From Dehalococcoidia bacterium (GTDB taxonomy: Bacteria > Chloroflexota > Dehalococcoidia > Tepidiformales > Tepidiformaceae), in assembly GCA_022827945.1 (NCBI GenBank), contig JAJEIT010000062.1, forward strand, positions 1 to 64,000: DNA of 64,000 nucleotides, in the 5' to 3' direction. The notes under the pieces were generated by a model, which searched no databases, was not told the DNA's origin, and was given only the letters and a program-made list of their open reading frames with translations. Positions within the stretch are counted from its first letter, which is position 1. Each line of letters opens with the position of its first letter. Below, one piece after another: positions 1 to 64,000 of the stretch. The position numbers were made by a program, and so were the translations under genes.

Positions 1-794
1 CCGTCGACGGCGCCGACCCCGAGGTCGTCGCAGGGGAGGAGAACCCCGGCGAGAGCGACCTTGCCGTCGACGACGTTGTCACCCGATTCCGCGAGGATGT
101 TCGCTCCGGGATGCACTGGTTCGAGGCCCTGCTCGATGCGATCGGGCGCTGGCGGGCCCCCGGCGAGACCCGCAACGGTCGCCGGTACGACTACCTCATC
201 GGAGGCGAAGCGTTCGACTGGCTCCTTCTCGCCGAACGCCTGCTCGACGAGATTCCGGAGCTGGCCCCGGCGGGCGAGGTGGAAGCGCTGCTCTTCACCG
301 GCCGCTGGCCCATCGACCTCGACGACGACGAGTTCGCGGCCCGTCTCGGGGCGGCCAAGTACAGCGCCCACCTGAACTACACCTACGGCGTGCTCGTCGA
401 GACGGCGCTCCAGCTCAGCGTCGAGGAAGAGATCCACAAGGAGAACCACGCCAGTCCCTGGGGAGACGACCTGCGCGCCCACGAGGGCATGTTCCAGCGC
501 GTCTACGGCGCCGACCGCGATCACCTGCGCGCCGCCTACTACGAGCAGACCGGCACGATGCTCCAGGAGGACATCTCCCTGCGCGAGTGGGAGACCTTCG
601 TCTACTGGCTCTTCAAGCAGCGGCTCAAGCGGCAGGACAAGGCCCGCGTCGCCAGCGACACGCGCAAGGGACTGGGGCAACTCTCCCGCATGGAGCTGGC
701 GGTAAGCGAACGGCGCCGCGGCGTCCGCCTCAGCGAGGACGAGTTCAGCGAGCGCTACGTCCCCAGGACCGGCCAGTCGAGGCGCGCGGTTTGA
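1..794 (+). CDS. Uncharacterised protein, 5'-truncated by window edge
   Basis: The reading frame is open from base 3, so the true start lies upstream; the visible part is 263 residues. An internal ATG exists at 111, but the acidic stretch before it looks coding. I do not recognise a family. The protein looks soluble and largely helical, with a Trp/Tyr-rich central part (for example YDYLIGGEAFDWLL) and a basic C-terminal tail (residues ending GQSRRAV). It overlaps the next gene through a TTGA stop/start junction at 791-794, which suggests translational coupling. No function is proposed. Confidence 0.8.
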   Translation, partial: VDGADPEVVAGEENPGESDLAVDDVVTRFREDVRSGMHWFEALLDAIGRWRAPGETRNGRRYDYLIGGEAFDWLLLAERLLDEIPELAPAGEVEALLFTGRWPIDLDDDEFAARLGAAKYSAHLNYTYGVLVETALQLSVEEEIHKENHASPWGDDLRAHEGMFQRVYGADRDHLRAAYYEQTGTMLQEDISLREWETFVYWLFKQRLKRQDKARVASDTRKGLGQLSRMELAVSERRRGVRLSEDEFSERYVPRTGQSRRAV

Positions 795-1168
795 CCGAGG
801 CCCACGCTCCCCGTACCTTCCGTTTCGCCTTGCGTACCTCGTTCTGGCAGCGAACCTTCGTCGTGGCGGGCCTCCTCGCGCTCGTTGGCGTGCTCGCCCT
901 TGGAAGCGCGACGCCCGGTCTTGCGGCGCACTCGCCCGCCCCCGGGAACACGGCCCCTGCCGGCAACGCCTCCCAGGCTCCCGCCACCCCCGCGACGGCG
1001 AACGCCCCCGCGCAGGAGGGCGAAGAAGAGCCCGCCGAGGCCGACCCCCAGTACGCCGAGCGCGACACCAGCACCGACAGCACGTGGATCATCCTTGCGG
1101 TCGTGATGATGATCGTCTTCACCGTGCTCGGGTTCGCGCTGGCGGGCCTGGGCTTGAGCGCCGAATAG
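791..1168 (+). CDS. Small membrane protein, two predicted TM segments
   Basis: The 125-residue protein has a hydrophobic N-terminal segment at about residues 20-36 (VVAGLLALVGVLAL), a Pro/Ala/Thr- and Glu-rich low-complexity linker of about 60 residues, and a second hydrophobic helix near the C-terminus (WIILAVVMMIVFTVLGFAL). The TTG start at 791 overlaps the preceding TGA stop; a longer frame exists upstream but lies inside the previous gene. The layout suits a membrane-anchored protein with an extracytoplasmic linker. I recognise no family. Coupling to the preceding gene is inferred from the overlap. Confidence 0.6.
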   Translation: MTEAHAPRTFRFALRTSFWQRTFVVAGLLALVGVLALGSATPGLAAHSPAPGNTAPAGNASQAPATPATANAPAQEGEEEPAEADPQYAERDTSTDSTWIILAVVMMIVFTVLGFALAGLGLSAE

Positions 1169-1190
1169 GCGCCCTCGTTTTCTGTCCCGG

Positions 1191-2927
1191 TTACTCGTCC
1201 CCGTGAAGCGACTCGCCCCGGTGCAGGCGCGCTGCGATGTCGAACGTCTGCAGCCGCGAGCGCACCGTCGGCGAGTGCGCGGTCAGGAAGCGGGCGACTC
1301 CCGTCAGGATGTGGTCGCCCTCCGGCTTCCCGGCGAAGTGCTGGTACTGGCGCACGCCGGCTTCGTAGATCTGGAACTCGTGGAAGCCCGAGTCCTCCCG
1401 CAGAAGGGCCTGGCCCAGCACCTCGACGACCTGCTCCCGCCAGCCCGCGCCGAGCAGGTCCGCCACGATGCGCGCCGTCTCGTCGACCTGGCCCTGCACG
1501 TCGAACGCGGGTAGGAGCGCGTCCGGGAGGATGGGGTCGCCCGAGAGGGCAGGGTGAGGCTGCTTCGGCACATTCAGGAACCGCTCCAGATACACCGACA
1601 TCGCCCCGTCGAAGATGCCCCGCGCCAGCAGCTTCGAGGGAGAGCGCCGCATCGCCTGGTCGACGGCGTTCGCGTAGGTGAAGGAGTGGTGCACCGTGTC
1701 CCAGTCCCCGAACTCGTTGGAGACGTGGAAGTGCAGGGCGCGCCGGGCGGCCGCGTATGCCACCGTCGCGGAGAGCTCCTCCAGCGGCACGCCCTCGCGG
1801 ACGAGCGCAAGCATGCGTTCCAGCGTCGCGTCCGGCTCGCCGTCGAGGATCTGCTCGGCGAGCTCGCGATGGCCGCGCCAGTCGCGCTGTCGCCCGTCGC
1901 CGGCCGCGATCGCGTCGTCGAGCTGGCGGTGCACGTCCTCGAGCAGCGCGGCCAGGTCGACGGGATGCCGCCAGCTTGAGCTCTCCTCCATGCGTCGCGC
2001 GCCCGTAAGCCCCGGCACGATCGAGGGGAGCACTTCTTCGGCGTGCTCCCAGCCGATGTGGTCCACCAGCTCGAACGCCTTGTTGGCGAAGTCGAGCGTG
2101 TGCCCCGTATCGAGGAAGAGGTGGTCGGTGCAGGCCGCGAACACCATCTCCGCGATGGCGTCCCGTGGCAGGTCGAGGTGGATGGCGGAACGGAGCGTGC
2201 GCTCCGCCGCCTGCGTCGAGCGCGTCTCCACGAACCGGCGGAACCACTCCAGGTAGCGCGCCGGGTCGCGCAGCTCCGTCTCCAGCGGCGCCAGGTCGAA
2301 GTTCGGTGGCTGGTTCGCCGTCGAGCGCGCGACATGCACGACGCCGTGGAAGGTCGCGACGGGGCGGTCCTCCTCCTGCAGCACCGGCAGGACGTTCGCC
2401 ATGGCCGTCAGGATCGAGAGCCCCGTGCTCCAGCCGCTGGCGCGGTTCCGCACCCCGAAGAGGGCCGCCTCGCGCAACACGTCGTTCGTCGCCCCGAGCT
2501 CGTTCAGCCCGATCACGCTCTTCGCCAGCACGAGCGAGAGCTGTCCCTCCAGCCCTTCCCGCAGCTTCGTCTCCCAGTGGCTGCGCCGGTCCGACTCGAT
2601 CGGCCGCGGGTCGACGAACACGTCGCCGTCGCGCGTCTCGATGCGAAAGGCGGGCACGTCGTCGGCGAACGGATCGAGCGTGCAGCCGCCGGAGAGGTCG
2701 AACTTCGCGTGGTGCCAGTGGCAGGTCAGGATGCCGTCGCGGACGGCGCCCCGGCGCAGGGGGAAGCCCATGTGCGGACAGCGGTTATCGAGGGCGTAGA
2801 GGCGCCCCTCGTCGTGAACGACGAGGATCGTGCGTCCCTCGGCCGAGACGACCTTCATCCCCTCGCGCTCGATCTCCTCGATCGAGCCCGCGCGGACGAG
2901 CGTCCCCCGCTCCGAAATCGTCGTCAT
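1191..2927 (-). CDS. Rieske [2Fe-2S] domain fused to a large uncharacterised helical domain
   Basis: The 578-residue protein begins with a Rieske domain (about residues 8-110). Ligands are C50-x-H52 and C69-x2-H72, within CPHMGFPL and CHWHH. About 450 helical residues follow that I cannot assign. They contain several conserved-looking His/Asp/Glu motifs (DHLFLDTGHTLDFA, HFHVSNEFGDWDTVHHSF, GFHEFQIYEAGVRQY) that resemble metal-ligand clusters and vaguely recall questin-oxidase-like proteins. The usual ring-hydroxylating oxygenase alpha domain (2-His-1-Asp mononuclear iron) is not recognisable. A strong AGGAGGT Shine-Dalgarno lies 6 bases before the ATG. A redox or oxygenase role is inferred; the substrate is unknown. 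Confidence 0.85.
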   Translation of the reverse strand: MTTISERGTLVRAGSIEEIEREGMKVVSAEGRTILVVHDEGRLYALDNRCPHMGFPLRRGAVRDGILTCHWHHAKFDLSGGCTLDPFADDVPAFRIETRDGDVFVDPRPIESDRRSHWETKLREGLEGQLSLVLAKSVIGLNELGATNDVLREAALFGVRNRASGWSTGLSILTAMANVLPVLQEEDRPVATFHGVVHVARSTANQPPNFDLAPLETELRDPARYLEWFRRFVETRSTQAAERTLRSAIHLDLPRDAIAEMVFAACTDHLFLDTGHTLDFANKAFELVDHIGWEHAEEVLPSIVPGLTGARRMEESSSWRHPVDLAALLEDVHRQLDDAIAAGDGRQRDWRGHRELAEQILDGEPDATLERMLALVREGVPLEELSATVAYAAARRALHFHVSNEFGDWDTVHHSFTYANAVDQAMRRSPSKLLARGIFDGAMSVYLERFLNVPKQPHPALSGDPILPDALLPAFDVQGQVDETARIVADLLGAGWREQVVEVLGQALLREDSGFHEFQIYEAGVRQYQHFAGKPEGDHILTGVARFLTAHSPTVRSRLQTFDIAARLHRGESLHGDE

Positions 2928-3023
2928 GGCCGCACCTCCTGCGGGCGTGCCTCCAGTATGCGCTGTGGAGGATGAGGACCGCGACGCCTGCGACGCGACC
3001 GGCGTGCCGGTGCAGGCAGTCAG

Positions 3024-4184
3024 CTAGCTCGCGGGGTCTTCCCCAACCGGCACGAACAGCGCCAGGCTGGCCGTGAACCCGTGCACGAAGGGCGTGCCCC
3101 CCACGGGGCCGATCTCGCCGTTGCAGAACAGCCCCGCGATGGGCACCTCGCCGAGCCGGTCCGCCACCGCGGCCGCGTCGTGATCGGGCTCGCCGAACAT
3201 GCCCTGGCCGCGCCCGTTGCACGCGCAGAGCAGCCCCCCGGCCGCCTCCCCCGCCATCGCCTCGCGAGCCTGGTCGAGGAGCGCGTTCAGCTCCTCAGTC
3301 GCCGCCTCCGCGTCGCGAAGCTGGAACTGGAGGGTCTGGCCGACGCGCACGTAGTCGTTGATCGCGATCGCCCCGCGCTCGCGGTCGACGCCGAGCAGGT
3401 TGCGGATGAGGAAGTCGCCCCGCCCGAGGTCGTCGGCGTACTCGTCCATCGCGACCCCCGCCAGCAGATTGCGTCCCGCCCGTTCCTGGACGTCCGCCGG
3501 CAAGTCCCGGAGCGTCTCCATGAGCACGTCCAGCGCCGGGCGCCCGCCGATGCCGAGCACCACGTTCCGCTCCGCCTCGGTGATCGTCCACGACTCACCG
3601 ATGGGCGCCGCCCCCTGCGAGACGACGGGATGGATGGTCCAGCCGCCGCCAACCGCCAGCAACAGCGCGCCTCCCGGAGCAAGATTGCCGCCCTCGAACA
3701 GGTAGGCGCTTCGCCCGCCGGGGAAGGCCGAGGCCATCCCCCCGAGGATGGGCGTTCCCGGGTACTGCTCGGCCAGCGCCGCTACCAGCGTCTCCGTGTT
3801 GATGCTGAATGGGTCGGAGAGGAGCACCCAGGCGTTCACCTCGTCCGGGGGGAGCAGGCGCTCCGCCAGCGGTGTCTCCGAGTCGAGGTCTTCCTGGCTG
3901 ACCCGCTTCAGCGTCAGGTCGGCCCCGGGCAGGGCGAGCGACATGACGGTGATGCCCGGCCGTCCCTCAATCTCGCGGCCGGTCGTGATGACCGCCTGTC
4001 CCGAGCACCCCAGCAGGATGCGCGGCCCCAGCCGCTCGTGGATCGCGCCCACGATCTCGGGATAGCGCTCCGAGTGGTGGTAGCTGGCGAACAGGAAGAC
4101 GACGTCCGAGTCCGAGCGCACGCCGTGAAGGGCCTGGTCGACGGCCACCTGCCACTCCGCCGACGTGCTCGCTCCCGTATCCAT
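3024..4184 (-). CDS. FIST N/C domain signal-transduction protein
   Basis: The 386-residue protein matches the FIST_N plus FIST_C architecture. The N-terminal half carries the ligand-sensing pattern (ILLGCSGQAVITTGREIEG, then PGTPILGGMASAFPGGRSAYLF); the C-terminal half ends with CNGRGQGMFGEPDHDA and the FCNGEIGPVGG ... FTASLALF signature. FIST domains are thought to sense small ligands, perhaps amino acids. Here the protein stands alone, with no kinase or cyclase partner adjacent. The ATG at 4184 is chosen over an upstream start at 4286 because GGGAGGGGAC precedes it and homology begins there. A TACCAT -10-like box lies at about 4205-4210. Confidence 0.88.
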   Translation of the reverse strand: MDTGASTSAEWQVAVDQALHGVRSDSDVVFLFASYHHSERYPEIVGAIHERLGPRILLGCSGQAVITTGREIEGRPGITVMSLALPGADLTLKRVSQEDLDSETPLAERLLPPDEVNAWVLLSDPFSINTETLVAALAEQYPGTPILGGMASAFPGGRSAYLFEGGNLAPGGALLLAVGGGWTIHPVVSQGAAPIGESWTITEAERNVVLGIGGRPALDVLMETLRDLPADVQERAGRNLLAGVAMDEYADDLGRGDFLIRNLLGVDRERGAIAINDYVRVGQTLQFQLRDAEAATEELNALLDQAREAMAGEAAGGLLCACNGRGQGMFGEPDHDAAAVADRLGEVPIAGLFCNGEIGPVGGTPFVHGFTASLALFVPVGEDPAS

Positions 4185-4260
4185 GTCCCCTCCCCTGCGC
4201 GCCGCATGGTACGGGACGCACACGGCCGTTGGGGCGGCGGGAGCACAAGGGGCGGGCCGG

Positions 4261-4266
4261 TAGAAT
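4261..4266 (+). promoter_or_regulatory. -10 box TAGAAT before nitroreductase
   Basis: TAGAAT lies 18 bases before the ATG at 4285, with GGGAGG as ribosome binding site between them. No clear -35 box is visible. Confidence 0.4.
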
Positions 4267-4284
4267 CCCGCGCGGGAGGCGCTC

Positions 4285-4971
4285 ATGGCGGCTGACGGCG
4301 ACCCTGGTCTCTTCGAATCGATCTACTCAATGCGGGCGCTCCGGCGCTTCCGCCCCGACCCCATCCCCGACGAGGTGCTGTTCCAGCTCTTCGATGCGGC
4401 CATCCGCGCCCCCTCGGGCCAGAACGCCCAGGACTGGCGCTTCATCGTCATCACCGACCCTGCGGTGAAGAAGAAGATGCAGGGCTGGGCCGAGATCGGC
4501 TGGAGCCGCTACCAGCCCGACCTCTCCGCCCATCCCGAGAAGATCGACGACCTCCCGCGCACGCAGCGGCTCACCCTCCGCAGCGTCCAGCACCTGGTCG
4601 ACAACCTTCATGAGGCGCCCGCGATCATTGCCGTCCTCGGCCTCCAGGGGCGGCACTCGACGCCGGGTGGCAGCACCTTCCCCGCCGTCCAGAACCTGAT
4701 GCTGTCGGCGCGGGCGCTGGGGCTCGGGTGCTCGGTGTTCAACTTGCCTATGCGGGGCGGGGACGAGCTGCTCGAACTGCTCGACATCCCCGAGAACAAC
4801 CAGCTCTACTGCCTCCTCCCCATCGGCTACCCGACGGATCGGTTCGGCCCGGTGAACCGCAAGCCGGTCAAGGCGGTCGTCTACCGCGAGCGCTTCGGGG
4901 AGCGGTGGCCGTTCGCCGAGGAGCAGCCGGACACGGGCTGGCAGGATCGCTGGCTGGGAGGCGACGCATGA
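4285..4971 (+). CDS. Nitroreductase family protein
   Basis: This 228-residue FMN-dependent nitroreductase-fold protein starts with the family pattern SIYSMRALRRFRPDPIPDE, followed by APSGQNAQDWRFIVI (FMN phosphate contacts). Near the C-terminus are FPAVQNLMLSARALGLG and the LLPIGYP motif. The family reduces nitro groups, quinones or enones with NAD(P)H or F420H2. The stop overlaps the next ATG (ATGA at 4968-4971), so it is cotranscribed with the BKACE gene. The substrate cannot be read from the sequence. Confidence 0.9.
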   Translation: MAADGDPGLFESIYSMRALRRFRPDPIPDEVLFQLFDAAIRAPSGQNAQDWRFIVITDPAVKKKMQGWAEIGWSRYQPDLSAHPEKIDDLPRTQRLTLRSVQHLVDNLHEAPAIIAVLGLQGRHSTPGGSTFPAVQNLMLSARALGLGCSVFNLPMRGGDELLELLDIPENNQLYCLLPIGYPTDRFGPVNRKPVKAVVYRERFGERWPFAEEQPDTGWQDRWLGGDA

Positions 4972-5867
4972 CCACCACCGACCTGACTGACGCCGTCATC
5001 ATCGAAGCCGCTATCAACGGCGCGACGCCGAAGTCGCGGAACGCGACCGTCCCACGCACGCCGGCAGAGATCGCCGAGGACGGGCTCCGCTGCCTGGAAG
5101 CAGGCGCCGCCATCGTCCACAACCACAACGACGAGCCCGTCGTCGGCAATGCGCCCGAGCACGACCCCGCGCCCTACCTCGAGGCCTGGAACGTCATCCT
5201 CGCCGAGCGCCCCGATGCCCTCCTCTACCCCACCATGCCCAGCGGCGGCCCCCACACGACCTTCGAGCGTCGCTACGCCCACATCCCCGCCCTCGCCGAG
5301 GCGGGCGTGCTCCGCATCGGGCTCGTCGATCCCGGCTCGGTGAACGTCGGCGGCCGCGGGCCCGACGGCCGCGCCGCCGACATCGAGGCAACCTACCTGA
5401 ACACCTTCCGCGACGCCCGCAGGATGTTCGACACCTGCCACGAGCACAACCTCGGGCCCTCGATCTCTATCTTCGAGCCGGGGTTCCTGCGCGTGGCGCT
5501 GGCCGAGCACGAGGCGGGCACCCTTCCGCCCGGTTCGCTGGTCAAGTTCTACTTCGGCAGCGAGCGCACCCTCTCGGGGCTCCCGCCGACGCCCGCCGGC
5601 CTTGAGGCCTACCTCGACATGCTCTCCGGCACGGGCCTGCCCTGGTCCGTCGCCGTCCGCAGCGGCGATGTGACCGCGTGCGGCATGGCCGCGCTCGCGA
5701 TCTCGCGCGGCGGCCACGTCCGCATCGGCCTCGAGGACTACGCCGGACCGGGCGAGCCCTCCAACCTCCATCTGCTGCAGGCCCTCCTCGATGTCATCGA
5801 GCAGGCCGGCAAGCGCCCGGCGACGCCGGACGAGGCGGCCGCGATTCTGGGGCTGCCAGAGCGCTAG
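4968..5867 (+). CDS. 3-keto-5-aminohexanoate cleavage enzyme family (BKACE, DUF849)
   Basis: This 299-residue TIM-barrel enzyme belongs to the beta-keto acid cleavage family, which condenses a beta-keto acid with acetyl-CoA to give acetoacetate and a new acyl-CoA. The zinc ligands are visible as H51-N-H53 (IVHNHNDEP) and E256 (VRIGLEDY). The N-terminal strand IIEAAINGA is typical. The start overlaps the nitroreductase stop. The 3' end overlaps the convergent PPOX gene by CTAG. Which beta-keto acid it uses is unknown; BKACE specificity is set by residues I cannot align here. Confidence 0.92.
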   Translation: MTTTDLTDAVIIEAAINGATPKSRNATVPRTPAEIAEDGLRCLEAGAAIVHNHNDEPVVGNAPEHDPAPYLEAWNVILAERPDALLYPTMPSGGPHTTFERRYAHIPALAEAGVLRIGLVDPGSVNVGGRGPDGRAADIEATYLNTFRDARRMFDTCHEHNLGPSISIFEPGFLRVALAEHEAGTLPPGSLVKFYFGSERTLSGLPPTPAGLEAYLDMLSGTGLPWSVAVRSGDVTACGMAALAISRGGHVRIGLEDYAGPGEPSNLHLLQALLDVIEQAGKRPATPDEAAAILGLPER

Positions 5868-6325
5868 TCGAAGTCGACGGTGTAGCGCTCGGGACCGATG
5901 CCGAGGACGACGGTGATGCGTCGCGGGGCGATGCAGTAGAGGTTCCCGATCTTGGTGAAGTAGTTGGAGAGCCAGTTCTTCGCGACCAGGGCGTTGAAGT
6001 AGCCCTCGTAGCGAGGGTCATCCGGGTCGATACGCTCGGCCGTGCCCTCGATGGTCACGCGGTCGAAGGCGGGCCAGTCGTAGCCGAGCACGTCGCGGTT
6101 GTCGATGAGGAAGGCCACCTCGGGAACAACCTCGGTGTCGCGCGTGTGTTGTGACTCGATGACGCTTCCGTAGATGACCTCGCCATCGTCCGTGAGATGG
6201 AAGAGGACGAAGGCGGGGTAGGGGGTGCCGTCGTCGGCGTGGATGGTGGCGAGCGTGCCCCCGAACTGGGAGTCGGCGACGCGCAGCGCTTCCTTGAGTA
6301 TCTCGTCGGGAGAGAGTTCGGCCAT
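5864..6325 (-). CDS. Pyridoxamine 5'-phosphate oxidase-like (PPOX) split-barrel protein
   Basis: This 153-residue flavin/F420/heme split-barrel protein opens with a helix, then GGTLATIHADDGTPYPAFVLFHLTDDGEVIYG, the usual first barrel strands, and continues with FDRVTIEGTAERI. The C-terminal CIAPRRITVVLG fits the heme-utilisation/PPOX subgroup. The start codon directly abuts the stop of the upstream HNH gene (6326-6328), with no gap, so the two form one transcription unit. The enzymatic role is open: FMN, F420 or heme binding are all possible. Confidence 0.82.
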   Translation of the reverse strand: MAELSPDEILKEALRVADSQFGGTLATIHADDGTPYPAFVLFHLTDDGEVIYGSVIESQHTRDTEVVPEVAFLIDNRDVLGYDWPAFDRVTIEGTAERIDPDDPRYEGYFNALVAKNWLSNYFTKIGNLYCIAPRRITVVLGIGPERYTVDFD

Positions 6326-6853
6326 CTAGACGGCAGCCCTGGCCGTCTCCGCGCCGGGGATGAACTTGCCCCAGTCCTGGTAGCGGCGGAGGTACTGGAG
6401 GTAGCCGTGGTAGATGGGCACGCGAGGCTCCGACGGCGGCGTGCGCAGGCGCATGCGAGCCTCGCCCGGCGTGCGCCCCGCCTTGCGGTGATTGCACGGC
6501 TTGCAGGCGCTCACAAGGTTGTCCCAGCTGTGCTTCCCCCCACGGTAGCGGGGCACGACGTGATCGAGGGTGAGGTCCTTGCTGGAGCGGCCGCAGTAGG
6601 CGCAGGCCCAGCCGTCCCGGGCGAACACCTCGCGCCGGGAGAGCCGCAGCTTCGGGCGCGGCCGGCGCACGTAGTACACCATGCGGATGACCGAAGGCAG
6701 GGCGAAGTGCCGGTTCGCGCTGTGCATGACCCCCTTCGCCGTCTCGATCACCTCGGCCTTGCCCCGCAGCACGAGGACGAGGGCGCGGCGCACGTTGCAC
6801 ACGTTCAGCGGCTCGTAGTTCTGGTTGAGAACAAGCGCGAGCGAGCCACTCAT
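6326..6853 (-). CDS. HNH endonuclease
   Basis: This 175-residue protein is of the stand-alone HNH family common in Actinobacteria and Chloroflexi. The N-terminal [20 protein letters not shown] motif is characteristic. The catalytic region holds zinc knuckles C84-x2-C87 and C117-x2-C120, the DH pair at 97-98, and N121-H122. The ATG at 6853 (GGAGGT upstream) is preferred; a much longer frame upstream overlaps the divergent thioredoxin promoter and looks non-coding. A TACCAT -10-like element is at 6873-6878. The biological target is not evident. Confidence 0.9.
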
Positions 6854-7061
6854 GGGGGGCGACCTCCGCGGGATGGTAGCAAGCGCCCCCGAGCGCGGCA
6901 ATTTGGGAAAGCCGCGGTTCGCGCCTGCGAGCGCTCCGGGTGGTACGCTTGAAGGTGTTCTCCGAACGCCGGCGGCGAGAAGGCCTGGCGGGCTTCGGCG
7001 GACCAGAACAAGAGCCTTCGGAAGCAATGAGCCGGCATGCCGGCGAAGGAGCAGGAACGAG

Positions 7062-7388
7062 ATGGCAGCAACCCCCGAGGTGACGGACGCGACGTTCGAT
7101 GCAGACGTGATGAAGAGCGATCTGCCCGTGCTGGTGGACTTCTGGGCGCCGTGGTGCGGCCCCTGCCGCATGGTGGCCCCGATCGTCGAGGAGCTCGGCG
7201 AGGAGTACGCCGGTCGCGTCAGCTTCTACAAAATGAACACCGACGAGAACCCCGCCATCCCCTCCCAGTACGGCATCCGCAGCATCCCCTCGCTCCTCAT
7301 CTTCAAGAGCGGCGAGCTGAAGGGCACCATCGTGGGCTTCCGCCCCAAGAGCGACCTCAAGAAGCGCCTCGAGGAGGCGATCGCCTAG
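7062..7388 (+). CDS. trxA: Thioredoxin
   Basis: The 108-residue classical thioredoxin has the active site W31-C32-G-P-C35, the buried aspartate in VLVDFWAP and the cis-proline region RSIPSLLIF. It starts at the ATG at 7062 behind AAGGAG; the open frame extends upstream but without family similarity. It sits 34 bases before a thioredoxin reductase gene, the usual partner. Divergent transcription from the HNH gene leaves a 208-base promoter region. Confidence 0.95.
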
Positions 7389-7422
7389 CGAGAGCGCAGC
7401 GCAGGCGCACGGTGGCCCCGGC

Positions 7423-8373
7423 ATGAGCGCGGAGAGGCCCGAAACGTACGACATCGCCGTCATCGGCGCCGGTGGCGCCGGCCTGACCGCCGCGCTCTAC
7501 GGTGCGCGCGCCCGCAGAAGCACCGTCGTCTTCGAGCGCCTCATGACCGGCGGCCAGATTGCCACCACCGAGCTCGTCGAGAACTACCCCGGCTTTCCCC
7601 AGGGCATCAACGGCGCCGACTTCGCCATGAACCTCGTTGAGCAGGTCGGACGCTTCGGCGCCGAGCTGCGCTACGAGGACGTGCAGTCGGTCGAGCCCCG
7701 CCCCGGCGCTCCCTTCCGCATCGAGACGAGCGAGGGCGCGTACGAGGCCCACGCCGTCATCGCGACCGCCGGCGCTGACTACAACAAGCTCGGCGTCCCC
7801 GGTGAGGACGAGTTCATCGGGCGCGGCGTGAGCTACTGCGCCACCTGCGACGCCGCCTTCTTCCAGAACCAGGAGGCCGTCGTGGTCGGTGGCGGGGACG
7901 CCGCCTTCGACGAGGCGCTCTTCACGGCCCGCCACGTGAGCAAGGTCTGGCTCGTCCACCGCCGCGACACGTTCCGGGCCAGCGCACTCCTGCAGGAGCG
8001 GGTGTTCGCCAACCCGAAGATCGAGATCTTCCGCAACACGGTCGTCGACCGCATCGTCGGCACGGAGGGCGTCGAGGGGGCGGAGCTGCGGAACGTGCAG
8101 ACCGGCGAAGTCCGCACGTTGCCCGTCGGCGCCGTCTTCATCTTCATCGGCCAGACCCCGAACAGCCATCTGCTCAAGGGTCTCGTCGAACTCGACGAGG
8201 GCGGGCATGCGCGCGTCGACCTGCGCATGCGCACCACCGTTCCGGGCCTGTTCGTCGCCGGCGACCTGCGCATCGAAGCCGCGCGGCAGCTCGTGAGCGC
8301 CTGCGGAGACGGCGCCACCGCCGCCCTCGCCGCCGAGGCGTACCTGGCCGAGGCCGGCATCGGCGAAGGCTAG
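7423..8373 (+). CDS. trxB: Thioredoxin reductase
   Basis: The 316-residue low-molecular-weight flavoprotein transfers electrons from NADPH via FAD and a redox disulfide to thioredoxin. The FAD-binding GAGGAG (15-20), the redox pair C139-A-T-C142, the second dinucleotide site VVVGGGDAAFDEA, and HRRDTFRA (NADPH 2'-phosphate recognition) are all visible. GLFVAGDLR closes the FAD site. The length is normal for the family. It lies directly after trxA. Confidence 0.95.
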   Translation: MSAERPETYDIAVIGAGGAGLTAALYGARARRSTVVFERLMTGGQIATTELVENYPGFPQGINGADFAMNLVEQVGRFGAELRYEDVQSVEPRPGAPFRIETSEGAYEAHAVIATAGADYNKLGVPGEDEFIGRGVSYCATCDAAFFQNQEAVVVGGGDAAFDEALFTARHVSKVWLVHRRDTFRASALLQERVFANPKIEIFRNTVVDRIVGTEGVEGAELRNVQTGEVRTLPVGAVFIFIGQTPNSHLLKGLVELDEGGHARVDLRMRTTVPGLFVAGDLRIEAARQLVSACGDGATAALAAEAYLAEAGIGEG

Positions 8374-8386
8374 CGGGGAGATCGGG

Positions 8387-8683
8387 ATGCCGCTCTACGA
8401 GTTCGCCTGCGAGGTCTGCGGCGCCCGCGACGAGGTCTTCCGCCAGCGCATGACAAGCAACATCGAGCCCCCTCCCTGCCCCACCGCCCCCGACGACCCC
8501 GAGCACGCCATGAGCCGCGTCATGAGCGGCTTTGCTCACCACCTCAGCTTCGCCACCAAGGTGGCCGAAGCGGAGGCCACCTACGGCGCTGAGGTCGACG
8601 CCGCCATGGGCCCCGAGCCCGACATCGGCAAGTTCGCCCGACGCTACGACGAGGCCGCGAAGGACCTCCCCCCGGGCGAGTAG
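8387..8683 (+). CDS. FmdB-type zinc-ribbon protein with degenerate second knuckle
   Basis: The 98-residue protein starts MPLYEFACEVCG, the signature of the FmdB/CxxC_CXXC_SSSS family. The first knuckle is C8-x2-C11, but the second has only C31 before PTAPDD instead of a CxxC pair, so zinc binding may be altered. The C-terminal half is acidic and helical. It follows trxB by 13 bases with GGGGAGATCGGG as ribosome binding site and is probably in that operon. Confidence 0.78.
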   Translation: MPLYEFACEVCGARDEVFRQRMTSNIEPPPCPTAPDDPEHAMSRVMSGFAHHLSFATKVAEAEATYGAEVDAAMGPEPDIGKFARRYDEAAKDLPPGE

Positions 8684-8686
8684 GGC

Positions 8687-9226
8687 TCAGCGGCGCAGCA
8701 ACGCGCGGCCTCGCTCGGACAGGACGAAGACGCGATCGGGATGACCTGCGGTCCCTGGTCCCTCACGCACGTCGAGCAGCCCTGACTGGAGCGCCCCCTC
8801 GAGGCGCTTCGCGATAGTGCGCCAGGGATCACCGGTGACGCGGCGCACGCGGGAGATAAAGGGCGTGTCCTCGTTCCTTGGGTCCGCGCTGGAGGCCTCC
8901 TCCACAGCGGAGAGCAGCCCGGCGAGGTCTCGTTCTTCGAGACCGGCCTGCCACTCCAGCCGGGCTCTGGTGAGCTGGAAATTGGACTCAAGACCCATCC
9001 AGATGTGGGCCGGAATCCCGAGGGCGCCTTCAAGTTCGAGTGCGAAGTCCGCGGTGATCGATTTCTTCCCGCGGATGACCTGGCTGATCATCTGGGGCGG
9101 TCGGCCGAGCAGGTCCGCGAGTGCCCGCTGGGTCATCCCGCGCACCTCAAGCTCCTCCTCAAGGTGCTCGCCCGGAGGAATGGCCACGTTTGGCTCTATC
9201 GGCGGGGCCGCAAGCACATCAGCCAT
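8687..9226 (-). CDS. higA: HigA-type antitoxin with extra C-terminal domain
   Basis: The 179-residue protein has an N-terminal XRE helix-turn-helix of the HigA type (MTQRALADLLGRPPQMISQVIRGKKSIT, about residues 31-58, shown in part by MTQRALADLLGRP). Typical HigA proteins are about 95-110 residues. Here about 80 more follow, and residues 120-179 (RTIAKRLEGALQSGLLDV ... RVFVLSERGRALLRR) look like a winged helix. It lies downstream of the toxin and overlaps it by 8 bases, the usual higBA order. It should neutralise HigB and repress the operon. Confidence 0.85.
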   Translation of the reverse strand: MADVLAAPPIEPNVAIPPGEHLEEELEVRGMTQRALADLLGRPPQMISQVIRGKKSITADFALELEGALGIPAHIWMGLESNFQLTRARLEWQAGLEERDLAGLLSAVEEASSADPRNEDTPFISRVRRVTGDPWRTIAKRLEGALQSGLLDVREGPGTAGHPDRVFVLSERGRALLRR

Positions 9227-9509
9227 GGTAGTCGACGACCTCCTCGATCTCAGCGTCCGTCTCCGTGAAGGTCACGATCAACCGCATCCTTCCCGTGAGG
9301 CGCAGGGCGTGTTGGCCGGCCCGGTCGCCTCGTAGTCGGTGCACGTCCAGTGCACGGTTGGCTCGAAGGTCTTCGAGTGAGCGAGCGGTCCTGAGCAAGT
9401 CCACCCGCCGGACATAGCGGCGACCGACATCTGGTCCCCACTCACGTATGGCCAGGTTGAGATCTGCATAGCACCGTGCCAACTTCCGGCTCCGGAAGGA
9501 GACATTCAC
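9219..9509 (-). CDS. higB: HigB/RelE-type toxin
   Basis: The 96-residue protein belongs to the HigB plasmid-maintenance killer family, ribosome-dependent mRNA endonucleases. Family features visible are the N-terminal strand MNVSFRSRKLARCY, the basic middle (RRYVRRVDLLRTARSLEDLRA, in part), the LRGDRAGQHALRLTGRMRLI core and the C-terminal EIEEVVDYHG. The GTG at 9509 starts the frame; a TAGGGT -10 box ends 6 bases before it, suggesting a leaderless message. The gene precedes and overlaps higA. Confidence 0.9.
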   Translation of the reverse strand: MNVSFRSRKLARCYADLNLAIREWGPDVGRRYVRRVDLLRTARSLEDLRANRALDVHRLRGDRAGQHALRLTGRMRLIVTFTETDAEIEEVVDYHG

Positions 9510-9515
9510 TCGTTC

Positions 9516-9521
9516 ACCCTA
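9516..9521 (-). promoter_or_regulatory. -10 box TAGGGT, leaderless higBA promoter
   Basis: TAGGGT (minus strand, preceded by TGA as an extended -10) ends 6 bases before the higB GTG, so transcription would start at or near the start codon. Confidence 0.45.
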
Positions 9522-9541
9522 TCACACCAGCACTGTTGGCT

Positions 9542-10663
9542 TCACCCCTCCCCGTCGGGCCGGCCCAGGCACGGGTCGAACCACTCCACGATGGCTGCGT
9601 TCTCCTCGCGCGGGTAGGCATGCGCGAGGTCCGCGATCTCGTGGTAGCGCACGTCCGCGCCCGCCTCGCGCAGGGCCTGCTGCGCGGCCTGGGCGAGCTG
9701 CACCGGGAACATCCAGTCCTTTGTCCCGTGTGTGATCGAGATGCGCTTCCCCTCCGCCCCCGCGATGGCCCCGTCGTCGATGTTCTTCGGGTGAAGGACG
9801 CCCGCGATGGCCGCCATCGCGGCGAAGGGCGTGTCTCCCGCGAGGAACGTGGAGAGGCCGTAGGTGGCGCCGTCGGAGAGCCCCGTCAGCAGGATGCGGT
9901 CGCTGTCGACGTTGCAATGCTCGCGCACGAACTCGACCGACCGCAGCAGCCGCTGACGGTCGGCGTCCGGCCCCATGAGCGCCCACGTCTGTCCGACCGA
10001 GGTGGGCGCGAGCAGCAGGAAGCGGCGGCTGCGAGCTTCCCGCAGCCACGTCCAGAGGAAGTCCCGCCCGTGTCCCATGCCCCCGTGCAGCGCCACCACA
10101 AGCGGTCGCGCCTCGCTGCCGTCGAGGGACTCGGGGACGTACAGGTGGAACTCCCCGCGGGCGTCCGGGTCGTCGTCGGGACCGCTGCGCTGGATGCCCG
10201 TCCCCGGGTCGGAGCTGTGCGCATCGAGCGCGGCCAGGTCGTCCCGCACTGCGGGTTCGGCGAAGAGGCCGCCCAACGAGGGATGCAACGACCGCAGTGA
10301 ATAGAGGGTCTCCTGTGCCTGCGCGAGACCGCGCATGCCCTGGAGCACATTCCCGGAGCGCTCCGCGCGTGGGACCGGCCTCGTGAAGGCGCCCAGCGCC
10401 TCGAGCGCGGCCTCCGCGCCGCCTCCAAGCTGATCGCGGATGGGCAGGAAGCGGTCTGGCAGCGGCGCCTCGCGCAGGTCGGTGAGGGCCGCCTCAAGTC
10501 GCTCCTGCAGCGGGCGCAACCGTGACTGTAGCTCCCACATCGAGCCCCGGTCGAGGTGACGGAAAGCGCCCCCCAGCGCCTCGATCGCCTCGACGGCTAC
10601 GGGCGCGAGCGCTCGGGCGGCGTCGCGGAAGGCGTTGGCGTCGCTACCTGCCGGGTCGGTCAT
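9542..10663 (-). CDS. Alpha/beta-hydrolase esterase with helical N-terminal extension
   Basis: The 373-residue protein has an N-terminal helical region (about 1-165, unassigned) followed by an esterase/PHB-depolymerase-like alpha/beta-hydrolase. The oxyanion motif is HGG at 193-195, the nucleophile S263 is in GLSDGA, and D316 (GTKDW) and H348 (LAHAYP) complete the triad. No signal peptide is seen. The ATG at 10663 is chosen; the frame runs 19 codons further up without support. The substrate (ester or polyester) is not determined. Confidence 0.85.
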   Translation of the reverse strand: MTDPAGSDANAFRDAARALAPVAVEAIEALGGAFRHLDRGSMWELQSRLRPLQERLEAALTDLREAPLPDRFLPIRDQLGGGAEAALEALGAFTRPVPRAERSGNVLQGMRGLAQAQETLYSLRSLHPSLGGLFAEPAVRDDLAALDAHSSDPGTGIQRSGPDDDPDARGEFHLYVPESLDGSEARPLVVALHGGMGHGRDFLWTWLREARSRRFLLLAPTSVGQTWALMGPDADRQRLLRSVEFVREHCNVDSDRILLTGLSDGATYGLSTFLAGDTPFAAMAAIAGVLHPKNIDDGAIAGAEGKRISITHGTKDWMFPVQLAQAAQQALREAGADVRYHEIADLAHAYPREENAAIVEWFDPCLGRPDGEG

Positions 10664-10739
10664 GGCGGGGAGTGTAGCGGCTGGAATGGGCCGGCCCGTC
10701 GTCCGGGCTGCCCTTCGCACAAGGCTGAGCCGACGGGCG

Positions 10740-10745
10740 TATCAT
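10740..10745 (+). promoter_or_regulatory. -10 box TATCAT before LLM/cox-like operon
   Basis: TATCAT lies 39 bases before the ATG at 10785. The same hexamer precedes the LLM gene at 41034, and TATCCT and TAGGAT precede those at 17712 and 37662. Confidence 0.4.
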
Positions 10746-10784
10746 CGCGGCGGCCCCGGACAGGGGGCGGCAGGAGGAGCGCCG

Positions 10785-11735
10785 ATGGGTATGCGAATCA
10801 TCACACGGGCACCCGGCGGCGGCGGTGACGGCTCCGTCGCTTCCGTCATCGAGCCGTACAAGCAGATCGAGGCAGACGGCTTCCAGTCCGCATGGGTGGG
10901 GAATCACCTCAACTACGACGCCATGACCCTCTGCGCGCTCGCCGGGCAGGCCACGAGCACGCTTGAGCTGGGCACTGCTGTCGTCCCCACCTACCCGCGC
11001 CACCCCATGGTGATGGCGCAGCAGGCGCTCACGACCAACTTCGCCTGCGGCGGGCGCTTCGTCCTCGGCCTGGGCCTCAGCCACAAGTTCATCGTCGAGG
11101 ACTGGCAGGGACTGACCTGGTCGACGCCCGTGCGGCACCTGCGCGAGTACCTCGAGGTGCTCAACGCGCTGCTCGACGGCGACCTCGTGAACCACAACGG
11201 GCAGGAGTACCGGGTTCACATGAACAACGCCCCCTTCACCCAGCTCGACGTGCCCGGCGGCAGCCGCCCGAAGGTGCTGATCGCGGCCCTGGGCCCGGGC
11301 ATGCTGAAGGTCACGGGCGAGCTCGCCGACGGGACGAGCATGTTCTGGTGCGGCCCCAACTACATCGAGCAGACGGCCGTCCCCACGATCACGAAGGCCG
11401 CCGACTCAGTCGGCCGCCCCGCGCCTCGCATCATCGCCGGCATCCCCATCTCCGTGACCAGCAACGAGGAGGCCGCCCGCGCCTCCTGCGGCAAGGTCTG
11501 GGAGGTCTACGGGAAGATCTACTCGTACCGGAAAGTTATCGCCGCGGAGGGCGTCAGCGGTGTCTCCGAGATGGCCATCGTCGGCGACGAGGCCACCGTG
11601 CGCGCCCAGCTCAAGCGCCTTGAGTCCATCGGCGTGACCGACTACAACGGCGCCATCCTCCCGGTCCCCGAGGATCCGGACGCGTCCCAGCGCACCTACG
11701 AGTTCCTGAAGGACCTGAACACGAACGGCATCTAG
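10785..11735 (+). CDS. LLM-class flavin/F420-dependent oxidoreductase
   Basis: The 316-residue TIM-barrel protein is luciferase-like. Visible family features are the first strand MRIITRAPG, TLELGTAVVPTYPRHPMVMAQQA, and GGRFVLGLGLSHK, the loop typical of F420-dependent members. AGGAGGAGC precedes the ATG; the frame extends upstream without homology. It is the first gene of a co-directional cluster with coxG-like and molybdenum hydroxylase genes (gap to the next gene 21 bases), so it may act on the same substrate. Substrate and cofactor (F420 or FMN) cannot be fixed from the sequence. Confidence 0.9.
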   Translation: MGMRIITRAPGGGGDGSVASVIEPYKQIEADGFQSAWVGNHLNYDAMTLCALAGQATSTLELGTAVVPTYPRHPMVMAQQALTTNFACGGRFVLGLGLSHKFIVEDWQGLTWSTPVRHLREYLEVLNALLDGDLVNHNGQEYRVHMNNAPFTQLDVPGGSRPKVLIAALGPGMLKVTGELADGTSMFWCGPNYIEQTAVPTITKAADSVGRPAPRIIAGIPISVTSNEEAARASCGKVWEVYGKIYSYRKVIAAEGVSGVSEMAIVGDEATVRAQLKRLESIGVTDYNGAILPVPEDPDASQRTYEFLKDLNTNGI

Positions 11736-11756
11736 ACCCCGAGAGGGAGCGCGACG

Positions 11757-12203
11757 GTGGAGATCAAGGGCGAGCAGGAGTTCAACGGGCCGCGGGAGCT
11801 GCTCTATGAGCTGCTGCTCGACCCGGACGTGCTCTCCGGCGCGCTCCCCGGTGTCGAGCGCTTCGAGGAGGTCGCGCCCGAGACGTACGAGTCGACGATG
11901 CGCGTCGGCATCGCCTCCGTGCGCGGCACCTACACCGGCCGCGTCGAGGTGCTGGAGCAGAACCCGCCCGAGTCGTACCGCCTCAAGGTCGAAGGTTCGG
12001 GCAAGCCGGGCGGTGTCCGCGCCGACGCCGTCGTCGAGCTCTCCGAAAACGGGAGCGGCACGACCATGCACTACCGCGCCGATGTGAAGGCGCGTGGCAC
12101 GATTGCGAGGCTCGGAGGAAGGCTCCTGGGCGGGGTAGCCCGCCTCCTCATCGGGCAGTTCTTCAAGTCAATCGAGCAACAGGTAGACGACCGAGCCGCC
12201 TGA
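11757..12203 (+). CDS. coxG: CoxG-like SRPBCC protein
   Basis: The 148-residue protein matches the CoxG/SRPBCC family, a helix-grip fold protein often encoded beside molybdenum hydroxylases and linked to membrane attachment of CO dehydrogenase. The start [20 protein letters not shown], the middle [18 protein letters not shown] and the C-terminal [16 protein letters not shown] are characteristic. It starts with GTG after GAGAGGGAGC. Being directly upstream of the small subunit supports the name; the precise role is inferred from family knowledge. Confidence 0.85.
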
Positions 12204-12240
12204 GGCGGCGCCAGCGTACGAGGGCGACAAGGAGGTCGCG

Positions 12241-12716
<476 letters not shown>

Positions 12717-12720
<4 letters not shown>

Positions 12721-15104
12721 CCAGCGTCGACGGCCCCGTTCTCCCCAAGCTCATCGGCGAGCGCGTCAAGCGCCGCGAGGACCCGCGCCTCATCCAGGGC
12801 CAGGCGACCTACGTCGATGACATCAAGCTGCCGGGCATGCTCCACCTCGCCTTCAAGCGAAGCGACATCGCCCACGGCGTCATCAAGAGCATCGATACGA
12901 GCGCAGCCGCCGCCATCGAAGGCGTCGAGCTCGTCATCACGGGCGCGGAGCTGGCCGAGCACCTCGGCCCCATGCCCATCGGCACGCCCTTCCCCGCGCC
13001 CGACCACTTCTCCGTGGCCACCGACAAGGTCCGCTACGTCGGCGAGCCGGTCGCCGTCGTCGTTGCGGAAGACCGCTACATCGCGCGCGACGCCGCCGAC
13101 GCCATCGAGGTCGAGTACGACGAGCTTCCCGCCGTCGTCGACCCCGAGGCGGCGATGGAAGCCGGCTCCGCCACCCTGCACGAGGGCTTCGAGCGCAACA
13201 TCGCCGTCGAGAGCTACTGGGGCGGCACGGGCGTGAATCCCGAGACGGCCCAGCCCGAGGACGACAGCGCCGTCGACGCGGCCTTCGCCGAGGCGGACGT
13301 GGTCGTCTCGCAGCGCATGATGAACCAGCGCCTCGCTCCGAACGCGATGGAGCCCCGCGGCGTGGTCGCGCACTACGAGCCGGGGCGCGAATACCTGACC
13401 GTCTGGAGCGCGACCCAGAACCCGCACATCCTCCGCACCCTCGTGGCCGCGATGATGGGGCTGGGCGAGCACCAGGTCCGCGCCGTCGCCCCCGAGGTGG
13501 GCGGCGGCTTCGGCTGCAAGATCAACATCTACGGCGAGGAGTACACCGCCGCCGCTCTCTCGCGGCTGGTGAAGGCGCCGGTCAAGTGGATCGAGGACCG
13601 CACCGAGGCGTTCCTCACCACCACCCACGGCCGCGACCTGCTCGGCTACATCGACCTCGCCGCGAAGAGCGACGGCACCATCACGGGCCTGAAGGCGCGC
13701 ATCATCGCCGACATCGGCGCCTACGAGGTGCTGCTGACCGCGATGATCCCGACGCTCACCGGTCTGATGATGAACGGCGTCTACCGCCTGCCCGTCGTCC
13801 GGCACGAGCTGACGGAGGTCTTCACGAACAAGACGCCGACCGACGCCTATCGCGGCGCCGGCCGGCCCGAGGGGCTCTACTTCCTCGAGCGTGCGGTCGA
13901 CATGGTCGCCCGCGAGCTCGACATGGATCCGGCCGAGGTCCGGCGCAAGAACTTCGTTCCCGCCGACGAGTTCCCCTTCGCCACGCAGGGCGGGCTTGTC
14001 TACGACTCCGGCAACTACGAGCCCTGCCTCGACAAGGCGCTGGAGGTGGCCGACTGGCAGGGGATGCTCGCCGAGCGCGACGCCGCCCGCGCCGAGGGCC
14101 GCATCGTCGGCGTGGGTCTTTCGTTCTACGTCGAGGTCTGCGGGCTCGGCCCCTCCGCGGTCGTCCCCACGGGCGGCTGGGAGCACTCCGGCGTGACCGT
14201 CGAGCGTGGCGGCAAGGTGACCGCTACGACCGGCGCCTCCCCGCACGGCCAGGGCAACGAGACGACCTTCGCCCAGATGCTCGCCGACCACTTCTCCATC
14301 CCGTTCGAGGACATCACCATCCTCCACGGCGATACGGGCGTGGTGAAGCAGGGCATCGGCACCTTCGGCAGCCGCTCCCAGGCCGTCGGCGGCGCCGCCC
14401 TCATCTCCGCCGCCGGCAAGGCCGGCGACAAGATGAAGCAGTTCGCCGCCGCCATGATGACCGACCAGGAGGTCAGCCCCGAGGACCTTGTCTTCGAGGA
14501 CGGGCGCATCCAGGTCGAGGGCGCGCCCGAGGTCAGCAAGACCTTCGCCGAGGTCGCCGACTTCGCCTACGTGCCCGTCCCCCTTCCGGCGGGAATGGAG
14601 CCGGGCGTCTCGGAGGAGTCGTTCTTCGAGCCGGAGAACAACACCTACCCCTTCGGCTGTCACATCTCGATGGTCGAGGTGGACCGCGAGACCGGCGAGA
14701 CGAAGCTCCTCAAGCTCATCGCCGTCGACGACTGCGGCAACGTCATCAACCCCCTCATCGTCGAGGGCCAGGTGCACGGCGGACTCGCCCAGGGCATCGG
14801 CCAGGCGATGTTCGAGGAGGTCGTCTACGACGAGGACGGCCAGCCGGTCACCGCGAGCTTCATGGACTACGTGATGCCCCGCGCGGCCGACCTCCCCGTC
14901 TTCGAGCTCGACCGCACGGTGACGCCGACACCCATCAATCCGCTCGGCGCGAAGGGCGTGGGCGAAGCGGGCACCATCGGGTCGACGCCCTGTGTCATCA
15001 ACGCCGCCGTGGACGCGCTCGCGCCCTTCGGCGTGACGCACATCGAGATGCCTCTCCGCCCCGAGCGGATGTGGCGCCTCATCAACGAAGGGGGCCAGTC
15101 GTGA
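12717..15104 (+). CDS. coxL: Molybdopterin-binding large subunit, xanthine dehydrogenase/CODH family
   Basis: The 795-residue catalytic subunit has the N-terminal a/b hammerhead ([19 protein letters not shown]), the moco region [11 protein letters not shown] (259-268), and the active-site loop A377-Y-R-G-A-G-R383. The last is the form II ('CoxL-like') signature; genuine CO-oxidising form I enzymes have AYRCSFR. The base-catalyst glutamate is in [10 protein letters not shown] near the C-terminus. The gene overlaps both neighbours by 4 bases. It is best described as an aerobic molybdenum hydroxylase of unknown substrate; the cox name reflects family resemblance only. Confidence 0.93.
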
Positions 15105-15952
15105 TTCCCACCGCGTTCGAATACCGGCGAGCGGGGAGCGTCGCCGAGGCGCTGTCGCTCCTGCAGGAAGGCGGCCCCGAGGCCAAGCTCCTCGCCGGCG
15201 GCCACAGCCTCATCCCCATGATGAAGCAGCGCCTGGCCGAGCCCGGCCTGCTCATCGACATCGGCGGCCTCGACGAGCTGCGCGGCATCCAGGAGACCGA
15301 CGGGGAGATCGCCATCGGCGCGGCCATGACCCACGCCGAGATCGCCGCCTCCGACCTCCTCCGCGAGCAGGCGCCCATCGTGGCCGAGACCGCCGCCGCG
15401 ATTGGCGACGCCCAGGTCCGCAGCCGCGGGACGATCGGCGGCAGCCTCGCGCACGCCGACCCCGGCGCGGACCTGCCCGCCGTCATGGTCGCCCTCGACG
15501 CGACGATCGCGCTCCTGGGACCGAATGGCGAACGCAAGGTCCAGGCCGAGGACTTCTTCCAGGACATCCTCACCGTCGACCTCGGCGAGGACGAGATCGT
15601 GACGGGCGTCTGCTTCCAGGCGTGCCGCAGCGCGGCCTACGCCAAGCTGGAGCAGCGCGCCTCCAAGTTCGCCCTAGTCGGGGTGGCCGCGGCCCTCACG
15701 CTCGACGGTGGCACGTGCTCATCGGCGCGCGTCGCCGTCACCGGCGCTTCGAGCCACGCCCAGCGCCTTTCCGGCGTCGAGGGCGCCCTCGCGGGCGCAT
15801 CGCTGCCCGACGGCGCCGCCTCGGCCTCTGCGGGCGCGGGCGACGCGCTCGACTTCGTCAACGAGGACCTGCACGGCAGCGAGGAGTACCGCCGCGCGAT
15901 GACTGCCGTCTTCGCACGGCGCGCGATCGAGGCGGCGGCCGGGAGGGGCTAG
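15101..15952 (+). CDS. coxM: FAD-binding medium subunit of molybdenum hydroxylase
   Basis: The 283-residue protein has the FAD pyrophosphate motifs AGGHS (32-36) and TIGGS (111-115) of the CoxM/XDH medium-subunit family and the C-terminal CO_deh_flav_C-like part. GTG start overlapping the large-subunit TGA (GTGA). It completes the S-L-M trio and should pass electrons to an acceptor. No maturation genes (coxDEF-like ATPase or moco chaperone) follow; the next gene is convergent. Confidence 0.93.
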
Positions 15953-16512
15953 CGGTCGGAGACGTCGAAGGGGCGCCCTTCGATGTGGGTGTAGCGGAGC
16001 GAGCGGCGGCGAATGCGCCAGCCGACCGCTTCGCGCACGCACTCGTCCTCGTAGGTGCCGTAGATGACCATGTTCGTACCCGCCACGAGGGTAGGGGTCT
16101 TGTCGGTGGTGTCCGGCGGCACGACCTCGCCCTCCGGGGGCCGGGTGTGGGTTGCCTGCAGGTAGCTGCGCAGCCGCGCCTTGCCGCCGAGCCGCACGCC
16201 GTCCTGCTCGACGGGCTCCTCGTCGATCAGCACGAGCGGCGGCGCGATGAAGTGCTGCGTACCCCCGAACGAGCCCAGCGCCCGCGCGCAGAACTCGGCC
16301 CAGCCGTCCGCCCCGTGGACGTTCACCGGGTCGGCGCTCAGATCCTCGAAGATGAAGTCCTGGGCGAAGGCCGTGCGCAGGATCGATTGGCCGCGCTCGT
16401 AGAGGGCGTCGTCCCCCCGGTTGCGGGCGCGCCCGAGCATGTCGAGCGCATGCCCGTAGCGGATGGGGAGCTGCATCAGCTCGACGTAGTCGGAGGTCTC
16501 GTTCGCGTCCAT
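15949..16512 (-). CDS. SnoaL/NTF2-like protein
   Basis: The 187-residue protein has the cone-shaped NTF2 fold pattern: helical start ([17 protein letters not shown]), [26 protein letters not shown], and C-terminal strands [19 protein letters not shown]. The family includes ketosteroid isomerases, polyketide cyclases and dioxygenase small subunits, so the function is open. It overlaps the convergent coxM stop by CTAG. A TAGAAT box lies 6 bases before the ATG. Confidence 0.8.
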
Positions 16513-16518
16513 GGCCGG

Positions 16519-16524
16519 ATTCTA
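16519..16524 (-). promoter_or_regulatory. -10 box TAGAAT, leaderless promoter
   Basis: TAGAAT on the minus strand ends 6 bases before the ATG at 16512 of the NTF2-like gene, so the message is probably leaderless. Confidence 0.45.
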
Positions 16525-16541
16525 GAGGAGCGAGGGCGGTC

Positions 16542-17048
16542 TCAGGAGGAGCGGTAGAAGGGCAGGTCAAGCTCGCGGAGGTCGAGGAACTCCATGTAGT
16601 CGAGCTGGCCCGGTGAGTACCCGAGCCGGGTCAGGAGCTCGGCGGCCTCGGCGGTGTGCTGGGCGCCGTGCATGATGACGTGCGTGATGCCCGCGCCCAG
16701 CGTCCCGCGATCACGATCGTGAGTGTCTCTCACGATCGGGCGGCCGAGGTCGGCGTCTTCCAGGCCCGCGAGGAAGGCGCGAAATTCGGCCTGGAGCGCC
16801 ATCCAGCCCTTCGCCACGCCGGCAACGGTGTCGGGGCGGAAGCTGCCGTACCGTTCGCGCCGCTGGAAGCGGGTGAGCCAGTTGCCCTCGGCGGAGACGA
16901 TGTGGGCAAGCGTGTCGCGCAGGCTGAGTGCGTCGGGGCGCGTTACCTCGGCAGCGGCATCGGGTGAGACCTCCCGGGCACGGGCCAGGAGGCGCTCCAT
17001 CGCCCAGGTGTGGTGGTCGTAGAGCTCGCGAAGGCCGGCCGCGTCCAT
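16542..17048 (-). CDS. DinB/YfiT-like four-helix bundle protein
   Basis: The 168-residue protein has the DinB-superfamily metal triad H49 (DTLAHIVSAE), H127 and H131 (HVIMHGAQHTAE). Members bind Zn or Ni and include thiol-S-transferases using mycothiol or bacillithiol. A related gene of identical length lies directly upstream (17089-17595). A TATACT box stands 7 bases before the ATG. The thiol cofactor and substrate are unknown. Confidence 0.88.
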   Translation of the reverse strand: MDAAGLRELYDHHTWAMERLLARAREVSPDAAAEVTRPDALSLRDTLAHIVSAEGNWLTRFQRRERYGSFRPDTVAGVAKGWMALQAEFRAFLAGLEDADLGRPIVRDTHDRDRGTLGAGITHVIMHGAQHTAEAAELLTRLGYSPGQLDYMEFLDLRELDLPFYRSS

Positions 17049-17055
17049 GCGCTGG

Positions 17056-17061
17056 AGTATA
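17056..17061 (-). promoter_or_regulatory. -10 box TATACT, leaderless promoter
   Basis: A consensus-like TATACT on the minus strand ends 7 bases before the DinB-like ATG at 17048. Confidence 0.5.
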
Positions 17062-17088
17062 GGAGGCCGCGAGCGGAGCCGGTGCCGG

Positions 17089-17595
17089 TCACGCGCGGCT
17101 TCGTAACAGCGCTTCCCGGTGCTCGAGGAAGTCGATGTAGTCGAGCTCGCCCGGCGAGCGCCCCAGGTCCGAGAGCAGCAGGGCCGCCTCGGCGCGGTGC
17201 TGGGCCGCGTGCAGGAGCACGTGCATGATCCCCGCCGCCAGCGTCTCGCGACCGCCTCCGATCGGCTCTCGCAGCTCCAGCATGCGCCCCAGTTCGTCCT
17301 CCTCGAGGCTCGCGAGGAAGGCCCGCGAGTCTGCCTGGAGGGGCATCCACTGCCCCGCCACGTCGCCGATGCTCTCCGGCCAGTCGAAGTGCGGGCGTTC
17401 CGCGCCTTTCCAGTTGCACAACCAGTAGCGCTCGGACGTGACGATGTGCATGAGCGTGTCCTGGATGCTCGCGACGCCCTTCCAGGGCATCGCCTCCGCC
17501 TCTTCCTGCGAGACCTCGGAGGCGTGCGCCAGCAGCGTCGCCATCGACCACGCGTGATGGTCGTACAGCTCGCGCAGGCCCCTCGGCGTAACCAC
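17089..17595 (-). CDS. DinB/YfiT-like protein, paralogue of neighbour
   Basis: The 168-residue protein shares the layout of the next gene: RGLRELYDHHAWSM at the N-terminus, then H50 (DTLMHIVTSE), H129 and H133 (HVLLHAAQHRAE). The GTG at 17595 is chosen because the length and N-terminus then match the paralogue exactly and TAGTAT lies 7 bases upstream; the open frame continues 31 codons without similarity. The pair probably arose by tandem duplication, but each copy keeps its own promoter. Confidence 0.85.
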   Translation of the reverse strand: MVTPRGLRELYDHHAWSMATLLAHASEVSQEEAEAMPWKGVASIQDTLMHIVTSERYWLCNWKGAERPHFDWPESIGDVAGQWMPLQADSRAFLASLEEDELGRMLELREPIGGGRETLAAGIMHVLLHAAQHRAEAALLLSDLGRSPGELDYIDFLEHREALLRSRA

Positions 17596-17602
17596 GAACG
17601 GA

Positions 17603-17608
17603 ATACTA
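17603..17608 (-). promoter_or_regulatory. -10 box TAGTAT, leaderless promoter
   Basis: TAGTAT on the minus strand ends 7 bases before the GTG at 17595, the same spacing as in the paralogous DinB-like gene, and it supports that start. Confidence 0.45.
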
Positions 17609-17672
17609 CCGACCCACCAGCCGGCTGGCACAGCGCGGCTCCCCGGACGGTGCCGCCCGCCTCGGGGGCCGG

Positions 17673-17678
17673 TATCCT
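17673..17678 (+). promoter_or_regulatory. -10 box TATCCT before LLM gene
   Basis: TATCCT lies 33 bases before the ATG at 17712; GAGGAGGCGCC provides the ribosome binding site. Confidence 0.35.
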
Positions 17679-17711
17679 GCGCCCTCACCGACTGGTCCCG
17701 AGGAGGCGCCG

Positions 17712-18632
17712 ATGGCGTCCGAGAACACGATCCCCTTTGGCTTCGCCCTTCCCCAAGTCTCCCCGACGGAGCCCGTCGACATCGAGCAGATCGGCCACGT
17801 CGCGCGCCGCGCCGAGGAGCTCGGCTTCCAGAGCCTCTGGACGCTCGACCAGGTCCTCGGCGGCAGCCGCAATCTCGAACCGGTCAGCCTGCTCTCCTAC
17901 GTCGCCGCCCTCACGACCCGCGTTCGGTTGGGAACGGCGGTCTTCGTCCTGCCTCAGCACAATCCCGTGCAGCTCGCCAAGGAGCTCGCCACCCTCGACG
18001 TGCTCAGCGGCGGCCGCGTCGATGCCGGCTTCGGCATCGGCAACGACAATCCGCCCCACGATGCCGCCTTCGGCATCCCCTCCGGCCGCCGCGTCAAGCG
18101 CATGACCGAGTCGCTCGCGGTCATGCGTGCCCTCTGGTCGGAGCGCAAGGCTTCCTACGACGGCGAGTTCTTCCAGCTGAAAGACATCCGCATGGAGCCG
18201 AAGCCGGTGCAGCGGCCGGGGCCGCCCGTGTGGTTCGGCGGCCGCGTCGAGCCGGCCCTGCGCCGCGCCGTGCGGCTCGGCGACGCCTGGATGGGCCCCG
18301 GCTCATCGAGCATCGCCGACTTCCGGGAGCACGTGGGCATCCTCCGTCGCGCCCTCGAAGAGCAGGACCGCGACCCGGCCACCTTCACCCTCTCGAAGCG
18401 CCTCTACCTCGCCATCGACGACGACCGCGACCGCGCCGAGGGCCGCCTGCGCGAGTGGTTCGCGCACGTCTACGGCAGCGCCGAGCTCGCCAACCAGGTC
18501 GCGGTCTGGGGCCCGGCCGCCTACGTTCGCGAACGCATCGCCGAGGTTATCGATATCGGCGCCGAGCACATGCTCCTCCACCCGGTCTTCGACTTCGACG
18601 AGCACCTGGAGGCGCTCGCTCCGCTCGCGTGA
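17712..18632 (+). CDS. LLM-class flavin/F420-dependent oxidoreductase
   Basis: The 306-residue luciferase-like TIM barrel shows RAEELGFQSLWTLDQVLG, VRLGTAVFVLPQHNPVQLAKELATLD (in part), SGGRVDAGFGIGN and PKPVQRPGPPVWFGG, the typical F420-dependent LLM layout. The ATG has GAGGAGG upstream. The gene stands alone and is followed immediately after its TGA by a tandem hairpin array (18633-18703). The substrate is unknown. Confidence 0.9.
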   Translation: MASENTIPFGFALPQVSPTEPVDIEQIGHVARRAEELGFQSLWTLDQVLGGSRNLEPVSLLSYVAALTTRVRLGTAVFVLPQHNPVQLAKELATLDVLSGGRVDAGFGIGNDNPPHDAAFGIPSGRRVKRMTESLAVMRALWSERKASYDGEFFQLKDIRMEPKPVQRPGPPVWFGGRVEPALRRAVRLGDAWMGPGSSSIADFREHVGILRRALEEQDRDPATFTLSKRLYLAIDDDRDRAEGRLREWFAHVYGSAELANQVAVWGPAAYVRERIAEVIDIGAEHMLLHPVFDFDEHLEALAPLA

Positions 18633-18703
18633 GGAGAGCGCCGCGCTGGCGCGTGGCTGAGTGGAGCGCTTCGCTGAGGAGAGCGCTCGCTGCGCTCGCT
18701 GAG
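18633..18703 (+). repeat. Stop-codon-proximal hairpin array A, 3 units
   Basis: Directly after the TGA at 18630-18632 come three units of the form (G)GAGAGCG or TGGAGCG, a variable stem-loop, and CTGAG. CTGAG ends the units at 18657-18661, 18674-18678 and 18699-18703. The first stem pairs GCCGCGC with GCGTGGC around a TGGC loop. The order GAGAGCG-unit, TGGAGCG-unit, GAGAGCG-unit is the same as in arrays B and C. It lies between convergent genes, so it may act as a terminator or 3'-end stabiliser. Confidence 0.8.
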
Positions 18704-18712
18704 TGGGCGCCG

Positions 18713-19192
18713 TCAGGCCCGGTGTGCTTCGGTCGTGAATGCAGCGGTGCCGTCGAGCGTGTTGTAGCGCACAACCCGGCGCCCCGATTCCACCGGCCCG
18801 CCCTCGTCGTCCAGTTCCACGCTCAGCCAGTCCTCTGCTGGCACACCGCGGGCGGGCGGCTCCGAGGCCCGGATCAGGTGGATGTGGAGGAAGGGTGTCT
18901 CCTGGTACGCGCCGAAGTTCACGACGATCAGGACGGAGGCCCAGCCGGCCGAGGTCGCCCACTCCTGGATGTCCTCCTGGAGCCGCCGCGCTTCCGGATG
19001 TGGCAGGTCGAGCACGCCGGGCGCATACGTCGTCGGGACGAGCAGGTAGTGCCGTTCCCGCGGACGGAGCGGATGCCTGAACACGACCGAGTGTCCCAGC
19101 GTTCGAGCCGGGGTGAAGGGGAGGCGCGCCATGCGCACCACAAGCCAGTGGTAGAACCGCACCGGAAGCAGGTTCCCGAGAAGGCGTGTCAC
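18713..19192 (-). CDS. HIT-like protein
   Basis: The 159-residue protein has the core of a histidine-triad fold: GHSVVFRHPLRPRERHYLLVP (start strands), then ASVLIVVNFGAYQETPFLHIHLI. The triad is incomplete: HIHLI fits the first two histidines of HxHxH, while the third position is Ile. GTG start at 19192. The nearest families are HIT nucleotide hydrolases/transferases, but catalytic competence is uncertain. It is convergent with the upstream LLM gene across array A. Confidence 0.65.
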   Translation of the reverse strand: MTRLLGNLLPVRFYHWLVVRMARLPFTPARTLGHSVVFRHPLRPRERHYLLVPTTYAPGVLDLPHPEARRLQEDIQEWATSAGWASVLIVVNFGAYQETPFLHIHLIRASEPPARGVPAEDWLSVELDDEGGPVESGRRVVRYNTLDGTAAFTTEAHRA

Positions 19193-19262
19193 CGCTAACC
19201 CTTTCCGGCTTCCGATGTCGTGATCATGGTCTCCCGGTCCGGCCCCATCGCACCTGCGATGG

Positions 19263-19268
19263 TAGGAT
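19263..19268 (+). promoter_or_regulatory. -10 box TAGGAT before HD-domain gene
   Basis: TAGGAT lies 22 bases before the ATG at 19291 with GGAGGGG between. Confidence 0.4.
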
Positions 19269-19290
19269 TGCCCCGCCGCCGGAGGGGCCT

Positions 19291-19848
19291 ATGCAGCGCG
19301 ATCGCGCCTGGGAGATTCTCGCCGAGTTCGCGCAGGAAGAGCGCACCCGCAGGCACGGCATCGCCGTCGAGGCGGTCATGCAGGCCTACGCCCGCAAGCT
19401 CGGCCAGGACGAAGAGAAGTGGGGCATCGTCGGCCTCCTTCACGACTTCGACTGGGAGATTCACCCTACCGAGGAGCTCCACCCCAAGGAGGGCTCGAAG
19501 CTCCTTGAGGCGCGCGGCGTTCCCGAGGACATCCGCTACTCGATCCTCTGTCATGCGCCCTTCCTCGGCCTCGACTACACCCAGGATATGGACCGCGCTA
19601 TCTACGCCGCCGACGAGATGGCCGGCTTCGTCATCGCTTGCACGCTTGTCCGCCCCGATAAGTCGCTCTCCACGCTCAAGGACTCCTCGGTCAAGAAGAA
19701 GATGAAGGACAAGGCCTTCGCGCGCAGCGTCAGCCGCGACGACCTGCGCAACGGCGCCGCCGACTTCGGCGTCGAGCTCGACGAGCACATCCTCTTCGTC
19801 GCGGACGCGCTCAGGCCCGTGGCCGAGCAGCTGGGCGTGAACCCATGA
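19291..19848 (+). CDS. HD-domain hydrolase
   Basis: The 185-residue protein has the HD superfamily metal motif: H22 (RTRRHGIAVE), H51-D52 (VGLLHDFDWE) and a distal Asp in RAIYAADEMAG. Such small single-domain HD proteins are usually phosphohydrolases acting on nucleotides or related phosphates; the substrate is unknown. The ATG at 19291 follows GGAGGGG. The stop overlaps the GlpX ATG (ATGA), so it is co-translated with a gluconeogenic enzyme. Confidence 0.85.
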   Translation: MQRDRAWEILAEFAQEERTRRHGIAVEAVMQAYARKLGQDEEKWGIVGLLHDFDWEIHPTEELHPKEGSKLLEARGVPEDIRYSILCHAPFLGLDYTQDMDRAIYAADEMAGFVIACTLVRPDKSLSTLKDSSVKKKMKDKAFARSVSRDDLRNGAADFGVELDEHILFVADALRPVAEQLGVNP

Positions 19849-20825
19849 ACGACGTCCCTCCCGACCGCAATATCTCGATGGAGCTCGCCCGTGCCACCGA
19901 GGCCGCCGCCCTCGGCGCCGTTCCCTGGACCGGCCGCGGCGACAAGAACGGCGCCGACGGCGGCGCCGTCGACGCCATGCGCACCATGCTCAACAGCATC
20001 GACATCGATGGCGTCGTGGTCATCGGCGAAGGCGAGAAGGACGAGGCGCCGATGCTGTTCAACGGCGAGCAGGTCGGCACCGGCAGCGGCCCCCAGGTCG
20101 ACATCGCCGTCGACCCCATCGACGGCACCACCCTCCTCTCCCTGGGCCGCGCCAACGCCGTCAGCGTCATCGCCGCCTCCCCCCGCGGCTCCATGTACAA
20201 CCCCCACGACATCTTCTACATGGAGAAGATCGTGGTCGGTCCCGAGGCGAAGGGGAAAATCGACCTCGCCGCCCCCGTCAGCTGGAACCTTGAACAGGTG
20301 GCGAAGGCCCGCGGCATTCCCCTCACCGAGGTCACCGTCACCCTCCTCGACCGGCCCCGCAACGACGACATCGTCTCCGATATCCGCGCCGCCGGGGCCC
20401 GCATCATCTCCATCACCGACGGCGACGTCGCCGGCGCGGTCATGGCCGGCATGGACGGCACCGGCGTCGACATGCTCCTCGGCATCGGCGGCTCCCCCGA
20501 GGGCGTCTCCGCCGCCTGCGCCATCAAGGCGCTCGATGGCGACATGCAGTGCCGCCTCTGGCCCCGCCACGACGACGACCGCGCCCTTGCCGCGGAACGT
20601 GGCCTCGACCTGACCCAGGTCCTGTCCCTCGACGACCTCGTCAGCGGCGATGACTGCTTCTTCGCCCTCACCGGCATCACCACCGGCTACCTGCTGCGCG
20701 GCGTCGAGGTCACGCGTTCGGGCGCCCGCACGCACTCTCTCGTGATGCGCAGCCGCTCCCGCACCATCCGCACCATCGAAGCGGAGCACCACACCCACAA
20801 GGTCGAGCAGTTCCTCGCCATCTAG
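19845..20825 (+). CDS. glpX: Class II fructose-1,6-bisphosphatase
   Basis: The 326-residue protein matches GlpX: MELARATEAAALGAVPWTGRGDKNGAD (in part at the N-terminus), the metal site GEGEKDEAP, the VDPIDGTTLLS motif, and GGSPEGVSAACAIKALDG. It removes the 1-phosphate from fructose-1,6-bisphosphate in gluconeogenesis; some homologues also act on sedoheptulose bisphosphate. The length is normal. It is translationally coupled to the HD-domain gene. Confidence 0.96.
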   Translation: MNDVPPDRNISMELARATEAAALGAVPWTGRGDKNGADGGAVDAMRTMLNSIDIDGVVVIGEGEKDEAPMLFNGEQVGTGSGPQVDIAVDPIDGTTLLSLGRANAVSVIAASPRGSMYNPHDIFYMEKIVVGPEAKGKIDLAAPVSWNLEQVAKARGIPLTEVTVTLLDRPRNDDIVSDIRAAGARIISITDGDVAGAVMAGMDGTGVDMLLGIGGSPEGVSAACAIKALDGDMQCRLWPRHDDDRALAAERGLDLTQVLSLDDLVSGDDCFFALTGITTGYLLRGVEVTRSGARTHSLVMRSRSRTIRTIEAEHHTHKVEQFLAI

Positions 20826-20848
20826 GAACGCCGCCGGGAGGATCACCC

Positions 20849-21238
20849 ATGACCACCGAAGCCGAACTCGCCGCCTGGGTCCGCGAATACAGCGACCACT
20901 TCGGGTTCTCGTACCACGCGAAGGACCCGACCATGATGCGGCCCTACTGCCACGTCCCCGCCCTCGGCATCGGCGGAGGCCAGGTGAACCTCATCTCCAC
21001 CGTCGAGGAGTCGGACGCGCGCTGGGCCGCCGCCCACGCCGGCCTCCCCGACGACTACGACCACAGCGTCCTCCACACGGTCGACGTGACCTTCACCAGC
21101 CCGACCGCCGCCTACGTCACCGTGAACTGCGGGCGCTACAACAAGGCCGGCGAGGAGTACGTCAACTTCGACGCCTCGTACGTCGTCGCGCAGGTCGAGG
21201 AGGGCTGGCGCATCACGACCTGGATCGGCCACCGCTAG
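20849..21238 (+). CDS. SnoaL/NTF2-like protein
   Basis: The 129-residue protein has an NTF2-like fold: helices AELAAWVREYSDHFGFSYH, then strands HSVLHTVDVTFTSPTAAYV and C-terminal GEEYVNFDASYVVAQVEEGWRI (in part). It lacks an obvious catalytic signature. It follows glpX by 23 bases with GGGAGG upstream and is probably in the same operon. Function unassigned. Confidence 0.75.
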   Translation: MTTEAELAAWVREYSDHFGFSYHAKDPTMMRPYCHVPALGIGGGQVNLISTVEESDARWAAAHAGLPDDYDHSVLHTVDVTFTSPTAAYVTVNCGRYNKAGEEYVNFDASYVVAQVEEGWRITTWIGHR

Positions 21239-21245
21239 GGCGCGC

Positions 21246-21707
21246 CTACTCCGGCTTCGTGACTGAGAGGATCCGTTCGCGCCCGGACGACGGCAGCAGC
21301 TCCAGCCGCACCCCCAGGTCGCTGTTGACGTAGGTGACGCCCAGGATGCGCTCGCCCGCCTCGTCCACGCTCGCCATCTCAAGCTCCGCGCCTTCCGCCG
21401 TCAGCCGCTCGATCTCCGCATCGAGGTCGTCCACGAACGCGCCGAGGTGGTGCAGCCGCGAGCCCTCGCCCGCTTCCCACACCGTTCCCGGCACCGCCTC
21501 GATCAGCTCGATGTAGGGCGGTCCCTCGGCGGTGTAGGCGAACCGCGAGTTCATCACCTGCACGCCCGCTTTCGTGCGAACGCGGATGCTCGCCGACCCC
21601 GGAGGCCGCGGCCAGCTCGCCCCGAACCGCTTCGCGATCTCGTCCATGCCCTGCTCGATGTCGGGCACGATGATCCCCACGTGGAAGACGTCGTCGTAGT
21701 TGATCAC
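21246..21707 (-). CDS. VOC (glyoxalase/dioxygenase-fold) family protein
   Basis: The 153-residue protein has the paired beta-alpha-beta modules of the vicinal oxygen chelate fold: FHVGIIVPDIEQGMDEIAKRF (in part), and SRLHHLGAFVDDLDAEIERL with candidate metal ligands H in FHVG and H in HHLG, plus Glu near ELIEAVPG. GTG start two bases after the stop of the paralogous upstream gene. Typical roles are lyase, isomerase or dioxygenase chemistry; the substrate is unknown. Confidence 0.85.
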   Translation of the reverse strand: MINYDDVFHVGIIVPDIEQGMDEIAKRFGASWPRPPGSASIRVRTKAGVQVMNSRFAYTAEGPPYIELIEAVPGTVWEAGEGSRLHHLGAFVDDLDAEIERLTAEGAELEMASVDEAGERILGVTYVNSDLGVRLELLPSSGRERILSVTKPE

Positions 21708-21709
21708 GG

Positions 21710-22174
21710 CTAGGCGCCCTCGCCCCGCAGGTTCGCGAGCATCCCCTCGCGCAGGTGCCCCGGCAGCAGCTCCTGCCGGATGCCCAGCGGCCCGTTCATG
21801 TACGACACCGCCATCATCCCGCCCCCGACGTCGAGCGTCGCTTCCAGCTCCACGCCCTCCGCCATGAGCCGCGCCACCTCGTCGTCGAGGTCGTCTACGA
21901 ACGCGCCCAGGTGGTGGATGCGCGAGCCCTCACCCGCCTCCCACGGCGTTCCCGGCACCGCCCGGATCACCTCCAGGTAGGGAGGCCCCTCGGCCGAGTA
22001 CACGCCGATCACCTCGGCACGTGTCTCGCCCGTCGCCGTCTTCACCAGCACGTCCGCCCCCGAGGTGGGAGGCGGATCGGGGAACGTCACCCCGAACCGG
22101 TTGGCGATCTCCGTCAGGCCCGACGCGAGGTCCGGCACGATGATGCCCACGTGGAACAGGTCTTCGTACTTCAT
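21710..22174 (-). CDS. VOC family protein, tandem paralogue
   Basis: The 154-residue protein is clearly related to the gene downstream: LFHVGIIVPDLASGLTEIANRF (in part), YLEVIRAVPGTPWEAGEGSRIHHLGAFVDDLDDEV (in part). The ATG at 22174 is preferred to an upstream start at 22240. The two genes are separated by 2 bases and likely form an operon of duplicated VOC enzymes, possibly a heterodimer. Confidence 0.85.
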   Translation of the reverse strand: MKYEDLFHVGIIVPDLASGLTEIANRFGVTFPDPPPTSGADVLVKTATGETRAEVIGVYSAEGPPYLEVIRAVPGTPWEAGEGSRIHHLGAFVDDLDDEVARLMAEGVELEATLDVGGGMMAVSYMNGPLGIRQELLPGHLREGMLANLRGEGA

Positions 22175-22216
22175 GGGCCGCACCGTACGCCCCCGCTCGC
22201 CCGCCCCGCAAGCGTG

Positions 22217-22222
22217 TATCGT
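22217..22222 (+). promoter_or_regulatory. -10 box TATCGT before CoA-transferase gene
   Basis: TATCGT lies 16 bases before the ATG at 22239; no good Shine-Dalgarno is seen. Confidence 0.35.
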
Positions 22223-22238
22223 GCGCCCGGGGCAACGC

Positions 22239-24752
22239 ATGGCAGGACCGCTCGCCGGAGTCCGCGTCCTCGATCTCTCCCGCGAGGTCGCCGGCGCCTA
22301 CGCGACCAAGCTCCTCGCCGACTACGGCGCCGACGTGCTCAAGCTCGAAGCCCCCGGCGGCGGTCCCCTCCGTCGCTTCGGCCCCTTCCCCGGCGATGAA
22401 CCGCATCCCGAGCGCTCCGGCCTCTTCCTCCACCTGAACACGAACAAGCGCTCCCGCGTCCTCGATGCGACCGACCCCGCCAACGCCGGGCGCATCCGCG
22501 CCCTTGCCGCCGAGGCCGACATCGTCGTCGAAGACTTCGCGCCGGGCGACCCTGCCTCGTGGGGATGGGGCTGGGAGGCGCTCTCCGCCGGCCGTGACGA
22601 CCTCGTGCTCCTCTCGATCACGCCGTTCGGCCAGACCGGGCCCTACCGCCGCTACCGGGGCTCGGAGATCACCGCCCAGGGGTTTGGCGGTCCCATGCAC
22701 ATGACCGGCCACGCCAGCCTCGGTCCGCTCAAGCACGCCGGGCACTTCGCCGGGTACCACGCCGGCATCATCTCCGCCTTCGCCGCCATGCTCGTGCGCC
22801 TGCGCGTGGAGGCGGGTGGCCGGGGCGACTGGATCGATGTCTCCCTGGCCGAGTGCCAGGCCAGTTCCCGCGACCGCCGCAGCACGGCCCTCCTCGCCGC
22901 CTCCTACGCCGGCGTCGGCGGCGGGCGCGGAGCCACCGGACTGCGCGTGGCCGCCGGGGTGCGCCCCTGTGCCGATGGCTACGTGAACATCATGGGCGCG
23001 GGGCCGCGGCTCCATGCCCTCCTCCACCTCATCGACCGCGAGGACCTGCTCGAGCATCCCGATATCAACGCCCCCATGACCCTCATGCCGCCCGCCCTCG
23101 CCGAGGAGATCGAGAATGCCTACCGCGTCTGGCTCGCCGAACGCACGAAGCGCGAGATCATCCCCCTCGCCCAGGGGCACCACCTCCCCTGCGGCGCACT
23201 CCAGACCACGCAGGATCTGCTCGAGGACCCCCACTTCCTCGAACGCGGCGTCTGGGAGCCCATCGACCATCCCGAGGCCGGCCGCCTCCACTACCCGAGC
23301 CGCCCCTTCGTCATGTCGGCTACGCCTCGCCAGCCCGCGCGTCGCGCGCCCCTCCTCGGCGAGCACGACGGCGAGGAGCCCTTCGACCCCCGCCCTTCAC
23401 CTCCCGCCCCCGCCTCCCCTCCCCTCCCCTCCGGCCGCCTCCCCCTCGAAGGGATCCGTGTCGCCGAGGTCACGGTGGTGTGGGCCGGCACCCACGTCAG
23501 CCAGCTGCTTGCCGACTGGGGCGCCGAGGTCGTCCGCGTCGAGCCCGTCAACCGCATCCAGCCCGCGACCCGGGGCGCCGAGGGGTCGCTCACGAAGGAG
23601 CAGTCCCAGCGGGTCGCCGAGCAGGGCCAGCCCCTCAGCGCCTACCCCGACTTCGACCCCCGCGACGATCCCTGGAACCGCAGCCCCGGCTTCAATGTCG
23701 GCGCCCGCAACAAGCGCTCCATGACCTGCGACATCATGGCCCCCGAGGGCCGCGAGACCATCAACCGTCTCGTTTCGCGCTGCGATGTCTTCGTCGAGAA
23801 CAACGTGCCCGAGACGATGGCCCGCGCCGGCATCAGCTACGAGGCCTTCCGCGAGATCAACCCCGGCATCGTCATGCTGCGCATGCCCGCCTTCGGCCTG
23901 AGCGGCCCCTACCGCGACTACCGGGGCTTCGGCATGCACGCCGAGGCCACGGTCGGCCACACGCTCCTCCGTGGCTACCCGGACAGCGAGCCCGAGCTCA
24001 CGGGCGACGCGCTCGCCTCCGATGCCATCGCCGGCGCGCACGGCGCCCTTGCCGTCCTCATGGCCCTGCGCCACCGCCAGCGCACGGGGGAGGGCCAGCA
24101 GATCGAGATGGCCCTCGCCGAGTCGTTCCTTCCGATCCTCGGCCAGTTCCTCCTCGACTACGGCATGAACGGGCGCGTCGCCAGCGCCCTCGGCAACACC
24201 CATCCCTGGAACGCCCCCCACGACGCCTACCCCACCCGCGGCGACGACCAGTGGATCGCCATCGAGGTCGCCACCGACGGCGAGTTCGGCGCGCTCTGCC
24301 GCGTGCTCGGCGACGAGTCGCTCGCCGAGGATCCCCGCTTCGCCACCGCTCAGGCCCGCCGTGAACACCGGACGGCTCTCGACGATGCGGTCTCCGACCT
24401 CACCTGCAGGCGCGACAAGCACGAGCTGTTCCACGCCCTCCAGGCTCGCGACGTCTGCGCGGCCCCTCTGCTCGACGGCCTCGATGCGCAGGCCGACCCC
24501 CACCTCAACGCGCGCCGCTTCTTCGAGGAGGTCTACCAGCCGAACGTGGGGACGCACCGGTATCCCGGCCTGAACTTCAAGATCGCGGACACCCCCAACG
24601 CCATCCGCCTCCCCGCGCCCGCCCTCGGGGAGCACAACGACTGGGCCTATCTCGAGCTCCTCGGCTACACCCGCTCCGAGCTCGACGCCCTGATCGCGAG
24701 CGGCCAGGTGGGCACCCGTTACCCCCCGTCCCTTCTGCCTCAGCGAAGCTAG
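22239..24752 (+). CDS. Tandem (two-domain) CaiB/BaiF family III CoA-transferase
   Basis: The 837-residue protein holds two complete family III CoA-transferase domains (about 1-395 and 405-837) joined by a Pro-rich linker (PSPPAPASPPLPSGR). Each begins with the LEGIRV/LAGVRV strand and the AxxLADxGAEVVRVE-type motif. The second copy has SDAIAGAHGALAV, where the Asp is the expected acyl-carrying catalytic residue; in the first copy the matching position reads GHFAGYHAG, with no Asp. Normal enzymes are interlocked homodimers of about 400 residues. The fusion suggests a pseudo-heterodimer with one active half. The substrate acid is unknown. Confidence 0.92.
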   Translation: MAGPLAGVRVLDLSREVAGAYATKLLADYGADVLKLEAPGGGPLRRFGPFPGDEPHPERSGLFLHLNTNKRSRVLDATDPANAGRIRALAAEADIVVEDFAPGDPASWGWGWEALSAGRDDLVLLSITPFGQTGPYRRYRGSEITAQGFGGPMHMTGHASLGPLKHAGHFAGYHAGIISAFAAMLVRLRVEAGGRGDWIDVSLAECQASSRDRRSTALLAASYAGVGGGRGATGLRVAAGVRPCADGYVNIMGAGPRLHALLHLIDREDLLEHPDINAPMTLMPPALAEEIENAYRVWLAERTKREIIPLAQGHHLPCGALQTTQDLLEDPHFLERGVWEPIDHPEAGRLHYPSRPFVMSATPRQPARRAPLLGEHDGEEPFDPRPSPPAPASPPLPSGRLPLEGIRVAEVTVVWAGTHVSQLLADWGAEVVRVEPVNRIQPATRGAEGSLTKEQSQRVAEQGQPLSAYPDFDPRDDPWNRSPGFNVGARNKRSMTCDIMAPEGRETINRLVSRCDVFVENNVPETMARAGISYEAFREINPGIVMLRMPAFGLSGPYRDYRGFGMHAEATVGHTLLRGYPDSEPELTGDALASDAIAGAHGALAVLMALRHRQRTGEGQQIEMALAESFLPILGQFLLDYGMNGRVASALGNTHPWNAPHDAYPTRGDDQWIAIEVATDGEFGALCRVLGDESLAEDPRFATAQARREHRTALDDAVSDLTCRRDKHELFHALQARDVCAAPLLDGLDAQADPHLNARRFFEEVYQPNVGTHRYPGLNFKIADTPNAIRLPAPALGEHNDWAYLELLGYTRSELDALIASGQVGTRYPPSLLPQRS

Positions 24753-24792
24753 CGGCCGTCCCCTCTCGTTGGCCCGCGTGCCCGCCCCCGCC

Positions 24793-24798
24793 TAGAGT
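24793..24798 (+). promoter_or_regulatory. -10 box TAGAGT, near-leaderless promoter
   Basis: TAGAGT ends 8 bases before the ATG at 24807 of the YihY-like gene, leaving no room for a Shine-Dalgarno leader. Confidence 0.45.
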
Positions 24799-24806
24799 GG
24801 AAGTCG

Positions 24807-25790
24807 ATGCTGTCCCCCCGGCGCCTGTGGCTGTTGCTCAAGCACTCCCTCTTCGGGTTTCTCGACGACAACTGCCCGCAGATGGCCGCCGCCATCTCCT
24901 ACTACGTCCTCTTCTCCCTCTTTCCCCTCGTGATCTTCACCATCGGCGTCCTCGGACTCACGCTCCAGGACAGCGGCTTCGAGCGCAGGCTTATCGAGGA
25001 GCTCACCGGGCTCCTGCCCGTCGACGCCGATGGCGCGCAGGGCGTCGAAGACGCCGTCCAGGAGATCACGGGCGCCTCCAGCGGGGTCCTCGGCCTCCTC
25101 GGTCTGGCGGTGCTGGCCTGGACGGCCAGCGCCATGTTCGGGGTCATCCGCCGATCGCTCGACATCGCCTTCGACCTTTCCGGCCGGCGCCCCTTCGTCC
25201 GCCAGAAGCTCGTCGACTTCGGCATGATGGCCCTGCTGGGCATCATCTTCCTTGCCTCCCTCGGAGCCACGACGACCCTCCGCGTCGCCCGCGAGGGCAT
25301 CGACGACACCGCCGTGCTCGGGGACCTGGCGCAGTCGCTCGGATTCGGCTGGGCCATCGCGGCCTTCATCGTTCCCGCCGCTGTGTCGTTCGTCGCATTC
25401 GCACTCCTCTACTGGCTCATCCCCGCCCGGCACGTGCGCCTCGGCCATGTCTGGCCGGGGGCCCTCCTGGCGGCCGTGCTCTTCGAGACGGTCAAGCTGG
25501 CGTTCGGCATCTTCCTCGAGCACTTCGGCCGTTACGACCTCATCTTCGGCTCGCTCGGCGCCGTGGCCGCCTTCCTCTTCCTCGTCTTCCTCAGCGCCAA
25601 CACGCTCCTGCTCGGCGCGGAGCTTTCCGCCACCTACCCGCGCGTCTCCCGGGGCGAGTTCGACCGCCCGCCGGGCGTGCCCCGGCTCACCCCACGCGAA
25701 CTTGTCGTGCGCGCCCTCCGCGGCCTCGTCTTCCACCACGACGAGGAGCCGCGACGGGAGGAAACCGCACCCGACGAGACCCCTCCCTGA
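24807..25790 (+). CDS. YihY/virulence-factor BrkB family inner-membrane protein
   Basis: The 327-residue protein has the family start DNCPQMAAAISYYVLFSLFPLV and about six predicted membrane helices (around residues 27-48, 90-112, 132-152, 178-200, 210-232, 240-265). The family motif GALLAAVLFETVKLAFGIFL and SANTLLLGAELSA are present. The C-terminal tail is hydrophilic and charged. It was once misnamed RNase BN; the actual function of the family is unclear, possibly transport. Confidence 0.92.
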   Translation: MLSPRRLWLLLKHSLFGFLDDNCPQMAAAISYYVLFSLFPLVIFTIGVLGLTLQDSGFERRLIEELTGLLPVDADGAQGVEDAVQEITGASSGVLGLLGLAVLAWTASAMFGVIRRSLDIAFDLSGRRPFVRQKLVDFGMMALLGIIFLASLGATTTLRVAREGIDDTAVLGDLAQSLGFGWAIAAFIVPAAVSFVAFALLYWLIPARHVRLGHVWPGALLAAVLFETVKLAFGIFLEHFGRYDLIFGSLGAVAAFLFLVFLSANTLLLGAELSATYPRVSRGEFDRPPGVPRLTPRELVVRALRGLVFHHDEEPRREETAPDETPP

Positions 25791-25871
25791 GCCGCGCGCT
25801 TACCCCGCCTTGCCGCCCCCCTTCGCGTCAGGCGCGCGGCAGTGACACCATAGGGACCGGCGAGGTGACCG

Positions 25872-26516
25872 ATGACTGAAAGCGAGCCCCACGGCCCCAT
25901 GCGTCGGTACGGCGGCTATGCCGTGCTCGGGATCGTCGTGGCGGCGGTGGCCGTGCTGGTCGTCTGGCTCTTCGCCTTCGGTGGCGAAGACGGAGAGGCG
26001 CCAGCGCCTCTCGCACTCGACCGCCCCGAGTTGCTGGGAATCGCAGGCCTCGAGACCGGTGTCATCGACGACCACGCCCCCAAGGTCGGCGAGCTCGCCC
26101 CCGACTTCGCCCTCGCGAACGCACGCGACCCCGAGCGCGTCGTGCGCCTCTCCGACTTTCGCGGCACGCCGGTCGTGCTGAACTGGTACGCGAGCTGGTG
26201 CGGCCCCTGCCGCCGGGAGATCCCCGACTTCCAGAAGGCGTACGAAGCCCTCGACGGTGAGGTCGTCTTCCTCGGCGTGAACCTCCAGGAAGACGCGGAA
26301 CGGGCCGTCGGCCTCCTCGAAGTGTTCGTGGCGGACTACCCTGCCCTGCTCGACATCGACGGCGAGGTCGCCGTGCATTACCGCATTCCGGGAATGCCAA
26401 CCACCTTCTTCATCGATGCCGATGGCGTCGTCCGCGCCCGAGGCGCCGGCCTCATCGTGGAAGAGGTGCTTGTCGAGGAGCTCGCCAAGATTGGGGTCAG
26501 CTACACCCCTGAGTAG
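25872..26516 (+). CDS. TlpA/ResA-like membrane-anchored thiol-disulfide oxidoreductase
   Basis: The 214-residue protein has one N-terminal membrane anchor (about 17-37), then a periplasmic/extracytoplasmic thioredoxin fold. The active site is W109-C110-G-P-C113 (YASWCGPCR), with the cis-proline loop GMPTTFFIDADG. The region KVGELAPDFAL is typical of AhpC/TSA-redoxin members. It probably reduces disulfides outside the cytoplasm, for example in cytochrome c maturation, but no ccm genes are near. It converges with the LLM gene downstream. Confidence 0.9.
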   Translation: MTESEPHGPMRRYGGYAVLGIVVAAVAVLVVWLFAFGGEDGEAPAPLALDRPELLGIAGLETGVIDDHAPKVGELAPDFALANARDPERVVRLSDFRGTPVVLNWYASWCGPCRREIPDFQKAYEALDGEVVFLGVNLQEDAERAVGLLEVFVADYPALLDIDGEVAVHYRIPGMPTTFFIDADGVVRARGAGLIVEEVLVEELAKIGVSYTPE

Positions 26517-26519
26517 CTC

Positions 26520-27479
26520 CTACAGGTCCGCCACCTGCGGCGCGATCTCGGAGGCGAAGTACTCCGGTCCCTCGTCCGAGTCGAAGTCCATGTGCTGCAA
26601 GACCATCTCCTCCAGCCCCAGCTCGGCCAGCTTCCCCAGCTTCTCGACCACCTCGTCCGTCGTCCCGCTGAGGATGCCCTTCCCCTCCATCCGCTCGATC
26701 ATCACCCGCGGCGACGCCTCCGGGTCCAGGCTGAAGTGGGCCATCGTTTTCGAGGCGATGGCGTTGACCGTGCGCTCGTTCGGCCCCGCGATGGGGAACA
26801 CCATCATCGAACGCGCGATCGTCGCGGGGTCGCGGCCCACGGCCTCGCAGTGCCGCTCCAGCACCTCGACCTTGTGCGCGTACCCTTCCGGCTCCGTCAC
26901 CGTGACGCAGTTCCACTCGTCCGCGTGCTCGGCCGCGATCCGCAGCGTGCGCCGCTCCCCCGCCCCGCCGATGAGCAGTGGCGGCCGCCCCGTTTCCGGC
27001 TGCGATTTGTATCCCGCCTCTTCCAGCCGGTAGTACTGCCCCTCGAACGACGCGGGCTGCTCCGTCCACAGCGCCCGCATCAGCCGCACGGCCTCGTCGA
27101 GCCGGTCGAACCGCTCCTTCGTGGGCGGGAAGGGGATGCCGTAGGCGCGGTGCTCGGCCTCGTTCCAGCCCGCCCCCAGCCCCATCACGAAGCGCCCCCC
27201 GCTCAGCAGGTCGACCTGTGCCGCCATGCGCGCGTCGTTCACGGGCCGCCGGAACGTGATCGGCGTGACCAGCGCCCCGAACCGGTAGGAGTGCGGCTCG
27301 CGCGCGATCGCCGCGAACGACAGCCATGTCTCAAGGGACTGCAGCTGGCGGTTCCCCGTGAAGTAGTGGTCCGAACGGAACAGCGACGCGAACCCCAGCC
27401 GCTCCGTCAGGTTGGCGATGTGCAGCCACCGCTCCCACGTGAGGTCGTTCTGCCCCTCGATCATCAGTCCGATTCGCAT
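26520..27479 (-). CDS. LLM-class F420-dependent oxidoreductase
   Basis: The 319-residue protein shows the F420-LLM pattern: MRIGLMIEGQNDLTWERWL, ERLGFASLFRSDHYF, RFGALVTPITFRRP, and SGGRFVMGLGAGWNEAEHRAYGIPFP (in part), the last strongly typical of F420-dependent subfamilies. It is followed on the same strand (upstream) by a PPOX/F420 split-barrel gene 36 bases away, supporting an F420 role. The substrate is unknown. Confidence 0.92.
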   Translation of the reverse strand: MRIGLMIEGQNDLTWERWLHIANLTERLGFASLFRSDHYFTGNRQLQSLETWLSFAAIAREPHSYRFGALVTPITFRRPVNDARMAAQVDLLSGGRFVMGLGAGWNEAEHRAYGIPFPPTKERFDRLDEAVRLMRALWTEQPASFEGQYYRLEEAGYKSQPETGRPPLLIGGAGERRTLRIAAEHADEWNCVTVTEPEGYAHKVEVLERHCEAVGRDPATIARSMMVFPIAGPNERTVNAIASKTMAHFSLDPEASPRVMIERMEGKGILSGTTDEVVEKLGKLAELGLEEMVLQHMDFDSDEGPEYFASEIAPQVADL

Positions 27480-27515
27480 GCGTCTCTCCCGTTCGTGTTC
27501 CTCTCGTGAGGGCTG

Positions 27516-27935
27516 TCAGGTCGCATCCTGCCAGCGCCAGCCGACCACGCGGGCCGGCCGCAGCCGGATGAGCGGCAGCGACTCCAGCGCCATCGTCCGG
27601 TAGCGCGGGTAGCGGCGGCGCAGTGCATCGAGCGCGTGGCGCCACTCGTCGCCGCGTGCGAGCACGTCCGCGTCGCCTTCCACCCGCAGCCACGCGAGAT
27701 GCTCCCAGCGATCCTCGTAGTGGTCGACGAGCAGCGTCGCGCGCGGGTCGCGCTCGATGTTCCGGACGCGGGCCAGCGTCACGCCCTGTTTGGGCTTCTC
27801 GTCGATCGCGATGGCGATTGCCCCCTCGACCAGCGCGAAGCAGACCGGCACGAGCTGCGGCAGACCGCTGCGCGCGATCGTGCCGAGCACGCCCGAGCGC
27901 TCGTCTTCCAGCAGGCGCTCCTGCCAGCCCTCCAT
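27516..27935 (-). CDS. PPOX-class F420-dependent (Rv0121-like) split-barrel protein
   Basis: The 139-residue protein fits the PPOX F420 subgroup: GVLGTIARSGLPQLVPVCFAL, then DEKPKQGVTLARVRNIERDPRATLLVDHYEDRWEHLAWLRVEG (in part). The KPKQ...LARVRNI stretch is typical of the F420-binding type. The ATG at 27935 is chosen; the frame is open far upstream through the divergent ROK gene, which is coincidental. It probably forms a unit with the LLM gene downstream. Confidence 0.88.
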   Translation of the reverse strand: MEGWQERLLEDERSGVLGTIARSGLPQLVPVCFALVEGAIAIAIDEKPKQGVTLARVRNIERDPRATLLVDHYEDRWEHLAWLRVEGDADVLARGDEWRHALDALRRRYPRYRTMALESLPLIRLRPARVVGWRWQDAT

Positions 27936-27989
27936 GCGCGCAGGGTGCGGGCGGACGCCGGGCCTGTCCAGCGAAAGACGGGCCTCGCG

Positions 27990-27995
27990 TACAGT
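27990..27995 (+). promoter_or_regulatory. -10 box TACAGT, leaderless promoter of ROK gene
   Basis: TACAGT ends 7 bases before the ATG at 28003; the intervening GCGAGGC is not a convincing ribosome binding site. Confidence 0.45.
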
Positions 27996-28002
27996 GCGAG
28001 GC

Positions 28003-28944
28003 ATGACCCGGACCGTGATCGCCGGCGACTTCGGCGGGACGAACCTGCGGGCCGCCCTCGTCGACGAAGCGGGCGACGTGCTCGTCCGCCACGAGGTGGG
28101 CACCCCCGCCGACACTTCAGCGGGGGCGGTCCTCGAACGCATAGGCGACCTCCTGACCGGGGTCCGCGACCGCGGCGAAGACGCCCCGGTGGCCGCTTCC
28201 CTTGCCGTGGCCGGCCTCATCGACGCCGACCGCGGCGTCGTCATGGTCTCCCCGAACATCCCCGCATTCCGCAACCTCTCCCTGACCGGCCCCCTCTCCG
28301 AGCGGCTCGGTATCCCCGTCTCCATCGAGAACGACGCCTCCGCCGCGGCCATCGGCGAGCACCGCTTCGGCGCCGGGCAGGGGACCCGCCACCTCCTCCA
28401 CGCCACCCTCGGGACGGGCATCGGTGGCGGTCTCGTCATTGATGGTCGCCTCTACCGGGGCGCCCAGGGACTCGCCGGTGAGATCGGCCACATCGTGCTC
28501 GACCCTGCCGGACCGCCCTGCGGCTGCGGCTCCCGCGGCTGCCTCGAGGCGACCGCCGGAGGCGTCGCCTTCGGCCGGCGCGCCCAGCGCCTCGTCGATT
28601 CGGGGACGGCGCCGATCCTCGCCGAGATTGCCGCCGGCCAGCCCGCAACCGCCGGCCACCTCGCCGAGGCCGCCCGCCGGGGCGAAGCCGCCGCCATTGC
28701 CGAGGTCCGCAACGGCGGTCACTCCATCGGCATCGGGCTCGGCAGCATCGTCAACATCCTCAATCCCGACGCCGTCACCCTCTCCGGCGGCCTCCTCGGC
28801 ATGGGCGACTTCCTCCTCGACCCCCTCCGCGCCGCCATGGCCTCCCTCGCCTACGGCCCCGCCGCCGGCACCCCCATCCGTACCAGTACCCTCGGCGAGG
28901 ACGCGGGGTTGCTGGGGGCGGCGGCGGTTGCCCTGGCGGGCTAG
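28003..28944 (+). CDS. ROK-family sugar kinase (glucokinase-like)
   Basis: The 313-residue protein has the ATP phosphate motif GDFGGTNLRAALVD (8-21), catalytic D111 in SIENDASAAAIGEH, TLGTGIGGGLV, and the ROK zinc site H163, C173, C175, C180 in GEIGHIVLDPAGPPCGCG and GCLEATAGG. This makes an active glucokinase or related hexose kinase likely. It is transcribed divergently from the F420/PPOX gene. Exact sugar specificity is inferred from family only. Confidence 0.93.
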   Translation: MTRTVIAGDFGGTNLRAALVDEAGDVLVRHEVGTPADTSAGAVLERIGDLLTGVRDRGEDAPVAASLAVAGLIDADRGVVMVSPNIPAFRNLSLTGPLSERLGIPVSIENDASAAAIGEHRFGAGQGTRHLLHATLGTGIGGGLVIDGRLYRGAQGLAGEIGHIVLDPAGPPCGCGSRGCLEATAGGVAFGRRAQRLVDSGTAPILAEIAAGQPATAGHLAEAARRGEAAAIAEVRNGGHSIGIGLGSIVNILNPDAVTLSGGLLGMGDFLLDPLRAAMASLAYGPAAGTPIRTSTLGEDAGLLGAAAVALAG

Positions 28945-29003
28945 GACTCCCCCGGCATGGATCCTCATTCGCGCTTCACGCCTTCGTTCCGCACTATGGC
29001 CGG

Positions 29004-30905
29004 GTGATCATCTGGATACGCCGCGCCGGCGCCGTGGGGCTGGGGATCGTCTTCTTCGTCGCGCTGGTGACCACGCTCGCGGTCCAGGCGGCGGACTCCA
29101 CGGTTGCACGCCCCGACTTCCTCGCGGACCAGCTTGAGGAAGCCGATGCCTACGCCTTCGTCATCGATGACCTGGTGCTGGCCCTGCTCCAGGACGTCTG
29201 GCGGCTCGACGCCGAAGAGTTCGGCTGGGAGTTCGATGAGAACCCGCTGGTCGCCTCCGGACTGACCCCCGAGCAGGTCGCCGCCGCTGTCCGCCGCGCC
29301 CTCCCGCCCGAGGACCTCGAGCGGCTCCTCGCTCCCGCTGTCGAACAGGTCGGGGCGTACGTCGCCGGAGAGCGCGACGAGGCCACGATCCGCGTGGACG
29401 CCGCCGCCCATCTCGATGCCCTCGTGACCGAGCTGAACGACCTGATGCTCGAGTCTGGCGCCTACGCACGCCTCATCGACCGCGAGTTCAGGCCGATCTT
29501 CGCCGAGTGGGTGGACGAAGGTCTTCCTCCCGGTGGCGAAGACTCCCGATGGGTCGGCTTCCTTCGAGGCTCCGGCGGCGGCGAGGCCGGTGGCAGCCTC
29601 GTGCGCGTGTTCGACAGCGTCGTCACCCCCGAGTGGGTCGCCGCCCAGGTCGAGGACGCCGCTGAGGAGCTCGTGGGCTACGGAGTCGGCCGGTCCGAAG
29701 GCTTCGAAGTCCGCATCGCCTTAACGCCCGCGCAGGTTGAGGAGGCCGCCGCCGAGATCGAGGCCGTCATCCGTGAGGCGGATGCCTTCGACATCGCCTA
29801 CGAAACGGTGGTCGAGCCCGTTGCCGAGGAGCGCCTCGCCGAGGCAGTGGAGTTGCCCTACGGGATCGTCATCGCCCGTCCGGACGTGCTGGACGCCCTG
29901 CGCGATGCCATCTCGCCGGAGTGGCTTGACGAGCAGGCCGCCATCCTCGCCGCCGGCGTCGCCACATACGTCACCGGCCAGGCCGACGCCTTCGTTGCCG
30001 AGTTCGATATCGCGCCCGCCAGGGACCGCGCCGCTCGTGCCCTGACCGCAGCGGCATCCGGCGCGCTTCGCGATCGGCTCCAGCTCCTGCCGCAATGCAC
30101 AACCGCCGCCCAGGCAGCGGTGGCCCGGGAGACGCTGCGCAGGGATCTGCCCGCCTGCCTCCCACCTGAAGCCGTCCTTGATGACGTCGTGCGCTCGGCC
30201 GATCCCGTCATTGCCGCCGCAGTCGGGGAGTCCGTGCTCGCCCCGGTCCCCGACCTGGTTTCGTACTCCGAGCAGGATCTCCGCCTCGCCCTCGAAGAAG
30301 ACGGCGGGCCGGACGCGCTCGTGGCCCTCGACGACGTGCGGAGCGTCTTCGGCGAGTCCTGGACCTACACCGATGCCGACCTGCGCGCCGACCTCGCCGA
30401 CGACGAGGACGCCCTCGAACTTGTCGATGACCTACGCGCGGCCCTCTCCACCGGCTATGACATCGAGACGCCGGACGCGCTGGAGGCGGCCGGGGCCGGG
30501 ACGGGTGGCGTCTGGCTTCCCGCTCTTGTGACCGCGATCCTGCTGGCGGCCGTGGCCTTCCTCGGCGGGAGGAGCTGGCGCGGGCGTCTAGTCTGGGCGG
30601 CGGCCGTGCTGCTCGTTGCCGCCGCGGTGATCGCAGTCGTTTCCGGACCCGTTTACCAGTCGGTATCGGGCGCGGTGCTCGATGAAGTTCGCGGGGAACT
30701 GGCCTCGGAGCCCGGCGATCGGTTCGCCGTCACCTCCGACCTCCTCGTCGACAAGCTGCTCGAAGTTGTTGAGAGGGCCGTGGACGACTTCACCGCACCC
30801 ATCGCCCGGATCAGCCTGATCCTGGCCGTCGCAGGCGCGATCGCGGTGGTCGCGGCCTTCTTCTGGGGGCGTCTGTCCCCCGGACCCGCCCGCGAGCAAC
30901 CCTGA
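29004..30905 (+). CDS. Large membrane-anchored protein with three internal repeats
   Basis: The 633-residue protein has an N-terminal membrane segment (GAVGLGIVFFVALVTTLAVQ), a long acidic extracytoplasmic region, and a C-terminal membrane part with three helices (about 497-517, 527-547, 602-625). Within the outer region a unit recurs about three times: [LV]TPE.[VL] helix, then GAYVAGERDEATIRVD, GYGVGRSEGFEVRIAL and TYVTGQADAFVAEFDI. Two cysteines (QCTTAAQ and PACLPPE) may form a disulfide. GTG start. I recognise no characterised family; a surface or envelope role is inferred from topology. Confidence 0.8.
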   Translation: MIIWIRRAGAVGLGIVFFVALVTTLAVQAADSTVARPDFLADQLEEADAYAFVIDDLVLALLQDVWRLDAEEFGWEFDENPLVASGLTPEQVAAAVRRALPPEDLERLLAPAVEQVGAYVAGERDEATIRVDAAAHLDALVTELNDLMLESGAYARLIDREFRPIFAEWVDEGLPPGGEDSRWVGFLRGSGGGEAGGSLVRVFDSVVTPEWVAAQVEDAAEELVGYGVGRSEGFEVRIALTPAQVEEAAAEIEAVIREADAFDIAYETVVEPVAEERLAEAVELPYGIVIARPDVLDALRDAISPEWLDEQAAILAAGVATYVTGQADAFVAEFDIAPARDRAARALTAAASGALRDRLQLLPQCTTAAQAAVARETLRRDLPACLPPEAVLDDVVRSADPVIAAAVGESVLAPVPDLVSYSEQDLRLALEEDGGPDALVALDDVRSVFGESWTYTDADLRADLADDEDALELVDDLRAALSTGYDIETPDALEAAGAGTGGVWLPALVTAILLAAVAFLGGRSWRGRLVWAAAVLLVAAAVIAVVSGPVYQSVSGAVLDEVRGELASEPGDRFAVTSDLLVDKLLEVVERAVDDFTAPIARISLILAVAGAIAVVAAFFWGRLSPGPAREQP

Positions 30906-30981
30906 CCCGCACCAGCTTGATGTCAGGCCTGGTGTCACCTGACTCCTTGAGCTATCCGGCCAACTGGCCACCCTCCGTCCC

Positions 30982-31587
30982 ATGTTCACGCCGCCGCCCC
31001 TCCACCAGCTCCTCGTGACCCGCACTGACAACCGCCCCAACCGCCCCTTCGCCGGCGGACTTGCCGCCTTCATCACCATCCACCAGACCGGCAACCCCCG
31101 CCCCACCGCGAACGCGCACGCCCACGCCCGCTGGATGGCCCGCGAGGCGCCCTACTCGTGGCACGCCACCATCGACGACCGCGAGGTCTGGCAGTCCCTC
31201 GACTGGGGCGAGCAGGGCTGGCACGCCGGCGATGGCGCCGCGGGCCCCGGCAACACCACGTCCATCGGCCTCGAGATCTGCATGCACGAGGGCATCGACG
31301 AGGCCGCCGCCGACCTCAACGCCGCCTGGCTCGCCGCCCGCCTCCGGCTCGACGGCCACGGCTACGAGGGCATCGTCCAGCACAACCACTGGACCGGGAA
31401 GGACTGCCCCGCCCTCATCCGCGCCGAGCCCGGACGCTGGGAGCGCTTCCTCGAGCAGGTCGCCCGCTTCGAGGAGTTCGAGTCCCGCACGCGCCTCGAA
31501 GACCGCGTCACCCGTCTCGAAGCGCGCGTCGACGCCCTCGAGTCCGCTTTCGCCGTCGCGGTCGAGCGACCGGGCAAAGCGAGCTAA
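30982..31587 (+). CDS. N-acetylmuramoyl-L-alanine amidase (CwlA/amidase_2 type)
   Basis: The 201-residue protein has the zinc amidase pattern: ITIHQTGNP (H34), SWHATIDDREVWQ (H61), WHAGDG, SIGLEICM and QHNHWTGKDCP (H136, C142). It would cleave the bond between MurNAc and L-Ala in peptidoglycan. Residues 160-195 (EEFESRTRLEDRVTRLEARV) form a short coiled coil. There is no signal peptide, as in phage-type endolysins or cytosolic recyclers. It lies 16 bases before the tRNA gene. Confidence 0.9.
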   Translation: MFTPPPLHQLLVTRTDNRPNRPFAGGLAAFITIHQTGNPRPTANAHAHARWMAREAPYSWHATIDDREVWQSLDWGEQGWHAGDGAAGPGNTTSIGLEICMHEGIDEAAADLNAAWLAARLRLDGHGYEGIVQHNHWTGKDCPALIRAEPGRWERFLEQVARFEEFESRTRLEDRVTRLEARVDALESAFAVAVERPGKAS

Positions 31588-31603
31588 CATTGAGGGACGG
31601 AAC

Positions 31604-31679
<76 letters not shown>

Positions 31680-31767
31680 GGTACCTGGCTGTTGGCTCTT
31701 GGCCACTGGCTGTCGGTCCCCACCCGGCCCCTGGGTTAGCTGTGACAGCCTCCGCGCGACGCCCCCA

Positions 31768-31901
31768 CTCAGCCGGGCGCAGCGAAGCGGAGCCCGGCGC
31801 TCTCCTCAGCGAAGCGCCACAGGCGCCAGCGCTCTCCTCAGCCGCGCGGCAGCGCGGCGCTCCACTCAGCCTCGCGCAGCGAAGCCGAGCGCGGCGCTCT
31901 C
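31768..31901 (-). repeat. Stop-codon-proximal hairpin array B, 4 units
   Basis: Read on the minus strand, the array starts directly after the TAG of the epoxide hydrolase gene (31902-31904). Four units each open with GAGAGCG (or TGGAGCG in the second) and close with CTGAG. On the plus strand the closing motif appears as CTCAG at 31865, 31837, 31805 and 31768. Stems differ between units, for example GCCGCGC with GCGCGGC around GGCA, and CCGGGC with GCCCGG. It lies between the tRNA and the convergent epoxide hydrolase gene. Confidence 0.85.
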
Positions 31902-33098
31902 CTACCGGTATGGGCGAAGCGCTTCCCGGATGTCCTCGACGATCTCCGCGGGCCGCTCCGGCGCCGCGAAGTGCCCCCCGCCGTCCCGCGCCCGCGTCCA
32001 CACGAGGTTGTAGTACTCCTCCGTCCAGCCCCGGCCCTGCGAGGTCATGTCCTGCGCCATGAACGATATGCCCGTCGGCGCCTCCACCACCGGACGCCGG
32101 TCGTGCGAGGGGCGCCACGGGTTCTTCGCTACCTCCGCGTAGTACCGCGCCGACGTCACGTACGCGCCCGTCGCCCAGTACAGCATCATCAGCGTCAGCA
32201 GGTGGTCCTTCGAGAACGCCTGCTCCACCGCCCGCTCGCCCCGGTCGTTGTCGCTCCACCAGTAGCGCCGGTCGAGGATCCATGCGCACAGACCCACCGG
32301 CGAGTCGTGCAGCGCATACGAGATCGTCTGAGGCTCGTTCATCTGCACGACCGCGTGCGCGCTCCCCGGACGCGGCCGCAGCACGCCCGGCTCGACCAGG
32401 TTCGGGTTGCGCGCCGCCTGCTCGGGGGTCGTCGTGCGCTGCGCGAGGAGGCGGGTCCCCTCCGGGTCCGCCAGCACCGTCAGCGGGATCGCGCCCGTGA
32501 TGTGGATCGCCCCCACCCGGTCCGCGTACTTGTGCCCCAGCTGCGCGCTGATCAGGTTCCCCCAGTCGCCCCCGTGCGCGAGGAAGCGGTCGTAGCCCAG
32601 CACATCGCCCATCAGCTCCGCCCACAGGTCCGCTGTCCGCCAGAAGTTGATGCCCGGCACCTCGTGCGGCGCCGAGAACCCGAACCCGGGCAGCGACGGC
32701 AACACCACGTCGAAGGCGTCCCGCTCGTCGCCGCCGTGAGCGGCCGGGTCCGTGAGCGGACCGATCAGCTCGTGGAAGTCCCAGAAGCACCAGGGCCAGC
32801 CGTGCGACAGGATCAACGGCTTCGGGTCCGGCCCCTTCCCGCGCTCGTGGATGAAGTGGATGGGAACACCCTGGATCTCCGTGCGGTAGTTCGCGAACGC
32901 GTTCATCTCGCGCTCCACCGCCCGCCAGTCGTACTCCTCGATCCAGTAGTCGACGAGCTCCCGCAGGTACGCCCCGTTGACCCCGTACCCCCAGTCGTCG
33001 TTCGCGAAGTCCTGCGGGAAGCGCGCGTTCACCAGCCGCCGCCGCAAGTCCTCCAGCAGCTCATCCGGAAGATGGATCGTGTAGGGCTCCGCCGCCAT
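31902..33098 (-). CDS. Epoxide hydrolase (EHN-type alpha/beta hydrolase)
   Basis: The 398-residue protein has the N-terminal EHN lid region (PYTIHLPDELLEDLRRRL, WGYGVNGAYLRELVDYW) and an alpha/beta-hydrolase with oxyanion motif SHGWPWCFWDF and nucleophile Asp in AHGGDWGNLISA. The C-terminal histidine is in GGHFAAPERP. This family opens epoxides to diols through a covalent ester; juvenile hormone and xenobiotic epoxides are known substrates elsewhere. ATG at 33098 follows GGGAGGGG. A paralogue lies at 57911-59137. Confidence 0.93.
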   Translation of the reverse strand: MAAEPYTIHLPDELLEDLRRRLVNARFPQDFANDDWGYGVNGAYLRELVDYWIEEYDWRAVEREMNAFANYRTEIQGVPIHFIHERGKGPDPKPLILSHGWPWCFWDFHELIGPLTDPAAHGGDERDAFDVVLPSLPGFGFSAPHEVPGINFWRTADLWAELMGDVLGYDRFLAHGGDWGNLISAQLGHKYADRVGAIHITGAIPLTVLADPEGTRLLAQRTTTPEQAARNPNLVEPGVLRPRPGSAHAVVQMNEPQTISYALHDSPVGLCAWILDRRYWWSDNDRGERAVEQAFSKDHLLTLMMLYWATGAYVTSARYYAEVAKNPWRPSHDRRPVVEAPTGISFMAQDMTSQGRGWTEEYYNLVWTRARDGGGHFAAPERPAEIVEDIREALRPYR

Positions 33099-33186
33099 GG
33101 CGCCCCTCCCGCGAGTGGTCACCGCAGACTACACGGGTGGTTGGTCGTCAGTGCCTTGCTTCCCGCAGGGTGGAACGCTGCTCTCA

Positions 33187-33308
33187 CTCAGCCCGGCGCA
33201 GCGAAGCGGAGCCGGGCGCTCTCCTCAGCGAAGCGCCGCGGGCGCGAGCGCTCTCCTCAGGCGGACGAGAGTCCGCCGCTCCACTCAGGCGGCAACGCCG
33301 CCGCTCTC
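33187..33308 (-). repeat. Stop-codon-proximal hairpin array C, 4 units
   Basis: On the minus strand the array begins immediately after the TAG of the MMPL gene (33309-33311). The units open GAGAGCG, TGGAGCG, GAGAGCG, GAGAGCG and each closes CTGAG (plus-strand CTCAG at 33284, 33256, 33224, 33187). Stems are perfect but differ: GGCGGC/GCCGCC with a 3-base loop, GGCGGAC/GTCCGCC with GAGA or TCTC loop, and CCCGGC/GCCGGG. It lies between two co-directional genes, so it could attenuate or stabilise the MMPL message. Confidence 0.85.
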
Positions 33309-35537
33309 CTACTTGACCCCTTCGCCGTCGCGGTTCAGGTCGCCCTCGATGCGGAGCTCGGGGAGCCACTCGAGCCAGCGCGGCAGGTACCAGTTGAACC
33401 TGCCCAGGACCGCCATGCTCGCCGGCACGATCACCGAGCGGATGATCGTCGCGTCGATGATCACCGCCACCCCCAGCCCGAATCCAGCCTGCTGCAGCGG
33501 CGCCAGCTCGCCGAGGGCCATGCCCATGAACACCGCCACCATGATCAGCGCCGCCCCGGTGATGATGCTTCCGGTTGAACGCACCCCGAAGGCCACGGAC
33601 TCGCGGTTGCTCCCGGTCAGGCCGTAGCGCTCCCGGATGCGGCTCAGCAGGAACACGTGGTAGTCCATCGAGAGGCCGAACATGATCGCGAACAGGAAGA
33701 GCGGAAGCCATGCCTCGATCGCTCTCGTCTGCTGGAACCCGAAGATCTCGTTCCCGATGCCGTGCTGGAACACGAGCACGATCAGCCCGTAGGCCGCCCC
33801 CACCGAAAGCAGGTTCATGATGATCGCCTTCACCGGCACCACGATCGACCGGAACACCAGCAACAGCAGGATGAAGCTCAGCCCCAGCACCACCGAGAAC
33901 ACGATCGGCGTGTACAGCGTGATCACCTCGATCAGGTCGACCTCTTCGGCCGTGAGGCCGGTCACCAGCACCTTCGCCTCGGTTCCACCGAAGGCCGCCG
34001 GGATGTAGTCGCCTCGCAGGCGCCGGACGGCGTCGTATGCCTCTGGGCTGCGGGGGTCGATCGTCAGCAACGCCGAGAGCAGGGCGAGGTCGCCCGTCTC
34101 GTTTGTCGTGAGGGAGACGCCTTCGAAGACGGGGTCGTCCTCGATCAGCCCCCTCAGCGTCGAGATTGCCGCGATCACCGCCGGCGAGGACACGTCGGGC
34201 GCGTCCACCACCACCTCCACCGGCCACACGAGCCCGGCGCTGAAGTCCTCCTGCAGGATCTCGAAGGCCCGCCGCTGCTCGTTACCGGCCGGGAGCGTCG
34301 AGACCCCGGAGATGCCCGACTGGAGCGTGAACGCCGGCACGGCCGCTGCGATCAGCAGACAGCACGACACCGACAGGCTGATCAGCGGCTGCCGCATCAC
34401 CATTCGTACGATGAAGTTCCAGGCCCCCGCACTGGTCCGCTCGTGCAGCCGCAGGCGCGGCAGGAACGGGATGCGCAGCGCGTCGACGCGGTCGCCTAGC
34501 ACGCTCAGGAGGGCCGGCAGCAGCGTGAGCGCTGCCAGCACGGCCACCACCGCCACCGAGATCGCCCCCAGCCCGAGGCTCTGGTAGATGTTGCTGGGAA
34601 CGAGCAGGAGCCCGAGCAGCCCGATCACCACCGCTCCGCCCGAGAACAGCACGGCGCGGTTCGCCGTCGCCCCCGCTCGAGAGATCGCCGCCTCGACCGT
34701 GAAGCCGCGCAGCCGCTCCTCGCGATAGCGCTGCACGATGAAGAGCGAGTAGTCGATCCCCACGGCCAGGCCGACCACCGTGATCATGTTCACCACGAAG
34801 AACGAGAGCTCGAACCCCTGCCCCACGACGAAGGCCACGCCGAGCGCCGTGACGACGGCGACCAACGCGACGACGAGGGGGATGCCCGCCGCCACCGCAG
34901 CCCCGAACACGGCCACCAGGATGAGGAGCGCGATCGGCACGCCGATGCCCTCGCCCCGACGCAGGTCGCGCTCCGAGGTCTCCGTGAACGTCCGCCCGAT
35001 GCTGCCCTGCCCCGCCACCAGCGCCTCGAAGCCGGTCGGTGTCTCGAACTCCTCCACCAGCGAAACCAGTGGCCCCGCCGTGTCCTCCGCCTCCCCAACA
35101 TGGCCCGTCAGCGTGACCGGGATCAGCGTCGTCCTGCGGTCGGCCGAGACAAGCCCTTCGTGCCGTGTCTCGTAGTAGCTCGTCGCGCCGAGGACGGTCC
35201 CCTGGAGCGTCCGGATGTGGCTCAACAACTCTCCCGTCAGCGACTCGAACGAGGCGTCGTCGACCGTGCCAATGGTGGCCCGGACTACGACGAACTCCTG
35301 TGGCAGCTCGGGGCCGCGCAGGCGCTCCTCCAAGAGCTCACCGGCGCGCTCCGACTCCGCGTTCGACGCGAGCGAGTCGTCCGTTGTGAGCACGTCGCCG
35401 ATGTCGAAGGCGAGGCTTCCCGCCACCACCACAAGAGCGATCCAGGCGGCGATCACGTACCAGCGATAGCGGGCGCTCGTCCTTGCCAGACGGGCGGTGA
35501 TCGACCCTTCCAGGTACTTGGAGCTACCGCGAGCCAT
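33309..35537 (-). CDS. MMPL/RND-family membrane transporter
   Basis: The 742-residue protein has the MMPL layout: a first helix (YVIAAWIALVVVAGSLAF), a large outer loop, a five-to-six-helix block containing GLAVGIDYSLFIVQRYREE, then repetition of loop and helix block with MFGLSMDYHVFLLSRIRE. The paired GxxxDY motifs carry the proton-relay Asp residues. Such proteins export lipids or drugs using the proton gradient. ATG at 35537 (GGAGGGTG upstream) is preferred to GTG at 35543. A long inverted repeat lies in its 5' region. Confidence 0.93.
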   Translation of the reverse strand: MARGSSKYLEGSITARLARTSARYRWYVIAAWIALVVVAGSLAFDIGDVLTTDDSLASNAESERAGELLEERLRGPELPQEFVVVRATIGTVDDASFESLTGELLSHIRTLQGTVLGATSYYETRHEGLVSADRRTTLIPVTLTGHVGEAEDTAGPLVSLVEEFETPTGFEALVAGQGSIGRTFTETSERDLRRGEGIGVPIALLILVAVFGAAVAAGIPLVVALVAVVTALGVAFVVGQGFELSFFVVNMITVVGLAVGIDYSLFIVQRYREERLRGFTVEAAISRAGATANRAVLFSGGAVVIGLLGLLLVPSNIYQSLGLGAISVAVVAVLAALTLLPALLSVLGDRVDALRIPFLPRLRLHERTSAGAWNFIVRMVMRQPLISLSVSCCLLIAAAVPAFTLQSGISGVSTLPAGNEQRRAFEILQEDFSAGLVWPVEVVVDAPDVSSPAVIAAISTLRGLIEDDPVFEGVSLTTNETGDLALLSALLTIDPRSPEAYDAVRRLRGDYIPAAFGGTEAKVLVTGLTAEEVDLIEVITLYTPIVFSVVLGLSFILLLLVFRSIVVPVKAIIMNLLSVGAAYGLIVLVFQHGIGNEIFGFQQTRAIEAWLPLFLFAIMFGLSMDYHVFLLSRIRERYGLTGSNRESVAFGVRSTGSIITGAALIMVAVFMGMALGELAPLQQAGFGLGVAVIIDATIIRSVIVPASMAVLGRFNWYLPRWLEWLPELRIEGDLNRDGEGVK

Positions 35538-35550
35538 GACCACCCTCCCC

Positions 35551-35599
35551 GACCGGGGCGCCCTTCACACTCACCTTTCTCCAGGTGAGTGCCCCGGTC
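35551..35599 (-). promoter_or_regulatory. Large inverted repeat before mmpL: operator or attenuator
   Basis: GACCGGGGC at 35551-35559 pairs with GCCCCGGTC at 35591-35599, and inside it CACTCACCT (35568-35576) pairs perfectly with AGGTGAGTG (35583-35591) around a 6-base loop. The inner 9-6-9 palindrome has the size of a TetR-family operator. The whole could also fold as an RNA hairpin between the acyl-CoA synthetase stop and the MMPL start. Confidence 0.6.
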
Positions 35600-35646
35600 A
35601 ACTAACCAGGTTCAGGAGTGGTCAAGGTTCGGTCACGATTGCGTAA

Positions 35647-37545
35647 TCACCCGCCCGCGTACCCCGCCGAACGGAGCGCCTCCGCAATCTCCGGGAGGAT
35701 GGCGGGGTCGTCGATCGTTGGCGGAACGGTGTACGCCTCGCTGTCCGCGATCTTCTGCACCGTGCCCCGCAGGATCTTGCCCGATCGCGTCTTCGGCAGC
35801 CGCCCGACCACGATCGCCGTCTTGAACGACGCCACGGGCCCGATCTGTTCGCGCACCAGCCGAACCGCCTCCCCCTCGATCGCGCCCTGCTCGCGCTCGA
35901 CGCCCGCGTTCAGCACCAGCAGTCCCAGCGGCGCCTGTCCCTTCAACTCGTCCGCTACCCCCACGACGGCGCACTCGGCCACGTCCGGGTGGGCGGCCAG
36001 CACCTCTTCCATCTGTCCCGTCGAGAGCCGGTGCCCGGCCACGTTGATGACGTCGTCCGTGCGCGTCATCACGTAGACGTAGCCGTCCTCGTCGATGTAG
36101 CCCGCGTCGCCCGTCTTGTAGTACCCGGGGAACTCCTCGAGGTACGCCTCGCGGTACCGCTCCTCCGCCTGCCAGAGCGTGGGGAAGCTGCCCGGCGGCA
36201 GCGGCAACCTGGCCACGAGCGCGCCGATCTCCCCCGGCGCCACCTCGTTCGTCGCCTCGTCCAGCACGCGGACGTCCCAGCCCGGAACCGGCTTCGTCGG
36301 CGAGCCATGCTTCACCGGCATCAGCTCGATGCCTGCCGGATTCGCGCAGATCGACCAGCCCGTCTCCGTCTGCCACCAGTGGTCGATGACCGGAACCCCG
36401 AGCCGGTCCTCCGCCCACTGCACGGTGTCCGGGTCGGCTCGCTCGCCCGCCAGGAAGAGCGTCCGCAGTCCCGCGATCTGCTCGGGCCGGATCAGGTCCC
36501 CGTTCGGGTCCTGCTGCTTGATCGCCCGGAACGCCGTCGGGGCCGTGAACAGCACCTTCACGTCGTGTTCGGCGATCACCCGCCAGTAGACGGCTGCGTC
36601 GGGCGTGCCCACCGGCTTCCCCTCGAATAGCACCGTCGTGTTCCCGTGGATCAGGGGGCCGTAGACGATGTACGAGTGCCCGACCACCCAGCCCACGTCC
36701 GAGGCGGCCCAGTACACCTCACCGGGCTCGACGCCGTAGATGTTGCGCATGCTCCAGTTGAGCGCGACCAGGTGGCCGCCGTTGTCGCGCACGATCCCCT
36801 TCGGCTGCCCCGTCGTCCCCGACGTGTAGAGGATGTAGAGCGGGTCGGTCGCCTCCACCCACGTGCACGGCGCCGGCTCGGCTGATGCTTCTGCATCCGC
36901 CCAGTTGAGGTCACGGCCCGCCACCATCTCCGCCTCGGCCTGGGGGCGCTGCAGGATGACGCAGCGGTCGGGCTTGTGCGTGGCGATCTCGATCGCCTCG
37001 TCCAGCAGGGGCTTGTACTCGACGATCCGGTTCGGCTCGATTCCGCACGAGGCCGAGAGCACGACCTTCGGTGTCGCGTCGTCGATGCGCACCGCCAGCT
37101 CGCTCGCCGCGAATCCCCCGAACACGACCGAGTGCACCGCCCCCAGCCGCGCGCACGCCAGCATGGCGATCACCGCCTCGGGCGCCATCGGCATGTAGAC
37201 GAGGACACGGTCGCCCTTCCCCACGCCGGCCTCCGCCAGCACCCCCGCCACCCGCGACACCCGGTCCAGCAGTTCCCGGTAGGTGAACCGCTCGATGACG
37301 CCCGTGATGGGGCTGTCGTAGATGAGCGCGAGCTGGTCGGCGCGGCCGCCCTCCACGTGCCGGTCGAGTGAGTTGTAGCAGGTGTTCGTGACCGCCCCCG
37401 GGAACCAGCGGTAGAAGGGCGCCCGCGAGTCGTCCAGCACGCGATCCCAGCGCCGCTCCCAGTGGATGTCCTCGGCCGCCTCGGCCCAGAACGCCTCGGG
37501 GTCGGAGAGGGAACGGGCGTAGATGTCGTCGTAGCTGGCGGCCAT
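35647..37545 (-). CDS. prpE: Acetyl/propionyl-CoA synthetase (PrpE-like)
   Basis: The 632-residue AMP-forming acyl-CoA synthetase has the P-loop-like LYTSGTTGQPKGIVRDNGGH; the RDNGGH ending is typical of propionyl-CoA synthetases rather than AcsA. DHWWQTETGW, the YKTGDAGYIDEDG hinge region, and the C-terminal PKTRSGKILRG with the catalytic, acetylation-prone lysine are present. It activates propionate or acetate to the CoA thioester. AGG lies before the ATG and TAGACT at 37579-37584 is a possible -10 box. Confidence 0.92.
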   Translation of the reverse strand: MAASYDDIYARSLSDPEAFWAEAAEDIHWERRWDRVLDDSRAPFYRWFPGAVTNTCYNSLDRHVEGGRADQLALIYDSPITGVIERFTYRELLDRVSRVAGVLAEAGVGKGDRVLVYMPMAPEAVIAMLACARLGAVHSVVFGGFAASELAVRIDDATPKVVLSASCGIEPNRIVEYKPLLDEAIEIATHKPDRCVILQRPQAEAEMVAGRDLNWADAEASAEPAPCTWVEATDPLYILYTSGTTGQPKGIVRDNGGHLVALNWSMRNIYGVEPGEVYWAASDVGWVVGHSYIVYGPLIHGNTTVLFEGKPVGTPDAAVYWRVIAEHDVKVLFTAPTAFRAIKQQDPNGDLIRPEQIAGLRTLFLAGERADPDTVQWAEDRLGVPVIDHWWQTETGWSICANPAGIELMPVKHGSPTKPVPGWDVRVLDEATNEVAPGEIGALVARLPLPPGSFPTLWQAEERYREAYLEEFPGYYKTGDAGYIDEDGYVYVMTRTDDVINVAGHRLSTGQMEEVLAAHPDVAECAVVGVADELKGQAPLGLLVLNAGVEREQGAIEGEAVRLVREQIGPVASFKTAIVVGRLPKTRSGKILRGTVQKIADSEAYTVPPTIDDPAILPEIAEALRSAGYAGG

Positions 37546-37631
37546 GGGGGAACCTCGGAGCCTGGAGTCGCGAGCGGTAGTCTACGGCGCTCGCCCGCCC
37601 CGTTCGCTCACTCAGGCTGCGCCCCGCACGG

Positions 37632-37637
37632 TAGGAT
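37632..37637 (+). promoter_or_regulatory. -10 box TAGGAT before LLM gene
   Basis: TAGGAT lies 24 bases before the ATG at 37662; CAAGGAG is the ribosome binding site. Confidence 0.4.
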
Positions 37638-37661
37638 CGCCTTCCCCGCAAGGAGACGACG

Positions 37662-38720
37662 ATGAAAGTCAGCAGCACCTACCCCGCAACCTGGCTCGCC
37701 GAAGTGGGCCCTCAGGCGCGACGGGCCGAAGAGCTCGGCTACGACAACACCGGCACCGGCGAGATGGCCCACGACCCCATGATCCTCGCCGCGGCCGCTG
37801 CCCTCGCGACCGAGACCATCGAGATCGGTACCCTCGCGATCGCCTTCGCGCGCGCCCCCATGGTGCTTGCGATGGGCGCCTGGGATCTGCAGCAGGCCAC
37901 CGGTGGACGATTCGCGCTCAGCCTCGGCAGCCAGGTGAAGGGCCACATCCAGCGCCGCTTCGGCATGCCCTGGAGCGCGCCCGCCCCCCGCATGCGCGAC
38001 TACATCCGCACCCTTCACGCCATCTGGGACTCCTTCGAGACCGGTGAGAAGCCCGACTACGTCGGCGAGACCTACCAGTACACCCTCATGAACCCCCTCT
38101 TCTTCCCCGGCCCCAGCGGCTATCCCCGCCCGAAGGTGCTGCTCGCTGCCGTGGGCGAGAAAATGACCCGCGTCGCGGGCGAGGTTGCCGACGGCGTCCT
38201 CCCCCACGGCTTCACCACCGACCGCTACATGCGCGAGGTCTTCCTCCCCAACGTGGCGAAGGGGCTTGAGCGGGGTGGCCGCACCTGGCAGGACATCGAG
38301 GTCTCCGCCGGCGGCTTCACCATCTACGGTGAGGACGAGTCCGAGATCGAGCAGAAGCGCGAGGCCCTTCGCCAGCCCATCTCCTTCTACGGCTCCACCC
38401 GCAGCTACCACGACGTCTTCCGCCTCCACGGCTGGGAGGACCTCGGCAAACAGCTCCATTCCATGTCACTCCAGGGCAAGTGGGAGGAGATGAAGGGCGT
38501 CATCCCCGAGGACGTCCTCCACGAGTTCGCCCAGTCCTCCACCTATGACAACCTCCCCCAGTTCGTCGCCGAACACCGCGAGTACGCCAGCCGTATGCAG
38601 TTCGAGATGCCGGTCGATACCCCCGCCCAGCGGGAACGTTTCCAGCACATCCTGCGCCAGGTCCAGGCCGTGGAGACGCCCCGCGTGCCCCGCGAGCTCG
38701 CCGCCCTCGACCCGGCGTGA
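37662..38720 (+). CDS. LLM-class F420-dependent oxidoreductase (TIGR03617-like)
   Basis: The 352-residue luciferase-like protein starts MKVSSTYPATWLAEVGPQAR, with RAEELGYDNTGTGEMAHDP, GTLAIAFARAPMVLAMGAWDL and SLGSQVKGHIQRRFGMPW. The last resembles the TIGR03617 F420-dependent subfamily. C-terminal residues contain a longer-than-usual tail (LPQFVAEHREYASRMQFEMP). It precedes a ketopantoate-reductase-like gene by 22 bases. The substrate is unknown. Confidence 0.9.
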   Translation: MKVSSTYPATWLAEVGPQARRAEELGYDNTGTGEMAHDPMILAAAAALATETIEIGTLAIAFARAPMVLAMGAWDLQQATGGRFALSLGSQVKGHIQRRFGMPWSAPAPRMRDYIRTLHAIWDSFETGEKPDYVGETYQYTLMNPLFFPGPSGYPRPKVLLAAVGEKMTRVAGEVADGVLPHGFTTDRYMREVFLPNVAKGLERGGRTWQDIEVSAGGFTIYGEDESEIEQKREALRQPISFYGSTRSYHDVFRLHGWEDLGKQLHSMSLQGKWEEMKGVIPEDVLHEFAQSSTYDNLPQFVAEHREYASRMQFEMPVDTPAQRERFQHILRQVQAVETPRVPRELAALDPA

Positions 38721-38742
38721 CCCGGCCCGCCCTGCCCCCGCC

Positions 38743-39678
38743 ATGGCCAGCGTAGCCGTCATCGGCGCCGGCGCCGTCGGCTCCTACTACGGCGCCCGGC
38801 TCGCGCAGGCCGGCCACGACGTGCGCTTTCTCCTGCGCCGCGACTACGACGCCGTCGCGGAGCGCGGCCTCCGTGTCGAGTCGCACCACGGCGACTTCGC
38901 CCTCGACCACCCGACGATCGTCCGCGACCCTGCCGAAATCGGGCCCGTCGACTGGGTCCTCTGCGGCCTCAAGACCACCTCCTTCGACGACGCCCCCGTC
39001 CTCATCCGCCCCTGTCTCGGCCCCGAGACCCGCGTGCTCGCCATCGTCAACGGCCTCGGCATCGAGGAGCGGCTGGCCGACGCTCTCGACACCGAGCGCA
39101 TCTTCGGCGGGCTCGCCTTCACCTGCATCAATCGCGGCGAGCCGGGTGTTGTCCACCACTACGAGTACGGGCAGGTCTCCATCGCCCATCTCGGCGACGA
39201 CCCCACCGAGCTCGCCCTCGCGCTCGACCTCTGGAGGGACGCCACCGTCGAGTTCTCGACTGCTTCCTCAGTCCTCCGCGCCCGCTGGGAGAAGCTGTGC
39301 TGGAACGTGCCCTTCAACGGCCTCACCGTCGCCGCCGGCGCCGTCACGACCGAGGCCATCGTCACCGACCCCGCCCTGCGCGCCGAGGCGCGAGCCCTCA
39401 TGGAGGAGGTCGTGGCCGCCGGCAACGCCGACCTCGCCTCCCGCAACAGGCCGGAGCGTATCGACGGCAACGAGGTCATCACGCGCATGTTCGCCCTCAC
39501 CGACGTGATGGGCCCCTACCGCCCCAGCACCCTCATCGACTTCGTCGAGGGCCGCGCCATCGAGGTCGACGCGATCTTCGCCGAGCCCGCCCGCCGCGCC
39601 CGCGTCCTCGGCGTCCCCACCCCCCGGCTCGACCAGCTAACCGCCCTCCTCGCCCGCCTCGACCCGGCGCGGGAGTAG
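38743..39678 (+). CDS. Ketopantoate reductase family oxidoreductase (PanE/ApbA-like)
   Basis: The 311-residue protein has the NADP-binding start MASVAVIGAGAVGSYYGARL, the LCGLKTT motif after the Rossmann domain, the catalytic Lys region RWEKLCWNVPFNGLTVAAGA, and GRAIEVDAIF near the C-terminus. True PanE reduces 2-dehydropantoate for CoA synthesis. Distance to the LLM gene is short, so they may form a pathway; paralogues with other 2-oxoacid substrates are frequent, so the symbol is left empty. Confidence 0.9.
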   Translation: MASVAVIGAGAVGSYYGARLAQAGHDVRFLLRRDYDAVAERGLRVESHHGDFALDHPTIVRDPAEIGPVDWVLCGLKTTSFDDAPVLIRPCLGPETRVLAIVNGLGIEERLADALDTERIFGGLAFTCINRGEPGVVHHYEYGQVSIAHLGDDPTELALALDLWRDATVEFSTASSVLRARWEKLCWNVPFNGLTVAAGAVTTEAIVTDPALRAEARALMEEVVAAGNADLASRNRPERIDGNEVITRMFALTDVMGPYRPSTLIDFVEGRAIEVDAIFAEPARRARVLGVPTPRLDQLTALLARLDPARE

Positions 39679-39686
39679 CAGACCGG

Positions 39687-40130
39687 CTACTGCAGGTGGA
39701 CCACCCGTAGCCCGGGCTTCCTCTCCGCCAACGCCTCCGCCACGAGCCTCCGGTGGCAGTGCTCCGGGGAAGCTTCGCTGCAGAGGAAGCAGGCACTCCT
39801 CCGTAGCAGGTCGCGGTCGAACCGCTCGTAAGAGCCACGCTCCTCCATGAGCTGTTGGAAGTCCCGCTCAAACGCGTCCCACGAGCCGCCGCGCTTCTTG
39901 AAGGCGTCGAAGAGATCCTTCGACGGCGCGAGCTCCGGCGCTTGGACGTACTCGATGCCCGCTAGCTCCTGTGCAAACCACGCAAGGTCGCCCTGCTTGG
40001 CGAATCCGGCGAGTTGCGAGCGATTGTGCAGGCGGATGTCGACCAGGGTCTCGACGCCCGCTCCCCGCAGCAGTTCGAAGAACTGCTCGGCCGTCTTCCG
40101 GGTGAAGCCGATCGTGTAGATCGTGCTCAA
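39687..40130 (-). CDS. DUF488 family protein
   Basis: The 147-residue protein matches DUF488: STIYTIGFTRKTAEQFFELL, ETLVDIRLHNRSQLAGF, CSEASPEHCHRRLVAEAL. The TTG start at 40130 overlaps the stop of the upstream amidinohydrolase gene (TTGA), like the junction at 791, and it puts the family motif at residue 3. No biochemical role is established for the family. It converges with the PanE-like gene. Confidence 0.88.
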   Translation of the reverse strand: MSTIYTIGFTRKTAEQFFELLRGAGVETLVDIRLHNRSQLAGFAKQGDLAWFAQELAGIEYVQAPELAPSKDLFDAFKKRGGSWDAFERDFQQLMEERGSYERFDRDLLRRSACFLCSEASPEHCHRRLVAEALAERKPGLRVVHLQ

Positions 40131-40954
40131 GGTCGCCCCCGCCCGTCGATCTCCGTGAACGCGTCCAGCATCAACACCAGGCACTTCACGCTCCCGCCCG
40201 CCTTGATGAACTCGTCCATGGGCGTTTCCGCGACGGCGAGTCCATGGTCCCGGAGCGCGCGCACCGTCTCCGCGCAGCCTGCGTTCAGCACGACCGTCTC
40301 CCCGGCGAGCACGGCATTGCAGGCGAAGCGGGCGGCATCATGCTCGCTCACCGCGATCAGGGTTGCGAAGTGCTCCATCAGCGTCTTCTGCGACGCCGCG
40401 GTGAAGGCGCGTGGGTAGACGAGCGCCCGCCCTGCGCCGAGTGGGGCGAGGCAGGTGTCGAGGTGGTAGAAGCGGGGATCGGTCAGCTCCAGGCGCACGG
40501 TCTCGCGCCCGAGCAGTTCATCGATGTGGTCAAGCGCGCGGAACTCCGTGCGGAAGCGGTACCCCGCGAACACGAGGCCGTCCGCGGGCAGCACGTCGCC
40601 CTCACCCTCCCAGTAGTGTGGCTCGTGGACCGTCTCGGTAAGGAAGCCGTGTTCCATGAACCAGCGCGTGAAGCGCTCTTCCTCCAGCTGTCGTTCGGGA
40701 AAGCGGAAGTTCGCCGGGATGAACCGATTCCCGATGACGATCCCCGCATTCGCGGCGAAAGTCATGTCCGGCGTGTCTGGCCCCTGCTCCACCAGTTCCA
40801 CTGCCACGCCGAGGGCCGTAAGCGTCTCGCGCAGCCCTTGCCACTGTTCATTGGCGCGCTCGGTCCGCACGGCATTGGCGCGGCGCATCCACGGGTTGAT
40901 CTCATAGTCGATGCGGTAGTGGACGGGTTCGCACATCAGGACCCTGCGCGTCAC
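40127..40954 (-). CDS. DDAH/arginine-deiminase-type amidinohydrolase
   Basis: The 275-residue pentein-fold protein has the substrate loop PDMTFAANAGIV, the GEGDVLP acidic pair (E118, D120), the catalytic H164 in YHLDTCLAP and the nucleophile C258 in GGSVKCLVL. These are the residues of guanidine-modifying hydrolases such as dimethylarginine dimethylaminohydrolase. The CEPVHYRIDYEINPWM start is typical of the bacterial DDAH-like branch. A GTG start at 40954 fits the family N-terminus. The substrate may be arginine, methylarginine or a related guanidine. Confidence 0.9.
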   Translation of the reverse strand: MTRRVLMCEPVHYRIDYEINPWMRRANAVRTERANEQWQGLRETLTALGVAVELVEQGPDTPDMTFAANAGIVIGNRFIPANFRFPERQLEEERFTRWFMEHGFLTETVHEPHYWEGEGDVLPADGLVFAGYRFRTEFRALDHIDELLGRETVRLELTDPRFYHLDTCLAPLGAGRALVYPRAFTAASQKTLMEHFATLIAVSEHDAARFACNAVLAGETVVLNAGCAETVRALRDHGLAVAETPMDEFIKAGGSVKCLVLMLDAFTEIDGRGRP

Positions 40955-41004
40955 GTCGCCAAGTGTAGGCCAGCGTGCCGGGCTCGCTACCCGCGCTACC
41001 TGCG

Positions 41005-41010
41005 TATCAT
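41005..41010 (+). promoter_or_regulatory. -10 box TATCAT before LLM gene
   Basis: TATCAT lies 23 bases before the ATG at 41034 and is identical to the box before the LLM/cox-like operon. Confidence 0.4.
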
Positions 41011-41033
41011 CCCCCGCCGATGGAGACACACAG

Positions 41034-42230
41034 ATGAAGCTTCCCTGGCGGCTCAAGTTCGGCCTCTTCATGGCCCCCTACCACCCCGTGCGCGACAACA
41101 TCGGCCTCACCATCAAGCGCGACGTCGGCACCATCCAGTGGCTTGATGAGCTCGGCTACGACGAGGTCTTTATCGGCGAGCACCACTCCGGCGGCTGGGA
41201 ACCCATCTCCAGCCCCGAGGTCTTCATCGCCCACGTCGCCCAGGAAACGGAGTCCATCAAGCTCGGCACCGGCGTTCTCTCGGTCGGCTACCACCACCCC
41301 TACATGATCGCCGAGCGCATCCTCCTCCTCGACCACCTCACCCGCGGGCGCGTCATCCTCGGCGTCGGCCCCGGCGCCACCGCCCCCGATACCGCCCAGA
41401 TGGGGCTCCACGCCACCCAGATGCGTCCCCGCCTCGACGAGGGTCTCGGCGTCATTCTCCGCCTGCTCAACGGCGAAGAGGTCACCCACGAGAGCCCAGG
41501 CTGGTTCAAGCTCAAGAACGCCGCCTGCCAGCTCCAGCCCTACCGCGAGGAAGGCATCCCGGTCTTCGTCACCGCCACCTCCTCGCCCGGCAGCGCCCGC
41601 GTCGCCGGCAAGCATGGCGTCGGCATCCTCTCCGGCGCCTCGTTCAAGTCCCTCGGCCCCGGTCTCAAGAGCATCTGGGAAACCGCCTCGGACGCGGCCG
41701 CCGAGCACGGCCACACGCTCGACCGCCGCGATTACCGCGTGATGACGCGCATCTACGTGGCCGAAAGCCGCGAGCAGGCCTGCCGCGACATCTCCGTAGG
41801 CTTGCACGAGTTCGACTTCGAGTACTTCTCGGGCACCCTGGGGCGTCCCGCTCCGTCCTACGACGGCCGCCCGGAGGACTACGCCGACTGGTGCGTCGAC
41901 AACGGCGGCGCGCTCTTCGGCACGCCCGAGGAGGTGACGGAGGGGCTGAAGCGCGTGTGGGAATCAAGTGACGGCGGCTTCGGAGGCATCCTCCTCATGG
42001 GAAACGAGTTCGCCCCGCCCGATCGCATGCGCAACCACTACGATCTGCTCGCCCGCTATGTCATGCCCCACTTCAACGGCGCCCTCGAGCGGCCCATGCG
42101 CTCCCATGCTCGCGCGGTGGACGAGCGCGTCGCGAACAACCAGGGCGAGGCCGACGCTATCGCCGAGGCCATCCGCGCCGCCAGCGGCAAGGTCCCGGAC
42201 GAGATTCTCGGCGCGCCCATCAAGAAGTAG
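41034..42230 (+). CDS. LLM-class flavin-dependent monooxygenase, luciferase-alpha-like
   Basis: The 398-residue protein resembles the longer, FMN-dependent branch (limonene/luciferase-type monooxygenases): RLKFGLFMAPYHPV, WLDELGYDEVFIGEHHSGGW, RILLLDHLTRGRVILGVGPG, and PVFVTATSSPGSARVAG. EHH after the third strand is typical of the FMN-monooxygenase group. A flavin reductase partner is not adjacent. The short gap (13 bases) to the DUF5655 gene suggests cotranscription. Confidence 0.9.
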   Translation: MKLPWRLKFGLFMAPYHPVRDNIGLTIKRDVGTIQWLDELGYDEVFIGEHHSGGWEPISSPEVFIAHVAQETESIKLGTGVLSVGYHHPYMIAERILLLDHLTRGRVILGVGPGATAPDTAQMGLHATQMRPRLDEGLGVILRLLNGEEVTHESPGWFKLKNAACQLQPYREEGIPVFVTATSSPGSARVAGKHGVGILSGASFKSLGPGLKSIWETASDAAAEHGHTLDRRDYRVMTRIYVAESREQACRDISVGLHEFDFEYFSGTLGRPAPSYDGRPEDYADWCVDNGGALFGTPEEVTEGLKRVWESSDGGFGGILLMGNEFAPPDRMRNHYDLLARYVMPHFNGALERPMRSHARAVDERVANNQGEADAIAEAIRAASGKVPDEILGAPIKK

Positions 42231-42243
42231 CGTCCGGCGGGCT

Positions 42244-42678
42244 ATGGCTGCACAGCAACCCCCCGTGTCACGTTGGCGTTGCCCCGACTGCTCCCGCGAG
42301 TTCGGTCGCACGCGCCAGCAGCACGACTGCGCCCCTGGCCTCACCATCGAGGAGTACTTTGCGACCGGGCCGCCCCACGAACGCCCCGTTTTCGACGCCG
42401 TCCACGCCCACCTCGCGCAGTACGACGACCTCTACGTGGAGCCCCTCGCCGTCGGCATCTTCTTCAAACGCAGGCGCACCTTCGTGCAGCTGCGGCCCAT
42501 GCGGCGCTGGGTGGCACTCTCGATGATGCTGCCCCGCAAGCTCGACGACCCCCGTATCTCCCGCAAGGTCGTCGATACGGGCAGGAGCTTCTACCACGTC
42601 CTCAACATCGCCGGCCCCGAGCAGATCGACGACACCGTCCGGGCCTGGCTGGACGAGGCCTACCTCAGCGACACCTAG
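42244..42678 (+). CDS. DUF5655 protein with N-terminal zinc knuckle
   Basis: The 144-residue protein starts with a short zinc-finger-like motif (WRCPDCSREFGRTRQQHDC: C13, C16, H27, C29) and then a DUF5655-type domain (FDAVHAHLAQYDDLYVEPL, VGIFFKRRRTFVQLRPMRRW). DUF5655 domains are found in putative transport or nucleic-acid-related proteins; the role is unknown. ATG at 42244 without a strong Shine-Dalgarno. It converges with the hydroxyisobutyrate-dehydrogenase-like gene. Confidence 0.85.
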   Translation: MAAQQPPVSRWRCPDCSREFGRTRQQHDCAPGLTIEEYFATGPPHERPVFDAVHAHLAQYDDLYVEPLAVGIFFKRRRTFVQLRPMRRWVALSMMLPRKLDDPRISRKVVDTGRSFYHVLNIAGPEQIDDTVRAWLDEAYLSDT

Positions 42679-42684
42679 GGCGCG

Positions 42685-43596
42685 TCAGGCGGACCCCGAC
42701 CCCAGCTCGCCGCCGTTCCACTCCTCCCAGAGCTTGACGATCTCCGTGACTCCTGCCGTGTCTCCAAGCAGTGCCGCGGCATCCTTCCAGAGGTCGCGCG
42801 TGCGGGCCAGGATCGGCGCCTCCATCCCCAGCCCCTCCGCCAGGCCCCCGGCGATGCCCACGTCCTTCGCCATCAACGCGATGGTGAATCCGGCGCTGAA
42901 GTCCCGGCTCAGGATCTCCTCCGCGATCTTCCCCTGCGTCGCTGCGCTCCGGCCCGACGAGGCGTTGAGCACGTCGACCATCTTCGCCGGCTCCAGCCCC
43001 ATGCGGTCCCCCACGATGAGCGCCTCGCAGGCCGACGACAGCGCGGCTGCCGAGCAGTAGTTATTGAGCGCTTTCATGGCGTGACCCGTCCCCGAGCCCC
43101 CCATCTCGTAGATGACGCGCCCCAGGTGCTCCAGTACGGGCCGGCAGCGGTCGATCTCGTCCGGATCACCTCCCACCATGATCGCCAGCGACCCGCCCCG
43201 CGCCCCGGCCACGCCGCCCGAAACGGGTGCGTCCACCAGCGCAACTCCTTGCGGCTCCAGGTCCTGCGCGAGTTGCCGCGTGCCCAGCGGGGCGGAGCTG
43301 CTCATGTCGAGGAGCACGCTCCCGCGCGCGAGCCCAGCCGCCAGCCCGCCGTCGCCGAGCGTGACCTCGCGCACGATGTCCCCGTTCGGCAGCATCGTGA
43401 TGACCGCGTCGCTGGCCGCCGCCAGCGCCGCCAGGTCGGTCGTCCCCGAGGCCCGGTGCTCCCCCGCGAACGACTCCGCCACGTCCGAGCGTGTGTCATG
43501 CACGGTGAGCGCATAGTGCGGGTCGAGCAGGTGCGCCATCGGCCACCCCATGTTCCCCAGCCCCACGAAGCCGATGCGGGTGATCGCGTCAGGCAT
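42685..43596 (-). CDS. 3-hydroxyisobutyrate dehydrogenase-family oxidoreductase
   Basis: The 303-residue beta-hydroxyacid dehydrogenase has the NAD-binding GFVGLGNMGWPMAHLL, the substrate loop DAPVSGGVAGARGGSLAIMVGG, and the catalytic lysine in GHAMKALNNYCSAA. KDVGIAGGLAEGLG closes the active site. Family members oxidise 3-hydroxyisobutyrate, tartronate semialdehyde and similar acids. It overlaps the upstream carboxymuconolactone-decarboxylase-like gene by 8 bases, implying one operon. Confidence 0.93.
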   Translation of the reverse strand: MPDAITRIGFVGLGNMGWPMAHLLDPHYALTVHDTRSDVAESFAGEHRASGTTDLAALAAASDAVITMLPNGDIVREVTLGDGGLAAGLARGSVLLDMSSSAPLGTRQLAQDLEPQGVALVDAPVSGGVAGARGGSLAIMVGGDPDEIDRCRPVLEHLGRVIYEMGGSGTGHAMKALNNYCSAAALSSACEALIVGDRMGLEPAKMVDVLNASSGRSAATQGKIAEEILSRDFSAGFTIALMAKDVGIAGGLAEGLGMEAPILARTRDLWKDAAALLGDTAGVTEIVKLWEEWNGGELGSGSA

Positions 43597-43972
43597 CGCT
43601 GTCCACCTCCGCGAACACCGCGCGCGCGACGCGGAACCCGTCGAGCGCCGCCGGCGCGCCGCAGTAGACTGCCGCCTGCAGCAGCACCTCGCGGATCTCC
43701 TCCCGGGAGAGCCCGTTGTTGAGCGCCCCGCGCACGTGAAGCCGCAGCTCGTGCGGGCGGTTCAGCGCGGTCAGCATCCCCAGGTTCAGCAGGCTCCGGT
43801 CGCGGCGTGACAGCCCGTCGCGACCCCAGATCGCGCCCCACGCGTGCTCCGTCACCAGCTCCTGCAGCGGCATGGTGAAGTCGTCCGCCTGTGCCAGCGA
43901 CCGGTCGACGTACTCGTCGCCGAGCACCTCCCGCCTGATCGCCAGGCCCTTCTCGAACAGCTCCGAAGGCAT
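43589..43972 (-). CDS. Carboxymuconolactone decarboxylase/AhpD-like protein
   Basis: The 127-residue protein starts ELFEKGLAIRREVLGDEYVDRS and has the RDRSLLNLGMLTALNRPHELRLHVRGALNNG pattern (in part) and EIREVLLQAAVYCGAPAALDGF. This fits PcaC-type gamma-carboxymuconolactone decarboxylase of aromatic degradation, and no CxxC is seen, so it is not an AhpD peroxidase. GGAGGAG precedes the ATG. It is cotranscribed with the hydroxyisobutyrate dehydrogenase-like gene. Confidence 0.9.
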   Translation of the reverse strand: MPSELFEKGLAIRREVLGDEYVDRSLAQADDFTMPLQELVTEHAWGAIWGRDGLSRRDRSLLNLGMLTALNRPHELRLHVRGALNNGLSREEIREVLLQAAVYCGAPAALDGFRVARAVFAEVDSDA

Positions 43973-44049
43973 GGCTCCTCCTTCCCCGCGTCCCGGCGCG
44001 GGCAGCCGGAGCCTACCCCCAAGCCCCTCCGATTGATACGCCCGGCGCC

Positions 44050-44556
44050 CTACCCCTGTGGCGCTTCCTGAACCCAGCTTGCGAGCGGGTTCAGCGTCCG
44101 CTTCGCGATGCGCCAGCCGTCCTCCGTGCGGACCGCGTGGTCGATGTAGGTCAGCAGGACGAGGAAGACGTCGCCGTTCGGCTGCAGGTGCGACGCGTGC
44201 ATGTACGTCGACATCTCCGCGCTCTCGCCGTCCTCGGCGGGCACGATGTTCACGCTCCCGATCAGGTGCTGCGTGGCGATGTGTCCCAGCCCCCGGAAGG
44301 TGCCTTCGACGAACTCGACCCACTCGTCCGGACCCGTCCGCTGCGTGTCCGCGTTCCCCGAGATTGAGATGTCCGCGTCCGGTGTGAAGGTCTGGTGGTA
44401 GAGCGCCCGCCCCACCTCCGGCTCGTCCCGCCCGATGGCGTCGGTGCCCAGCGCGTAGTTCGTGGCGAGTTGCCGGACCGCGCTCTCGATCGCCGGCCAG
44501 TCGGGCCGGTCGCTGCCGCCGGCCGTCTGCAGGACGCGCGGCGTCTCGTCGCTCAC
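44050..44556 (-). CDS. SnoaL/NTF2-like protein
   Basis: The 168-residue protein has an NTF2-like layout: AIESAVRQLATNYALGTDAIGR, YHQTFTPDADISISGN, QHLIGSVNIVPAEDGES and TYIDHAVRTEDGWRIAKRTL. It resembles SnoaL_4-type hydroxylating-dioxygenase-like small subunits. GTG start overlaps the stop of the upstream DsbA-like gene (GTGA), so the two are coupled. Function unknown; the partnership with a selenocysteine-candidate oxidoreductase is noteworthy. Confidence 0.82.
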   Translation of the reverse strand: MSDETPRVLQTAGGSDRPDWPAIESAVRQLATNYALGTDAIGRDEPEVGRALYHQTFTPDADISISGNADTQRTGPDEWVEFVEGTFRGLGHIATQHLIGSVNIVPAEDGESAEMSTYMHASHLQPNGDVFLVLLTYIDHAVRTEDGWRIAKRTLNPLASWVQEAPQG

Positions 44557-45197
44557 GACTGCGCCGCCTCGGTCCGCGGTTCCCGGCCGAGCTCCTTCAT
44601 GACCGCCTGGAACGTCTCGTACTCCTGCGCACCGACGACGGCGTACTGCTCGTCGAAGATGAAGGTCGGAACGGAGCGCACGCCCGCGAGCCGCGCCCCC
44701 TCCACCGCTTCCTCCACCCGCTCCTTGTAGACCTCGTCCTGCAGGGCCTGCCGCAACTCGTCCCCCGGCAGCCCCGCCTCCTCCCCGAGGCGTACGAGCG
44801 TGTCCACACTTCCGATGTCCTCGAGCTCGTCGAAGTAGGCGTCGAAGACGCGGCGATGGAATTCTTCGGCGCACTCGCCGTGGTCCGCCGCGAACTCCGC
44901 CGCCTGCAGCGACAGCATCGAGTTCGAGCGGTGCGTGCGTCCCTCGCTGAACCGCAGGCCCAGCGCCTCGGCGCGTCCTTCCATGTAGGCGCGCGCCTCG
45001 CTTTTCTGTCCCGAGGGTGGAGGCTGCGGCCGCCCCTCGGGCGGCACGCTCGCGTCGAGCAGAAACGGCGCGTACTGCACGTCGACGCCCTCGTAGTCCT
45101 GCTTCAGCCTGTCGACCTCGCCGAGGCCGATGTAGCACCAGTGTCAGACGAAGTCGGAGACGATGGTCAGGACGGTTTGGGCTGCTGGTTCGCTCAT
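44553..45197 (-). CDS. DsbA/FrnE-family oxidoreductase, probable selenoprotein (Sec at TGA 45144-45146)
   Basis: From the ATG at 45197 the frame runs 17 codons to an in-frame TGA (codon 18) and on for 196 more residues. The motif reads SDFV-U-H-W-C-Y-I-G, where the family has DFVCPWCYIG, so the TGA sits exactly at the first active-site cysteine (C21 is kept). Downstream residues (RTHRSNSMLSLQAAEFAADHG, DELEDIGSVDTLVRLGEEAGL, GVRSVPTFIFD) are good FrnE/DsbA sequence without decay. A SECIS-like hairpin follows the TGA. Total 214 residues, the usual length. A TATACT box 6 bases before the ATG suggests leaderless transcription. A pseudogene or sequencing error remains possible. Confidence 0.8.
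45104..45146 (-). promoter_or_regulatory. Candidate bacterial SECIS element after in-frame TGA
   Basis: After the TGA (45144-45146) a 7-bp stem can form: TCGGCCT (45124-45130, minus strand) with AGGCTGA (45104-45110), one G-U pair included. Its 13-base loop contains GAGGTC, and GGTC begins 27 bases after the TGA. This spacing is in the range known for bacterial SECIS elements and the GGTC resembles the E. coli fdhF apical loop. Confidence 0.55.
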
Positions 45198-45203
45198 GCG
45201 GCG

Positions 45204-45209
45204 AGTATA
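45204..45209 (-). promoter_or_regulatory. -10 box TATACT, leaderless promoter
   Basis: TATACT on the minus strand ends 6 bases before the ATG at 45197 of the DsbA-like gene and has no Shine-Dalgarno after it; it therefore has its own promoter despite following the MMPL gene closely. Confidence 0.5.
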
Positions 45210-45231
45210 CGGAGCCTCGCCCGGGCCGGCG

Positions 45232-47649
45232 CTACTCCCCGACCGCCGCGCCGGGCAGCGGTTCGCGCGTGCTGGCGTCGGCGAGCCCAAGGCCCGGCAG
45301 GGCGCGGTTCAACCAGCCCGGCAGCCACCAGTTGGCGTCGCTCATGAGCTGCATCGCCGCTGGCACCAGTATGAGCCGGATGAGCGTCGCGTCGAGGAAG
45401 ATGGCGATGGCCAGCCCGATGCCGAACTCCTTCACCACGCGCTGGTCGCTCAGCGCGAAGCTGAGGAAGACCGCCACCATGATCGCCGCCGCCGCCGAGA
45501 TGACGCGGCTGGTCGCCGCGAGTCCCCGCGCCACCGCCTCTGCGTTGTCGCCCGTCTCCAGGTACTCCTCGCGCACACGGCTCACGAGGAACACCTCGTA
45601 GTCCATCGACAGCCCGAACAGCACCGCGAACATCATCATCGGCAGGAAGGACTCGATCGGTCCCGTCCCTTCCAGCTCGATCACGCTTGCCCCCCAGCCC
45701 CACTGGAAGATCGCCACGAGAACGCCGAAGGCCGCACCGGCCGCGAGCACGTTCATGAGCGCCGCCTTCACCGGCACGAGCAGCGATCGGAACACGACCA
45801 TCAGGAGCAGGAAGCTCGCGCCGATTACGGCAGCGAGGAAGATCACCATGCGGTCGCGCACGCGCTCCCCGATGTCGATGAAGATCGCCGTCGGTCCGCC
45901 GACCAACACCTCCACGCCCGTGTGTCCCGTGAGTTCCGGCAGCGAGTCCCGCAGGTGGTGAACGAGCTCGTCGGTCTCCTCGTCCTGGGGCGAGCTTCCC
46001 GGGATGAGCACGATGAGCCCTGCAGTCCGATCGGGGTTGATGAGGGCGGGCGAGACACTGACGACGTTCGGTTCGGCTGCCAGCGCACGGGGGAGCGTCT
46101 CGAAGATGGCCGCCTGCTCCTCGCTCTCGAGGGCCGCGCCGATCACGAACCGGCCGTTGTAGCCGGCGCCGAAGCCCTCGGCCAGCAGGTCGTACGAGCG
46201 CCGCGACGTGAGCGAGCTGGGGTTGCTGCCGGCGTCGCTCGACCCCAGCCGCACGTCGAGCGCCGGATACGCGAGCACCAGCAGCGCCACCGTCGCCACG
46301 ACCAGCCAGAGCCACGGCGCCCGCTGGATCGTCCGCGCCAGCCAGTACCCCATGCCGCTCTGGTTCTGGACCGCGGAGACGCGGATTCCCGGGACCTTCA
46401 GGCGATTCACCCGGTGCCCCACCAGCCCCAGGATCGCCGGCAGCACGAAGAGGGCCACGAGCGCCGCCAGCGCGACCGCTATCGCCGGCCCCATCGCCGT
46501 CAGCGAGAGCAACGGGATCCCCATCGCCCACAGCCCCATCAGCGCGATGACCACGCTGCAGCCCGCGAACAGCACCGAGTGGCCCGCCGTGCCCGCCGCC
46601 TTCACGACCGCGTCGGTCACCGTCTCCTCGGTGGTCAGCGCCTCGCGGAAGCGCGTCACGACCAGCAGGGCGTAGTCGATCCCGACGCCGATGCCGATCA
46701 TCGCCGCGAACTGCGGTGTGAAGTTGGCGAAGTTCACGAAGCTCGCGCCCACGCCGATCAGGAAGAAGGCGGGGATCAGGGCCAGCAGCGCCGTGAAGAT
46801 CGGCAGCCCCGCCGCCGTCACGGATCCGAACGCGATGAGCAGGATGACCACCGCCGCCGCCAGCCCCACCAGCTCCGAGCTCCCCGGCGGCTCGCGTTCG
46901 CCCGCCGTCGCCACGATGCCGCCCAACTCCACCTGCAGGTCTTCCCGCGAGACCTCCTCCCGCCACTCGAATAGCGCCTCGATGCTGGCGTCCTCGACTT
47001 CGTTCGCTCCTCTGTCGTACTGGGCCGTGGCGCGCGCGATCGTGCCGTCGGGCGAGATTCGCCCCGGCTCCTCGAAGGGCGACGCCACCCACAACACCTG
47101 CGGCAGTTCCGCCGCCTCCGCAAGCAGTTCCTCGATCTCCTCCCGCACGCCCGCACTCGCCACGCCCGCCGGAGCGCGGATCACGATCTCGGTGGTGTCG
47201 CCCGCGGCCGAGGGGAAGCGCTCGGTGAGGAGGTCGCTGAGCGCCTGCGACTCGGTTCCCGGGAGCGTGAAGCTCCCCGTGCCGAATTCGCCCCGCATCG
47301 TCATCCACAGCGCCCCGCAGACGAGGACGAACGTGACCGCCCCTCCGATTACGACCCAGGGATGCGCGCATGCGAACCGCGGCCAGCGGTCGAACAGGAA
47401 CGAGCCACGCTCGGGCTCTTGGGCCGTCTCCCACGAGACCTCCTGCGTGGGAGCCGCGGCCACGACCGCCGGCTGCCTCGCAGGAGCAGGTCGCGCCCGG
47501 CTGCGCGCCTCACGAGGGGCGCGCTCGCCGCCCGTCAACGCGCGAAGCGCCATCCACACGGCCCCGCCAAGAAGCGCCAGCCCGAAGAGTCCCGCCAGCA
47601 GCCGCCCGAAGCCGTTCACGAGCCCGCCCTCCTGCTCCGGGGGAAGCAC
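45232..47649 (-). CDS. MMPL/RND-family membrane transporter
   Basis: The 805-residue protein has an extra N-terminal membrane helix (GRLLAGLFGLALLGGAVWMAL) and Arg/Ala/Pro-rich cytoplasmic linker before the usual MMPL core. The core shows GIGVGIDYALLVVTRFREAL and VLFGLSMDYEVFLVSRVREE, with the two proton-relay DY motifs. Twelve further helices are expected. GTG start. It probably exports lipids or hydrophobic compounds. It is a second, diverged relative of the protein at 33309-35537. Confidence 0.92.
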   Translation of the reverse strand: MLPPEQEGGLVNGFGRLLAGLFGLALLGGAVWMALRALTGGERAPREARSRARPAPARQPAVVAAAPTQEVSWETAQEPERGSFLFDRWPRFACAHPWVVIGGAVTFVLVCGALWMTMRGEFGTGSFTLPGTESQALSDLLTERFPSAAGDTTEIVIRAPAGVASAGVREEIEELLAEAAELPQVLWVASPFEEPGRISPDGTIARATAQYDRGANEVEDASIEALFEWREEVSREDLQVELGGIVATAGEREPPGSSELVGLAAAVVILLIAFGSVTAAGLPIFTALLALIPAFFLIGVGASFVNFANFTPQFAAMIGIGVGIDYALLVVTRFREALTTEETVTDAVVKAAGTAGHSVLFAGCSVVIALMGLWAMGIPLLSLTAMGPAIAVALAALVALFVLPAILGLVGHRVNRLKVPGIRVSAVQNQSGMGYWLARTIQRAPWLWLVVATVALLVLAYPALDVRLGSSDAGSNPSSLTSRRSYDLLAEGFGAGYNGRFVIGAALESEEQAAIFETLPRALAAEPNVVSVSPALINPDRTAGLIVLIPGSSPQDEETDELVHHLRDSLPELTGHTGVEVLVGGPTAIFIDIGERVRDRMVIFLAAVIGASFLLLMVVFRSLLVPVKAALMNVLAAGAAFGVLVAIFQWGWGASVIELEGTGPIESFLPMMMFAVLFGLSMDYEVFLVSRVREEYLETGDNAEAVARGLAATSRVISAAAAIMVAVFLSFALSDQRVVKEFGIGLAIAIFLDATLIRLILVPAAMQLMSDANWWLPGWLNRALPGLGLADASTREPLPGAAVGE

Positions 47650-47756
47650 GTCGCTCTCGGCGGGTCGTGACGATGAAGGCGTGGGTACATCACGTGCGGG
47701 TGGCGTTTGTTGCCGCCGAATACCCTAGCAGTCCCCCCGTTTGCCGCCATTCCCGC

Positions 47757-49751
47757 CTACACCTCGAGCGCTGCGTAGTGCCCGGAGTGGATCGCCATCT
47801 CCAGCCAGCGCGGCGCGAGCGCGTCCCCGACGACCTGGACGTCGCCGTCGTAGTCGTCCAGCAGCTCCGCGAACTCGGTGTTCGGCACGTTCCCCGACAT
47901 AAGCACGACCATGTCCGCCGGCACCCGCTCCTCGACATCCGCGTCGAGGTTGCGAACCAGTACGTCGGTCTCGGTGACCTCCGCCAGGTGCGCCCGCGGA
48001 ATGATGCGGAAGCCGCTCGGGTGGCCCGTGAGCCGCCGCAGCGCCGGCTCCTGCATGAGCGCCCCCGCCACCGCCGACCCCAGCGAGTAGTGCCGCGTCA
48101 CGAACGTCACGCCCAGGCCCTCGTCGAGCAGCTTCTCCGCCACGCCGATCGCGGGGTAGTGCCCCACGTCGTCGAGCACGACCGCTGCGGTCCCCGGCTC
48201 CGCGTTCCCCTCCGCCACGTCGTAGTAAGACCAGACGTGCGGCAGGTGGAGCCCCGCCGGCGGTTCTGTCGGCCGCAACTGCTGGAAGCCGTCGACCCGC
48301 GGCGTGGAGCCCGTCGCCACGATCACCGAGTCGGGCCGCTCGTGCTCAAGCCAGTCGAACGATCGGTGCCAGCGGTCCCACTGCCCCGCATCGACGTTCG
48401 TGTTCAGCCGGATGTCGACCTCCAGGTTGCGAAGCTGCCCCTCCAGCCAGTCGACGATCCCCCCGATCTCCTCGCGGTGGGGCAGCTGGCGCGCGACCTG
48501 GATCTGGCCGCCCAGCCGGTCCGTCGCCTCGAACAGCGTCACCTGGTGCCCGCGCAGCGCCGCCACCCGCGCCGCCTCCATACCCGCCGGACCGCCGCCC
48601 ACCACGAAGACCCGCTTCGGCTCCTCCGCCGGCTCGATGTGGTCGTCCCCGAACTTCCCTTCCTGCCCTGCCCCCACGTTGACGGTGCAACCGAAGCGCA
48701 TGAGCGGCCCCGTCCGCCCCCCGATGCAGCCCTGGTTGCAGCCGATGCAGGGCCGCGTGTCCGCCTCGCGCCCCTCCTCCGCCTTCCGCACGATGTCCGG
48801 GTCGGCAAGCGTCGCCCGCACCATCGAGACCATGTCCGCCCGGCCCGAGGCGATGATGTCCTCCGCCTCCTGGATGGTGATCACCCGTCCCGTCACGATC
48901 GTGGGCTTCGAGAGCGCCCGCGTGGCGACGGTGCTGCGCTCCAGCTCGTACCCGTGCGGCTCGTGCATCCCCCCGATGAACTGGTCGAAGCTGTAGTAGC
49001 TCCCCACCGACACGTCGTAGAAGTCGAGCAGGCCGTCCGCTTCCAGCGCCAGCGCGATCTCGAGGTTCTCCTGCGGGCCGATGCCGTCCGTCACGCCTTC
49101 CGAGGCCGTCAGGCGGATGCCGAGCGGGAAGTCGTCGCCCACCTCCGAGCGCACGGCCGCGATCACCTCCCGCGGGAAGCGCATGCGGTTCTCGAACGAT
49201 CCGCCGTAGTCGTCCTCGCGAAGGTTCGTCACCGGCGACATGAACTGGGTGAGCAGGTAACCGTGCGCCCCGTGGATCTCGACGCCGTCGAGCCCGCCCT
49301 GCTTGCAGTGCCGCGCGGCCCGCGCGTATGCCTCCACCACCTCGTCGATCATCCCCTTCGTCATCGGGATGGGGAGCACCGTCGAGAGCGCCCCCATCAC
49401 CCGCGACGGCGCCCAGGGCGGATCGCCCGTCAGCGTCATCGCGTTGTTTCCCGCGTGCCAGAGCTGCTGGAACAGCTTCATCCCGTGCCGGTGCGAGGCC
49501 TCCGCGAGCTGCTCGTAATCGCTCACGATCTCGGGCCGGAACGCCAGCAGCGACGACGCCGTCGTGGGGTGCACCGTCGCCACCTCGAGGATAGTCAGTC
49601 CCACCCCGCCCTTCGCCCGCGCCTCGTGGTAGTCGACGAGCACCTGCAGGCCGCCCGCGTTCAGCCCCGTCCCGTGCGCCGAGCGGATGATGCGGTTCTT
49701 GATCTCAAGCCCGTTGATCGTGATCGGGCTGAAGACGTGGGGATAGGGCAT
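47757..49751 (-). CDS. NADH:flavin oxidoreductase / 2,4-dienoyl-CoA reductase-like (OYE fusion)
   Basis: The 664-residue protein has an N-terminal Old Yellow Enzyme barrel (FSPITINGLEIKNRIIRSAHG, HGAHGYLLTQFMSPVTN), a [4Fe-4S] site in CIGCNQGCIG with a later Cys in RFGCTVN, then FAD/NAD(P)-binding domains (VVGGGPAGMEAARVAALRG). This matches FadH and related enoate/trimethylamine dehydrogenases. It reduces conjugated enoyl groups. It is the last gene of a minus-strand unit with PPOX, ferredoxin and P450 genes. Confidence 0.93.
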   Translation of the reverse strand: MPYPHVFSPITINGLEIKNRIIRSAHGTGLNAGGLQVLVDYHEARAKGGVGLTILEVATVHPTTASSLLAFRPEIVSDYEQLAEASHRHGMKLFQQLWHAGNNAMTLTGDPPWAPSRVMGALSTVLPIPMTKGMIDEVVEAYARAARHCKQGGLDGVEIHGAHGYLLTQFMSPVTNLREDDYGGSFENRMRFPREVIAAVRSEVGDDFPLGIRLTASEGVTDGIGPQENLEIALALEADGLLDFYDVSVGSYYSFDQFIGGMHEPHGYELERSTVATRALSKPTIVTGRVITIQEAEDIIASGRADMVSMVRATLADPDIVRKAEEGREADTRPCIGCNQGCIGGRTGPLMRFGCTVNVGAGQEGKFGDDHIEPAEEPKRVFVVGGGPAGMEAARVAALRGHQVTLFEATDRLGGQIQVARQLPHREEIGGIVDWLEGQLRNLEVDIRLNTNVDAGQWDRWHRSFDWLEHERPDSVIVATGSTPRVDGFQQLRPTEPPAGLHLPHVWSYYDVAEGNAEPGTAAVVLDDVGHYPAIGVAEKLLDEGLGVTFVTRHYSLGSAVAGALMQEPALRRLTGHPSGFRIIPRAHLAEVTETDVLVRNLDADVEERVPADMVVLMSGNVPNTEFAELLDDYDGDVQVVGDALAPRWLEMAIHSGHYAALEV

Positions 49752-49769
49752 GGCTTCTCCCGCGCGGCG

Positions 49770-50207
49770 CTAGTCGCCGGCCTCCAGCAGGAACGGCCCG
49801 TCCACGCCCCGGCCGCGCACCGAGGTCAGCTCGACCACGATGGCCTTGCCCTTGCGCTCGGGGTCGCGCTGCTGCTCCAGCGGGTGCGAGTTGTCGTACA
49901 CGGTGCGGTCGACCTCGGGGTCGTCGTTCAGCCGGGCCTCGCCCTTCAACTGGTAGAAGCGCCGCTCCGCCATGTTCGAGTACACGAGCACCACCACCGG
50001 GCGCGTCTCCAGCGAGGCCGTGAGCGTGCTCCCCGCCGCATCCCGCGTCCAGAACGCCACCGCCGAGTCGCCCAGCGTCTGCGCCGTGCCCCGGAAGCTC
50101 ACCGTGGGCTCGCCGTCGATGGTCACGCCCGCGACCACGATCGGGTGGCCTTCCGCGAAGGCTTCGTTGAAGTCCCGCTTCACCGACTCCGGCAAGACCA
50201 GCGCCAC
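49770..50207 (-). CDS. Pyridoxamine 5'-phosphate oxidase-like split-barrel protein
   Basis: The 145-residue protein has the split-barrel pattern: helix NEAFAEGHPIVVAGVTIDGEPTVSFRG (in part), AVAFWTRDAAGSTLTASLE, RPVVVLVYSNMAERRFYQLKGEARL (in part). A flavin or F420 cofactor is likely. GTG start four bases after the ferredoxin stop places it in the P450-ferredoxin unit. The substrate is unknown. Confidence 0.85.
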   Translation of the reverse strand: MALVLPESVKRDFNEAFAEGHPIVVAGVTIDGEPTVSFRGTAQTLGDSAVAFWTRDAAGSTLTASLETRPVVVLVYSNMAERRFYQLKGEARLNDDPEVDRTVYDNSHPLEQQRDPERKGKAIVVELTSVRGRGVDGPFLLEAGD

Positions 50208-50211
50208 CGCC

Positions 50212-50415
50212 CTAGCCCTCGTCCTCGACCAGGCTGATCGCCTGCGCCGGGCACATCTCGATGGCGTCGTTCGCCAGCTCGATCTGCTCCCCCTCTGGAT
50301 GCTCGACCGTGACCACCGGCCAGTTCTCCTCGTCCCGCTGGAAGACGTCCGGCTGCAGGTAGGAGCACTGCCCCGACTTGAGGCACAGCCGCCGCTCGAT
50401 TACCAGTTTCTGCAT
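50212..50415 (-). CDS. Single-cluster ferredoxin ([3Fe-4S]-type), P450 partner
   Basis: The 67-residue ferredoxin has the Cys spacing C9-x5-C15 ... C54-P (RRLCLKSGQCSYL and EMCPAQAI), in which the middle Cys of the classical CxxCxxC is replaced (K11-S12). This is the [3Fe-4S] type that serves bacterial cytochromes P450. ATG at 50415 is preferred over an upstream start. It lies 29 bases after the P450 gene, which supports an electron-donor role. Confidence 0.92.
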   Translation of the reverse strand: MQKLVIERRLCLKSGQCSYLQPDVFQRDEENWPVVTVEHPEGEQIELANDAIEMCPAQAISLVEDEG

Positions 50416-50444
50416 CGCCTGCTCCGTTCTACCGGTCCGGCCGG

Positions 50445-51692
50445 TTAGCTCACCGAGGGAGGATCCCACGCTACGGGCAGCGTCTCAACGCCGTGCAGCA
50501 CGGGGGCGCTGATCTCCTCGGGCTCGCCCGTGAGCCGCAGGTTCGGCATCCGCTCCAGCACCAGCTTCAGCGCCACCTTCGCCTCGACCCGCGCAAGGGG
50601 CGCGCCCATGCAGTAGTGGATGCCCTGCCCGAACGCGTAGTGCAGCTTCAGCTTCTCGTAGTCCCGCGTCACGTCGAACTTCTCCGGGTCCTCCCACATC
50701 TCCGGGTCGAGGTTGGCCGCCCCGAACATGCAGAGCACCTTCGTGTCCTTCGGCACCTGCACACCCAGGAACTCCTGATCCTGCACCGCCGTCCGGAAGA
50801 GGCCGTTCACGGGAGCGTCGTAGCGCAGGCTCTCCTCCACGCAGGTGTCGTACAGGTCCGGGTTGTTCTTCACCAGCTCCATCTGGTCCGGGTTCTGGAG
50901 CAGGCGGTAGATCATGTTGCCGATGAGCTGGGTCGTCGTCGCGCTCCCCGCGATGAAGAGGAAGCCCATGAACCCGATGATCTCGTCGTCCGTGAGCGTG
51001 CGGCCGTCCAGCTCTGCCGACACGAGCGCCGTCAGCGTGTCCTGCGGCATCTCCTGGTGGGCGGCGTGCATAGCCCGCCGCTCGGCGATCTTCCCGAGAA
51101 AGTACTGCACCTCCGACATGCTGCGGCTGGCGGTGGAACGGCCCCCGTCCCTGCCTTCGGACTCGACCTCCGCCGCCATCTGCCGGGCCATCTCCTCCTG
51201 CTCGAGCGCGTTGGGAGCGATGACGCTGTCCGCCCGCGGTCGCATCTGCTGTACGAGGTGTGGGTCGAGCCCCAGCAGCCACGCGATCACGATCAGTGGC
51301 ACGGGTACCGCCAGCAGCTCCATGAAGTCGCCCTCACCCTTGTCGACGAACCCATCGATGATCTCGTCGATCAGATCCGTGATCTGCGGCTCCATCGCCA
51401 GCAGGCTCGCGGGCGTGAAGGCCCGGTTCACCAGCCGCCGGTCGAACGTGTGCTCCGGCGGGTCCACGCTCACGAGCACGCCGCCGCCGCTTCGGGCCAG
51501 CCCCGGCCCCAGCTCGCTCGTCCAGTTCTTCCAGTCGTGCAGGAGGGCCCGCACGTCCTTCTCGCGTGTAACCGCGTACCACTCGAACGGTTCCTCGACG
51601 TGCGCCATCGGACACTCCTCGCGCATGCGCGCGAAGTGTGGATGCACGTCCGCCTGAAACTCGGGGTCGAAGAAGTCGAAATCAGACGCCAT
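50445..51692 (-). CDS. Cytochrome P450
   Basis: The 415-residue soluble P450 (CYP) has the I-helix oxygen-activation motif AGSATTTQLIG, the K-helix ExxR in EESLRYDAP, and the heme ligand Cys in FGQGIHYCMGAPLAR. N-terminal sequence FDFFDPEFQADVHPHFARMR is typical of bacterial class I enzymes (CYP107/CYP125-like in size). It oxidises an unknown hydrophobic substrate using the adjacent ferredoxin. Upstream lie two TetR genes; the AT-rich stretch 51716-51728 with GTAA and TTAC around two bases may be the promoter/operator. Confidence 0.95.
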   Translation of the reverse strand: MASDFDFFDPEFQADVHPHFARMREECPMAHVEEPFEWYAVTREKDVRALLHDWKNWTSELGPGLARSGGGVLVSVDPPEHTFDRRLVNRAFTPASLLAMEPQITDLIDEIIDGFVDKGEGDFMELLAVPVPLIVIAWLLGLDPHLVQQMRPRADSVIAPNALEQEEMARQMAAEVESEGRDGGRSTASRSMSEVQYFLGKIAERRAMHAAHQEMPQDTLTALVSAELDGRTLTDDEIIGFMGFLFIAGSATTTQLIGNMIYRLLQNPDQMELVKNNPDLYDTCVEESLRYDAPVNGLFRTAVQDQEFLGVQVPKDTKVLCMFGAANLDPEMWEDPEKFDVTRDYEKLKLHYAFGQGIHYCMGAPLARVEAKVALKLVLERMPNLRLTGEPEEISAPVLHGVETLPVAWDPPSVS

Positions 51693-51715
51693 GCCGCTCC
51701 TCCCGGTGCTGGACA

Positions 51716-51728
51716 GTTGTAAAATTAC
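51716..51728 (-). promoter_or_regulatory. AT-rich inverted GTAA/TTAC element before P450 gene
   Basis: In otherwise GC-rich sequence, GTAA and TTAC face each other around two bases, 27 bases before the P450 ATG. It might hold the -10 region or an operator for the adjacent TetR. Confidence 0.3.
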
Positions 51729-51746
51729 GCTTGCGCGCTGAGCCCG

Positions 51747-52433
51747 TCAAGGCCCCTGGAGGGACGCCTCCGCGGTCTCCAGCGGCCCCGGCGAGAGCCG
51801 TTGTTGCCGTTCCCGGGCGATGCCCCGGCAGCGCTCCGCGGTGGCTGGCGAGGCGGTCCCGGCGAGCATCAGGCAGGCCGAGAACACGGTCACGTCGGTC
51901 AGCTCCCAGTGCGCGATGCCCCCCGCCAGCCACTCTGCGTTCGTGCCCCGCTGCAGCGCGGCGATACGCCTGCCCAGCGCCCCAACGTCGACCCACGCCT
52001 CGATCTCGCCGTCGTCCCGCATCTCCTCCAGCGCTTCCGCCAGCGCGCGCAGCCCACCCGAACGGATCGCCTTCCCCAGTGGTCGCGCCCCCGCACGACT
52101 TCGGAACGACTCAAGGAGTGTCCTTGCGTAGTCGGGGTTACTCGCGATCGTCTCCGCGGTCGCGGTCAGGATCGCGAGGACGCGGTCAAGCCCGCGCATG
52201 CCCGCGCTCGGTCCCGCCGCGTCCAGCAGATCCTCGTACGCTTCCAGCACGGCCTCGTAGAGCAGTTCGTCCTTGCTTCCGAACGTGTTGTAGAGCGTCG
52301 GCCGCGTCACGCCGCTGGCTTCCGCCAGCGCCGTCATCGTGACGTTGTCGTACCCGACGCGGGCCAGGAGGTCCCTCGCGGCGGCCAGTAGCCGCCCGCG
52401 CCGCTCAAGCCGCTTTTCGTCGCCAAGCGCCAT
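51747..52433 (-). CDS. TetR-family transcriptional regulator
   Basis: The 228-residue protein has an N-terminal TetR helix-turn-helix (VTMTALAEASGVTRPTLYNTF, first 20 residues of that shown in part by TRPTLYNTFGSKDELL). The C-terminal ligand domain is not recognised. It lies 54 bases upstream of the P450 gene on the same strand and may regulate that operon. A paralogue is directly upstream (52506-53204); both start with LGDEKRLERR. A TAGGAT -10 box lies 8 bases before its ATG, so it has its own leaderless promoter. Confidence 0.93.
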   Translation of the reverse strand: MALGDEKRLERRGRLLAAARDLLARVGYDNVTMTALAEASGVTRPTLYNTFGSKDELLYEAVLEAYEDLLDAAGPSAGMRGLDRVLAILTATAETIASNPDYARTLLESFRSRAGARPLGKAIRSGGLRALAEALEEMRDDGEIEAWVDVGALGRRIAALQRGTNAEWLAGGIAHWELTDVTVFSACLMLAGTASPATAERCRGIARERQQRLSPGPLETAEASLQGP

Positions 52434-52441
52434 CGCGCCCG

Positions 52442-52447
52442 ATCCTA
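52442..52447 (-). promoter_or_regulatory. -10 box TAGGAT, leaderless TetR promoter
   Basis: TGATAGGAT on the minus strand (extended -10) ends 8 bases before the TetR ATG at 52433. The paralogous TetR has the same 8-base spacing. Confidence 0.45.
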
Positions 52448-52505
52448 TCAGCGCCCCCCGGGGCTGCGTCGGCAGGCGTACCCGGGTCGGCGCCTGCCGT
52501 CACCC

Positions 52506-53204
52506 TCAGGTTGGGGAACCCTGCTGCGGCACGGGCTCCAGCCTGCTGCCCGACTGATCCACCGAGAGGCGCCCCTGGCGCTCCTCCGCGACGCGCCGGC
52601 AGCGCTCCGCGGCTTCGCCCGTGGTGGCGCCCGCGAGCATGACGCAGGCCGAGCAGATCATCATGTCGGTCAGGTCGTCCAGGGCGATGCGGCCGCCCGC
52701 CCAGTCGATCGTGACGCCTCGGCGCACGCCGCTGAGGAGCGTCGCCAACACCGTCGGGTCCACCCAGTCCTGCAGTTCTCCGTCCGAACGCATCTCCTCC
52801 ACGGCTTCGTTCAACGCCTGCAACCCCTCGAGGCGTAGCGCTCTCCCCAGCCTTCGCCCTCCCGGGCGGGACCTGAATGAATCCATGAGCGTCCGAACGT
52901 AGTTCGGTTCAAGCGTCATCGTCTCCGCGGTCGACGTCAGGATGGAGATGACCCGGTCCAGTCCGCGAACACCGGTGGCGGGTCCCGCCTCCTCCAGGAG
53001 CTGCTCGTAGTGCTCCAGCACTGCCTCGTAGAGCAGCTCGTCCTTGCTGCCGAAGGTGTTGTAGAGGGTTGGCGCCGTCACGCCGGCGGCCTCTGCCAGC
53101 CCCTTCATCGTGACGTTTTCGTAGCCGATACGCCCGACGAACTCCCGCGCAGCGTTCAGGATCCGCTTGCGCCGCTCCAGCCGTTTCTCATCCCCCAGGG
53201 GCAT
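52506..53204 (-). CDS. TetR-family transcriptional regulator, tandem paralogue
   Basis: The 232-residue protein shares most of its length with the downstream TetR: start MPLGDEKRLERRKRILNAAR, the same helix-turn-helix APTLYNTFGSKDELLYEAVL, and GPATGVRGLDRVISILTSTA. The two probably arose by tandem duplication and may now sense different ligands. A TAGAAT -10 box lies 8 bases before the ATG. A 33-bp repeat that marks one edge of the DUF262 island begins at 53227, just upstream of this promoter. Confidence 0.93.
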   Translation of the reverse strand: MPLGDEKRLERRKRILNAAREFVGRIGYENVTMKGLAEAAGVTAPTLYNTFGSKDELLYEAVLEHYEQLLEEAGPATGVRGLDRVISILTSTAETMTLEPNYVRTLMDSFRSRPGGRRLGRALRLEGLQALNEAVEEMRSDGELQDWVDPTVLATLLSGVRRGVTIDWAGGRIALDDLTDMMICSACVMLAGATTGEAAERCRRVAEERQGRLSVDQSGSRLEPVPQQGSPT

Positions 53205-53212
53205 ATGGCGCG

Positions 53213-53218
53213 ATTCTA
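53213..53218 (-). promoter_or_regulatory. -10 box TAGAAT, leaderless TetR promoter
   Basis: GGTAGAAT on the minus strand ends 8 bases before the ATG at 53204. Confidence 0.45.
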
Positions 53219-53226
53219 CCAGTGAC

Positions 53227-53259
53227 TGGCAGGCGTGCTCTCCCTACCACTTGTCCCAG
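53227..53259 (+). repeat. 33-bp direct repeat, left flank of DUF262 island
   Basis: This 33-base stretch matches 55295-55327 with two mismatches. Its last part (CTACCACTTGTCCCAG) is a copy of the 3' end of the nitroreductase gene at 55312. The DUF262 stop codon begins at the next base, 53260. Confidence 0.85.
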
Positions 53260-55248
53260 CTAAGCACCCCCGGCGGCTTCTACTTCGGATGCCAGCGCCA
53301 GCACTTCGTTCTCCACGTATCGCTTGAAGGCCTCAACGTCGGTGAAGTGTCGGAACCCATGGTCATTGGCGATCTGGAGCGTGGCCTGTTCTTCATCGAG
53401 GAGAAGGGCGACTGGCTCGCTGAAGCCCTCCTGGAGTCCGTTCGGCCAAGCGAGGTCGAGAATTGCCAGCGGATCTCCGGTGTCTTTGTGGGAGAGTTCG
53501 TGCTCGACATGACCCTGAGGGAGACCGAAGCCGCCAACCCACTCGCTCAGGGCAGTCAGCACGGCCTCTTCCACGGCACCTTCAATGCCTCCAGGGACGA
53601 CTTCCTCCTGCGGGGCCGGTTCTGCTGGCGCGGGGGCTGGCTCAGGAACCGGCAGCGTCGCGGCGTCATGGAGAAGCTCGTCCAGTAACGCGTTTGCGGC
53701 TTTAGCCAGCAGGTGTTGGCGTTCTTCGAGGAAGCGCGTGTAGTTCTCGGTCTTCCATAGCTCCCGGTCCATCGGAATCCACTGTGAGGCGAGCGCCCCG
53801 GGGTGTTGCGCTTCAATCGCGGGAAAGTACTCCGAAGGAGGCTGGTCGCTAATCTGCAAGTTTGTGTCCTTGGTCAGGAAGCAGAAATTCGCAACTGCGT
53901 TCACCTCTGACCTGTGGAACTCCTGCCGGTAGAGCAAGGCCTTCGGGAAGATGTGGTGAACCTCAAGTCGGTTCATGCTTCCTAGGAGATTGCTCTTGAG
54001 GGGTAGCCCTGTCCCCCAGTCCTGTGCCTCGCCTACTCGTGTCAACGCATAGAGGACGGGGTAGAAGCGGGCGCCAAGGCTCCACCCGCGAAAGTGTGCG
54101 GGCTCAATGCGCAGACTGCCGTGCCAGAGTCGCAACTGCTCGAGCAAACGGTCAACGCCCGCGTCCGTGTCCTCTATAGCCTCAAGGTCTTGGTCAAGAA
54201 CAGTCTCTGTTGATCCCGAGAACCGTCCCCACATAGCGCTCTGGAAATACCAATACAGGAGTCGATCCCGCTCGATCGGATCGGCTAGGTGGCCTCCGCG
54301 GGCGTTGACATAGCGAGCCATGATGGGAAGTGCGTACCGGCCAAAGAGGACACGGTCGTGATCCAACCCAAGCCGCCCGCCTATCAGATTCAGTGTGTGG
54401 TCGATGCACTTTTCGGCCTGAGCCAAACCGTCTTGGATTGCCGAGGTTGGCTGGTCGTGCAAGTAGGAGAACCGGGCCTCGCCGGTCACGATGGCGTTCA
54501 CATTCCGTAGCAGCCAGTCGAGGTTGAAGTCGTATCCGCTGCGGTGCCATCGGGACAAGATGGACTGCATTTGCTCCCGCCCTTCGGGCCAGGAGCCACA
54601 GATCTTGGCCAACGCGAGGTCACCTTGGGACAGCTTGGTTCCGCCGCTATTCACGCGGTTGAAGATGTCAACGACCACGTCGATTGTCTTGTCTGTGCCG
54701 GTCACTTCCTCGACATGGAGGTCAATGTCTCTCACGCCAAGAATGTTGTTGAGGCGTCCGATGTACTCCCCCTGTTGGGAAAGAAACTCCGGTACGGCAG
54801 CGAGCCGTGTGATGTAGGCGCCAAGCCCCGAGTGCCCCTCTTGCATGAGCTTCGAGACGTCGATCCAGCGGGGGTCGTCCTTCATGCGCGACGGCTGGTA
54901 AAACCGGAATTCCTCAGTCTCGAGGTTGAAAAAGAGGTCAGTGAACGCCCTTGCGTTGCCGTCGAAGAAGGCCGGTGGCGCTCCGCGGATGATTCCGTAG
55001 AGGGACGTGATTCGTTGTTGTCCGTCCAGAAGTAGCCGGACCACCCCCGTTGCGAGTTCCTGTTCACCACGTGAACTCACCTCGTCTGCCTGCGTTGCCC
55101 ACACCAACAGGCTTCCGACCGGGTGACCGTGGTACAGGGAATCCAGTAGGCCGCGCACCTGGTCGCGGTTCCATACATACCCCCGCTGAAATTTCGGCAG
55201 CGCCATGTATCCACTGTCAATGTGGTCAAGGATGGTCGAGACCTTCAC
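53260..55248 (-). CDS. DUF262/DUF1524 (GmrSD-like) HNH nuclease-type protein
   Basis: The 662-residue protein has the DUF262 (ParB-like, GmrS) start ALPKFQRGYVWNRDQVRGLL and RLLLDGQQRITSLYG (72-86), a long middle, and an HNH DUF1524 motif around residue 430 (LEVHHIFPKALLYRQEF), then NFCFLTKDTNLQISDQPPSEY. It is thus a fused GmrS/GmrD-like protein of the type IV restriction family, which acts on modified phage DNA using NTP. GTG start with AGAAGGAG upstream. About 170 C-terminal residues are unassigned (Pro/Ala/Glu-rich linker, then a helical end). Codon choice is less GC-biased than in neighbours, a sign of transfer. Confidence 0.9.
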   Translation of the reverse strand: MKVSTILDHIDSGYMALPKFQRGYVWNRDQVRGLLDSLYHGHPVGSLLVWATQADEVSSRGEQELATGVVRLLLDGQQRITSLYGIIRGAPPAFFDGNARAFTDLFFNLETEEFRFYQPSRMKDDPRWIDVSKLMQEGHSGLGAYITRLAAVPEFLSQQGEYIGRLNNILGVRDIDLHVEEVTGTDKTIDVVVDIFNRVNSGGTKLSQGDLALAKICGSWPEGREQMQSILSRWHRSGYDFNLDWLLRNVNAIVTGEARFSYLHDQPTSAIQDGLAQAEKCIDHTLNLIGGRLGLDHDRVLFGRYALPIMARYVNARGGHLADPIERDRLLYWYFQSAMWGRFSGSTETVLDQDLEAIEDTDAGVDRLLEQLRLWHGSLRIEPAHFRGWSLGARFYPVLYALTRVGEAQDWGTGLPLKSNLLGSMNRLEVHHIFPKALLYRQEFHRSEVNAVANFCFLTKDTNLQISDQPPSEYFPAIEAQHPGALASQWIPMDRELWKTENYTRFLEERQHLLAKAANALLDELLHDAATLPVPEPAPAPAEPAPQEEVVPGGIEGAVEEAVLTALSEWVGGFGLPQGHVEHELSHKDTGDPLAILDLAWPNGLQEGFSEPVALLLDEEQATLQIANDHGFRHFTDVEAFKRYVENEVLALASEVEAAGGA

Positions 55249-55270
55249 GTATGGGAACTCCTTCTACGCT

Positions 55271-55289
55271 CTAGTGCCCTGGGCCCTAG
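55271..55289. promoter_or_regulatory. 19-bp near-palindrome before DUF262 gene
   Basis: CTAGTGCCC and GGGCCCTAG face each other around one base with one mismatched pair. It lies 22 bases upstream of the DUF262 start and within the island; it could be an operator or part of a recombination site. Confidence 0.4.
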
Positions 55290-55294
55290 TGTCC

Positions 55295-55327
55295 TGGCCG
55301 GCGTGCTCTTCCTACCACTTGTCCCAG
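55295..55327 (+). repeat. 33-bp direct repeat, right flank of DUF262 island
   Basis: The copy includes the final five codons and stop of the nitroreductase gene (minus strand, 55312-55327) plus 17 downstream bases. Two mismatches separate it from 53227-53259. Confidence 0.85.
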
Positions 55328-55935
55328 TGGACCGTTTCCTCGACGGGAAGCCGCGAGACCGGACCGAAGTTCCCCATGGGATAGCCGACCGGGAGCAGGC
55401 AGTACGCCTCGACCGTGTCCGGCAGGCCCAGGATCTCCTTCACCCGCGCGCGGTCGCGCAGGCCCAGCGTCGTGGGTGTGGCGCCCAGCCCGAGGGCGCG
55501 CGCCGCCAGCAGCACGTTCTGGACCGCCGGCCAGACGTACCCGCCGCCGCCCGCCCGCGCCGCGTCGGACTGGGGCTCCGGGAACTCCAGGCAGCCGATG
55601 ACGAGTGCCGGGATCTCGTGCATGTGCTCCATCTGCCAGACCACCGCCTCCCGCATCCGGTCGCGCTTCGCCTTCGAGTGGTGGGGAAGCTCCTCGACGG
55701 TGTCCGCCGCCATGTAGGCGGTGATGTGCTTGCGGTTCTCCTCCGCCAGCAGCCGCTTCGTCTCGGGGTCGCGCACGATCAGCCAGCGCACGTTCTGCAC
55801 GTTCGAGCCCGTGGGCGCGTGGTTGCCGGCGTCCGCCAGCTTCAGCAGCAGCTCCTCCGGAACCGGGTCCGGCTTGATCCTCCGCATCGCGCGGCAGTTG
55901 TACATAACTTCGAAAATGCCCAATTCCTCGGACAT
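55312..55935 (-). CDS. Nitroreductase family protein
   Basis: The 207-residue FMN-binding nitroreductase-fold protein starts GIFEVMYNCRAMRRIKPDPV and shows HAPTGSNVQNVRWLIVRDPE, VWPAVQNVLLAARALGLG and LLPVGYPMGNFGPV. It is related in layout to the protein at 4285-4971 (38 of the closing motif residues are similar in type, not counted exactly). It ends HWDKW; this end is duplicated at the far side of the DUF262 island. The substrate is unknown. Confidence 0.92.
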   Translation of the reverse strand: MSEELGIFEVMYNCRAMRRIKPDPVPEELLLKLADAGNHAPTGSNVQNVRWLIVRDPETKRLLAEENRKHITAYMAADTVEELPHHSKAKRDRMREAVVWQMEHMHEIPALVIGCLEFPEPQSDAARAGGGGYVWPAVQNVLLAARALGLGATPTTLGLRDRARVKEILGLPDTVEAYCLLPVGYPMGNFGPVSRLPVEETVHWDKW

Positions 55936-56003
55936 GGCGTCCTCCCTGTCACGTCTCGCGTGTGTCCGTGCGAGACTACGCGACCCAGCACTGGAGGCTA
56001 CCC

Positions 56004-56783
56004 ATGCCCGACCTGCTCTACGACAAACGCGACCGTTTCGCGGTCTTCACCATGAACCGCCCCGAGCGCCTCAACGCCCTCGGCGGCACGATGATGAGCG
56101 ACCTCAGCGAGGCCCTGGCCGACTTCAACGCCGACCCGGACATGCGCGCCGGGATCCTCACCGGCGCCGGGCGCGCCTTCAGCGCCGGCGCCGACCTGAA
56201 GGAGATGAACCAGCGCAACATCGACCGCGGCGCCGCCGCCGCCCCCACCCGCACCTTCGACCCCGCCAGCAGCCTCCCCTTCTCCCGCTCCCCCAAGCCG
56301 GTCATCGCCGCCATCAACGGCCTCTGCATCGCCGGCGGCCTCGAGCGTGCTCTCGATTGCGACATCCGCATCTGCTCGACCGAGGCCTGGTTCGGCCTCT
56401 TCGAAGTGAAGCGAGGCATCCTTGCCGGCTATGCCATCCACCACCTCGCCCGCCTCGTCCCCTTTAGCGACGCCATGTACATCCTCCTCACCGGGGACCG
56501 CGTCGAGGCCGACGACGCCCTCCGCATGGGGCTCGTGCGCGAGGTGCTCGACCCGGACGAGCTGATGCCCCGCGCCGAGGCCATCGCCGGCATGATCGCC
56601 GAGAACGCGCCCCTCTCCGTCGAGGGCAGCAAGTTCATGGCCCAGCAGTGGCGGCAGCTCATGATCGATGAGTCGTACCGGACCGGCGAATGGGTCAGCC
56701 GCGCCGTCCTCAACTCCGAAGACGCAAAGGAAGGCCCGCGCGCCTTCTCCGAGAAGCGCCCGGCCCGCTGGCAGGGCCGCTAG
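56004..56783 (+). CDS. Enoyl-CoA hydratase/isomerase (crotonase) family protein
   Basis: The 259-residue protein has the crotonase pattern: MNRPERLNALGGTMMSDL, the oxyanion motif AFSAGADLKEM, and IAAINGLCIAGGLERALDCD. The ATG at 56004 behind GGAGG is preferred to one at 55962. The enzyme handles acyl-CoA thioesters (hydration, isomerisation or hydrolysis). It precedes a Gfo/Idh/MocA dehydrogenase by 18 bases. Confidence 0.92.
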   Translation: MPDLLYDKRDRFAVFTMNRPERLNALGGTMMSDLSEALADFNADPDMRAGILTGAGRAFSAGADLKEMNQRNIDRGAAAAPTRTFDPASSLPFSRSPKPVIAAINGLCIAGGLERALDCDIRICSTEAWFGLFEVKRGILAGYAIHHLARLVPFSDAMYILLTGDRVEADDALRMGLVREVLDPDELMPRAEAIAGMIAENAPLSVEGSKFMAQQWRQLMIDESYRTGEWVSRAVLNSEDAKEGPRAFSEKRPARWQGR

Positions 56784-56801
56784 AAGAAGGAGCACCCCGC
56801 G

Positions 56802-57854
56802 ATGACCTCGAACGAAGCTCCCCTGCGCGTCGGCCTCATCGGCGCCGGCGGCAACATGAAGCTGCGCCACATCCCCGGCTTCCAGGAGACGGGCGAAGTC
56901 GAGCTCGTCTCCGTCTGCAACCGCAGCGAGGCCAGCGGCCGCGCCATCGCCGATGAGTACGGCATCCCGCACGTCGAGCCGGACCCCGCCACCCTCCTCG
57001 CCGCCGACGACATCGACGCCGTCTGCATCGGCACCTGGCCCTACCAGCACCGGGACCTCACCATCGCCGCCCTCGAGGCGGGCAAGCACGTCCTCTGCGA
57101 GGCGCGAATGGCCATGAACGCCACCGAGGCCCGCGAGATGCTCGCCGCCTCCGAGGCTCACCCCGACCTCGTCGCCCAGATCGTCCCCGCCCCCTTCGAC
57201 TTCAGGAGCTGGCGCACCGTCCGCCGCCTGCTCGAGGACGGCTCCGTCGGCGATGTCCGCGACGTGCACGTCACCGTCCTCGGCGGCGCGTCCCTCAACC
57301 TCGACGCTCCCCTCCACTGGCGCGATCGGACGGACCTCTCCGGCATGAACGTGATGGCCTACGGCATCTACACCGAGATCATCGGCCGCTGGTTCGGCCC
57401 GACCCGCTCCGTCCTCGCCCACGGCGCGACCTTCGTCCGTGAGCGCACGAACGCCGAGACCGGCGAACGCACCGCCATCGAGGTGCCCGACAGCCTCGGC
57501 GTCTTCGCCGAGCTGGAGCGCGGCGGTCGCGTCACCTACCGGGTCTCGACCGTGCTCCACGCGGCCCCGCCCGAGGCCAACGGCATCTCCGTCTACGGCT
57601 CCGCCGGAACCCTCCACTGGCGCCTCGGCGACACGATGACCTACGCCCCCCTGGGCGAGGAGCCCGCCCCCCTCGACCCCGACCCCGGCACCGCCGGCGA
57701 ATGGCGCGTCGAGCAGGACTTCGTCGACTCAGTCCGCCGGGGCGCGCCCGTCACCCTCACCAGCTTCCCCGACGGCGTTGAGTACATGCGCGTCATCGAA
57801 GCCACCCACCGCAGCCGCACCGAAGGCCGCGCGGTCGACCTGTCGGAGGTTTAG
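56802..57854 (+). CDS. Gfo/Idh/MocA-family oxidoreductase
   Basis: The 350-residue protein has the NAD-binding LRVGLIGAGGNMKLRHIPGF, the conserved EAGKHVLCEARMAMN (where classical members have EKP), and a C-terminal alpha/beta domain (TGERTAIEVPDSLGVFAEL). The family oxidises sugars, inositols and related alcohols. The usual EKP catalytic lysine is replaced by an alanine/arginine pair in CEARM, so activity on the common sugars is doubtful. It follows the crotonase gene closely. Confidence 0.9.
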   Translation: MTSNEAPLRVGLIGAGGNMKLRHIPGFQETGEVELVSVCNRSEASGRAIADEYGIPHVEPDPATLLAADDIDAVCIGTWPYQHRDLTIAALEAGKHVLCEARMAMNATEAREMLAASEAHPDLVAQIVPAPFDFRSWRTVRRLLEDGSVGDVRDVHVTVLGGASLNLDAPLHWRDRTDLSGMNVMAYGIYTEIIGRWFGPTRSVLAHGATFVRERTNAETGERTAIEVPDSLGVFAELERGGRVTYRVSTVLHAAPPEANGISVYGSAGTLHWRLGDTMTYAPLGEEPAPLDPDPGTAGEWRVEQDFVDSVRRGAPVTLTSFPDGVEYMRVIEATHRSRTEGRAVDLSEV

Positions 57855-57876
57855 CCACCTGTCCCGCTCGCCCCTG

Positions 57877-57882
57877 TAAGGT
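57877..57882 (+). promoter_or_regulatory. -10 box TAAGGT before epoxide hydrolase
   Basis: TAAGGT lies 28 bases before the ATG at 57911, with ACGGAGG as ribosome binding site. Confidence 0.35.
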
Positions 57883-57910
57883 GCGCGGCGAACAAACACG
57901 GAGGAACCCC

Positions 57911-59137
57911 ATGCCGCAGGCCGAACCCTTCACCGTCGCCGTCCCCGACGAGGCCATCGAGGACCTCCACCACCGCCTCGATAACACGCGCTTCGCTCCC
58001 GACTTCGCCAACGAGGACTGGCGCTTCGGCATGAACGGCGAGTACCTCGAGTCGTTCCTCCACTCCTGGCGTCATGAGTACGACTGGCGCGAGACCGAAT
58101 CGCGCATCAACAACTTCAACAACTACCAGGTCGACTTCGAGGGCGTCCCCCTCCACTTCATCCACGAGAAGGGCAAGGGCCCGAACCCCGTGCCCCTCAT
58201 CCTCACGCACGGCTGGCCCTGGACGTTCTGGGACTTCGAGCAGGTCATCCGCCCCCTCACCGACCCTGCCGCCTACGGCGGCGACCCCGCGGACGCCTTC
58301 GACGTCGTCGTGCCCTCCCTTCCCGGCTTCGGCTTCTCCACGCCCCTCCGCGTCGACGGGCTGCAGACGAGCAAGGGCGTCGACCTCTGGGCCCGCCTCA
58401 TGACCGACGTGCTCGGCTACGACCGCTTCGCCGCCGCCGGCGGCGACTTCGGCGCGATGATGTCGGGCACCCTCGGCGCTCGCTACCCGGACCGGGTCCT
58501 GGGCGTCTACGTGACCCTGCCGTCCCTGCCCGCCCTCTCCGTCCCCGACAACGTCCCCGAGCCCGGCAGCACCAGCCAGCTGGTGGGCATGCTCATGGGT
58601 CCGGCCATGCGCACCAGTCCCGACGACTTCGCTCCCGAAGAGCGCCACCGCTACGGCGTCATGGAGGACCGCTGGAAGACCGCGTTGTCGCACATCGCCG
58701 TCCACACCACCGACCCGCAGACCCTCGCCTTCGCCCTGCACGACTCGCCCGCCGGGCTCGCCTCCTGGCTCGTCGAGCGCCGCCGCAACTGGAGCGACAA
58801 CGAAGGCGATGTCGAGGAGGCGTTCTCCCGCCAGTTCCTGCTTGATACGGTCAGCATCTACTGGTTCACCGAAAGCTTCGTCACGACTTCGCGCTGGTAC
58901 TGGCACACGTTCCGCACGCCGCCCCAGGCCGTACCCGACCCGGAGGCCGCCCGCCAGGTGCCGTTCGGCATGCCCGTCTTCCCCAAGGAGATGATCTTCG
59001 TGCCCCGCGCCGCGGCCGAGGCCTCGGCCAACGTCGTCCACTGGACCGAGCACCCTCGGGGCGGCCACTTCGCCCCCTCCGAGGTCCCCGAAGTCTTCAC
59101 CGACGACGTCCGCGCCTTCTTCCGCAAGCTCCGCTAG
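57911..59137 (+). CDS. Epoxide hydrolase (EHN-type alpha/beta hydrolase)
   Basis: The 408-residue protein parallels the one at 31902-33098: lid region PFTVAVPDEAIEDLHHRLDN, WRFGMNGEYLESFLHSW, oxyanion motif THGWPWTFWDF, nucleophile Asp in AAGGDFGAMMSG and C-terminal His in RGGHFAPSEVPE. It is expected to hydrolyse epoxides to diols. The ATG at 57911 follows GGAGG; an upstream start is less likely. Confidence 0.92.
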   Translation: MPQAEPFTVAVPDEAIEDLHHRLDNTRFAPDFANEDWRFGMNGEYLESFLHSWRHEYDWRETESRINNFNNYQVDFEGVPLHFIHEKGKGPNPVPLILTHGWPWTFWDFEQVIRPLTDPAAYGGDPADAFDVVVPSLPGFGFSTPLRVDGLQTSKGVDLWARLMTDVLGYDRFAAAGGDFGAMMSGTLGARYPDRVLGVYVTLPSLPALSVPDNVPEPGSTSQLVGMLMGPAMRTSPDDFAPEERHRYGVMEDRWKTALSHIAVHTTDPQTLAFALHDSPAGLASWLVERRRNWSDNEGDVEEAFSRQFLLDTVSIYWFTESFVTTSRWYWHTFRTPPQAVPDPEAARQVPFGMPVFPKEMIFVPRAAAEASANVVHWTEHPRGGHFAPSEVPEVFTDDVRAFFRKLR

Positions 59138-59146
59138 CGGGGAAGC

Positions 59147-59611
59147 TCAGGCGAGTTCGAGGTCGGGGAAGTAGCTCGCGTAAAACCCGCGGTCGCGCGT
59201 GAGCAGGCGGTCGGCGTGCACCAGCGCATGCGCCCCGATCACGAAGTCAGCGACGAGGTGCTGCCGCGGCCGAACGAGCTCCCCGCAACGCTCGCACCGC
59301 ACTGACTGCGCCGCGCCACACCGTGCGCACGTCAGGGTGCGTGGCCGGCGGCGGGTGTACTCCACCCATGCCTCGCCCGCCATCTTGAGCACTTCCCGAG
59401 TGGGCGACTCCAGCTGGATGGCGTTATCGGCCAGGAAGCCATCGAGGTCGCGACCTCCAAACTCTCCCGCGAGTTCCGCATAGACCGCGTCGACGATGAC
59501 GATGGCACCCTGCCGTTGTGCGGACGCCAGCAACGTCCAGGTGGCTTCCCCGTCAGGTGCGTCCTCAATGACGAGGTCGAGAACGATGTTGGTGTCGAGG
59601 GCGGAGATCAC
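59147..59611 (-). CDS. vapC: VapC-like PIN toxin with inserted zinc ribbon
   Basis: The 154-residue PIN nuclease has acidic residues D6 (SALDTNIVLDL), E46 (VYAELAGEF), D122 (LVADFVIGAHA) and D140 (LLTRDRGFY). Between the second and third it carries CARCGAAQSVRCERCG, with C95, C98, C106 and C109, a zinc-ribbon-like insertion rare in VapC toxins. GTG start overlaps the antitoxin stop by 4 bases. It should cleave RNA unless bound by the antitoxin. Confidence 0.9.
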   Translation of the reverse strand: MISALDTNIVLDLVIEDAPDGEATWTLLASAQRQGAIVIVDAVYAELAGEFGGRDLDGFLADNAIQLESPTREVLKMAGEAWVEYTRRRPRTLTCARCGAAQSVRCERCGELVRPRQHLVADFVIGAHALVHADRLLTRDRGFYASYFPDLELA

Positions 59612-59832
59612 CGTCCTCGCATCTCCTCGACGATCTCATCGGGAGTCTGTTCGCGCTTCCCCAGGTATCCGACCCACTTGTCGAAGGAGCTTTCCTCGAT
59701 GTCCTTGCACAGGACGAACTCGCCGTCCTTCTCGACAAACTCCACCTTGTCGCCCGCTCGCAGGCCCATCCGGTCCCGGACGGCCTTCGGGATGGTGACC
59801 TGTCCCTTGCTGGTTACCGTCGTGCTCGCCAT
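59608..59832 (-). CDS. vapB: AbrB/MazE-fold antitoxin (VapB-like)
   Basis: The 74-residue protein has a swapped-hairpin AbrB domain: MASTTVTSKGQVTIPKAVRD and GLRAGDKVEFVEKDGEFVL. The C-terminal tail (ESSFDKWVGYLGKREQTPDE) would bind and inhibit the toxin. The ATG at 59832 is chosen because the DNA-binding motif starts there, with GGGAGTGCGGC upstream. Overlapping palindromes at 59847-59881 precede it, presumably bound by the toxin-antitoxin complex. Confidence 0.9.
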   Translation of the reverse strand: MASTTVTSKGQVTIPKAVRDRMGLRAGDKVEFVEKDGEFVLCKDIEESSFDKWVGYLGKREQTPDEIVEEMRGR

Positions 59833-59846
59833 GCCGCACTCCCGAG

Positions 59847-59881
59847 GTAATACTCTTGGAGTATTACACTTAGTGTAATAC
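59847..59881 (-). promoter_or_regulatory. Overlapping 21-bp palindromes: vapBC operator
   Basis: GTAATACTC (59847) and GAGTATTAC (59859) form a perfect inverted repeat around three bases; GTATTACAC (59861) and GTGTAATAC (59873) form a second around three bases, sharing the middle half-site. The three GTAATAC/GTATTAC half-sites lie at 59847, 59861 and 59875. The AT-rich region also offers -10-like sequences. Confidence 0.85.
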
Positions 59882-59888
59882 CTGGGAC

Positions 59889-60311
59889 TCAAGTTGTGGA
59901 GCCGAACCGCCCCTCCACGAACCCCAGTACCTCGCCCGCGATCTCCAGCGCCCGCGCCGAGTCCGTCGCGTCGTACGCCTCGGCCGGGACGCCCCCGGGG
60001 ATGGTCGTCGGGTAGCGCGAGCCGAGATCGTGCTTGTCCAGCAGGATCGCCATCGGCCGGATCGCCTCGAACGTCGGGTCGAACGCGACCGCGTCCTCGC
60101 AGAGGTCGGCCAGCGCCCCGCCCCACACCGCTTCCGCCCCCTGCCCCAGCAGGAACGCCGTGACCGCCTTCTCGGCGCACTGCTGCGCGAGGAAGCAGGC
60201 CAGCGCGTGCCGCCCCGCCTCCGCCACCAGCCGCCCGTCCGACAGGTCGTGGCGCGCCTGCGCGAGCCAGCGGGACGCTTCCCGCCCGCCGCTGCGCGGT
60301 GACTCAGGCAT
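59889..60311 (-). CDS. HEPN-domain protein
   Basis: The 140-residue protein has the HEPN pattern: helix RWLAQARHDLSDGRLVAE, LAQQCAEKAVTAFLL and a late RYPTTIPGG. HEPN toxins usually have RxxxxxH as RNase motif; this protein has R99 but no histidine at the right spacing. The start overlaps the upstream MNT gene by 8 bases, the normal HEPN-MNT pairing. Toxin activity is doubtful. Confidence 0.85.
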   Translation of the reverse strand: MPESPRSGGREASRWLAQARHDLSDGRLVAEAGRHALACFLAQQCAEKAVTAFLLGQGAEAVWGGALADLCEDAVAFDPTFEAIRPMAILLDKHDLGSRYPTTIPGGVPAEAYDATDSARALEIAGEVLGFVEGRFGSTT

Positions 60312-60630
60312 TGTCCGCCAGCGCCCGGCGCAGCACCGGGTCGTCCTCCCCCAGCGCCTCGAACTCCCCCGGCGTGTACACCCAGAAGCGGGTCGCCACG
60401 CGCGGCTGCAGGTGCGAGACGAAGAAGTCCGCCCTTCGCCGGAACGGTTCGTCCGTTTCCCGTACGAGCACCAGGTCCAGCGCGCTCCCCACGTCCACCT
60501 CGCCCCTCGCGAGGTCGCCCGTCAGGTACGAGCGCTCAACGCCGAGCATCGGGAGCTCCGCCGCCATGCGCTGCAACTCCGCCTCCAGCAACTCACGGCG
60601 GCGTTCGGCAAAGCCGACCATCACAGCCAT
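60304..60630 (-). CDS. Minimal nucleotidyltransferase (MNT), degenerate
   Basis: The 108-residue protein resembles MNT partners of HEPN proteins: ERSYLTGDLARGEVDVGSALDLVLV aligns (in part) with the classical GSxARGxxxxxSDIDLxV. In MNTs that AMPylate the HEPN partner both acidic residues of the SDID-type motif bind Mg; here the first is alanine (SALDLV), and G-S is replaced by G-D. It may therefore be catalytically dead and act as a binding antitoxin only. Confidence 0.8.
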   Translation of the reverse strand: MAVMVGFAERRRELLEAELQRMAAELPMLGVERSYLTGDLARGEVDVGSALDLVLVRETDEPFRRRADFFVSHLQPRVATRFWVYTPGEFEALGEDDPVLRRALADNA

Positions 60631-60636
60631 GTGGCG

Positions 60637-61629
60637 TCAGGTCGTGAACAGCGTGGGCGCGCTGAGTGGAGGCATGATCTCGTCCGGTTCGAGCACGTAA
60701 GCCTCCTTCTCGTAGACCTGCACCCGGTGCGACCCCAGGTCGGGTACGTACATGAGGCCGCGGCCGTCCACCCGCACCGAGCAGGGCGCTCGCAGGAGGC
60801 GCTGCTCTTCCAGGTTCGCCATCTCCCTCAGCCGCAGCGTCTTCTGGTTCGCGAGGATGTACCGCCGCCCGATCGCCGAGAGGGTCGCGTCGCCCCGGAA
60901 CTGCTGCACGTACCGGCCCGTGTGCGCGAAGAGCTGCACGCGGTCGTTCCCCCGATCGGCCACGTAGATGTCGCCGTGCTCGTCGACCGCCACGCCCGAA
61001 GGCCGGTTGAACTCCCCGCCCCCGTCGCCGCTGCTCCCGATGACCAGCAGCGGCTCCCCGTCTGCCGTCAGCTTCTGGACACGGTCGTTGCGCCAGTCCG
61101 CCACGAACACGTCGCCCTCGTCGTCGATCGTGAGTCCCCATGGCATGTCGAACTGGCCGGGCTCGGTCCCGTGGCGTCCCCACCCGCCGAGGTGCTGGCC
61201 CTCCGGCGTGAAGCGCTGGATGCGGTCGTTTCCCGTGTCGGCCACGAGCAGGTTCCCCTCCGCGTCAAATGCGAGCCCGGAGGGCCGGTCGAGCTGGCCG
61301 GGGGCCGAGCCTTGCTCGCCCCACGCCCGCACCACCTCCCCCTCGCTGGTGAGCACCGTCACCGTGTGCCGCCCCTCGTCGGATACGTAGAAGTGCCCGT
61401 CGGGCCCTCGCACGATGCACTGAGGCCAGAGGAAGCTGCCGATCGTCCCGAGGTCCTCGTCGTCCTGGCTCAGCCGGCGCACGCTCGCTGCGATCTCCGT
61501 GCGGCAGACGACGAAGAGCACGTCGTCGTCGCCCAGCGCCAGGTCGGTCGGGTAGGAGGTCACGCGGCGCATCCCCACCGTCCTCAGGTAAGGGAATCCC
61601 GCCCGCAGCAGTGCATGCGCCTTCGGCAC
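60637..61629 (-). CDS. NHL-repeat beta-propeller protein
   Basis: The 330-residue protein is built from about five or six NHL repeats, for example RPSGLAFDAEGNLLVADTGN, PWGLTIDDEGDVFVADWRN, RPSGVAVDEHGDIYVADRGN, and a last APCSVRVDGRGLMYVPDLGS. No signal peptide is visible. The GTG at 61629 with GAGGG upstream is preferred over a longer open frame overlapping the DUF1501 gene. It is probably cotranscribed with the DUF1501/DUF1800 genes. Confidence 0.88.
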   Translation of the reverse strand: MPKAHALLRAGFPYLRTVGMRRVTSYPTDLALGDDDVLFVVCRTEIAASVRRLSQDDEDLGTIGSFLWPQCIVRGPDGHFYVSDEGRHTVTVLTSEGEVVRAWGEQGSAPGQLDRPSGLAFDAEGNLLVADTGNDRIQRFTPEGQHLGGWGRHGTEPGQFDMPWGLTIDDEGDVFVADWRNDRVQKLTADGEPLLVIGSSGDGGGEFNRPSGVAVDEHGDIYVADRGNDRVQLFAHTGRYVQQFRGDATLSAIGRRYILANQKTLRLREMANLEEQRLLRAPCSVRVDGRGLMYVPDLGSHRVQVYEKEAYVLEPDEIMPPLSAPTLFTT

Positions 61630-61639
61630 GGCGATACCC

Positions 61640-62797
61640 TCAGGCCGCCGTCGTGGCGAACGGGCGCAGCTGCTCGAAATCGCCGCCCACGATCGGTGCC
61701 GCCTCGATGTCCATCCACTGCTCCAGCATCGTGCCGTAGATGCCACGGAAGTCGATGGTGTGCTTCAGGTCCTCGCCGTTCAGCCAGTCCTTGGGCTTCA
61801 CCGACGGGTACTCGGCGTACAGCCCTCCCTGGACCCGCTCCCCGAGGATGTAGGCGCCGCCGCCCGAGCCGTGATCCGTCCCCGACCCGTTGTCCTTGAT
61901 GCGCCGCCCGAACTCCGTGAACACCAGCACGGCCACGTTGTCGGCCGCCTCGTGGTTGCGCAGGTCGGTCAGGAAGTCCGAGAGCGCCCCGCAGAGCTCG
62001 TTCAGCAGCCGGTCGTGGTTCCCCGGCTGGTGCGAGTGGTAGTCGTAACCCGCGTGCTGCGTGTAGAAGACGCGAGTTCCCAGTCCCGCCGTATGGACCC
62101 GCGACACATCCCGAAGCGCCGAGGCGATTGGGTTCGTCCCCCACTCCACGGTTGTCGAGTACTGGCCCGGGACCTCCGCGAGCACGTCCGCGCCCGCGAG
62201 CACGTCCCGGCCAGTTTGTCCGAGGTAGTCGCGCACGAGTCCCGCGCCGACCGCCGGGGTGTACATGCGCCGGAACAGGTCGAGGTTGGCTTCGCGCTCC
62301 TGCTCCTGCTCGATGCTCGTCATGAGTCCGTAGCTGTCGAGGTCGCCCACCGAGGTGACCGTCACGCCCGGGGCGGCGCAGGCGCGGGGAAGCCCGCGGC
62401 CGAAGCTGACCGCCGTCAGCGGGTTCTCGCTGCCCGGGTCCAGCTCACGCACGAGCTTCGCGATCCAGCCCTCGGTCGAGATCTTGTCGGGCTCGCACGT
62501 GTGCCAGATGTCCATCCCGCGGAAGTGCGAGCGGCTCGAGTTCGGGTAACCGATGCCCTGCACGACCGCGACGTCGCCGTCGTCGAACAGCCCTTTCAGG
62601 CGGGAAGCCGCGGGGTGGAACCCCAGCGGGCTGTCCTCCGCGAGGGGCAGCACCTGGTCCTGGGGAATCCCCACGTGGGGGCGCGAGTCGTAGTACGTCC
62701 CCTCCGTGTAGGGGATGAGCGTATTCATGAAGTCGAGCCCGCCGGTCAGCTGGACGATGACCAGGACCGGATCGCTCGTGCCGTTGCCGCTTGTCAT
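61640..62797 (-). CDS. DUF1501 family protein
   Basis: The 385-residue protein matches DUF1501 (sulfatase/alkaline-phosphatase-like fold): VLVIVQLTGGLDFMNTLIPY at the start, the central HSHQPGNHDRLLNELCGALSDF (in part), and EFGRRIKDNGSGTDHGSGGG near the C-terminus. These Asp/His residues may be metal ligands. DUF1501 and DUF1800 genes nearly always occur together, as here; the function is unproven. No Tat signal is seen at this N-terminus. Confidence 0.93.
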   Translation of the reverse strand: MTSGNGTSDPVLVIVQLTGGLDFMNTLIPYTEGTYYDSRPHVGIPQDQVLPLAEDSPLGFHPAASRLKGLFDDGDVAVVQGIGYPNSSRSHFRGMDIWHTCEPDKISTEGWIAKLVRELDPGSENPLTAVSFGRGLPRACAAPGVTVTSVGDLDSYGLMTSIEQEQEREANLDLFRRMYTPAVGAGLVRDYLGQTGRDVLAGADVLAEVPGQYSTTVEWGTNPIASALRDVSRVHTAGLGTRVFYTQHAGYDYHSHQPGNHDRLLNELCGALSDFLTDLRNHEAADNVAVLVFTEFGRRIKDNGSGTDHGSGGGAYILGERVQGGLYAEYPSVKPKDWLNGEDLKHTIDFRGIYGTMLEQWMDIEAAPIVGGDFEQLRPFATTAA

Positions 62798-62807
62798 CTC
62801 CAGCCTC

Positions 62808-64000
62808 CTAGGCGAACTGGTACTCGGGTGTGGCCACCACGAGCGTGAGCATGCGTGCGACCTGTTCGTCGTGGTCGCCGCTACCGGCGCCGGCGAGCAG
62901 CGCCTCGCGCGTCTCCTCGCTGGCCTCCAGCGGACCGGCTGCTTCCAGGCATCCGTCGACGAGCGTCTCGGCGGCGGCCGCCCCGCCGTTCGCCAGGCGC
63001 GCCGCCACCGCCTGCGTCCCCGGCGAGGCCGTGTCGCCGACCTGCTGGACCGCGAAGTTGACCCGCTCCATGAGCGTGCCCCCGTCGATCCACTCCTTGC
63101 CGGTATGCCAACCCTCCACGCTGGGCGGGTCCATCAGCTTCTGGCCCATTGCTCCCATGGCCGCCTGCAGCGTGCCCATCAGCGGCGTCGGATCCTGCAG
63201 CGTCCCCGAGAGCTTGAGCACCCCAGCGACGAACTCCGCCGGCGACTTCACCTTGGCGAACCGCGCCTGCTTGAAGAAGTCGGCGTTGAGCAGCGTCCGC
63301 ATCACTGCGCGCAGGTCGCCCTCCCGCTCCAGGAAGACCGTCGCCAGCGTGTCGATGGCCTCGGGGTCGTTCGGTTCCTGCACGCTCCAGGCCGCCACCT
63401 GCGGCTCGTCCGCCACGAAGAAGTTGTAGAGGTGCCGCGAGATGAACCGCGCCGTCGCCTCCTGCCGCACGATGATGTCGATCACGTCCTCGCCGTTGAA
63501 GGGCCCCGTCTCGCCCAGGAACGTCTTCTCGCTGCCGTCGTGGTCCTCGGGCCGGTAGACGAATCGCGCCGGGTAGGCACCGTGCGGGTAGAGCGGGATG
63601 GGCTGCTCGAAGGTCCAGCCCGTGAACGCCCGCCCCGCCATCTTCACGTCCGTCTCGTCGTAGGCGCCGATGCCCATCGAGAACAGCTCCAGCAGCTCGC
63701 GCCCGTAGTTCTCGTTCGGGTTGTCGTGGTGGTTCTCGCAGTTGTCGAGCCAGTAGATCATTGCCGGATCCCGCGAGAGGGCGACGAGCAGATCCCGCAT
63801 CTTCCCCAGCCCGTGCTCCCGGAAGGTCTGGATCTGGTCCGCCATCGAGAGCATGTGCTCGCCCTTGAACCACGCCGTCGCGAAGACGTGGTGCCAGAAC
63901 AGCGCCATCTTCTCCTCGAGCGGCCGCTGCGTGTTAACCATGCGGTACACCCAGCGACCCGCCGAGGCGCCGGTCGTGTCCGGCGCGGTCATCTGCGGGT
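62808..64000 (-). CDS. DUF1800 family protein, 5'-truncated by window edge
   Basis: The visible 397 codons match DUF1800: RPLEEKMALFWHHVFATAW, NPNENYGRELLELFSMGIG, GWTFEQPIPL and PPSVEGWHTGKEWI. In full-length members about 100 residues precede the EKMALFWHHVF motif, and the frame remains open through the window edge, so an ATG at 63992 is not the real start. Stop is 10 bases before the DUF1501 start. The pair probably forms a secreted or envelope-associated system of unknown role. Confidence 0.9.
   Translation of the reverse strand, partial: PQMTAPDTTGASAGRWVYRMVNTQRPLEEKMALFWHHVFATAWFKGEHMLSMADQIQTFREHGLGKMRDLLVALSRDPAMIYWLDNCENHHDNPNENYGRELLELFSMGIGAYDETDVKMAGRAFTGWTFEQPIPLYPHGAYPARFVYRPEDHDGSEKTFLGETGPFNGEDVIDIIVRQEATARFISRHLYNFFVADEPQVAAWSVQEPNDPEAIDTLATVFLEREGDLRAVMRTLLNADFFKQARFAKVKSPAEFVAGVLKLSGTLQDPTPLMGTLQAAMGAMGQKLMDPPSVEGWHTGKEWIDGGTLMERVNFAVQQVGDTASPGTQAVAARLANGGAAAAETLVDGCLEAAGPLEASEETREALLAGAGSGDHDEQVARMLTLVVATPEYQFA

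Follow-up and report, generated by a model that had tools for sequence, protein, structure and literature searches.

The protein described here is assigned to COG2761, the FrnE group. Selenocysteine (Sec) forms of FrnE/DsbA-like proteins have been published since 2005, when an analysis of the Sargasso Sea named a 'DsbA-like protein' comprising nine COG2761 sequences among its new selenoprotein families and predicted a SECIS for it (PMC1088965). The GOS study of 2008 included 63 sequences of 'DsbA 1' (pfam01323, UxxC; PMC2398784), and in a 2026 review 'DsbA-like protein form 1' (PF01323, UxxC) stands among the high-confidence predictions, the functions of such predicted selenoproteins being described there as largely uncharacterised (PMC13188914). 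A cysteine-containing relative, FrnE of Deinococcus radiodurans (DR_0659), has been described as a disulfide reductase/isomerase of the cytoplasm that carries a CxxxxC regeneration motif at its C-terminus, a motif missing from some accepted FrnE proteins (PMC8945050).

In the window, by which we mean the whole 64-kb stretch of DNA that was analysed, a gene almost certainly encodes a selenocysteine form of an FrnE-type (COG2761, DsbA-superfamily) thiol:disulfide oxidoreductase (Table 1). It adds a strongly supported member to a family already known, and it leaves the principles of selenoprotein knowledge unchanged. With the DsbA-like protein form 1 family, whose published representative is NIP15863.1, it has in common the Pfam and COG assignments, Sec as the first residue of UxxC, a predicted bacterial SECIS immediately downstream and an origin in environmental bacteria, but it comes from the Chloroflexota (Dehalococcoidia) and carries histidine after Sec (UHWC). 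The FrnE proteins of D. radiodurans and of the PDB share with it the DsbA-like domain and an active site in the equivalent position (SDxxCPWCYIG), with homology over residues 10–206, but have Cys where the window protein has Sec. Unlike DR_0659, the window protein is without a C-terminal CxxxxC: besides position 18, its only cysteine positions are 21 and 109, and the translation holds no Cys beyond the latter.

Table 1 Features of the selenoprotein locus in the window.
Feature	Position	Strand	Basis
Sec-containing FrnE/DsbA-family protein (predicted), 214 residues, Sec at residue 18 (UHWC)	44553..45197	-	translation with TGA read as U; Pfam; PDB
TGA read as Sec, first Cys of the CxxC active site	45144..45146	-	68 TGA and 22 TGC/TGT among 90 aligned homologues of the class
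Putative SECIS hairpin, 8-bp stem TCGGCCTC/GAGGTCGA, loop GGC, 13 nt after the TGA	45112..45130	-	covariation; codon shuffles
Candidate -10 box TATACT (45209-45204), possible leaderless promoter	45198..45213	-	GGCTCCGTATACTCGC identical in seven genus sequences
SnoaL-like domain protein, start overlapping the selenoprotein stop (GTGA)	44050..44556	-	Pfam SnoaL_4, E=3e-18

The sequence-only reading had noted that, in an otherwise intact protein, a TGA in frame takes the place of the first cysteine codon in the FrnE motif, and our analysis confirmed frame, coordinates and motif. From the ATG at 45197 to the final TGA at 44555–44553, the minus strand carries a single frame whose sole interruption is the TGA at 45146–45144, and translation of this codon as U gives ...IVSDFV-U-HWCYIGLGEVD... 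around Sec18. With residue 18 taken as Cys, the protein matched the Pfam DSBA profile with E=9.5e-29 (101 bits against a curated cut-off of 25.6), and FrnE structures in the PDB (5cnw) matched with E=1.8e-16 across residues 10–206. A single-sequence AlphaFold model reached a mean pLDDT of only 42.9, so the fold is assigned from sequence homology only. The protein is most likely cytoplasmic, because a thioredoxin-fold strand stands right at the start of the sequence, which shows no obvious signal peptide. We also considered membership of the NCBIfam selenolipoprotein family NF041057 (Rcas_1661 family thioredoxin-like (seleno)lipoprotein), which was rejected at 51.3 bits, where 190 are needed, from a match to the C-terminal half only. 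When the 64-kb window was scanned for in-frame TGA codons near Cys-type motifs, 106 places came up, a level of noise that is usual for a GC-rich genome, and inspection by eye found a conserved active site only at 45146; a scan for viral contigs found nothing.

A homologue of the protein is present in 126 of 294 genomes of the same class, and 90 homologues, including the window's own sequence, were read codon by codon. At aligned codon 18, 68 carry TGA and the remaining 22 carry TGC or TGT, with no other codon occurring, and further in-frame stops are confined to the C-terminal end. All of the 89 other homologues conserve the frame past the TGA, so that its presence in the window is not due to chance. 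All five other members of the genus with a detected homologue (77–85% identity) have TGA, as does a homologue with 89% identity (L052). An alignment of homologues, proposed by the sequence-only reading as a check, thus placed the Sec/Cys alternation at exactly codon 18 and revealed no disabling stops elsewhere.

The genome that contains the window (2.85 Mb, a draft in 99 contigs, 95% complete) was searched family by family for the selenocysteine machinery, and all of selA, selB, selC and selD, whose absence would have spoken against a selenoprotein, were found. selA was detected with E=1.4e-155, selB with 301 bits and tRNA-Sec with 71 bits, the latter two above their cut-offs, and ARAGORN called a tRNA-SeC(tca). 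selD (E=1.6e-102; contig C22:122333-123268, locus L010 in genome G000) carries its own in-frame TGA at the catalytic residue (tgc ggc ggc TGA gcg tcc aag, C-G-G-U-A-S-K, within CGGUASKA) and is itself a predicted selenoprotein; selenoprotein forms of SelD are known, with UxxK in the review table (PMC13188914). The two further DSBA-profile matches in the genome (L118 and L119) are frames with ordinary CPFC motifs. Additionally, the same translation-factor start was seen at the ends of two contigs (C61:7-165 and C76:7-165), with equal matches to the selB profile, probably because an elongation-factor gene is duplicated and the assembly broke there.

Across the class, selenocysteine machinery (selA, selB or tRNA-Sec) is held by 68 of 68 genomes with the TGA form. 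In nine of these, several of which are incomplete, selA is missing or partial, a deficit likely explained by missing contigs, and each has selB over the cut-off or a tRNA-Sec. The nine nearest genomes with the Cys form have no selA, no selB over the cut-off and no tRNA-Sec, and in three more distant Cys-form genomes searches for selA and tRNA-Sec found neither, while ten distant Cys forms sit in selA-positive genomes. Tabulated with and without machinery, TGA forms stand at 68/0 versus 10/12 for Cys forms (Fisher p=2.4e-9, uncorrected for kinship). When only tree-independent pairs are counted, the direction is always the same (4.5 to 0), and with just 4–5 informative pairs the median p is 0.125, so that p<0.05 is not reached. 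On a tree of 90 proteins (loci L020–L116), 11 changes between Sec and Cys are needed, at least eight of which are forced by well-supported branches. In several clades the Cys form accompanies complete loss of selA, selB and selC, whereas elsewhere, for example in family f34, Cys forms occur in selA-positive genomes. This repeated switching, with the Cys form sometimes accompanying loss of the whole system, makes the FrnE family well suited as a natural series in which to study why Sec is retained or lost.

Just downstream of the TGA lies a hairpin, 5'-UCGGCCUC GGC GAGGUCGA-3' (45130–45112, minus strand), which has the small, G-containing apical loop just 3' of the UGA that is sought in a bacterial SECIS. 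The sequence-only reading was right about a hairpin after the TGA, but it had described a 7-bp stem with GAGGTC in the loop; the conserved stem has 8 bp, and GAGGTC falls in its 3' arm. For an isolated 55-nt piece, the minimum-energy fold is an alternative with GAG in the loop (z=-1.76), although relatives support the 8-bp stem over this fold. In the window gene alone, 11% of codon shuffles also give 8 pairs. The window sequence by itself would therefore make a modest and not decisive case for a SECIS; the case rests on the relatives, across which the predicted hairpin is decisive.

Among 26 distinct TGA forms of the close clade, all 8 pairs are kept (mean 8.0 versus 6.04 +/- 0.21 in codon shuffles), while Cys forms of the same clade have 5.78 pairs versus 5.46 +/- 0.28. 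Folding energies over 21 nt agree with this, at -11.2 for TGA forms versus -4.8 when shuffled, and -3.3 versus -3.4 for Cys forms. In an alignment of 34 TGA-form sequences, 95.6% of cells pair, and the covariation score of 0.284 exceeds that of the shuffles (0.133 +/- 0.015; 0 of 500 as high). Shuffling leaves relatedness in, but the Cys forms, which cover the same region of the protein, provide a control. Both sides have changed in four of the eight pairs of the TGA forms (C-G to U-A, C-G to A-U, U-A to A-U or C-G, and C-G to G-C), and sliding the partners abolishes the signal. For the same structure, 21 Cys-form sequences give a score of 0.183 versus 0.182 in shuffles, with 71.4% of cells paired, equal to the shuffles. 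The predicted hairpin thus behaves as a SECIS, being kept only in TGA forms.

These data bear on three other explanations of the interrupted frame. The TGA might have arisen from TGC or TGT by a nonsense mutation, whether real or artefactual, in a dead gene, an idea to which the draft state of the genome, with its 99 contigs, and a second unusual base directly adjoining the TGA (CAC for CCC/CCG) lend some credence. However, 68 genomes share TGA at the same codon with the remaining frame intact and conserved, the genome holds the full selenocysteine machinery, and the hairpin is kept in TGA forms only. A sequencing error at this codon is very unlikely, because independent genomes share the same TGA, and for the TGA codon the homologues refute the reading as a pseudogene or error, to which we assign a negligible probability. 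A variant code in which TGA is decoded as Trp or plain Cys is just as improbable: several homologues have Cys, so that insertion of Cys would also give a working enzyme, but TGA is the ordinary terminator of the selenoprotein gene itself and of its relatives, and the machinery and the putative SECIS are both there and go together with the TGA form.

Translation might also begin downstream of the TGA, for instance at the GTG at 45080, yielding a 175-residue protein that lacks the active site. A mechanical ORF at 45080–44553 exists, and standard annotation would probably call it, but this start would forfeit the conserved DFVUxWCYxGL segment and leave the interchange of TGA and Cys codons and the SECIS unexplained, and we consider it extremely improbable. 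Standard gene callers truncate or miss the selenoprotein gene and its relatives, and FrnE-type proteins are therefore probably under-annotated in the class. The selenoprotein interpretation, by comparison, is supported by the complete machinery, by TGA, TGC or TGT at the aligned codon and by a hairpin that passes covariation and codon-shuffle tests. The TGA at the catalytic position, the completeness of the machinery, the conserved, covarying hairpin and the co-occurrence with the machinery are all directly supported.

In the mechanism that we propose for the selenoprotein, we infer readthrough of the UGA in vivo, the redox chemistry, the substrates and whether the enzyme works as a reductase or as an isomerase. 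A ribosome would reach the UGA at codon 18 of the mRNA, where SelB carrying Sec-tRNA-Sec would bind the hairpin inside the coding region, just downstream of the UGA, so that selenocysteine would be inserted rather than translation terminated. The selenolate of the U-x-W-C motif would then attack disulfides of substrates, or other oxidised thiols, and the Cys three residues after Sec would resolve the mixed selenenyl-sulfide.

Relative to the family motif CP(W/F)C, the UHWC active site differs twice, with Sec in place of Cys and His in place of Pro. The latter replacement, described as unusual in the sequence-only reading, is indeed so: His follows Sec in the window sequence only (1 of 90) and Pro is found at this position in all others, with an active-site triplet of PWC, PFC or PYC in 88 of the 89 and PYS in one distant homologue. 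The His codon, CAC at 45142 and thus right after the TGA, shows a single C-to-A difference from the Pro codon CCC, and either is genuine or reflects an error of sequencing. Histidine elsewhere in the motif tunes the active-site pKa and redox potential in the CPHC of DsbA and the CGHC of PDI. By analogy, UHWC could be a real and functional, lineage-specific selenoenzyme variant in which His adjusts the pKa of the selenolate and the redox potential, although we regard this as rather unlikely.

The neighbourhood of the gene agrees in part with what had been proposed. Coupling of the downstream gene through GTGA was correctly recognised, the partner being the SnoaL-like ORF at 44556–44050, which is followed by a gene of the CMD family (carboxymuconolactone decarboxylase-like). 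The order of selenoprotein, SnoaL-like and CMD-family genes, the last two at 43589–44556 (minus strand) of the window, is conserved within the genus, and no sign of it was detected in relatives beyond the genus. The window's CMD-like gene is without an in-frame TGA; other CMD/AhpD proteins are known selenoproteins. On the upstream side, the leaderless promoter suggested before the ATG comes down to a TATACT box, a candidate -10 element that ends six bases before the ATG of the selenoprotein gene; a sigma-70 scan upstream of the gene gave no promoter match and no -35 element. Leaderless expression of the gene is nevertheless plausible, because the 16 bases of GGCTCCGTATACTCGC are invariant in seven sequences of the genus, while the rest of the 34-nt gap after the MMPL gene is variable.
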